34,493 nt of DNA from an uncultured Ruminococcus sp. (lineage in GTDB: Bacteria; Bacillota; Clostridia; Oscillospirales; Ruminococcaceae): the NCBI GenBank assembly GCA_946537515.1, contig CAMNFV010000006.1:1-34493 (forward strand). The letters are read 5' to 3'. The stretch's first letter is position 1. Each line of letters opens with the position of its first letter. This document shows, one piece after another, positions 1 through 34,493 of the stretch. Position numbers and translations under genes: made by a program. The notes beneath the pieces are model-generated. The model had not been told where the DNA came from. It saw nothing but the letters and a program-made list of their open reading frames with translations, and ran no database searches.

Positions 1-529
1 TCTCATAGGTGTGCGTCAGCACAAAGCCGTCGAGATTGACCATGACCGGTGTCGAGACACGCTGATCCTCTGCGATGCGCCAGCTCATCAATGCAAGATC
101 GAGCGCTTCCTGCGCATTCTCGGCATAGACCTGGATCCAGCCGCTGTCAAGCTGCGAGAGACTGTCGCGCTGGTCGCCGTAAATATTCCACGGCAGCGCT
201 GTCGAACGATCCGCATTCATCATGACGATCGGGAAGCGTCCGCCGGATGCGTAATACAAACATTCTGCCATATACAGAAGTCCCTGCGAGGATGTTGCCG
301 TGAAAGCACGCGCACCTGCCGCACTCGCGCCGATCGCACAGGAGAGCGCGGAATGCTCCGATTCCACATGGATAAACTCGGAACGCAGGCTGCCGTCCTC
401 CACCATTTCGGAAAGCCGCTCGACAACGATCGTCTGCGGGGTGATCGGATATGCAGAGATCACATCGGGCTTTGCAAGGCGGATGCCCTCTGCAAATGCC
501 TCATTGCCGGATAAAAACCGCTTGCTCAT
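1..529 (-). CDS. porA: 2-oxoacid (pyruvate-type):ferredoxin oxidoreductase alpha subunit, partial
   Basis: The reverse strand reads MSKRFLSGNEAFAEGIRLAK followed by a YPITPQT motif, the hallmark of the N-terminal pyrimidine domain of the alpha subunit of multi-subunit pyruvate/2-ketoacid:ferredoxin oxidoreductases. Further typical stretches are HVESEHSAL and TSSQGL. The enzyme decarboxylates a 2-oxoacid with thiamine diphosphate and reduces ferredoxin in the cytoplasm. The ATG overlaps the stop of the ferredoxin-like delta subunit (ATGA), so the two are translationally coupled. About 176 codons are visible and the rest, presumably with the beta subunit, lies left of the window. The ORF track does not list this frame because its stop is outside. 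Pyruvate is the likeliest substrate from the YPITPQT form, but another 2-oxoacid cannot be excluded. Confidence 0.9.
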   Translation of the reverse strand, partial: MSKRFLSGNEAFAEGIRLAKPDVISAYPITPQTIVVERLSEMVEDGSLRSEFIHVESEHSALSCAIGASAAGARAFTATSSQGLLYMAECLYYASGGRFPIVMMNADRSTALPWNIYGDQRDSLSQLDSGWIQVYAENAQEALDLALMSWRIAEDQRVSTPVMVNLDGFVLTHTYE

Positions 530-819
530 TTGTGCTCCGCCTCCATTCTGATTGCGCCGATTTTGCAGATTTTTGCGCAGATGCCGCAGCCCTTGCAGAA
601 ATCATAATCAATGACAGCCTTGCCGTTTTCGATCGAGATGACGCCGTCCGGGCAGTAGAGATAGCATTGCTCGCAGCCGATACATCGCCCCGGATCAATC
701 ACCGGACGAATGCTGCGCCAGCCGCTGTTGACCGAGACCAGATAGCCCGCTTCAAACGCGGTTGCTTCCGGAATCTCCGCAGCGGAAAATGTTTTCTTCT
801 CACGCAGATATGGTCTCAT
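526..819 (-). CDS. porD: 2-oxoacid:ferredoxin oxidoreductase delta subunit, 2x[4Fe-4S] ferredoxin-like
   Basis: This 97-residue protein has two 4Fe-4S cluster motifs, CIGCEQCYLYCP at residues 46-57 and CKGCGICAKICK at 75-86, plus a short N-terminal extension typical of PorD. It passes electrons from the thiamine centre to external ferredoxin within the oxidoreductase complex. Its ATG overlaps the stop of the gamma subunit, and its stop overlaps the alpha start, so gamma-delta-alpha form a tightly coupled operon. The second motif ends in Cys-Lys rather than the usual Cys-Pro, a minor variation. Length matches the family (about 90-105 residues). Confidence 0.92.
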   Translation of the reverse strand: MRPYLREKKTFSAAEIPEATAFEAGYLVSVNSGWRSIRPVIDPGRCIGCEQCYLYCPDGVISIENGKAVIDYDFCKGCGICAKICKIGAIRMEAEHK

Positions 820-1331
820 GCCTGCACCGCCTCTCTCGCCAGCTTCACGGCGCCGATATTGCGCGCCTGAATCTTCTCCGGCATATAGCCTTCGATCGCG
901 CTGACTGCCTGTTCTTCTGTGATATAACCCGATAATGCCGAAACAATGCCGAGCATCACGGTATTGACCGTCGGCAGCCGGAATTCTGATGCAACTGCTT
1001 CGCCGTCAAAGGTGAAGGTATCGGGAATCGGCGCTTTGGAATTGACAATGATCCGCCCGCCCGGTTTCAACTGTGTCTGCAAATCCGGCGCGTAAAGCGT
1101 ATCATCCAGCACCACGATAAAATCAGCCTGCTCGGTCTGACTGCGGTCAAGCACCGGGCTCTCATCAAGCTTTGTAAATGCTCTGACCGGTGCGCCCCGG
1201 CGTTCCGGTCCGAAAGACGGAAATGCAAGTGCATACTGTTTTTCATGCCCCTGAATATAGGCGGCGCCGAACAGCTTGGCTGCCGTAAATGCGCCCTGTC
1301 CGCCGCGCCCGAGCCATAAGATCTCTTTCAT
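816..1331 (-). CDS. porC: 2-oxoacid:ferredoxin oxidoreductase gamma subunit
   Basis: The protein opens MKEILWLGRGGQGAFTAAKL, the GRGGQG nucleotide/CoA-binding motif of the gamma (catalytic-domain III) subunit, and continues with FPSFGPERRGAPVRAFTK, also diagnostic. At 171 residues it has the normal length. The ORF track starts 21 codons upstream at 1394, but the start at 1331 is preferred: it begins exactly at the conserved N-terminus and has a GGGAG ribosome site about ten bases upstream, while the longer form would include the promoter. It is the first gene of the operon gamma-delta-alpha, with its own promoter between it and the lysR gene. Confidence 0.92.
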   Translation of the reverse strand: MKEILWLGRGGQGAFTAAKLFGAAYIQGHEKQYALAFPSFGPERRGAPVRAFTKLDESPVLDRSQTEQADFIVVLDDTLYAPDLQTQLKPGGRIIVNSKAPIPDTFTFDGEAVASEFRLPTVNTVMLGIVSALSGYITEEQAVSAIEGYMPEKIQARNIGAVKLAREAVQA

Positions 1332-1364
1332 AGCTTCATTCTCCCAGTCGTTTGATATGCATTT

Positions 1365-1394
1365 ATGATACACCCTTTTCCGCGCATTGTCCAA
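1365..1394 (-). promoter_or_regulatory. Promoter of the 2-oxoacid oxidoreductase operon
   Basis: On the minus strand TTGGAC and TATCAT are separated by 18 bases, about 35 bases upstream of the gamma-subunit start. The run TATTGGACAA around the -35 box also occurs in the promoter of the ABC importer at 10023-10052. This promoter makes the oxidoreductase operon separable from the upstream lysR. Confidence 0.55.
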
Positions 1395-1427
1395 TACATA
1401 ACTGTGATTGAAAGGTATCGGAAAAAG

Positions 1428-2342
1428 TTATAACGCAAGCCCGAGATATCGCTTGAGTTCTTCAATATAGATCGTGCCGGCCTTGCTGCGGAGCGTATGC
1501 TTCAGCGTGATATAGCCGAGCTCCATGGCATCCTCATCGTCAGTTTCAAACGGGACCGCGAGATAATCGCTGCCGTTGAGTTCCTCGCAGATGATGCCGG
1601 AGCAAAGCGTATAGCCGTTTAAACCGATCATCAGATTGAGCATTGTGGCACGGTCATTTGCCTTGATCGTCCGCGGGTAATCATTCGTGCTGAGGATCTC
1701 CTCGGCATAATAAAACGAGCTGTTCGCGCCCTGCTCAAAGGAGAGGCAGGGGTAATCCGCGAGATCTTCAAAGCGGATGCTCTTTTTCTTCGCCAGCGGA
1801 TGCCCCTTCCAGAGATAGACAAACGGATGGCACTTCGTCAGCGCGGTGAATTCCAGGCCGTTTGCATTCAGCAGCTTCAGGATCGCCTTGCGGTTGAAAT
1901 CGTTGAGATAAAGAATACCGATCTCGCTGCGCAGATTTGCCACATCGCTGATAACCTCTGCCGTTTTTGTTTCACGGATCGCAAATTCATATTTGGCCGT
2001 ATCAAACCGCTTGACCATATCCACAAATGCCTTGACTGCAAAGGAATAATGCTGCGCAGAAACGCCGAATTTCTTTTTGATATTGCCTTTGGCGGAGTAT
2101 TTCTCTGTCAGGATATCAAACTGCCCGACGACCTGATTCGCATACTGCAAAAACTCCGCGCCGTCATTCGTCACGGTGACACCGCGTCCGCTGCGGTTGA
2201 AAATCAGGATGCCGGTCTCCTTTTCAAGCTCCTGCACAGAGGCCGTCAGCGAGGGCTGCGAGACATAAAGCTGCTCTGCGGCCTTGTTCATCGAGCCGGT
2301 CTCTGCGATCATCAGGGCATATTTCAGCTGCTGTAAAGTCAT
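1428..2342 (-). CDS. LysR-family transcriptional regulator, last gene of the transsulfuration operon
   Basis: This 304-residue protein has an N-terminal winged helix-turn-helix (MTLQQLKYALMIAETGSMNKAAEQLYVSQPSLTASVQ region, residues 1-60) and a C-terminal periplasmic-binding-like effector domain, the LysR layout. It starts 12 bases after the stop of the mccA-like gene with a GAGGTGAG ribosome site, so it appears to be co-transcribed. Location suggests that it senses a sulfur metabolite such as O-acetylserine and controls this operon, the neighbouring oxidoreductase or the importer, but this is inference. The family assignment is certain; ligand and targets are unknown. Confidence 0.9.
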   Translation of the reverse strand: MTLQQLKYALMIAETGSMNKAAEQLYVSQPSLTASVQELEKETGILIFNRSGRGVTVTNDGAEFLQYANQVVGQFDILTEKYSAKGNIKKKFGVSAQHYSFAVKAFVDMVKRFDTAKYEFAIRETKTAEVISDVANLRSEIGILYLNDFNRKAILKLLNANGLEFTALTKCHPFVYLWKGHPLAKKKSIRFEDLADYPCLSFEQGANSSFYYAEEILSTNDYPRTIKANDRATMLNLMIGLNGYTLCSGIICEELNGSDYLAVPFETDDEDAMELGYITLKHTLRSKAGTIYIEELKRYLGLAL

Positions 2343-2354
2343 TATCTCACCTCA

Positions 2355-3266
2355 TTATCCGAATAAGCCGGTACTGAAATAGCGGTCGCCGCGATCCGGG
2401 AAAATTGTAACGATATTGCCGCTGCTGACGCGCTCCGTCAGCTTCAGGACTGCCGCCATTGCCGCACCGGATGACGATCCTGCAAAGACGCCCTCTGTTT
2501 TTGCAAGCAGACGCGCCGTTGCAAATGCCTCATCGTCCGTCACCTTGACCACATCATCGACTAATGTCATATCCATCGTATCTGCGATGAAATCATTGCC
2601 GATGCCTTCGATATTATAATCGCTGTGTTCACCGCCGCCCATCGTCGAGCCGACCGGATCTGCCAGAATGCCGCGGATCGCCGGATTCTGTTCTTTCAGA
2701 TAGCGCAGCACGCCGGTATAGGTTCCGCCGCTGCCTGCGCCCGCAACAACATAGTCTATTTTTCCGTCGAGTGCTTCATAGATCTCCTTGCCTGTTGTTT
2801 CATAATGCGCGAGCGGATTGCTCTGATTTTTGAACTGCTCCAGCGAGATCGAGCCCGGGATTTCCGCCTTGATCTGCTCCGCCTTCTCCACCGCGCCGAG
2901 CATTCCCTTCTCCCGCGGCGTATTGATCACCTCTGCGCCGAGTGCGCGCATCAGCGCCTGCTTCTCTGCCGAAAATTTCGTCGGTACGACAAAAATGATC
3001 CGGTAGCCGCGGTTGAGCGCTGCAAACGCAATGCCGAGGCCGGTATTGCCCGCGGTCGCTTCGACGATCGTGCCGCCGGGTGTCAGCAGGCCGCGCTGCT
3101 CCGCATCATTCACCATATAAAGGCCGGTTCTGTCCTTGACGCTGCCGGACGGATTCCAGAGTTCCAGCTTCGCAAAGACATTGATGCCCTCTTTCTTCAC
3201 AAGATTGCCGAGCCTGACCAGCGGCGTATGCCCGATCAGCGCCTGCATAGAATCATAATACTGCAT
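2355..3266 (-). CDS. mccA: O-acetylserine-dependent cystathionine beta-synthase / cysteine synthase family
   Basis: A PLP enzyme of 303 residues with the fold-type II signature PSGSVKDR (Lys44 is the expected Schiff-base lysine), the substrate loop EATAGNTG, and the PLP phosphate cleft GAGSGGT. The family condenses O-acetylserine with sulfide (cysteine synthase) or with homocysteine (cystathionine synthase, MccA). Its company of a cystathionine lyase and S-adenosylhomocysteinase favours the MccA role, giving cystathionine for cysteine formation. The start at 3266 is chosen over the track start at 3299 because GGAGGAG lies seven bases upstream and the protein begins with the expected LIGHTPLVRL segment. 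It lies between ahcY and lysR in the same direction. A plain cysteine synthase remains possible. Confidence 0.87.
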   Translation of the reverse strand: MQYYDSMQALIGHTPLVRLGNLVKKEGINVFAKLELWNPSGSVKDRTGLYMVNDAEQRGLLTPGGTIVEATAGNTGLGIAFAALNRGYRIIFVVPTKFSAEKQALMRALGAEVINTPREKGMLGAVEKAEQIKAEIPGSISLEQFKNQSNPLAHYETTGKEIYEALDGKIDYVVAGAGSGGTYTGVLRYLKEQNPAIRGILADPVGSTMGGGEHSDYNIEGIGNDFIADTMDMTLVDDVVKVTDDEAFATARLLAKTEGVFAGSSSGAAMAAVLKLTERVSSGNIVTIFPDRGDRYFSTGLFG

Positions 3267-3298
3267 GTTATTCTCCTCCGTATCGGCAAGCCCGTTCA

Positions 3299-6607
<3,309 letters not shown>

Positions 6608-6622
6608 ATTTCCTCCAAAGCA

Positions 6623-6657
6623 TAAAAACAGCGCAGAATGCTCAGAGCACTCCGCGC
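6623..6657 (-). terminator. Attenuator hairpin in front of the transsulfuration operon
   Basis: On the minus strand GCGCGGAGTGC and GCATTCTGCGC form an 11-base-pair stem (two G-U pairs) over a 5-base loop, followed directly by TGTTTTT. It lies ten bases after the leader-peptide stop and 16 bases before the methyltransferase start, where an intrinsic terminator only makes sense as a conditional attenuator. Confidence 0.8.
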
Positions 6658-6666
6658 CGTTGCAGT

Positions 6667-6777
6667 TTACAGTTCATGGATGATGTGACAACATCGCCGC
6701 TGCATTGCGTGTGTATGAGCCGGTTGCATGTTCAGTTTTCTGCTTCGACAACACATCATGCAGCACATCGTTTTCAT
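6667..6777 (-). CDS. Cys/Met-rich leader peptide (36 aa) of the transsulfuration operon
   Basis: The small ORF starts MKTMCCMMCC, later has RRCCH, and ends before a TAA. It holds six cysteine and six methionine codons in 36, far above chance, with Cys codons in three adjacent pairs. AAAGGAG lies nine bases before the ATG, and it is the first ORF after the strong promoter at 6821-6849. The segment over codons 5-7 (GCTGCAT) is exactly complementary to the segment at codons 25-27 (ATGCAGC), and TGCAG there could instead pair with CTGCA just after the stop. A terminator hairpin follows. The arrangement is that of ribosome-mediated attenuation, with stalling at Cys (and perhaps Met) codons under starvation letting transcription enter the operon. 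It is too short for the ORF track. Function is inferred. Confidence 0.75.
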   Translation of the reverse strand: MKTMCCMMCCRSRKLNMQPAHTHAMQRRCCHIIHEL

Positions 6778-6820
6778 GGTCACGCTCTCCTTTCACAGTT
6801 TTCCTATCGGTTATGTATGG

Positions 6821-6849
6821 ATTATAGCACATAACAGACGCGATGTCAA
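6821..6849 (-). promoter_or_regulatory. Promoter of the leader/transsulfuration operon
   Basis: Minus strand TTGACA, 17-base spacer, TATAAT with an extended -10 (TGC before TATAAT). Transcription would start about 40 bases before the leader peptide. AT-rich repeats (two copies of AATATAC) and the near-dyad TATATT/AAATATA lie just upstream of the -35, possible activator sites. The 355-base stretch between the methyltransferase and the ABC permease therefore holds this promoter, the leader ORF, the attenuator and the end hairpin of the importer operon. Confidence 0.88.
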
Positions 6850-6921
6850 TAGGTTCAGTCTATATTCGGGAAAATATACAAAATATACCTAGTTTGTTGA
6901 TATGCATACAGGCATAAGAAT

Positions 6922-6947
6922 TCCCTTGTCCGGAACCGAACAAGGGA
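6922..6947 (-). terminator. Hairpin ending the ABC importer operon
   Basis: TCCCTTGT and ACAAGGGA form an 8-base-pair stem, extendable inward through TCGG/CCGG, 16 bases after the permease stop. On the minus strand it is followed by AATTCTTATG, only a weak U-tract, so termination may be partial. Confidence 0.5.
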
Positions 6948-6962
6948 TTCGCGTTTTCCGCA

Positions 6963-7883
6963 TCACTTTTTCCAGCGGAGAATCCGCTTTTGCAGCAGAT
7001 TAAAGAGGAATGTCACGCCAATCACCACAATGCCGATCACCAGCAGGCCGGTAATCGTCCGGGTGTAGTCACCGAAATCGGAATAATACTTGACATAATA
7101 ACCCATGCCGTCGCGGGCGCCGATCATTTCCGCAGAGGTCAGCAGGATGAATGATACACTCAGCCCCTGGTTGCATCCGAGAAAGATCTGCGGGAGCGCT
7201 GCCGGAAGCAAGACCGAAAACAGCATCTCCGCCTTCGGGACATTCAGCACCTTTGCAGAGTCGATGATACGCTGATCGACATGCATGACGCCGCTCATCG
7301 TACCCGCAAATACCGGCCAGAAGGTCGCAAGAAAAATCACAAAGACCGAGACCGACTGGAAGGTCGGGAGCAGCGCAATGCCGTACGGGATATAGACGAT
7401 CGGCGGGATCGAGCTGAAAAATTTGGAGATGTAGGTCGCGGCACCGCCGAGTCTTGCATTCCAGCCGAGGAACAGTCCGAGCGGGATCGCAACGACGGAT
7501 GCAAGCACAAAGCCCTTGACCGTGATGCCGAGCGAGCTCCGGATATTGATGAGGATCTTCTCTCTGTCCTCTGCAAACTGATGCAGCACCTTGCCCGGTG
7601 CCGGGAACAGCAGATCATTCAGCACATTGAATTTTGCGGTCGCCAGAGACCAGAGCGTCAGCAATACAAAGATAAATCCGACAATATCGAGCAGCAGCGA
7701 AAGGCTCTCCTTTTTCTTTATGAGAAAGCTGACAGCCAGCGTAACGGCCTCCAGACCGATCGCAAATGCGAGCAATGCACCGGTATGGACTTCTTTTGTA
7801 GAACGATCCGGCAGCAGCTGGACGAGCAGCAGAATGACAAACAGCAGATGCGTGATACGCAGCAGACGGTTTTTCAGCGTCAT
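6963..7883 (-). CDS. ABC importer permease, taurine/sulfonate/nitrate family
   Basis: A 306-residue integral membrane protein. An N-terminal extension with about three hydrophobic segments precedes a SsuC/TauC-like permease core. The core contains FPAPGKVLHQF, the region ISKFFSSIPPIVYIPYGIALLPTF, and an EAA-type loop ending EMIGARDGMGYYV. It would form the membrane channel with the ATPase encoded upstream. Its ATG overlaps the ATPase stop (ATGA). It is the last gene of a binding-protein/ATPase/permease operon. The substrate is not readable; sulfonates or another sulfur source fit the neighbourhood. Confidence 0.9.
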   Translation of the reverse strand: MTLKNRLLRITHLLFVILLLVQLLPDRSTKEVHTGALLAFAIGLEAVTLAVSFLIKKKESLSLLLDIVGFIFVLLTLWSLATAKFNVLNDLLFPAPGKVLHQFAEDREKILINIRSSLGITVKGFVLASVVAIPLGLFLGWNARLGGAATYISKFFSSIPPIVYIPYGIALLPTFQSVSVFVIFLATFWPVFAGTMSGVMHVDQRIIDSAKVLNVPKAEMLFSVLLPAALPQIFLGCNQGLSVSFILLTSAEMIGARDGMGYYVKYYSDFGDYTRTITGLLVIGIVVIGVTFLFNLLQKRILRWKK

Positions 7884-8698
7884 ATCACGACCTCCTCTCC
7901 GCCGATGCGTGCCGCGACATCCTGATAAAGCAGCGACAGCAAGCGGTTCCGGAATTTGCCGTATTCCTCTGTTTTGACGAGATCCGCACGGCTTCTCGGA
8001 CGCGCAAACGGTACCTTGATGATCTCATTGACCGTACCCGGATGCGCCGTCAGCACGACGATTTTATCGGAGAGCAAAATTGCTTCATCAATATCATGCG
8101 TGACGAAAACAACAGTCTTGCGCTGCTCCGGGCTGTCGCCCTCCCAGAGGGAGAGCAGCAGCTCCTGCAGCACCACGCGATTCTTTGCATCAATCGCGCT
8201 GAACGGCTCATCCATGAGCAGGATATCTGTATTCATTGCAAGCGCCCGGGCAATCGCAGCGCGCTGCTGCATTCCGCCGGAGAGCTGTCCGGGATACTTT
8301 CCGCCGAATTCGGCGAGGCCGACTTTGCCTAAGAATTCATCCGCGATCTGAAAGCGCTCTCTGCGGCTGAGTTCATGCCGCGTCTGCTTGATGCCGAATG
8401 CAATATTGCGCCGGGTTGTCATCCAGGGGAAAAGCGAATAATGCTGAAAGACGACACCGCGCTCCCTGCCGGTCCCGTGCAGCGGCTCGCCGTTGATCTC
8501 AACCTTGCCTTCCGCGGCCTGATACAGCCCCTCCAGCACGCTGAGCAGCGTCGATTTGCCGCAGCCGCTCGCTCCGATCACGCTGACAAATTCTCCCGCT
8601 CCGACGCCGAAGGAGACATCGTGCAGCGCATTGAACTTTTTGCCGCGTTCGGTATAATCAACCGTCAGGTGACTGATCTCGATCTTATTCGTATTCAT
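7880..8698 (-). CDS. ABC importer ATP-binding protein, taurine/sulfonate/nitrate family
   Basis: The protein (272 residues) has Walker A GASGCGKST, Q-loop FQHYSLFPWMT, signature LSGGMQQRAAIARAL, Walker B ILLMDEPFSAID and the H-loop VFVTHDIDEAI, matching SsuB/TauB-type ATPases. The start at 8698 (MNTNKIEISHL) is preferred to the track start at 8746 because GGAGGAG lies eight bases upstream; this start overlaps the end of the binding-protein gene by 14 bases. It powers import through the downstream permease. Confidence 0.92.
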   Translation of the reverse strand: MNTNKIEISHLTVDYTERGKKFNALHDVSFGVGAGEFVSVIGASGCGKSTLLSVLEGLYQAAEGKVEINGEPLHGTGRERGVVFQHYSLFPWMTTRRNIAFGIKQTRHELSRRERFQIADEFLGKVGLAEFGGKYPGQLSGGMQQRAAIARALAMNTDILLMDEPFSAIDAKNRVVLQELLLSLWEGDSPEQRKTVVFVTHDIDEAILLSDKIVVLTAHPGTVNEIIKVPFARPRSRADLVKTEEYGKFRNRLLSLLYQDVAARIGGEEVVI

Positions 8699-9890
8699 TG
8701 AAATGCTCCTCCAATGATTTATAAATGTCATCGGAGTTTTCGGCAAGGATGCTGTTCAGCGCAGTCTCATAGATCTCGGTATTATACAGCGGTTCAATAT
8801 CATAATCCTCTGTATAGCCGAGCGCCACGATCGTATCCTTGAGTGTCAGCGTGCCCTTTTTATCGGGATCGGGACTGGATACGCTGTATCCGCCGTAAAC
8901 TTCCGTATCAATAAATTCCTCGTCGATATCAATGTACTTCTTGACATCGGCAATCGTCTTCTCGTGATCCTCCTGCGTCAGATGATACGCCTTGAGGAAT
9001 GCACGTTCCAGCGCAACAAAGGTATTCGGATTTGCCTTGACAGACTCCGTTGCAGCAACCTGACGGCAGCACGGCTGATTCTCCAGCGCCTTTTCATGTG
9101 CGCAGTAATACACGACCTTATAGCCCTGCGATTTCGCAAGCGACGCATACGGCGAATAGACCGATGCAGCATCAATCGTCTGATTCGAGAGCGCCGCGTA
9201 GGCGTCCTTCTGGCTGTCGAAATAGACGATATTGACCTTGTCCTCGCCCTCACCGATCTCAATGCCGGCATTCTTCAGCAGGATTTGGAGTTCAGCATCC
9301 TGAACGCTGTTCTTGACGGATGCAACATTTCTGCCCTTGAGGATCTCAACGCCGAGTTCATCTTCCTCTGCGTATTCGGACTTGATGACATAGCCGTGGC
9401 CGTTTGTCATTGCGCCGCCGACGATCGTAACATCATGTCCCTGGCTCTGGAAGGTCAGCGTCGGGACGGAGCCGATGAACGCAAGATCAAGCTTGCCGGA
9501 TTCCAGACCGTTGACCAGCTCGCCTGCGCTGGAGAACTGCGTCAGCGTGACGTTCAGGCCTTCTTCCGCAAAATAGCCCTCTTCCGCCGCGACAAACGCG
9601 AGCAGATGCGCGGTGGAATTCAGATAGCCGAGATTGAGTTCTGCCTTTTCCGGCGCAGCTGTTTCATTCTTCTTTTCGCAGCAGTCAGAGTCGCTGTCCG
9701 AGCAACAGTCCAAGTTGTCTCCGCAGCAATCTGCGACTTCTGCGGAATCGGAATCTGCCGGAACGGTTGCCGGTGCATCTGTAATCGGTGCATTGTATCC
9801 GGCCGACTGCTCGGAAGTATTGAAGGCCCCGCAGCCGGTCAGAAGTGTCAGCGATGCAAGGATCGCAGTTAATTTGACTGCATGTTTCAT
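8685..9890 (-). CDS. Substrate-binding lipoprotein of the ABC importer with Cys-pair linker
   Basis: A 401-residue protein with a lipoprotein signal (lipobox LTGC, Cys20) and an NMT1/SsuA-like binding domain from about residue 83 (LNLGYLNSTAHLLAFVAAEEGYFAEEGLNV region). Between anchor and domain is an acidic linker with three Cys-Cys pairs at 55-56, 62-63 and 70-71 (DCCGDNLDCCSDSDSDCC). A further CAHEK...QPCCRQ segment lies in the domain. The paired cysteines are unusual for an exported binding protein and could bind a metal or form disulfides. It delivers substrate to the ATPase/permease pair. The ATG follows AAAGGTG at a spacing of ten bases. Confidence 0.88.
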   Translation of the reverse strand: MKHAVKLTAILASLTLLTGCGAFNTSEQSAGYNAPITDAPATVPADSDSAEVADCCGDNLDCCSDSDSDCCEKKNETAAPEKAELNLGYLNSTAHLLAFVAAEEGYFAEEGLNVTLTQFSSAGELVNGLESGKLDLAFIGSVPTLTFQSQGHDVTIVGGAMTNGHGYVIKSEYAEEDELGVEILKGRNVASVKNSVQDAELQILLKNAGIEIGEGEDKVNIVYFDSQKDAYAALSNQTIDAASVYSPYASLAKSQGYKVVYYCAHEKALENQPCCRQVAATESVKANPNTFVALERAFLKAYHLTQEDHEKTIADVKKYIDIDEEFIDTEVYGGYSVSSPDPDKKGTLTLKDTIVALGYTEDYDIEPLYNTEIYETALNSILAENSDDIYKSLEEHFNEYE

Positions 9891-9922
9891 AATATATATT
9901 CACCTTTCATATTTCAAATTCA

Positions 9923-9955
9923 GAATGCGGACGGATTATGCATAACATCGCATTC
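9923..9955 (-). promoter_or_regulatory. Leader hairpin overlapping the end of the upstream ORF
   Basis: GAATGCG and CGCATTC pair perfectly across 19 bases, with the palindrome TTATGCATAA in the loop. The first arm covers the Arg-Met-Arg codons of the short ORF, so a ribosome reaching its stop would open the stem. Confidence 0.4.
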
Positions 9956-9992
9956 GGTCAGAATATGTAAGGAAAATTGGATTCTGCTTCAT
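9936..9992 (-). CDS. Possible 18-aa upstream ORF of the importer operon
   Basis: The ORF MKQNPIFLTYSDRMRCYA has a GGGGAG ribosome site seven bases upstream and is the first ORF after the importer promoter. It ends with Met, Cys and a TAA inside the loop of a 7-base-pair hairpin (GAATGCG with CGCATTC) that sits about 30 bases before the lipoprotein start. There is no U-tract after the hairpin, so any control would act on translation or RNA stability. It could also be chance; only one Cys codon is present. Confidence 0.4.
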   Translation of the reverse strand: MKQNPIFLTYSDRMRCYA

Positions 9993-10022
9993 GGTTTCAC
10001 TCCCCGTACTTGGTATGGTCTT

Positions 10023-10052
10023 ATCATAGCATATTCCTATGCATTTGTCCAA
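10023..10052 (-). promoter_or_regulatory. Promoter of the ABC importer operon
   Basis: Minus strand TTGGAC, 18-base spacer, TATGAT with TGC before the -10. It shares TATTGGACAA with the promoter of the 2-oxoacid oxidoreductase operon, suggesting a common regulator. Confidence 0.6.
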
Positions 10053-10108
10053 TATCGAAAGATGATATTCAGTTATCAGAAAAACTGATTGCCCGTTCAG
10101 CACATAAA

Positions 10109-10143
10109 ACAGCCGCTCCGATCTGGCTGACCGGAGCGGCTGT
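10109..10143 (-). terminator. Terminator of the MacB/FtsX-type operon
   Basis: A 12-base-pair stem (ACAGCCGCTCCG with CGGAGCGGCTGT) lies 40 bases after the permease stop and is followed on the minus strand by TTTATGTG. Confidence 0.8.
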
Positions 10144-10182
10144 GCTTTCATACTGCTGTAAAAACGAATGACGTCCGCTTGC

Positions 10183-12912
10183 TTATTCCGCATTTTTCAG
10201 CGCAAGCACCTTCGGGATGCGCTTGATCCGGAACCAGTCAAATACGGTAATGAGGAGATACGCGGAGAGGACAAGCACAAATTCCTTGACGAAGTCCTCC
10301 GGCTTGACGATAAACGCAAAATATCCGCCGAGCTTCATCAGCATGACAGACCAGAATACCTTCATCGCTTCAAATCCGATGAACATGGAAATCAGCGAGG
10401 TCAGGACGACGACGATGCCGGTCGGAATGAGATACAGCCTTGCGATCTCACCGTCCTCATAGCCCAGGATCTTTGCCATAGCGATCGGAAGCTCATTTTT
10501 CTCGATGATGATTTTCGTCAGCAGATAAAGGATAATTGCGGCGATGATCACGCAGACATACTGGAAATATTCCATATAGCTGCCGAGAGAATGATCGAGC
10601 TGCTTTGCGACCTTGACCATATCATCTGACGTAATGCGGCTGACGATATCGGTCTCGTCAATATCCGTGATGCCAGTATCGGTCAGATAGCCGCTGAATG
10701 CGCCGTCCTTCCGCTGAAACAGCGTATTGAGCCGGTCATTCTGCATGAAGACCGCAAGCGATGCATCATAGGGATAAACACCGCTGATCTCCCATGTATA
10801 ATCTGTGTTTTCATATTTCTCGGAGAGCTTGACGCTGTCGCCTTCATGCAGATGATATTTATCAGCAAATGCCTGCGAAATCCAGATTGCATCCGGATCG
10901 CTGCCGATGTCGATATAGCGGCTCTCCGGCTGAAGACCGTACACAGAGATATCCTCCTGCATCTGCCCCGTCTCATATTCCAGCGAATAGATCGAGAACG
11001 GTTCTGCATCCGCGGTTTCCGTCCGGATGATCTCGCCGTCTGCATCTCTGTAATCAGAGAGAATGACCTGCTCCTTCGCAAACATCATATCCGGCATCCG
11101 CTCCTGATAATAGGAAAGCGTTGAGGGCATTCCGACCATCATGGAGAGCATCAGCATCACAAAGCTGATTCCGACAAACAGCATCAGATAATTCGGAAGA
11201 TTTTGCAGGAATACACGCAGCCGGAACCGCCGGAAGAACCGCCAGCGCGGCAGCCGCACTGCCTTTGCACGGCGCGTGCGCTTGAGATCATGCCGCAGGA
11301 AGCGCAGCGGCGAGAGCCGGAGCGTCCGCAGGATCACCACAAGATTGATGATCAGCATCAGCACCAGCGGGATCACCGTTGTCCGGATGAATGCCTCCGG
11401 TGTCCAGAGCGTCGTGTAGGTCGGGAGACTGTAGCTGTTGTAGTACATGCCGACGACGACTTCCTTGAATACCGTATAGCCCAGCACATTGCCGACAATC
11501 GCAGCCAGCAGGACCGTCAGGAGCGGCATACTCATATAATAACGAACCAGCTCGCCTTTTGTATATCCCGAGGCGCGGAGCGTGCCGATGACAGAAGATT
11601 CCTTTTCAAGAGAAGAGCTGATCGTCACGGCGGAAATAAACGCGAGCACCGCCGTCAGGATATAGAGCAGCACACCGCCCATTGCCATATCAGAGCCGAG
11701 GTCATCCGCTGCAAATGTGATCGCGTGGTTTGCATAAGCAGGCACGTAGTCCTTGATCTCTGTTTCCTTTTCTGCGACGGCGGCCTGCGTGATCAGCGCC
11801 TTCAGGAAATGATCGGAATACGTTTTTTCTTCATAGAGATCCGCGGGGGGATCCTGATACCGGAATGCATAATTATAATGCAGCGCACGGTTGAGGCGCG
11901 CAAAGCCCTCTTCCGTCACCATGCCGACATTGAAGGTCAGCGCGTCAAACATGGTATCGGTATTGCTTTCATAGAGCGTGATATAATCCGTAAAGGAGAC
12001 AAGCCCGACAACCTCAAATTCCGTTCCGCTGGCCATAAGGCGGTCTCCGATCTGAATGCCGGCATTATCTGCGTGCATCCGGTCGATCAGAATCTCGCGG
12101 TCGTTTTCCGGTGCTCTGCCGGATAGAATGTCATAGAGATCGACTGCGGTACGCGGGCCGTAAATGCGGATCTTGCCCTGATAATCCGAATCCGCCGGAA
12201 GTCGCTCCTCCGCATTTTTATAAAACAGCGCATAAAGATCGACCGGAACTGCATCAAAGGTCTCATCCAGCTCATAGCGCTCGGCAAGCTCATCATATTC
12301 CGAATTGATCTTGTCGTCGATCTCATCCTTTGCCTTCTGCATGGCCTCTGCAAGCGCATCCTTGTAAGCATCGGATTTCCATGTCTCCGTGAGCGCATCC
12401 TGCACGGCCTTGTCATAATTCTCCTTCATCGCAGCAGAGAGCGCTTCATCCAGCATCGCCTGCCGCTGCTCCGCCGGAAGCGCTTTTCCGGCCTTGGCAA
12501 GCTGTGCATCGACCGCCTGCGCGACCTGCTCTGTGATCGCGGCCCGCACCTGCTCACGGACCTGCTCCTCCGCCGCCTCGCGGACAGCCTTCTCAACCTC
12601 AGGCTCCGCTTCTTCATAGGCTCGCGCCCGGAAGACCGCCGGCATATCCGCCTTTTCGCCGGATGCAATCGCGGCAAGCAAATCGTCATCCGCCTGCGCA
12701 GAGAGTTCAAAGTGGCCGTCCTCGCGGCTGAATTTCGATGCATTCTCATCCAGCGCGGTCATCATGCTGTGATTTGCGACGTACATGCCCGAGACAAAGC
12801 CGATCGTCACGACCAGCATCAGGAAGATCATCAGATTGCGCCGCCAGTCGCGGAGCAGATCCCGCCAGACACGCTTCCGTAAAGGATTCTTCGGACGCTT
12901 TCCGTTTTCCAT
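10183..12912 (-). CDS. FtsX-like ABC transporter permease with coiled-coil extracytoplasmic insert
   Basis: This 909-residue permease has one N-terminal membrane helix (about residues 26-45), a large outside domain, three helices around residues 405-530, another near 575-598, a second outside domain, and three C-terminal helices. This is two FtsX units, as in large MacB/BceB-like permeases of Firmicutes. Residues about 100-215 are rich in Ala, Glu, Gln, Lys and Arg without helix breakers and should form a long coiled coil outside the membrane. Such systems export peptides or lipids or relay force to cell-wall enzymes rather than import. It starts 12 bases after the ATPase stop, with AAGGGGG upstream. 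Confidence 0.88.
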   Translation of the reverse strand: MENGKRPKNPLRKRVWRDLLRDWRRNLMIFLMLVVTIGFVSGMYVANHSMMTALDENASKFSREDGHFELSAQADDDLLAAIASGEKADMPAVFRARAYEEAEPEVEKAVREAAEEQVREQVRAAITEQVAQAVDAQLAKAGKALPAEQRQAMLDEALSAAMKENYDKAVQDALTETWKSDAYKDALAEAMQKAKDEIDDKINSEYDELAERYELDETFDAVPVDLYALFYKNAEERLPADSDYQGKIRIYGPRTAVDLYDILSGRAPENDREILIDRMHADNAGIQIGDRLMASGTEFEVVGLVSFTDYITLYESNTDTMFDALTFNVGMVTEEGFARLNRALHYNYAFRYQDPPADLYEEKTYSDHFLKALITQAAVAEKETEIKDYVPAYANHAITFAADDLGSDMAMGGVLLYILTAVLAFISAVTISSSLEKESSVIGTLRASGYTKGELVRYYMSMPLLTVLLAAIVGNVLGYTVFKEVVVGMYYNSYSLPTYTTLWTPEAFIRTTVIPLVLMLIINLVVILRTLRLSPLRFLRHDLKRTRRAKAVRLPRWRFFRRFRLRVFLQNLPNYLMLFVGISFVMLMLSMMVGMPSTLSYYQERMPDMMFAKEQVILSDYRDADGEIIRTETADAEPFSIYSLEYETGQMQEDISVYGLQPESRYIDIGSDPDAIWISQAFADKYHLHEGDSVKLSEKYENTDYTWEISGVYPYDASLAVFMQNDRLNTLFQRKDGAFSGYLTDTGITDIDETDIVSRITSDDMVKVAKQLDHSLGSYMEYFQYVCVIIAAIILYLLTKIIIEKNELPIAMAKILGYEDGEIARLYLIPTGIVVVLTSLISMFIGFEAMKVFWSVMLMKLGGYFAFIVKPEDFVKEFVLVLSAYLLITVFDWFRIKRIPKVLALKNAE

Positions 12913-12924
12913 ACGACCGCCCCC

Positions 12925-13641
12925 TTACCATTCCAGTTCGGCGGCGGATTTTTTGTCGGTGATGCGGTCATCGTGCCGGATCACGCCGTCACGCAGCTTG
13001 ATGACATGATCCGCCATTTGCCGGATCGCCTCATTGTGCGTCACCATGATCACGGTATTGTGATACTTCTGATTCACCTCTTCGATCAGCTGCAATATTT
13101 CCTTGGAAGTCGTATAATCCAGCGCACCGGTCGGCTCATCACAGAGCAGGATATCCGGATTCTTGACGATCGCGCGGCCGATCGAAACGCGCTGCTGCTG
13201 GCCGCCGGAAAGCTGATTCGGCAGCTTATAGCGGTGGTCAAACAGTCCGAGCGTCTTCAGCAGATCGTCAATATCGAGCGGGTTGTCTGATAAATATGCG
13301 CCGGTCTCAATATTCTCCTTGACATTGAGATTCGGGATCAGATTGTACATCTGGAATACGTAGCCGAGATGCTTGCGGCGGTAGCGCGTCAGGCTCTTTT
13401 CGTTCATATCTTCGAGCTTGTCGCCGTCGATCAGGATCTCGCCCTCATCTGCCGTATCAATGCCGCCGAGAATATTCAGCAGCGTGGATTTGCCCGATCC
13501 GGAAGGTCCGAGGAGTACGCAGAACTCCCCTTTCCCGACCGTAAAATCCAGCCCGCGCAGAACATCCTGCCGGGTATCGCCGCTGCCGAAGCTCTTTTTG
13601 AGCCCGCGTACTTCCAGAAATGCTTTTGTTTTCTCGTCCAT
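12925..13641 (-). CDS. ABC transporter ATP-binding protein, MacB/LolD family
   Basis: The 238-residue ATPase has Walker [11 protein letters not shown]-loop [12 protein letters not shown], signature [15 protein letters not shown], Walker [13 protein letters not shown] and an H-loop VTHN, typical of MacB/LolD partners of FtsX permeases. FQMYNL and the TGALD box are characteristic of this subfamily. It is the first gene of a two-gene operon with its own promoter and a likely operator. A GAGGG ribosome site precedes the ATG at 13641. Confidence 0.94.
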
Positions 13642-13665
13642 GTCAATGCCCTCTTTCTAATCAGT

Positions 13666-13693
13666 CATTTGGTTTACTTTCGCTAACCAAATG
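13666..13693. promoter_or_regulatory. Perfect inverted repeat, probable operator of the MacB/FtsX operon
   Basis: CATTTGGTT and AACCAAATG are 9-base perfect arms 10 bases apart, starting one base after the -10 box and lying over the transcription start. Position and symmetry fit a dimeric repressor; an RNA stem in the 5' leader is the alternative. Confidence 0.6.
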
Positions 13694-13694
13694 C

Positions 13695-13723
13695 ATTATA
13701 ACACGGCTCTCCCGGAATGTCAA
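13695..13723 (-). promoter_or_regulatory. Promoter of the MacB/FtsX operon
   Basis: Minus strand TTGACA, 17-base spacer, TATAAT, with TGT before the -10. Confidence 0.87.
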
Positions 13724-13882
13724 TATGATACAGGTAATATTTGAATAGTTGCACAACAATTCACCTATCAGTTGCATTTATTTTATCCGGTCAACCGGAC
13801 AGCATGTTTCCTCATGTCGGAATCCGCATTCATCCGTGTATTCCGCTCCGGTTTGTATCCGCAGAAAATATGTGCTGAAATC

Positions 13883-13911
13883 TTGCATTTTCTGAAAAAA
13901 TGTGCTATAAT
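13883..13911 (+). promoter_or_regulatory. Promoter of the GH25 gene
   Basis: TTGCAT, 17-base spacer, TATAAT with TGC before the -10, about 38 bases before the TTG start. The 307 bases between the divergent MacB and GH25 genes hold the two promoters and the inverted repeat; I see nothing else in the middle. Confidence 0.8.
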
Positions 13912-13948
13912 ATATAAGATTGTATTTTTTTCAGAAAGGAGTGGTATT

Positions 13949-15337
13949 TTGAATAGCCTGCTGCGCCGCGTTCCGGCGCTTCTGACGGCGTTTTTGCTGT
14001 TTGTTGTCAGCCTCTTTGCGCTCAGACCGGATACCGCTCCGCCGACCGCATCTGCTGCCGCCGAGATTCTCGGTATCGACATCTCCAAATATCAGGAAGA
14101 AATCGACTGGCAGGAGCTCGCAAAGAGCGATGTCAAATTCGTGATCCTGCGCTGCTGCAAGGTCATCCGCGCCTATAACGACTGGGAAGTCGATGCGACC
14201 TTTGAGACCAACTATGCTGCGGCGAAAAAAGCCGGTATCGCTGTCGGATGCTATATGTTCACCGATGCTGCCAGCATCGAGGAATTTGAAGAGGACTGCT
14301 CCTATATGCTGAGCTTCCTCAAGGATAAATCCTTTGAATTCCCGGTCTTTCTCGATATGGAATCCGCATCGCGGCAGGAGCATCTTTCCCCGAGCGTCTT
14401 TATGCCGGCGCTGCTGACAGGCCTTGAAATGATCGAGGATGCAGGCCACACCGCAGGCGTCTACTCAAGCTCCGCTTTCTTCAATGAATGTATCGACCGC
14501 AAGCAGCTTCAGGATGCCGGCTATCCGATCTGGGAAGCCAATTACTTCAACTCCGTCAACGGCCTTGCAAGCCCCGCAGGACATGATCTTTCCGGCGAAG
14601 CGACGATCTGGCAGTATTCCGGCTGCGGCAGAGCCCCCGGCATCCGCACGACCGTTGACTGCAACATCTGCTATACATACAGCTACTTCAATCATGCGGC
14701 TGCAATCGTCAACTCCGTTTTGCCAAGCGGTACGCTCAAAAACGGCTCCAATTTCACCGTTGCCGGAACGATCAATTCCGAATCGGTCATCCGGACGATC
14801 ACCGGCGCGATCTATGATCTCAATAAACCCGGCGAACCCGTGCAGACCGTCACAGTATATCCCCATGCCCGCGAATACAAGCTGACCGGCTTTTTCACCA
14901 AGAAACTGATCTTCTCCACGCTGCCGGACGGAGAATATGAATTCCGCATCAGCGCTGTGGATGCGTCTGATACGCCGATCGACGTTGCATCTTCGGAATT
15001 CTCAATCAGCAAGGACGGCGATATCCCCGCGCCGGAACAGGAATCACAGAGTGACAACGGCAAAAAGCACGGCAAGGATTCGCAGCATGATCTGAATGAT
15101 CCCGCTGCGCCGCACGGCTCCCGCGGTCATCTCGGGACACGCTTCGCGATCTGGACCTTCCGGCATCTCTCCATGAGAAAGGTCTCCGGTACCGCGACAA
15201 AGATCGGCCTGAAACTGGAGCTGGAACGCACACCGCTCTTCCGGATCGTATCCAGGACATCCCGGGCACTCGAAACCGGCTATCTGGCTGCCCAGGTCCG
15301 GCTGGAAATCGAAAAATTAAAGGCGAATGCCGCATAA
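13949..15337 (+). CDS. Secreted glycoside hydrolase family 25 (lysozyme-like) protein
   Basis: The true start is the TTG at 13949: AAAGGAG lies seven bases upstream, and the upstream part of the track ORF crosses the promoter. The 462-residue product has a signal peptide or N-terminal anchor (residues 1-38, ending ASAAA), then a GH25 domain. The domain begins LGIDISKYQEEIDW with Asp44, has the catalytic FLDMES (Asp136, Glu138) and ends with IWQYSG near residue 228. GH25 enzymes cleave the glycan of peptidoglycan. A beta-rich region (about 255-350) follows, then a charged linker and a basic C-terminal tail of about 85 residues that I do not recognise. It stands alone with its own promoter. Confidence 0.88.
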   Translation: MNSLLRRVPALLTAFLLFVVSLFALRPDTAPPTASAAAEILGIDISKYQEEIDWQELAKSDVKFVILRCCKVIRAYNDWEVDATFETNYAAAKKAGIAVGCYMFTDAASIEEFEEDCSYMLSFLKDKSFEFPVFLDMESASRQEHLSPSVFMPALLTGLEMIEDAGHTAGVYSSSAFFNECIDRKQLQDAGYPIWEANYFNSVNGLASPAGHDLSGEATIWQYSGCGRAPGIRTTVDCNICYTYSYFNHAAAIVNSVLPSGTLKNGSNFTVAGTINSESVIRTITGAIYDLNKPGEPVQTVTVYPHAREYKLTGFFTKKLIFSTLPDGEYEFRISAVDASDTPIDVASSEFSISKDGDIPAPEQESQSDNGKKHGKDSQHDLNDPAAPHGSRGHLGTRFAIWTFRHLSMRKVSGTATKIGLKLELERTPLFRIVSRTSRALETGYLAAQVRLEIEKLKANAA

Positions 15338-15339
15338 AA

Positions 15340-15368
15340 ACAGCCGCCCGTTGCACACAGGCGGCTGT
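15340..15368 (-). terminator. Terminator-like hairpin with U-tract only on the minus strand
   Basis: ACAGCCGCC and GGCGGCTGT form a 9-base-pair stem just after the GH25 stop. On the plus strand CATTATAAG follows, not a U-tract; on the minus strand TTTTTATG follows. It could weakly end GH25 transcripts, but its better orientation is for minus-strand RNA coming through the NUDIX gene. Confidence 0.6.
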
Positions 15369-15396
15369 CATTATAAGAACGAAAAGGAGCATCCAC

Positions 15397-15795
15397 ATGG
15401 CTGAAAAAATCACAGCGGTCGTTGCCGCACTGCTGCGCGAAAACGACCGCTTTCTCGTATTTCAAAGGCCGGCGGATAAGGCGCGCGGTCTGCTCTGGGA
15501 ATTTGCCGGCGGAAAATGTGAACCGGGTGAATCTCCGCAGGAAGCGCTGATCCGCGAATGCAGAGAGGAACTCGGCTGCGGGATCGCCGTCGGAGAAAAA
15601 TACATGGAAGTCATACACAAGTATCCGGATCTGACGATCTGCCTGACGCTCTATCACGCATCGGTCGCTGAAGGCGAAATCCGGCTGCTCGAACACAATG
15701 CCGTTTGCGCCGCAGATGCCGAAGCGCTGCGCACACTCCCCTTCTGCCCGGCCGATCAGCCTGTCATCGAAAAGATCCTGGCCGACTTTTTCTGA
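15397..15795 (+). CDS. NUDIX hydrolase, MutT-like
   Basis: This 132-residue protein has the NUDIX box from Gly39 (GKCEPGESPQEALIRECREELG), with the metal-binding RECREE core at residues 53-58. MutT-like members remove oxidised nucleotides such as 8-oxo-dGTP by diphosphate hydrolysis; length and the WEFAGGK context fit that subgroup, but substrate is uncertain. AAAAGGAG precedes the ATG. Its stop abuts directly the stop of the convergent DUF4250 gene, with no base between them. Confidence 0.9.
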   Translation: MAEKITAVVAALLRENDRFLVFQRPADKARGLLWEFAGGKCEPGESPQEALIRECREELGCGIAVGEKYMEVIHKYPDLTICLTLYHASVAEGEIRLLEHNAVCAADAEALRTLPFCPADQPVIEKILADFF

Positions 15796-15972
15796 TTACC
15801 GGAACCGCCGCTGTGCTTCATCGTAACGGAAGCCTGCGGCGTTCATTTTTTCGGTCAGCGCTTCGCAGTCCAGCTGATGCTCCTCGCAGAATTCCGCAAG
15901 CGTCATACCGGTATCGCGGAGCTGCGTATTCAGAAAGCTGAACAGGATAAATACATCATTCGGAATCTGCAT
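15796..15972 (-). CDS. DUF4250 family small protein
   Basis: A 58-residue protein starting MQIPNDVFILFSFLNTQLRD, with LAEFCEEHQLD and a C-terminal GFRYDEAQRRF. This is the pattern of the clostridial DUF4250 family, whose function is unknown. The start at 15972 is preferred to the track start at 16038: AAGGAG lies upstream and it matches the family N-terminus. It overlaps the end of the C39-like lipoprotein gene by 17 bases, so the two are coupled, although no functional link is known. Confidence 0.8.
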   Translation of the reverse strand: MQIPNDVFILFSFLNTQLRDTGMTLAEFCEEHQLDCEALTEKMNAAGFRYDEAQRRFR

Positions 15973-16882
15973 TGCTGATTTCTTCTCCTTCCGCATCTGC
16001 GTTTTTCGGGACGCGCAGATCCTGCGACATTGCCTCAAGGATCAGCGGGTCAATCACGACTGCCTGCTTATTAAGTCCCTCATAAGCGGTCTCAACCGCC
16101 TTCTTATCGTAAACGGTGATCTCCTTATCCGACATCGAGTCGCAGAAATAATACCAGTCATCGTCATAGCCGACCAGCACGAGCGCATGCTCCGGATTGA
16201 TGAACTTAAAAAGATCGCCGTTCGGCAGCCGCCATTGGAATTCGCTGACATACGGGCGCTGCATGTAGATCGAGCCCCAGAAAATGACAGGCTGTCCCTT
16301 GTCAATATAATCGCTGCAAAGTTCATCAATCGAAACGCCGTCCAGCGGAATCGCAAGGCCTTCCGCAATCTGGTTGATCGCCTTGCTGATCGCGGTATTG
16401 AAGCAGCCGAAGCCGCCGCTGTCCCGCGGATCCCCGATGAAAAACTCCCAGGGGCTTGCACCGTGCAGCTCTCCGTCCTTGCCGTAATCCGGATAGTTCG
16501 CACGCGGCAGGTATTTGTCAATAAATGTATCAAGATCAATATCCACGCCGTAATATTGCAGCACGGAAACTGACGCAATGGATTCACATGCAGTATAATA
16601 GCTGGTAAACTGCGTATAATGCGGGACGCCCTCAATCACAACGCCGTTTCTGTCGTTGTAATTGCCGATTGCGTGCTCCTGCCATTCCGGATCAATCGTG
16701 ACGGTCGTTGTCGTCGTGGGTTCCGTCGTCGTACCGATGATACTCTCGACAATATTCTCCGGCAGCAGTCCCTCAGAATCCCCGGGCGGGGAAATCACCA
16801 CGCCGCATCCGCAAAACAGCAGCGCTGTCAACGGCGCACAGATCAGCATCACCAGATCGTGCGGCCGCAAATGATTCTCCAA
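15956..16882 (-). CDS. C39-like cysteine peptidase domain lipoprotein
   Basis: The start is TTG (the track shows M), supported by GAGGAG eight bases upstream. The 308-residue product has a hydrophobic N-terminus ending LLFCGC, an imperfect lipobox (Cys26), a Thr/Pro-rich wall-spanning linker (residues 50-62), and a C39_2-type papain-like domain. Candidate catalytic residues are Cys99 in YYTACESIAS, His232 in NPEHALVLVGY and Asp248 in FCDSMSD. Such proteins act outside the membrane on peptides or peptidoglycan; the substrate is unknown. It leads a two-gene unit with DUF4250. Confidence 0.83.
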   Translation of the reverse strand: MENHLRPHDLVMLICAPLTALLFCGCGVVISPPGDSEGLLPENIVESIIGTTTEPTTTTTVTIDPEWQEHAIGNYNDRNGVVIEGVPHYTQFTSYYTACESIASVSVLQYYGVDIDLDTFIDKYLPRANYPDYGKDGELHGASPWEFFIGDPRDSGGFGCFNTAISKAINQIAEGLAIPLDGVSIDELCSDYIDKGQPVIFWGSIYMQRPYVSEFQWRLPNGDLFKFINPEHALVLVGYDDDWYYFCDSMSDKEITVYDKKAVETAYEGLNKQAVVIDPLILEAMSQDLRVPKNADAEGEEISNADSE

Positions 16883-16923
16883 TATAATCTCTCCTCATTC
16901 CATTTTCATCTCTTGTCTACGTT

Positions 16924-16952
16924 ATTATACACGAAAACGCAAAATTTGTCAA
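16924..16952 (-). promoter_or_regulatory. Promoter of the C39-like lipoprotein gene
   Basis: Minus strand TTGACA, 17-base spacer, TATAAT, about 40 bases before the TTG start. Confidence 0.87.
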
Positions 16953-17078
16953 ACAAAATACAATAAAATGCGCTGCCTTCCTGAAAAGTAAATTCCAGGA
17001 TGTCCGTTTTTGTAGCAATATGCCCCATTCTGCATAACATATGGCAAACGGCTTCTGCCGCAATTATTGGAGGTCATT

Positions 17079-18131
17079 ATGCAGAGAACATATTTCTTAG
17101 GCGGCGCATCCGCTTCCGGATTCCGAACGGATTTCTGGAATGCGCACCGCAGCGATTACGGATACTATTTGAAAGGCGGGCCGGGGACAGGCAAATCCAC
17201 GCTGATGAAAAAAGTCGCAGCAGCATTTTCCGGTGAACGGGTCTCCTGCTGGCATTGCGCATCCGATCCGCAGTCGCTCGATGCCGTTGTGCTGGAGGAT
17301 CGCGGGGTGTTCATCGCAGACGCAACCGCGCCGCATGAAGCGAGCACGCCGCTCCCCTTTGTCACCGGCGAAACAGTCGATCTCGCCGCCGGATTGCTGC
17401 CGGAGCAGCTGCGCGAAAACCGCGCAGAGATTCTGCGGCTCTATCAGGAAAATCAGGCGGCACATTTGCAGGCGCGCAAGGGCATCGCCGGAATCGCGGA
17501 GCTGGAAGCGATCATTTCAGATGCTGCCGGCCGCGCCCTGCTGACAGAGAAACTCAGGAGCTATGCGGCAAGGCTTTGCAGGCGTCTGCTCCCGAAAACC
17601 GGCGGTCAGCCCGTCAGCCCCTGTTACCGGCAGAGCATGGCGCTCACGCCGGACGGTTTCATCCGGTATCTGCCGGAGGGATTCGATCTGATGCTGATTC
17701 AGGATCCGTTCCGGGCCGCAGGCGCATTTCTGCTGAACCAGCTTGCAGATGCTGCGGCAGAATCCGGCACGGTCTGTGAGATCACGCAGGCGCTGACGCG
17801 GCCGGATACACCGCCTGTCATGCTGATTCTCCCGCAGCAGCGGCTGATTCTTGCTGCCGTAACGGAATCTGCGCCGTCCGATCTGCAAGTACCGGTCTCC
17901 TGCATCCGGATGCAGCGGTTTTATGATGCCGATTTGCTCCGCAGACACCGCGCCCTGATCCGGTTCAGCAGCAAGACAGCCGCCGTCACGACACAAAAGG
18001 TCATTGACCTGCTCGCTGATGCCCTGCGCATTCATGACGAACTGGAATCCTATTATATCGCCGCACTCGATCATGCTTTTCTCAATCAGACTGCGGCGCG
18101 CATCATCGCGGACATTCAGAGCCGCGGCTGA
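17079..18131 (+). CDS. P-loop ATPase of the PRK06851 type
   Basis: The 350-residue protein begins MQRTYFLGGASASGFRTDFW and carries a Walker A GGPGTGKST at residues 33-41, followed by a WHCASDPQSLDAVVLEDRGVFIADATAPHE stretch characteristic of a clostridial ATPase family of unknown role. The second half repeats the layout (SMALTPDGFIRYLPEG, then QLADAAAESG), but the expected second P-loop reads IQDPFRAAGAFLL and lacks the GK(S/T) core. The start at 17079 is chosen over the TTG at 17067 because GGAGG lies five bases before the ATG. I see no strong promoter upstream. Confidence 0.78.
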   Translation: MQRTYFLGGASASGFRTDFWNAHRSDYGYYLKGGPGTGKSTLMKKVAAAFSGERVSCWHCASDPQSLDAVVLEDRGVFIADATAPHEASTPLPFVTGETVDLAAGLLPEQLRENRAEILRLYQENQAAHLQARKGIAGIAELEAIISDAAGRALLTEKLRSYAARLCRRLLPKTGGQPVSPCYRQSMALTPDGFIRYLPEGFDLMLIQDPFRAAGAFLLNQLADAAAESGTVCEITQALTRPDTPPVMLILPQQRLILAAVTESAPSDLQVPVSCIRMQRFYDADLLRRHRALIRFSSKTAAVTTQKVIDLLADALRIHDELESYYIAALDHAFLNQTAARIIADIQSRG

Positions 18132-18191
18132 ATCCCGCCCAATCTTACAGACGCATTCCGCAGCGTTTTGTTCCGGATTAGAAAACAGAAA

Positions 18192-18228
18192 AGCCGCTCA
18201 GATCTGCAAGGCGCATATCTGAGCGGCT
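18192..18228 (-). terminator. Terminator of the GNAT/CoaE/aminopeptidase unit
   Basis: A 12-base-pair perfect stem (AGCCGCTCAGAT with ATCTGAGCGGCT) lies 35 bases after the aminopeptidase stop. On the minus strand it is followed by TTTCTGTTTTC. Confidence 0.8.
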
Positions 18229-18263
18229 GATCATGATATCGTATGCGTTGCGCGGCTGCTGAC

Positions 18264-19664
18264 TCAGGAGCGGTTGAACGCGAGTACTGCGGCGTAGCAC
18301 ATATAGACGTCGATCTTGCTGACGACTTCAAGCGGTGCGTGCATCGACAGCACCGGTACGCCGACATCGACCGTGTCAATATTGAGATTTGCAAGATATG
18401 CTGCGACCGTTCCGCCGCCGCCGAGATCGACCTTGCCGAGCTCGCCGGTCTGCCAGATGACACCGGCCTCATCAAAGAGCGTGCGCATCTTGCCGATGAA
18501 CTCCGCGGATGCATCCGAGGAACCGCTCTTGCCGCGTGCGCCGGTATACTTCATCATGCAGACGCCGTAATTGAGATACGAGCAGTTTCTGCGGTCATTG
18601 ACATCCGCAAAGGTCGGATCGAATGCCGCCGTGACATCTGCGGAGAGGCACTGCGACTTCGCAAAGACCGTATGCGCCTCGGTACCGAATGCCGCTGCCA
18701 GATCCTTCATAAAATGATAGAAATATGCAGATTGCAGGCCGGTATTGCCCTCGCTGCCGATCTCTTCCTTATCGGTCAGGATCACGACTGCGGTATGCTT
18801 CGGATGCTCGGTATTGAGCAGCGCCGCGAGCGACGGATATGCGCAGACGCGGTCATCGTGGCCGTAGCCGCCGATCATGCTGCGGTCAAAGCCCAGATCG
18901 CGGGACTTGCCTGCCGGAACAATTTCCAGCTCTGCCGAGAGAAAATCCGCCTCGGTGATGCCGTATTTTTCATTGAGAATCTGCATGATGCGCAGCTTGA
19001 CGAGATCGCTGCCCTCATCGCTGCGGAACGGACGCGAACCGATCAGCAGATTGAGCTCCTCGCCCTTGATGCCCTGTGCGAGCGTGCGCTTGACCTGCTC
19101 CTGTGCCAGATGCGGCAGCAGATCGGTCACGCAGAAGATCGGATCGGAAGGATCCTCACCGACGGTGATCTGTACGACAGAGCCGTCCTTCTTTGCGACA
19201 ACGCCGTGCAGCGCAAGCGGCAGAACCGTCCACTGATACTTCTTGATGCCGCCGTAATAATGCGTTTTCAGCAGTGCAAGCTCATTGTCCTCATAGAGCG
19301 GGGTCTGCTTGAGGTCAAGGCGGGGCGAGTCGATATGTGCCGCAGACAGACGGATGCCGTCCTCAAGCGGTTCGCTGCCGATGACCGCTGCAATAATCGC
19401 TTTACCGCGGTTGCAGGTATAAATCTTATCGCCGGCCTTGACTGCATCGCCGCGCTTCCAGAGATGAAAGCCCTTTGCTTCCAGCAGTTCCGCTGCATAG
19501 GCAGCCGCCTCGCGCTCGGTCTTGCTGCGGTCGAGAAAGACCTTGTAATCTTCGCAGAATGCGTCGCACTCCGCAATCTTTTCATCCGAAAGAAGCAATC
19601 CTGCGTGCTTTTTCTGCATCAGCAGAGATTCCTTCAGCGCTTTGAGTGCATCCTTGTTTTCCAT
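18264..19664 (-). CDS. M18-family zinc aminopeptidase, internal start within the CoaE frame
   Basis: The 466-residue protein MENKDALKALKES... has the family motifs AHIDSPRLDLKQTPLYED, TDKEEIGSEGNTG, GYGHDDRVCAYPS and SMHAPLEVVSKID, which carry the metal-binding His, Asp and Glu residues. It removes N-terminal residues from peptides in the cytoplasm. Its own strong ribosome site AAGGAGGAA lies just upstream of this in-frame ATG, so an independent product is likely besides the CoaE fusion. The length equals that of stand-alone clostridial M18 enzymes. Confidence 0.75.
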   Translation of the reverse strand: MENKDALKALKESLLMQKKHAGLLLSDEKIAECDAFCEDYKVFLDRSKTEREAAAYAAELLEAKGFHLWKRGDAVKAGDKIYTCNRGKAIIAAVIGSEPLEDGIRLSAAHIDSPRLDLKQTPLYEDNELALLKTHYYGGIKKYQWTVLPLALHGVVAKKDGSVVQITVGEDPSDPIFCVTDLLPHLAQEQVKRTLAQGIKGEELNLLIGSRPFRSDEGSDLVKLRIMQILNEKYGITEADFLSAELEIVPAGKSRDLGFDRSMIGGYGHDDRVCAYPSLAALLNTEHPKHTAVVILTDKEEIGSEGNTGLQSAYFYHFMKDLAAAFGTEAHTVFAKSQCLSADVTAAFDPTFADVNDRRNCSYLNYGVCMMKYTGARGKSGSSDASAEFIGKMRTLFDEAGVIWQTGELGKVDLGGGGTVAAYLANLNIDTVDVGVPVLSMHAPLEVVSKIDVYMCYAAVLAFNRS

Positions 19665-20327
19665 AATCGGTTCCTCCTTGTTATTTGAAATTGATGCAAA
19701 ATATGATTCAGCCAGCTGCCGCAGCTGTTCCGCCGTCTGACGGACTGCCGCAGCCAGCATTTCTGCACTTGCGTTATTTTCGATCACCGCATCGGAATGC
19801 GCACGGAAGAATTCCTCCGAATGCTGCGCGTTCATGCGCTGTTCAGCCTGCTCTGCATTCAGCGAATCCCGTTCAATGATCCTTGCCCGGCGGACTTCCC
19901 GCGGTGCGATCACCGAAATAACGGCGCGGCAGTCACGGTCGATCCCGCTCTCAAAAAGCGTCGGCGCATCCAGCAGAATCATGCGGTGTCCCGCTGCGGA
20001 AAGCTGCTCTGCCTGCTGCCGGATCGTCCTTGTAATATAGGGATAAATGATCGCCTGATACCGCTCACGCGCTGCCGCATCATTGAAAATCAGCGCAGCA
20101 ACGGCCTTCCGGTTCATATGGCCGTCCGGGAGAAGGATGCTGCCGCCAAAGACACGCTGCATCGCCCGCAGACAGGATGTGCCCTTTTCCACAACCTGCC
20201 GCGCAACCGTATCTGCATTGATGACCGCGAAGCCCTCTGCTTCGAGGAGCGCGCTGACAGTCGTCTTGCCGGCACCGGTCTGACCGGTCAGCCCGACGAG
20301 AAAGCTTGCCGTATTGATATGCGTCAC
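18264..20327 (-). CDS. coaE: Dephospho-CoA kinase in one frame with M18 aminopeptidase (687 aa)
   Basis: One uninterrupted frame encodes two proteins normally separate. Residues 1-215 are dephospho-CoA kinase: P-loop GLTGQTGAGKTT, NADTVARQVV, LDAPTLFESG, the ARIIERDSLNAEQAEQRM lid region and DAVIENNAS near the end. It phosphorylates dephospho-CoA in the last step of CoA synthesis. From residue 222 the M18 aminopeptidase follows. Between them the usual stop is missing; the linker NNKEEPI is simply the translated ribosome site of the second gene. Either a bifunctional polypeptide is made, or CoaE is produced only as this fusion while aminopeptidase is also made alone. Its ATG overlaps the GNAT stop (ATGA). 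A sequencing error that removed a stop is the main alternative. Confidence 0.75.
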   Translation of the reverse strand: MTHINTASFLVGLTGQTGAGKTTVSALLEAEGFAVINADTVARQVVEKGTSCLRAMQRVFGGSILLPDGHMNRKAVAALIFNDAAARERYQAIIYPYITRTIRQQAEQLSAAGHRMILLDAPTLFESGIDRDCRAVISVIAPREVRRARIIERDSLNAEQAEQRMNAQHSEEFFRAHSDAVIENNASAEMLAAAVRQTAEQLRQLAESYFASISNNKEEPIMENKDALKALKESLLMQKKHAGLLLSDEKIAECDAFCEDYKVFLDRSKTEREAAAYAAELLEAKGFHLWKRGDAVKAGDKIYTCNRGKAIIAAVIGSEPLEDGIRLSAAHIDSPRLDLKQTPLYEDNELALLKTHYYGGIKKYQWTVLPLALHGVVAKKDGSVVQITVGEDPSDPIFCVTDLLPHLAQEQVKRTLAQGIKGEELNLLIGSRPFRSDEGSDLVKLRIMQILNEKYGITEADFLSAELEIVPAGKSRDLGFDRSMIGGYGHDDRVCAYPSLAALLNTEHPKHTAVVILTDKEEIGSEGNTGLQSAYFYHFMKDLAAAFGTEAHTVFAKSQCLSADVTAAFDPTFADVNDRRNCSYLNYGVCMMKYTGARGKSGSSDASAEFIGKMRTLFDEAGVIWQTGELGKVDLGGGGTVAAYLANLNIDTVDVGVPVLSMHAPLEVVSKIDVYMCYAAVLAFNRS

Positions 20328-21331
20328 ATCCTTTCTGCGGGATCCGCCTGCTTTTGATACAGCGCAGGGATACTGTCATAATACAGCGCATGGATCTTCT
20401 GCGTAAGTTCTTCAAATTCCCGCTTCCGGAATTCCGGCTCCGAACAGATCAGCTCCAGCTCTGTATCATCATAATACAAAAACCAGCCCGTTGTCAGCAT
20501 CCCGTTCCGCAGATAGAAATCCCGGCGCGAACGGCGCTGCTCCGGATTATTGCATTCCTCATATACAGATTCAATCTCAATGACGATCTGCATACCGCCG
20601 TAGTAATCTTTCAGCAGATTGAGCGCTCTGCTGCCGAAGCCCTTGCTCCGATGCGCCGGCGCAATCGCAAAATATCCGGGATATGCAAGCGATTTGTATC
20701 GCCGGACCGAGAAAAAGCCGATCAGCTCTCCCGCATGATAAATGCCGAGGATATCGAGATCGCCGCGATCCGACCGGAACAGATCGTCAATGGATGTCTG
20801 CTGCTCCGCTGCAAAGGAGACAGCATTGATGCGGTCAAGCGCTTCCTTGTCCGGCGTATCCGCGCTGAGTTTCTTCAGGCACAGATCACTCCGGAGCGCC
20901 ATTTTCCAGAGCGGCACGCATTCATCTTCGATCATGCGCACACCGGTCATTTGCAGACCGTGCCGCTTATAAAACGCGATGCCGCGCTTGTTATATTCCA
21001 GCACCCACAGCCATGTGACATGCAGTTCACGAAGCGCATATTGCAGCAATGCCGCGCCGATACCCTGACTCTGAAACTGCGGTTCGATAAACAGCTTCAC
21101 CAGTTCATCCCCGCTGACCCGCATCATGCCCTTGACGGCACCGTCATCATAGACATAGGTATTGCAGAGCACTTCTTCCGGAAATTCCTTCACCGTATCC
21201 AGTACATTCAGTTCCGAAAAATAATATTCCTCATTCTGAAAAAACGGAAAAAAATTCTGCCGGTAATTGACGACAATGATCTCCGCGATCCGGGAGACAT
21301 CCGCGGGCGCTGCACGTCTGATCCTGTTCAT
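20324..21331 (-). CDS. Tandem GNAT acetyltransferase-domain protein
   Basis: This 335-residue protein contains two GNAT folds. The first (about 1-150) has the acetyl-CoA motif QFQSQGIGAALLQYA and FYKRHGLQMTG. The second (about 150-300) has AIAPAHRSKGFGSRALNLL and DFYLRNGM. Both keep the Q/RxxGxG/A-like pyrophosphate loop, so both may be active; substrates are unknown. AGGTGGG lies before the ATG and the stop overlaps coaE. It lies 68 bases after glmU, behind a hairpin, with no clear promoter of its own. Confidence 0.85.
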   Translation of the reverse strand: MNRIRRAAPADVSRIAEIIVVNYRQNFFPFFQNEEYYFSELNVLDTVKEFPEEVLCNTYVYDDGAVKGMMRVSGDELVKLFIEPQFQSQGIGAALLQYALRELHVTWLWVLEYNKRGIAFYKRHGLQMTGVRMIEDECVPLWKMALRSDLCLKKLSADTPDKEALDRINAVSFAAEQQTSIDDLFRSDRGDLDILGIYHAGELIGFFSVRRYKSLAYPGYFAIAPAHRSKGFGSRALNLLKDYYGGMQIVIEIESVYEECNNPEQRRSRRDFYLRNGMLTTGWFLYYDDTELELICSEPEFRKREFEELTQKIHALYYDSIPALYQKQADPAERM

Positions 21332-21362
21332 ATGATCCCACCTGATCTGTTTGAGAAGAATG

Positions 21363-21394
21363 AAGCTGATACCTTACAGATAGGGTATCAGCTT
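21363..21394 (-). terminator. Hairpin between glmU and the GNAT gene
   Basis: AAGCTGATACC and GGTATCAGCTT form an 11-base-pair stem six bases after the glmU stop. On the minus strand CATTCTTCTC follows, a modest U-tract; the plus strand has the better run TTTTTTCTTATTT. Probably a bidirectional terminator that allows partial readthrough into the GNAT gene. Confidence 0.65.
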
Positions 21395-21399
21395 TTTTC

Positions 21400-22791
21400 T
21401 TATTTATGATTGTCCGCGTCCTTTTTATCCTTTGCATATTTCCGGAGCGTATAGCCTTCCTTGATATGCAGCGTGCCGCGGTCGATCGCGAGGGCATAAT
21501 CCGGCACATCGGTCGTAATCGTCGCACCGGCAGCCGTATAGCTGTACTTGCCGAGGCTGACGGGCGCGATCAGATTGTTGTTGCAGCCGACGAATGCATA
21601 ATCGCCGATCTCGCAGCGGGATTTCTTGATGCCGTCAAAATTGACCGTCACGCAGCCGCAGCCGATATTGACCTTCTTGCCGATATCGCTGTCGCCGAGA
21701 TATGCGAGGTGTGCGATCATCGTGCCGGAGCCGATCTCGCTGTTCTTGATCTCAACAAAGTCGCCGATCAGCGCGCCCGAGCAGATATGGCTGTCCGGAC
21801 GGATATGCACGAACGGTCCGATCCTGACGCCCGCATCAATCTGCGACTGATAGGCCTGCACGGTATTGAGCGTAACCTGATCGCCGATCACGCAGTCTTC
21901 GATGACGCAGTTCGGGCCGATGACGCAGTTTGCACCGATCACGGTCTTCCCGCGCAGGATCGTGCCCGGCAGGATCTCCGTACCGGCGCCGATCTCGACA
22001 CTGCGTTCAATGATGATGCCGTCGGTGCAGGTAAAGCCGACACCGTTTGCCATATGGCGGTTCAGCACGGTCATGCGTGCCGCAGTATTCAGCGCAAGGA
22101 GTCCCTTGCGGTCGTTTGCACCGAGTACAACATCCGGATTAGCCGAGCAGAAAGCGCCTGCACGGAGACCGGAATTCAGCGCAATCGCGACCGTATCCGT
22201 CAGATAGTATTCGCCCTGCGCATTTTTATTGTCGATCTGATCGAGCAGCTCGATGAGATCCGCCGTCCGGAACCAGTAGCATCCGGAATTGATCTCGTCG
22301 ATCTTCTGCTGCTCTTCCGTTGCATCCTTCTGCTCAACGATCCCCGCGATGCCGGAATCTGTCCGCAGAATTCTGCCGTAGCCGGTCGGATCCGCAACCT
22401 TTGCCGTAATGACAGTCACGGCATTCTGCTCTGCAATATGCTGCTCCAGCGATTTTGCAATGGTATCGCTGTCAATGAACGGCGCATCGCCGCAGAGGAC
22501 GAGCGTATTGCCGTCTGTATCTGCATTCAAAAAGGGCAGCGTCTGCATGACGGCATGTCCGGTACCCTTGCGCTCTGCCTGAAACGCAGTTTCACAGCGG
22601 TCTCCGAGATATGCTTTGATCTGCTCTGCCTCATATCCTGTCACAACGCAGATTTTCGTCAGTCCTGCCTTTTCGCAGGCGCCGAGCACCCATTCCAGCA
22701 TCGGCTCTCCGAGCACTTTGAACATCGGCTTCGGAATCGGCGCTTTCATTCGCTTACCCTGTCCGCCGGCAAGAATCACAGCTTTATTCAT
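21400..22791 (-). CDS. glmU: Bifunctional N-acetylglucosamine-1-P uridyltransferase / glucosamine-1-P acetyltransferase
   Basis: The 463-residue protein has the nucleotidyltransferase signature AVILAGGQGKRMK near the start, LVLCGDAPFI, and GYGRILR in the first 230 residues. A left-handed beta-helix of hexapeptide repeats fills the C-terminal half, including GPFVHIRPDSHI, NVGC-like NIGCGCVTVNFDGIKK and the acetyltransferase stretch FVGCNNNLIAPV. It makes UDP-GlcNAc for peptidoglycan. The start at 22791 is preferred to the track start at 22875: AAAGGA is upstream and the longer form would run through the promoter. Confidence 0.95.
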   Translation of the reverse strand: MNKAVILAGGQGKRMKAPIPKPMFKVLGEPMLEWVLGACEKAGLTKICVVTGYEAEQIKAYLGDRCETAFQAERKGTGHAVMQTLPFLNADTDGNTLVLCGDAPFIDSDTIAKSLEQHIAEQNAVTVITAKVADPTGYGRILRTDSGIAGIVEQKDATEEQQKIDEINSGCYWFRTADLIELLDQIDNKNAQGEYYLTDTVAIALNSGLRAGAFCSANPDVVLGANDRKGLLALNTAARMTVLNRHMANGVGFTCTDGIIIERSVEIGAGTEILPGTILRGKTVIGANCVIGPNCVIEDCVIGDQVTLNTVQAYQSQIDAGVRIGPFVHIRPDSHICSGALIGDFVEIKNSEIGSGTMIAHLAYLGDSDIGKKVNIGCGCVTVNFDGIKKSRCEIGDYAFVGCNNNLIAPVSLGKYSYTAAGATITTDVPDYALAIDRGTLHIKEGYTLRKYAKDKKDADNHK

Positions 22792-22846
22792 GGCATGTTG
22801 TCCTTTCGTGTCCTTACAAAATCGCGCAGTTTGCCTGCTATATCCT

Positions 22847-22875
22847 ATTATAGCACACTTTTCCCCCGCGGTCAA
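22847..22875 (-). promoter_or_regulatory. Promoter of glmU
   Basis: Minus strand TTGACC, 17-base spacer, TATAAT with TGC before the -10. Confidence 0.85.
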
Positions 22876-23036
22876 GCAGAAATATTCAGAACAGCGAAAA
22901 GTCCGGAATCTGAATAATTGGTTACAAATTGATTACAATTTAATCTGAAACGAGACATTTTCTCGTCTGTATTGTTATACAAGCAGTAAACACAGACCGG
23001 AATCTCCGTTTTCACAAAACTTTCACCGAAATAGTC

Positions 23037-23065
23037 TTGACAAATTCGATTATATCGGGTATAAT
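23037..23065 (+). promoter_or_regulatory. Promoter of the peroxide-response cluster
   Basis: TTGACA, 17-base spacer, TATAAT, about 50 bases before the GPx start. Confidence 0.88.
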
Positions 23066-23090
23066 TCAATTAAGCTCAATCGAATTGAGC
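23066..23090. promoter_or_regulatory. Inverted repeats at the transcription start, probable OhrR operator
   Basis: GCTCAAT-CGA-ATTGAGC is a perfect 7-base inverted repeat, and TCAATT/AATTGA arms flank a wider dyad. Both begin right after the -10 box. MarR/OhrR proteins bind AATT-rich dyads of this sort, and an OhrR gene is third in the cluster. Related AT-rich repeats (TTACAAATTGATTACAATTTAATC region) lie further upstream near 22921-22946. Confidence 0.6.
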
Positions 23091-23116
23091 AAAACAAATA
23101 GTCGGAGGTTCCTATC

Positions 23117-23656
23117 ATGAGTATTTATGATCTGACTGTCAAGGATGCACAGGGCAATGATGTTTCTCTGGAAAACTATCGCGGAAAGGTTCTGCTGATT
23201 GTCAACACCGCGACCGGCTGCGGCTTTACTCCGCAGTATGACGGCCTGCAGGACCTCTATGATACCTATCAGGCACAGGGACTTGAAATTCTCGATTTCC
23301 CCTGCAATCAGTTCGGCGAACAGGCTCCCGGCACAGAGGAGGAGATCGTCAGTTTCTGCAAGGGCAGATTCGGCATCACCTTCAAGCAGTTTGCAAAAAT
23401 CGAGGTCAACGGCGAGAATACGCTGCCGCTCTATAAGATTCTGAAGGCGGCGATCCCCGAGGAGACCGTTGAGGGACTGAAAGCGAAAATGGCCATGAAG
23501 GCAATTTCTGCGATCAGCAAGACCTGCAAAGAGCCCGGCGATATCAAATGGAATTTCACCAAATTCCTTGTGGACCGCGAGGGCAATGTCGTCGGCAGAT
23601 TCTCCCCGACCGATGAGCCGAAGGCAATCGAAGACAAAATTAAGGAGTTGTTATAA
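23117..23656 (+). CDS. gpx: Glutathione-peroxidase-family thiol peroxidase
   Basis: The 179-residue protein has the family motifs NTATGCGFTPQY with peroxidatic Cys35 (Cys rather than selenocysteine), FPCNQFGEQAPGT around Cys63, and KWNFTKFLVDREG with Trp145-Asn146, completing the catalytic set. Bacterial Cys forms usually reduce hydroperoxides with thioredoxin rather than glutathione. It is first in a cluster that also encodes an OhrR-type sensor, so it is probably induced by organic hydroperoxide. TCGGAGG lies before the ATG, and its stop overlaps the next start (TAATG). Confidence 0.94.
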   Translation: MSIYDLTVKDAQGNDVSLENYRGKVLLIVNTATGCGFTPQYDGLQDLYDTYQAQGLEILDFPCNQFGEQAPGTEEEIVSFCKGRFGITFKQFAKIEVNGENTLPLYKILKAAIPEETVEGLKAKMAMKAISAISKTCKEPGDIKWNFTKFLVDREGNVVGRFSPTDEPKAIEDKIKELL

Positions 23657-23913
23657 TGGATTACGTGTATCAGACGGAAATGGTATGTGCGCAGGAAATC
23701 CACTTTCATCTGGAGGATGATGTGGTAACGAATATCGTCTTTTTCGGCGGCTGCAACGGCAACCTCAAGGCGATCTCAAAGCTGGTGGACGGCTGGACCG
23801 TCGGCCAGATCGAAGAAAAGCTGCTCGGCAATACCTGCGGCCGGCGCCCGACATCCTGTGCGGATCAGCTCGCCAAAGCTGTCCGGCAGGCCTACGAACA
23901 ATCCAAAGCATAA
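23656..23913 (+). CDS. TSCPD-domain small protein (TIGR03905 type)
   Basis: An 85-residue protein with IVFFGGCNGNLKAISKLV, LLGNTCGRRPTSCADQLAKAV and four Cys residues, the pattern of small TSCPD proteins related to the C-terminal domain of B12-dependent ribonucleotide reductases. Here the name motif reads TSCAD instead of TSCPD. Function is unknown; the cysteines could bind metal. It overlaps gpx by one base, so the two are coupled. Confidence 0.85.
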   Translation: MDYVYQTEMVCAQEIHFHLEDDVVTNIVFFGGCNGNLKAISKLVDGWTVGQIEEKLLGNTCGRRPTSCADQLAKAVRQAYEQSKA

Positions 23914-23931
23914 ACCGAATACCGAAACACC

Positions 23932-23959
23932 GGATCCTGTCCCTCTGCGGGCAGGGTCC
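23932..23959 (+). other. GC-rich hairpin between the TSCPD gene and ohrR
   Basis: GGATCCTG and CAGGGTCC pair (one G-U), with CCC/GGG inside. T-rich runs come only some 5-25 bases later, so it may be a weak terminator or processing site separating peroxidase from regulator expression. Confidence 0.35.
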
Positions 23960-24005
23960 GAAGGTGCTTTCTGTAGCTTTTTCAAATGACAGGAGGGAAA
24001 ATGCA

Positions 24006-24461
24006 ATGTCACAACCGCATTTTGAACAGTTAAAACTTGAGAATCAGCTTTGTTTTCCGCTCTATGCCTGCTCCCGCGAGGTCATCAAGCGTTACCGGCC
24101 GTTTCTCGATGAGATCGGGCTGACCTACACGCAGTATGTCGCGATGATGGTCTTCTGGGAGGAGGAATCCATTTCCGTCAAGGAGCTCGGCCGAAGACTC
24201 TATCTGGATTCCGGCACGCTGACACCCGTTCTGAAAAGCCTCGAACAGAAGGGCTATATCACCCGCCGCCGCAGCACAGAGGATGAACGTGTCCTGATCG
24301 CCGCGCTGACGCCGGAGGGGCGTGCGCTGCAATCTGAAGCTGCGGATATCCCCCAGCAGATCGGCTGCTCTATCCGGATGCAGCCGGAGGAAGCCGTCAT
24401 GCTGCATAAGCTGCTCAATCAGCTGCTTTCCGTCATCGAAACAGACAACGAAAGGAAGTGA
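24006..24461 (+). CDS. ohrR: OhrR-type organic hydroperoxide-sensing MarR repressor
   Basis: The 151-residue protein starts MSQPHFEQLKLENQLCF. The QLCF cysteine (Cys16) is the reactive sensor of OhrR, and the winged helix (SVKELGRRLYLDSGTLTPVLKSL, then RRRSTEDERV) closely follows the Bacillus protein as I remember it. Oxidation of the Cys releases the repressor from DNA. The start at 24006 is chosen because AGGAGG lies nine bases upstream; the track start at 23964 is not needed. Its likely target is the promoter of this same cluster. Confidence 0.9.
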   Translation: MSQPHFEQLKLENQLCFPLYACSREVIKRYRPFLDEIGLTYTQYVAMMVFWEEESISVKELGRRLYLDSGTLTPVLKSLEQKGYITRRRSTEDERVLIAALTPEGRALQSEAADIPQQIGCSIRMQPEEAVMLHKLLNQLLSVIETDNERK

Positions 24462-24467
24462 CACAGC

Positions 24468-25466
24468 ATGACAACGCAGCAGCTCACATACGTTATCGCC
24501 GTTGCGGAATGCCAGAGCATCTCCAAGGCGGCTGAAAAGCTCTATGTAACACAGCCTTCGCTCAGCCAGTACATCCACAGCATCGAGAAGCAGCTCGGCA
24601 TGAAGCTCTTTGACCGTTCGCTGACGCCGATCCAGCTGACCGATGCCGGAAAGCTCTATGTCGAATGGGCGCGCAAGATCCTCGCAATGGAAGAGAGCAT
24701 GAACAATGCCATGTCTGACCTCATGGGACTGGAAACGGGCTCTGTCCGGATCGGTGCTTCGCCCTTCCGCGTCCGCTGCCTGCTCGCCCGGAGCATTGCA
24801 TCCTTTCATGCGAAATATCCGAGCATTCACCTGACCATTCAGGAAGCGGATATGAAGCAGCTCCGCGACCGCCTCACCGCCGGTGAAATTGATTTTGCGA
24901 TCGGTACGGGCGTATTCGAGGAGAAGCAGTTTCATGTGGAATCGCTCGCGGATGAACGGCTCTATCTCGCAGTCTCCCCGGCGCATCCGATCACCGCAAT
25001 CCTGCCGGAGCCGCTCTCTGCCGATGACATCATCAAGAGCACCGCTCGCTATCTGCGGCAGCAGCCGCTCGATCTCACCGTCGTCAAAAATGAAAAATTT
25101 GTCGCAGCAAATGCCGGTGAATATGACATCGACACGCTCAAAAATGTCTGCCGGAAATGCGGATTTGAGCCCGATATCGCCTATACCGTTCAGACCATTG
25201 AGACCGTTTTCTCATTTGTCTGCTCCAATATGGGAATCGCGCTCCTTCCGGATTCGCTGATCTATTACGGCAATTTCCGCAATCATCCCTATTACTATTC
25301 GCTGCCGGATCATCTTGCGCTCTCGCAGATCTCTCTGATCTCGCGCAAGAATGCATTCCTGCCAAAAGCCTCGACCGAATATGCATTGCAGCTGAAGCAG
25401 CTGGTCGATGTCGGCACATGGCGCATGGGCTCAAATGTCCCGAACGGCGGGATGAATCTGCCGTAA
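24468..25466 (+). CDS. LysR-family transcriptional regulator
   Basis: A 332-residue LysR protein: helix-turn-helix at residues 1-60 (LTYVIAVAECQSISKAAEKLYVTQPSLSQYI region) and an effector domain with GSVRIGASPF and GEIDFAIG. It starts six bases after ohrR with AAAGGAAG upstream, so it shares the transcript. Such regulators in redox clusters can be OxyR-like. The effector domain has Cys229 and Cys232 (NVCRKCGF region), which might react, but no OxyR signature is certain. Ligand is unknown. Confidence 0.88.
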   Translation: MTTQQLTYVIAVAECQSISKAAEKLYVTQPSLSQYIHSIEKQLGMKLFDRSLTPIQLTDAGKLYVEWARKILAMEESMNNAMSDLMGLETGSVRIGASPFRVRCLLARSIASFHAKYPSIHLTIQEADMKQLRDRLTAGEIDFAIGTGVFEEKQFHVESLADERLYLAVSPAHPITAILPEPLSADDIIKSTARYLRQQPLDLTVVKNEKFVAANAGEYDIDTLKNVCRKCGFEPDIAYTVQTIETVFSFVCSNMGIALLPDSLIYYGNFRNHPYYYSLPDHLALSQISLISRKNAFLPKASTEYALQLKQLVDVGTWRMGSNVPNGGMNLP

Positions 25467-25514
25467 CCTTGCATTTCGTGCAAACTCAAATCATTACAAA
25501 GGGGCTGTGACAAT

Positions 25515-26582
25515 ATGATACCGGATACATTGCGCCGGCAGATCGCCGCAGATACGCTGGAATCCTGCGGCAGCGGCATCCGCTGGCAAAGCCTGCTGAC
25601 AAAACCGAAGCTCAGCATCGGGCTGATCGGCGGCTCTGTGACACAGGGCTACTCCGCAGCCGGATTCTGTCCGACATCCTATCCTGTGCTGTTCGCGGAA
25701 GGACTCCGTGAACGCGGCTATGAAGTTGAAACCAATCTCTGCGCAGAAGCGGGCATGGGCTCTATGGAAGGCAATCTGCTCGCAGATGCACAGATCATTT
25801 CGCATAAACCCGATCTCGTCGTGCTGGAATTCGCAATCAATGAGACAACGCTCCGGCCGAGCGTCATTGCATTTGAAAGTCTGCTCCGCAAGCTGCTCTG
25901 TCAGCCGGAGCCGCCGGTCGTCTGCCTGCTGCTGATCCGCAGCATGAACGATTACTCCTGCGAAAGCTTTATGCTGCCGCTTGCAGAGCATTATAAGCTG
26001 CCCTGCGTCCGGCTGCGGAAGGGGCTGAATCCTGCGCTGGAACGCGGCGATCTCAAATGGGAAGATTACGGCGATCCCGAAAGCCACCCGAATGACGACG
26101 GACAGCGGCTGCTGGCTGACTGTCTGCTGAATCTGATCGACACCGCGAAAAATCTGCCCGATGAACCGGCGGATCCGCTGCCGGAGCCCTGGCTCGATGC
26201 GCCCTATCAGCACTTGCAGTATCTGCATCCGAATGCGGACACGGAAGCCGTCCGGACTTCAGCGCCGATTGTCGCCCGCCGGAATCACTCCTTTCCGGAA
26301 GCATGGCTGCTCTCTGCGCAGAACGGCGGTATGCAGATTGAAACCGAATGCGAGGCGCTGCTGATCTTCTATGAGACACATCATCTGCCGGAATACGGCG
26401 CCTGCAAGATCACCGCGGACGGCGAACCGCTCAATCCGCCGGTGCTGCACAGCAACTCGATCTACGGCTGGGGCAATGCCAGATTTGTCGCGGCGGTGCC
26501 GCCCGGTCCGCGGAAGCTGCATACCATTCAGCTTGAACCGACCGAGGGCAATTTCTATGTACTTGGTTTCGGAATTGTTTAA
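25515..26582 (+). CDS. SGNH/GDSL hydrolase with C-terminal beta domain
   Basis: The 355-residue protein has block I IGLIGGSVTQGY (nucleophile Ser), LEFAINE as block III and DPESHPNDDGQRLLAD with the Asp/His pair, all typical of SGNH esterases that de-esterify sugars or lipids. Residues about 235-355 look like a separate beta-rich domain. There is no signal peptide, so it is probably cytoplasmic. It lies 48 bases after lysR with AAAGGGG before its ATG and may be the last gene of the cluster. No terminator follows directly. Confidence 0.85.
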   Translation: MIPDTLRRQIAADTLESCGSGIRWQSLLTKPKLSIGLIGGSVTQGYSAAGFCPTSYPVLFAEGLRERGYEVETNLCAEAGMGSMEGNLLADAQIISHKPDLVVLEFAINETTLRPSVIAFESLLRKLLCQPEPPVVCLLLIRSMNDYSCESFMLPLAEHYKLPCVRLRKGLNPALERGDLKWEDYGDPESHPNDDGQRLLADCLLNLIDTAKNLPDEPADPLPEPWLDAPYQHLQYLHPNADTEAVRTSAPIVARRNHSFPEAWLLSAQNGGMQIETECEALLIFYETHHLPEYGACKITADGEPLNPPVLHSNSIYGWGNARFVAAVPPGPRKLHTIQLEPTEGNFYVLGFGIV

Positions 26583-26597
26583 ATAAAAGTGTAACCT

Positions 26598-26626
26598 TTT
26601 GCGCTGTTTGCGGTCATAATTATAAA
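26598..26626 (+). promoter_or_regulatory. Possible promoter of the leucine-rich-repeat gene
   Basis: TTTGCG, 17-base spacer, TATAAA, about 65 bases before the start. The -35 box is poor. Confidence 0.4.
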
Positions 26627-26691
26627 GAGCACCTGCATCATCAGACATTTCATCCGAACCGATAATCCCCCGACGAAAGGAGTGGTCGAGA

Positions 26692-29600
26692 ATGAAGAAA
26701 TACAGAATCCTATCCGCGCTGACAGCAATCGTGCTGCTTTGCCTGATGCCGTTTCCGCCGCTGCGCGCTCATGCAGAATCCGGCCGGATCGGCAATGACA
26801 TCACATGGGAACTCAAAGACGGCGTCCTGACGCTGACAGGCACAGGCGCGACCGATTCCTTCCAATCGCAGCAGAACTCCCCGCTCTATGCTGTCCGGCT
26901 GGATATCAGCGAAATCGTCATCGGTGAGGGCATCACCGAACTCGGCAGCAATGTCTTTACGACAGTATTTTTTAAGCTGAAATCGCTGACGCTTCCGGAT
27001 TCTCTGCGCCGGATCGGCAGCAATAACTTTACAGGCAATGCACTTGAAGAGATCAACCTGCCGCCCGCTCTGGAATACATCGGCGAACACGCTTTTGAAG
27101 CTTCCACCGGCATTACCGAGCTGGTCATTCCGGATTCCGTGCAGGAGATCGGAGATTACGCCTTCAACGCTGCACACAGCGTGACATCGCTGACGCTTCC
27201 CAATCACAATCTCAAGCTCGGACGCGGTACTTTTCAGGGCTTTACGGCGCTTGAGACCGTACAGCTGCCGGATACGCTCACCGAGATTCCGGATAACCTG
27301 TTCAGCGCCTGTCCCGAAATGCTGGAGATTCAGATTCCGTCAAGCTGCACGCGCATCGGCATGAATGCATTTCACATGACCGGTCTCTGCGAAATCGACA
27401 TTCCGGGGAGCGTTCGGGAAATCGGCGCTGATGCATTTTCCGATTGCATCAGCATCCGGTCAATCACGCTGCATGAGGGCACCGAGATTCTCGGCGACGG
27501 CTGCTTTGCTGATTGCTGCGCAGCAGAGATCCATGTGCCGGAATCGGTGAAATATATCGGCAAGGATTGCTTCTCGGACACGAATGTCGAAACGCTGACG
27601 CTCCCGACACATAAGGATTTGCAGGTCGCGGAGGGCGCGTTGCCGGAGAACTGGCTGAAATCGCAGGAGGGCTTTCTTGTCCTCGGTGACGGCATCCTCT
27701 ATCAGTACCGCGAGCACGCGGAGACAGAAGCTGCGACAGAAACAGCGCCGGAACCGAAACCGGCAGTATCGCTGCCGAAGCCTGCCGCAAATGAATATTC
27801 CGGCAAAATCGGCGACAATATCACATGGGAATATACGGACGGCACCCTGACGCTGACAGGCACCGGCGCGACCTATTCCTATCAGGACCACCATAAGTCC
27901 CCGATCCGATACCACTTCAAAAAGCTCATCATCAGCGAGGGCATCACCGCGCTCGGCGACAATATTTTTCAGCCGTCAGGCATGGAAACAGAAGAGCTCG
28001 TATTTCCGGATTCGCTGAAACGGATCGGCGATAATACCTTTAAAAACAATTATTTCAGCCGGATCACGCTGCCGCCGCATCTGGAATCTATCGGCGACGG
28101 TGCGTTTGCAAACTCTTATAACATCACGGAAATGGTCTTTCCGGATTCGGTCAGAGAGATCGGCGCGAACGCTTTTTCCGGCTGCGGCAATCTGAAACAT
28201 ATCACCCTGCCGGAGCAGAATATCGAATTCGGAAAGGCAGCATTCCAGGGATGCAACAGATTACAGTCCGCGGAGCTGCCGGATGCCGTGACACAGATTC
28301 CGAATCAGATGTTTATGAATTGCAGATCGCTGCGCAGCGTCCATATTCCGGAAAACTGCGTCAGCATCGGCATGCAGGCCTTTTCCCAGACCATTCTCGA
28401 AGAAATCGACATTCCCGCGAATACAAAGGATGTCAGCGGCTATGCGTTTCAGAATTGCAGATATCTCAAAACAATCAACATACAGGAAGGCGTTGAATCG
28501 CTCGGCGAATGCTGCTTTGACGGCTGCTCCGCGCCGGAAATTCACCTGCCGGATTCGCTGAAATACATCGGCAAAGATTGCTTCTCTGACAGATTCGTCA
28601 GAACGCTGACGCTCCCCGACAATCAGGAGCTGCTCGCAGAAGAGAATTCGCTGCCGGAAAACTGGCTGAAAACACAGACCGGATTTCTCATTGTCGGCAG
28701 CATCCTCTATCAGTACCGCGAAGAAGCGGAGCCGGTTGAATTTTCCGATCCGGATATATATGTTCTGGAGGGCAGACTCGGTGACGATATCACCTGGAAA
28801 TATGACGATAACACCATTTTCATCTCCGGCACCGGCGCAACCTATCCGGAACGCACCGGTATGATTACCCAGCCCCTGTTTGTCGTCGATAAAATCGTCA
28901 TCGGGGAAGGCATCACAGAAATCGGTGACGGCGCTCTGTATAACCCGCAATGGAAGATCCGGGAGATTGAACTGCCGGATTCGCTGAAACGGGTCGGTAA
29001 GAATTTCATCTACAGTTACAATCTGAAATCACTCAACCTTCCGCCGCACCTGGAATCTATCGGGGAAGGCGCGTTCAGCAATCTCGGTCAGATCACAGAA
29101 CTGACTATTCCGGATTCTGTCACAGAAATTGGAAGCGGTGCATTTCTGGATTGTTACTATTTGAGAGAAGTACATCTGCCGGATTCGCTCACCGAGATTC
29201 CGGAGTACATGTTTGTACGCTGCAACGCCCTGCGCGAAATCAATATTCCGGCAAGCTGCACGCGCATCGGTGACAATGCATTTACCGGCGCGGCTTTTAC
29301 GGCGATCGACATTCCGGGCAGCGTAAAGGAAATCGGTGCAAGTGCATTTGAAGGCTGCTGGGATCTCTCCGATATCACGCTGCATGAGGGGCTTGAAAAG
29401 CTCGGAGACCGCTGCTTCTATAACTGCCCTGCCAAAGATGTCAGCATTCCGGAATCCGTGAAGGAGATCGGCGCAGACTGCTTCTATCAGGAAGAACGGC
29501 TAAGCACCCAATCGGATATATTATACGGCACAGAGGCGAGCAATGACATCGCAGAGGACACGGAAAGCAGCACAGAACCGACAACCTATACGGAAGCTGT

Positions 29601-31854
29601 CATCCCGTCCCCTGCGCTGCCGGAGCCTGCCGCAGAGGTACAGTCCGGCAAGCTCGGCGACAATATCACATGGGAGATCAAAGACGACACCCTGACGCTG
29701 ACCGGCACCGGCGCGACCTATTCCTATGATGACTACCGCGATACGCCCTTTTACGGACTCAAAACGCCGGAGCGAATCATCATCGGCGAAGGCATCACCG
29801 GGATCGGAGATAATGCGCTCTGTGCGTTTGACAGAAGCACCCTTGTCGATTTTGTGAAACAAGGAGCGAACAAAGAAATTGTTTTTCCGGATTCGCTGCT
29901 GCGGATCGGCGAAATGAATTTTGAAGGGTTTGAGGGAGATCAACTTATTTTGCCGCCCGCTCTGGAATATATCGGGGAAGATGCATTCAGCTCTATGCTG
30001 CATGTTACGGAGCTTGTCATTCCGGAATCCGTCAAAGAAATCGGAGCATGCGCTTTTTCTTCGTCCCCCCTGCTGCAAAAAGTCAAGCTGCCTGATACAG
30101 ATATCCGGCTCCGGGAACAGGTTTTTGCAGGCTGCTGGGCGCTGAGTGAAATCCATCTTCCGGACAGAATGACAGAGATCCCGTCTTCGCTGCTGAACGG
30201 CTGTCTCAATCTGAGAGAAGTCCGTATCCCGCCGCAGGTCACATGCATCGGCTATAGTGCATTCAGTTATTGCGGCCTGAAGAAAATCGAACTGCCGGAA
30301 TCTGTGAAAGAAATCAAGGACGGTGCCTTTGAAAACTGTGCGCATCTGTCCGAGGTCACGCTGAACGACGGACTTGAAACAATCGGCAAGGATGCATTTC
30401 GCGGTTGTCCGATCGTAGAACTTCAGATTCCGGAATCCGTCACGACGCTCGAAGAATTCTTCTGCTCCTCGGCCGCGCCGAATATCCCGGATCAGATTCA
30501 GACGCTGAAGCTTCCGACGCACAAAGATTTACAGCTTGCTGAAAATGCGCTTCCTCAGACATGGGTTGAGGCGCAGAAGGGATTCCTGGTGCTCGGCGAC
30601 GGGCTCCTCTACCATTACACAGCGGACGGCGACTCTGATACGCTGATCGTTCCGGATGGCGTCAAGGTCATTTATCCTGCCGCATTTGACGGCCTGCATA
30701 TCAAGACGCTCATCCTGCCGGATACGGTTCAGGAGATCCGCTCGAAAGCGTTCGTTGACTGCGAAATCGACACGATCATATTCAAGGGACAGGTCGATTT
30801 CATTGCAGCGGATATGCTGTCAAATTCCAAGGTACAGAAAATACAATCCAAATATTATACCAACGGACAGGTATTCGCAATGGATTCCGGTATTCCGTTT
30901 GTCCCATCGGAAGCAGATCAGCCCGGCACACCGAAAACACCGGATCCGGAAACCGAACTGCTGCCATTCGGCAATAACGGCGGCGTTTTCGGCGAAACCT
31001 ATCAGATGAATGATGAAACCAGAAAGGTTCTGCTGAATTATACGCTGAAGAGCCATATTGAATCGGTAAAAGAAGACCTTGCAAAGCCCTGGGGCGGCTC
31101 TTGCTTCGGGCTCTCCACCGTCACGATGCTGGTGCAATCCGGGATGCTTCCGCTTTCCGCACTCGATCCCGATGCAAAAACGCTGCATGACGTAAAGCCC
31201 GGAACACAGGCCGTTGATATCATCAATTACTATCAAATGACAAATACATATTTGCAGTATCTTTATCATATAAACTATCCGAATGAACGCACACAATTCC
31301 AGAAGCTCTGCCATATTATCCGCTGCGCAAATGAATATAATAACGACGGTACACCGTTTGTCATCACGATTCAAACAAAAGGCGGCGGCGGACATGCTGT
31401 TGTCGGATACGGAATCGAATCCGGCAGCTGGGAATGGAACGATCAGGTCTACAGCCGCCGCATCCGTATCTGGGATTCCAATTATGAGGGGCTGGACGAC
31501 CGCTGCTGTATCTATTTCGACCCGGACTCGCTGCATTTTACACTCCCTGCCTACGGCATTGTCTACAACATGAACAAAACAGCTGATACCGGCTGTATCA
31601 ACATGGTTCACAACAATCCTGCGGACTTCTGCGCATATCCGATTCCTTCGCAGCTGATCAAAGGCGACCTCAACCGCGATCAGCAGACAACAATCGCCGA
31701 TGCTGTTCTCTTTGCAAGATACCTTGCGGAAGACAGCGAACTCCCGGCAGATGTTTACAGGAATGTATTCCTTGCAGATTACAATGCAGATGATATCTTT
31801 GACTATACCGACCTGATGAAGCTCTTATCTGCAATTACAACAAAAGCCGCCTGA
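26692..31854 (+). CDS. Secreted BspA-type leucine-rich-repeat protein with papain-like domain and dockerin
   Basis: A 1720-residue protein. A signal peptide (MKKYRILSAL..., cleavage near AHA-ES) is followed by four modules beginning near residues 31, 371, 694 and 986. Each opens with a GxxGxxITWE...LTLTGTGAT cap and continues as an LRR_5/BspA array (IPDSVxEIGxxAFxxC-type repeats). Acidic Pro/Thr linkers separate some modules. Residues about 1424-1630 look like a papain-type peptidase: Cys1471 in WGGSCFGLS, His1568 in GGGHAVVGYG, and Asp1595/Asn1597 in IWDSNYEG. A type I dockerin (about 1658-1716) follows, with two calcium loops (DLNRDQQTTIAD, DYNADDIFDYTD). It is probably docked onto a cohesin scaffold outside the cell and may bind or cut protein. 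GAAAGGAG precedes the ATG. Confidence 0.92.
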   Translation: MKKYRILSALTAIVLLCLMPFPPLRAHAESGRIGNDITWELKDGVLTLTGTGATDSFQSQQNSPLYAVRLDISEIVIGEGITELGSNVFTTVFFKLKSLTLPDSLRRIGSNNFTGNALEEINLPPALEYIGEHAFEASTGITELVIPDSVQEIGDYAFNAAHSVTSLTLPNHNLKLGRGTFQGFTALETVQLPDTLTEIPDNLFSACPEMLEIQIPSSCTRIGMNAFHMTGLCEIDIPGSVREIGADAFSDCISIRSITLHEGTEILGDGCFADCCAAEIHVPESVKYIGKDCFSDTNVETLTLPTHKDLQVAEGALPENWLKSQEGFLVLGDGILYQYREHAETEAATETAPEPKPAVSLPKPAANEYSGKIGDNITWEYTDGTLTLTGTGATYSYQDHHKSPIRYHFKKLIISEGITALGDNIFQPSGMETEELVFPDSLKRIGDNTFKNNYFSRITLPPHLESIGDGAFANSYNITEMVFPDSVREIGANAFSGCGNLKHITLPEQNIEFGKAAFQGCNRLQSAELPDAVTQIPNQMFMNCRSLRSVHIPENCVSIGMQAFSQTILEEIDIPANTKDVSGYAFQNCRYLKTINIQEGVESLGECCFDGCSAPEIHLPDSLKYIGKDCFSDRFVRTLTLPDNQELLAEENSLPENWLKTQTGFLIVGSILYQYREEAEPVEFSDPDIYVLEGRLGDDITWKYDDNTIFISGTGATYPERTGMITQPLFVVDKIVIGEGITEIGDGALYNPQWKIREIELPDSLKRVGKNFIYSYNLKSLNLPPHLESIGEGAFSNLGQITELTIPDSVTEIGSGAFLDCYYLREVHLPDSLTEIPEYMFVRCNALREINIPASCTRIGDNAFTGAAFTAIDIPGSVKEIGASAFEGCWDLSDITLHEGLEKLGDRCFYNCPAKDVSIPESVKEIGADCFYQEERLSTQSDILYGTEASNDIAEDTESSTEPTTYTEAVIPSPALPEPAAEVQSGKLGDNITWEIKDDTLTLTGTGATYSYDDYRDTPFYGLKTPERIIIGEGITGIGDNALCAFDRSTLVDFVKQGANKEIVFPDSLLRIGEMNFEGFEGDQLILPPALEYIGEDAFSSMLHVTELVIPESVKEIGACAFSSSPLLQKVKLPDTDIRLREQVFAGCWALSEIHLPDRMTEIPSSLLNGCLNLREVRIPPQVTCIGYSAFSYCGLKKIELPESVKEIKDGAFENCAHLSEVTLNDGLETIGKDAFRGCPIVELQIPESVTTLEEFFCSSAAPNIPDQIQTLKLPTHKDLQLAENALPQTWVEAQKGFLVLGDGLLYHYTADGDSDTLIVPDGVKVIYPAAFDGLHIKTLILPDTVQEIRSKAFVDCEIDTIIFKGQVDFIAADMLSNSKVQKIQSKYYTNGQVFAMDSGIPFVPSEADQPGTPKTPDPETELLPFGNNGGVFGETYQMNDETRKVLLNYTLKSHIESVKEDLAKPWGGSCFGLSTVTMLVQSGMLPLSALDPDAKTLHDVKPGTQAVDIINYYQMTNTYLQYLYHINYPNERTQFQKLCHIIRCANEYNNDGTPFVITIQTKGGGGHAVVGYGIESGSWEWNDQVYSRRIRIWDSNYEGLDDRCCIYFDPDSLHFTLPAYGIVYNMNKTADTGCINMVHNNPADFCAYPIPSQLIKGDLNRDQQTTIADAVLFARYLAEDSELPADVYRNVFLADYNADDIFDYTDLMKLLSAITTKAA
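26782..30900 (+). repeat. Four-fold repeated cap plus leucine-rich-repeat modules
   Basis: The four caps start near 26782, 27802, 28771 and 29647. Caps 2 and 4 are nearly identical at DNA level (shared GACAATATCACATGGGA and a GGCACCGGCGCGACCTATTC run), while cap 3 is divergent. The pattern implies internal duplication, with copies 2 and 4 related most recently. Confidence 0.8.
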
Positions 31855-31870
31855 CGGCAACATACAGCAC

Positions 31871-31909
31871 AGCCGCTGAAATCTCGCTTAGAGGCAGATT
31901 TCAGCGGCT
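31871..31909 (+). terminator. Terminator of the leucine-rich-repeat gene
   Basis: A 14-base-pair perfect stem (AGCCGCTGAAATCT with AGATTTCAGCGGCT) followed by TGTCTTTTTG, 16 bases after the stop. Confidence 0.92.
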
Positions 31910-32075
31910 TGTCTTTTTGATTGATACAGATTCATCCGCCGCGGCAGGAGACTGCCTGCTCTTGTACACAAGATTTGCCATGCTGACAACTGAACGCGTT
32001 TTCATCAGATTGCATAAAACCCTTCTATCACTCTTGTTCATCTGAACAAAAGTGAAATGAATTATTGAAAACTAC

Positions 32076-32104
32076 TTGACAACATTTTAAACAAGATGTA
32101 TAAT
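32076..32104 (+). promoter_or_regulatory. Promoter of the second dockerin gene
   Basis: TTGACA, 17-base spacer, TATAAT. The start codon is about 150 bases downstream. The 401 bases between the two dockerin genes hold the terminator, this promoter and the long leader. Confidence 0.87.
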
Positions 32105-32129
32105 AGCAACATAAATTACATTTAGTTTT

Positions 32130-32229
32130 CACGAATTTTGTTTATATTATCGTGATTACACAGTACAAGACGCAATTCGACATAACAGGTTCAGACGTGA
32201 CAGTACCCAACCCGGACAGCCGCGGCTGT
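32130..32229 (+). promoter_or_regulatory. Structured 5' leader of the second dockerin gene
   Basis: The untranslated leader contains CACGA/TCGTG arms (32130-32154) and a perfect 14-base palindrome ACAGCCGCGGCTGT (32216-32229) about 26 bases before the start codon. I do not match it to a known riboswitch class. Confidence 0.35.
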
Positions 32230-32255
32230 GAATTCTGCAAAGGGAGCAAAAAACT

Positions 32256-33560
32256 ATGAAGAATGTATCTGCGAAGCTTACCTCCGCTTTTCTGGCGGGC
32301 GCGACCGGATTGATTTCTTTCTCCGGTTTCTCTGCACCGATCTGTGCAAGCGCTGCCGATGCCTATGAATACGCGATCTTCCCGCTGCGCACAATGTGCG
32401 TTACGCAGCTTGCCTTTGAAGGCTCACATAACAATTCCTATCATATGGATTGCAGCGGAAAATATGAAGAGTATGCAGCAGCGCCGTTCACCGGCCGGGT
32501 TGTGTATACAACAGAAAATTACGGTCTGGTACTGTTTCAGAGCTGTGAGCCTGTTCATTATGCGGACGGCACGCTGGATTACATGACAGTCATCTTCATG
32601 CATTGCGCCAATACGGATGAGCTCGCAGAATACCGCGCAGCTGAGACTGTCGTTCCGCAGGGAACCGATCTGATCCGCTGCGGCGGCATCGGCAGGGACG
32701 GCGAAGAGGAATACGTCAGGCATTTTGATATCGGCATCTACAAAGGACAAATCGCTTCCCCGTTTGATCCGCCGGAAGCAGGCGGCGTTTACAGCCGGCT
32801 CGGTAATATCTATCCGTTTGAGGGATTCTTCGTTGATCCCGACCGGACGGTCAATATCGTAAACTGGGGCACACTCGTCAACGGCCATACGCTCGCAAAG
32901 GGCGATTATTCCGACTGGAAGAGCTGCTGGGTTTCGCTCAAGGATGCGGATACTGTGCAGGCACAGCCGGCAAAGACATATGAACAGCCCGCAGTCTCCA
33001 CTACACCGGCTGCATCCTCGGAAACGGTAAAATCCGAAGCACCGCCGGAGAAGCGGATGCCGGAAAAGCCGCTGGTTTCCGTCAGCAGCGCAGATGAGGT
33101 CGTGATCTCCTATCAGGACTGCGAAAACGCGACATACTACAATGTCCGTGTATACGACAGCAGCAGCCGTCAGGTTGCATACTGCGTCGGCGTCTGCGAG
33201 GATGCAAATCCGTTCAACGAATGCAGAGTCTTTACGGATACCAGCCTCTCGCATGTCTTTGCACCCGGCTCCTATTACGTTCGTGTGACGGCGGTCAACA
33301 AGGCAGACGGTACCGCGGTTGCATCCGATGCGGTTTCATTTGAAGTCGCACTTCCGGAATATGCAGGCAGCGGCGATCTCGACGGCAATACCTATGTCAA
33401 TGCCGCAGATGTCCGGCTGATGACACGCTGCATCGGCGGAAATGCCGACCTGAAGCAATCCGGCATGATCGCTGCCGACATGAATTTTGACGGCATTGTG
33501 AATGCAGCGGATCTCTCGATCCTGAAGCGCAATGTCCTTTCGCAAAATCAGGCTGCTTAA
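32256..33560 (+). CDS. Secreted M23-like protein with Fn3-like and dockerin domains
   Basis: A 434-residue protein with a signal peptide (about residues 1-33, ending ICASA). Residues about 45-235 resemble the LytM/M23 fold: HNNSYHMDCSG, then APFTGRVVYT, YGLVLFQS and VIFMHCANTDEL. The usual HxH motif reads MHC, so zinc peptidase activity is doubtful. A Pro/Glu/Ala linker (240-275) leads to a fibronectin-III-like domain (about 277-365), then a type I dockerin from residue 373 with loops DLDGNTYVNAAD and DMNFDGIVNAAD. It is probably a scaffold-attached surface protein, perhaps wall-binding. AAAGGGAG precedes the ATG. It stands alone between two terminators. Confidence 0.85.
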   Translation: MKNVSAKLTSAFLAGATGLISFSGFSAPICASAADAYEYAIFPLRTMCVTQLAFEGSHNNSYHMDCSGKYEEYAAAPFTGRVVYTTENYGLVLFQSCEPVHYADGTLDYMTVIFMHCANTDELAEYRAAETVVPQGTDLIRCGGIGRDGEEEYVRHFDIGIYKGQIASPFDPPEAGGVYSRLGNIYPFEGFFVDPDRTVNIVNWGTLVNGHTLAKGDYSDWKSCWVSLKDADTVQAQPAKTYEQPAVSTTPAASSETVKSEAPPEKRMPEKPLVSVSSADEVVISYQDCENATYYNVRVYDSSSRQVAYCVGVCEDANPFNECRVFTDTSLSHVFAPGSYYVRVTAVNKADGTAVASDAVSFEVALPEYAGSGDLDGNTYVNAADVRLMTRCIGGNADLKQSGMIAADMNFDGIVNAADLSILKRNVLSQNQAA

Positions 33561-33601
33561 GACGGCCGTACATCACCCCCATCCGATTTTTATACAGTAC
33601 G

Positions 33602-33639
33602 AAACAGCCGCTTTCCTATCTTCAGGGAAGCGGCTGTTT
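33602..33639. terminator. Bidirectional terminator between convergent genes
   Basis: A 15-base-pair perfect stem (AAACAGCCGCTTTCC with GGGAAGCGGCTGTTT). The plus strand continues GTTTATTTG, and the minus strand ends the stem in TTT. It serves the dockerin gene and the convergent ATC-hydrolase-family gene. Confidence 0.9.
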
Positions 33640-33641
33640 GT

Positions 33642-34253
33642 TTATTTGATTCTCCGGATATAGAAATCGCAGCAACTGCCGTCCTTTCCGAGTGTATTCT
33701 TTCGCACAAAGCGCAGCCCCGGCAGGTCGCCGTAGGTGCGCTCATCGTTGTCGCAAAAGATTTTTGTCAGCTCCGGGCAGCCGAGCAGCGTGAAGTATTT
33801 GTGATAGGGACACGCGAGGATATCCATGCGGTACTCCCCTTTTTTCTTCGGATAAAACCGGTTTTCAAAGCCGCAGGATTTGCCGAATATTTTCTTCGTC
33901 ATCGGATCCCATGCCTTGACAAATAAATCCGGCATAAACGGCAGTTTCATCAGTTTTGCAAGCTTTTTGCCGATTGCCGCAGTTTGAGCCACGGCGGCAT
34001 TTTCGATCACCGCATATGCCTGTTCGGCGGGCATGTGCGCTTTCGCGGTCAGATAGATCGCGGCAGCAGGAAAGATTGAGCGGTCTGTATGCATATGTTC
34101 ACCTTCAGGGATATCTGCATATTGCTGCAAAATCTGATCGAGTTTTTTCGCCGCGAGACGCCAGATGCGGTCACTCTGATCCGCAGGGAGCTGACGATCC
34201 AGTTCTGCTTTGATTCCGGCTTTCTTTTGCATGATCTGACCGGCTGTTTTCAC
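33642..34253 (-). CDS. L-2-amino-thiazoline-4-carboxylate hydrolase family protein
   Basis: The start is GTG (the track shows M), with GAGGAG eight bases upstream. The 203-residue product ends with the family pattern CPYHKYFTLLGCPELTKIFCDNDERTYGDLPGLRF...CCDFYIRR, a Cys/His-rich segment. The founding member opens the thiazoline ring of ATC on the way to cysteine, but most members are of unknown role and many sit beside TetR regulators. The first half is helical. It stands alone behind its own promoter and a TetR-like operator. Confidence 0.82.
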   Translation of the reverse strand: MKTAGQIMQKKAGIKAELDRQLPADQSDRIWRLAAKKLDQILQQYADIPEGEHMHTDRSIFPAAAIYLTAKAHMPAEQAYAVIENAAVAQTAAIGKKLAKLMKLPFMPDLFVKAWDPMTKKIFGKSCGFENRFYPKKKGEYRMDILACPYHKYFTLLGCPELTKIFCDNDERTYGDLPGLRFVRKNTLGKDGSCCDFYIRRIK

Positions 34254-34273
34254 CGTTGATTCTCCTCTCTCAA

Positions 34274-34295
34274 CTAACCCATTTTCGCAAGTTAG
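34274..34295. promoter_or_regulatory. Inverted repeat, probable TetR-type operator
   Basis: CTAAC and GTTAG are perfect 5-base arms 12 bases apart, between the -10 box and the ribosome site of the ATC-hydrolase-family gene. The size and TTAG/CTAA ends fit TetR-family operators. Confidence 0.5.
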
Positions 34296-34315
34296 AATAC
34301 ATAAACTGCGCTTGT

Positions 34316-34344
34316 ATTATAACACATTCCTACGCAAAAAGCAA
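34316..34344 (-). promoter_or_regulatory. Promoter of the ATC-hydrolase-family gene
   Basis: Minus strand TTGCTT, 17-base spacer, TATAAT with TGT before the -10. Confidence 0.75.
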
Positions 34345-34404
34345 GATAAGCGTGTTCCAAAACATGCAAAAAATGTGCTGCCGGCGGACTTTAGATCAAT
34401 GCAG

Positions 34405-34493
34405 GCGGGCGCTGCCCGCTTATAACATATTATGCAATAAAAAGCAAGACGTGATGATAGGGAGAAAGGTGCAGGGAAAAACAGGCGTAAGGA
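34405..34493 (+). other. Right-edge region: GC hairpin and possible start of a divergent gene
   Basis: GCGGGC-GCT-GCCCGC forms a tight hairpin (34405-34419). After it, GGGAGAAAG precedes a GTG at 34469 that opens MQGKTGVR and runs off the edge. A divergent regulator gene here would fit the operator nearby, but eight codons cannot support a call. Confidence 0.2.

Follow-up and report, generated by a model that had tools for sequence, protein, structure and literature searches.

A secreted leucine-rich-repeat protein of a Ruminococcus sp. with a dockerin and a putative papain-like cysteine peptidase domain

What might a 1,720-residue protein do that joins, in one chain, a long array of leucine-rich repeats (LRRs), a domain with a candidate Cys/His/Asp triad and a dockerin? 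The gene lies in a stretch of 34,493 nucleotides (the window) from an uncultured Ruminococcus sp., a gut bacterium that digests plant fibre (contig CAMNFV010000006.1). A sequence-only reading had proposed four BspA-type modules, a Cys/His/Asp domain and a dockerin for this protein, and each part was recovered: the open reading frame is intact (26692-31854, +), the LRRs and the dockerin match their profiles and the triad is conserved in relatives. The frame begins with ATG, a short distance after the Shine-Dalgarno-like sequence AAAGGAG. Its features are collected in Table 1.

Table 1 Features of the gene and of the encoded 1,720-residue protein, with positions in the window
Feature	Position	Strand	Basis
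Signal peptide, aa 1-28, MKKYRILSALTAIVLLCLMPFPPLRAHA	26692..26775	+	By eye from translation
BspA-type LRR module 1, aa 31-370	26782..27801	+	LRR_5 matches; 50% identity with module 2
BspA-type LRR module 2, aa 371-693	27802..28770	+	LRR_5 best stretch aa 466-593; self-similarity
BspA-type LRR module 3, aa 694-985	28771..29646	+	LRR_5 matches; self-similarity
BspA-type LRR module 4, aa 986-1390, including extra LRR copies before the linker	29647..30861	+	LRR_5 matches to 30849; AlphaFold2 solenoid
Linker, aa 1391-1421, P/T/E-rich near its end; limits approximate	30862..30954	+	Translation
Papain-like cysteine peptidase-type domain, aa 1422-1653	30955..31650	+	Conservation in 62 relatives; AlphaFold2 pLDDT 94.6, pTM 0.92
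Cys1471, putative nucleophile, GGSCFGLS	31102..31104	+	62/62 in alignment A2; N-terminal end of helix in model
His1568, putative general base, GHAVVGYG	31393..31395	+	62/62 in A2 (count biased, see text); start of strand in model
Asp1595, putative third triad member, WDSN	31474..31476	+	Asp 56/62, Asn 6/62 in A2; end of next strand in model
Dockerin, aa 1657-1711, with Ca-binding loops DLNRDQQTTIAD and DYNADDIFDYTD	31660..31824	+	PF00404 25.4 bits
Intrinsic terminator, perfect 14-bp stem AGCCGCTGAAATCT/AGATTTCAGCGGCT, 11-nt loop, T-rich tail	31871..31918	+	Read from sequence

The terminator is absent from the automatic scan, in which the loop maximum was 8. As the gene is followed by this terminator and the gene downstream has its own consensus promoter (TTGACA-17-TATAAT, 32076-32104), the two are probably transcribed separately. 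The downstream gene (32256-33560, +) encodes a secreted protein of 434 residues with a NAADL-type dockerin (47 bits); the N-terminal part of that protein has no Pfam match and, by eye, perhaps has a degenerate M23-like fold.

The LRR_5 profile (PF13306) places the four N-terminal modules unambiguously in the BspA-type LRR family; it matched the protein in 11 stretches with 730.8 bits (E 8e-224; cut-off 27.7). Each module opens with G-[RK]-[IL]-G-[ND]-[DN]-ITW, and pairwise identity among the four is 34-50%. An AlphaFold2 model of residues 986-1720 contains a repeated-strand solenoid with pLDDT mostly above 80; the pTM of this model, made from only 8 sequences, is 0.65, and it gives no orientation of the LRR arm relative to the active site. 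The usual role of BspA-type LRRs is protein binding. In contrast to other BspA-type surface proteins, the present one joins its LRRs to a dockerin and a domain of peptidase type.

The dockerin scored 25.4 bits in the six-frame search (cut-off 22.9) and 18.9 bits in a whole-protein scan, and its two calcium-binding loops are readable by eye. It resembles the DAVLLARFVAED-type dockerins of the same genome, including that of a GH9-like protein encoded next to a sca-type cluster. The idea that the protein is borne on a scaffold presupposes cohesins in this genome, and these were found: the genome has 142 dockerin, 17 cohesin and 116 LRR_5 matches, with about 20 open frames carrying both LRR_5 and a dockerin (matched by hand via contig and frame length). 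The sca-type cluster, on contig C35, where scaffoldin names were assigned by resemblance, encodes a multi-cohesin protein of 2,131 residues with a C-terminal dockerin region, a 652-residue protein that ends in a dockerin and in which one domain, by eye, resembles those of the big scaffoldin, a cohesin protein of 319 residues whose tail is sortase-like, and a small cohesin-dockerin protein of 307 residues. Attachment of the 1,720-residue protein to a scaffold is credible, given the dockerins, the 17 cohesin matches and the sca-type cluster of its genome. At locus L197 (6170-12565, -) the cohesins of a ScaB-like scaffoldin are separated by long linkers of threonine-valine-serine (TVS) repeats.

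The LRR-peptidase-dockerin architecture is already known, since R. flavefaciens FD-1 protein ZP_06144185 is listed with the same module order, as 'UNK-LRR-Cysteine proteinase-Doc' (PMC5301203, Sci Rep 2017, Table 1, row 52). It too comes from a cellulosome-bearing organism, the two proteins being compared by listed module order alone. The dockerin of ZP_06144185 belongs to group 6b and binds the ScaC cohesin, whereas the dockerin of the 1,720-residue protein is similar to those of DAVLLARFVAED type in the genome that encodes it, so the cohesin partner may differ; most dockerins of FD-1 LRR proteins were negative with the cohesins tested on microarrays (PMC5301203). The sequence-only reading had taken cellulosome parts to be mostly carbohydrate enzymes, among which a peptidase would stand out, a view that the FD-1 literature does not support: of its dockerin proteins, which number more than 220, just 36% are carbohydrate enzymes (PMC3573020), and a set of 222 dockerin proteins included 28 LRR modules and 16 peptidase modules (PMC2930009). 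We found the domain family described in none of these papers.

The nature of the Cys/His/Asp domain was examined in relatives taken from the same genome, from genomes of the family and from a genome collection (alignment A2, 62 sequences). Earlier limits of 1424-1630 proved close; conservation and the domain model favour about 1422-1653. The triad residues are kept, at the frequencies given in Table 1, in relatives with about 20-60% identity, which makes a chance triad untenable; the His motif served as the seed of the genome-collection scan, which biases the count for His1568 and leaves that for Cys1471 unbiased. Among 52 further copies from the genus that were not selected by motif, 47 have C-H-D, three C-H-N and two N-E-N, with Cys and His retained in 50 of the 52; this distribution points to selection for catalysis in the domain family. 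There are exceptions. Copies L165 and L168, in two genomes, have N/E/N in an open frame and are possibly pseudo-enzymes kept for binding. Cys is missing from L013, L015, L021 and L027, and in L013/L045 the change of Cys to Asp is accompanied by an in-frame stop (TAA) within the domain, the mark of a decaying copy.

An AlphaFold2 model of the domain, computed from A2, bore out the proposal of a papain-like topology. In it Cys opens helix 56-67, His opens strand 152-167 and Asp directly follows strand 170-179. Judged from the secondary structure of the model, the order and placement of the triad are those of clan CA, in which a helix begins with the Cys, a strand begins with the His, and Asp or Asn closes the strand that follows. 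A conserved Gln or Asn about six residues before the Cys, as in a classical oxyanion hole, was not found in A2, where positions 1465-1466 vary freely. Asn1428 is present in 61 of the 61 sequences aligned at that position and might act as a stand-in.

The domain was then compared with named families. Pfam yielded nothing for it with the threshold relaxed to E 10, NCBIfam gave no match, PDB sequences gave none of note and a viral library search found nothing. The NCBIfam names HupY and Gli349 scored far under their cut-offs, through LRR similarity only, and the phmmer matches to a flagellar cap and a ferritin in the PDB were chance. Xylella cysteine protease 3ois gave a weak sequence match (E 0.036) aligned at the His. 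A Foldseek search of the PDB with the domain model returned nothing with E below 1e-3. The best papain-like matches, a Bacteroides fragilis type VI secretion effector (9jdd, probability 0.89, TM 0.26-0.31) and AvrPphB (1ukf, E 0.086), superposed poorly, and the norovirus and hepatitis A 3C proteases were set aside (TM about 0.15-0.2, probability at most 0.2).

The nearest named family, as judged by sequence, is Peptidase_C39_2 (PF13529). One relative, L058, scored 24.8 bits against the Pfam cut-off of 24.0 over a stretch that runs from the Cys to the His, and profile-profile comparison (hhalign) gave E 2.6e-4 and Prob 42, with the catalytic His residues in register and an alignment of only 46 columns around them. 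The domain of the 1,720-residue protein itself, in contrast, did not reach the Pfam cut-off. We infer that it belongs to clan CA, in a divergent branch that lies near C39 and has not been catalogued. A separate Peptidase_C39_2 gene is present in the window (15956-16882, -; 308 residues, 55.9 bits) and lies outside the present finding.

A papain fold may serve reactions other than proteolysis, and the domain could instead cross-link bound proteins as a transglutaminase does, deamidate them or transfer acyl groups to them, and in this way attach the cell or its cellulosome to a partner. Transglutaminases use the same order of triad residues, FD-1 has transglutaminase-like proteins borne on dockerins (PMC2930009), and Transglutaminase_core matches are common in the present genome (8). 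However, Transglut_core (PF01841) matched neither the domain nor its relatives, and the profile comparison gave E 0.07, close to background, as against 2.6e-4 for C39_2. We therefore consider this alternative unlikely.

Slightly less probable again is an amidase or endopeptidase that acts on peptidoglycan, either of bacteria nearby or of the organism's own wall. The best Foldseek match, the effector 9jdd, would favour it, as would the FD-1 cellulosome protein RflaF_05439, in which a dockerin-bearing, papain-like NlpC/P60-like module has been described (PDB 4EYZ, PMC3573020); that protein differs in having a tandem module and an X-dockerin, and no LRR. Against this stand the poor superposition on 9jdd and the lack of any match to NlpC/P60 (PF00877) or another wall-hydrolase Pfam profile in the domain or its relatives; the hhalign value for NlpC/P60 (E 0.32) was the same as those of reversed controls (about 0.3). 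4EYZ was not among the matches listed in the sequence and structure searches with the domain. An arm of BspA-type LRRs also argues for a protein partner.

The domain might also be a processing peptidase whose targets are parts of the cellulosome, or the LRR protein to which it belongs, and which serves in their maturation, trimming or release. C39, the nearest family, includes leader-processing enzymes, and a docked enzyme would adjoin scaffoldins and their enzymes. Up to 11 diverse copies in one genome suggest many targets, not one housekeeping cut, and we regard this role as improbable. That the LRR arm is the active part of a non-catalytic adhesin, with the domain a relic, would accord with the copies that lack the triad or the Cys, but is very hard to maintain for a protein with a full triad, in a family that keeps Cys and His in nearly every unselected copy of the genus.

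The genome encodes three LRR-peptidase-dockerin proteins, namely the 1,720-residue protein and those of loci L008 and L009, both partial, whose dockerins are likewise of the DAVLLARFVAED type. When 249 genomes sampled from the family were searched with a single sequence, 9 had the domain; a search of this kind returned nothing from the genome collection, where a profile scan gave 58 loci. Within the genus 25 of 30 genomes carry it, and a sample of 341 genomes of the class yielded it in six besides the present one. When 44 of the proteins were scanned at full length, Dockerin_1 was found in 28 and LRR_5 in 26. A few relatives bear other surface modules (Big_2, choline-binding) and the domain is therefore not strictly cellulosomal. 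The closest relative found, L057 from water buffalo rumen, has 60% identity in the domain and ends in a dockerin of a different type, so it appears from these sequences that the docking part has been exchanged and the peptidase kept. Two copies of the domain occur per open frame in L080 and in a frame common to L015 and L021. Distant relatives were also seen outside the ruminococci, in a Caldilineaceae bin (L083), with four copies on one contig.

We put the probability that the 1,720-residue protein is a secreted, cellulosome-docked cysteine peptidase at roughly two in three, and an enzyme of this kind, of already known layout, is the most likely description. The first proposal, in so far as it describes a protein on a scaffold that combines a binding arm with a peptidase-like domain, is well supported at the sequence level. 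As a docked peptidase, the protein would be plugged into a scaffoldin by its dockerin, and the LRR arm of about 1,350 residues would bind a protein, a cell or a fibre surface and so bring the target to the peptidase. Cys1471, activated by His1568, itself oriented by Asp1595, would then attack the peptide bond through an acyl-enzyme mechanism. This mechanism of cleavage is plausible and partly supported. The likeliest job would be the cutting of proteins at the fibre surface, by which polysaccharide would be exposed or peptides released. As a guess, the substrates would be plant cell-wall proteins, proteins coating the fibre or surface proteins of neighbours competing for it. For the roles first suggested, degradation of host or competitor proteins, or defence, there is no evidence either way.

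A wider proposal can be made from the presence of the domain in most genomes of the genus, its high copy number and the varied LRR arms and dockerin types that accompany it. The domain may represent a papain-fold peptidase family, so far unlisted, whose expansion in fibre-degrading ruminococci went along with that of the cellulosome. It would then form a proteolytic branch of the cellulosome that selects its targets and removes protein from rivals or from plant fibre. We offer this tentatively, and it is rather doubtful as a whole.

The part to follow up is the domain family, which none of the domain libraries searched names and which merits an entry in them. The presence of many LRR and peptidase parts in ruminococcal cellulosomes is an old puzzle, and it becomes testable through one construct of 240 residues. 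Cellulosomes have mainly been viewed as carbohydrate machines; here a family of peptidase-type domains, present in multiple copies and nearly throughout the genus, is carried on LRR arms and dockerins.
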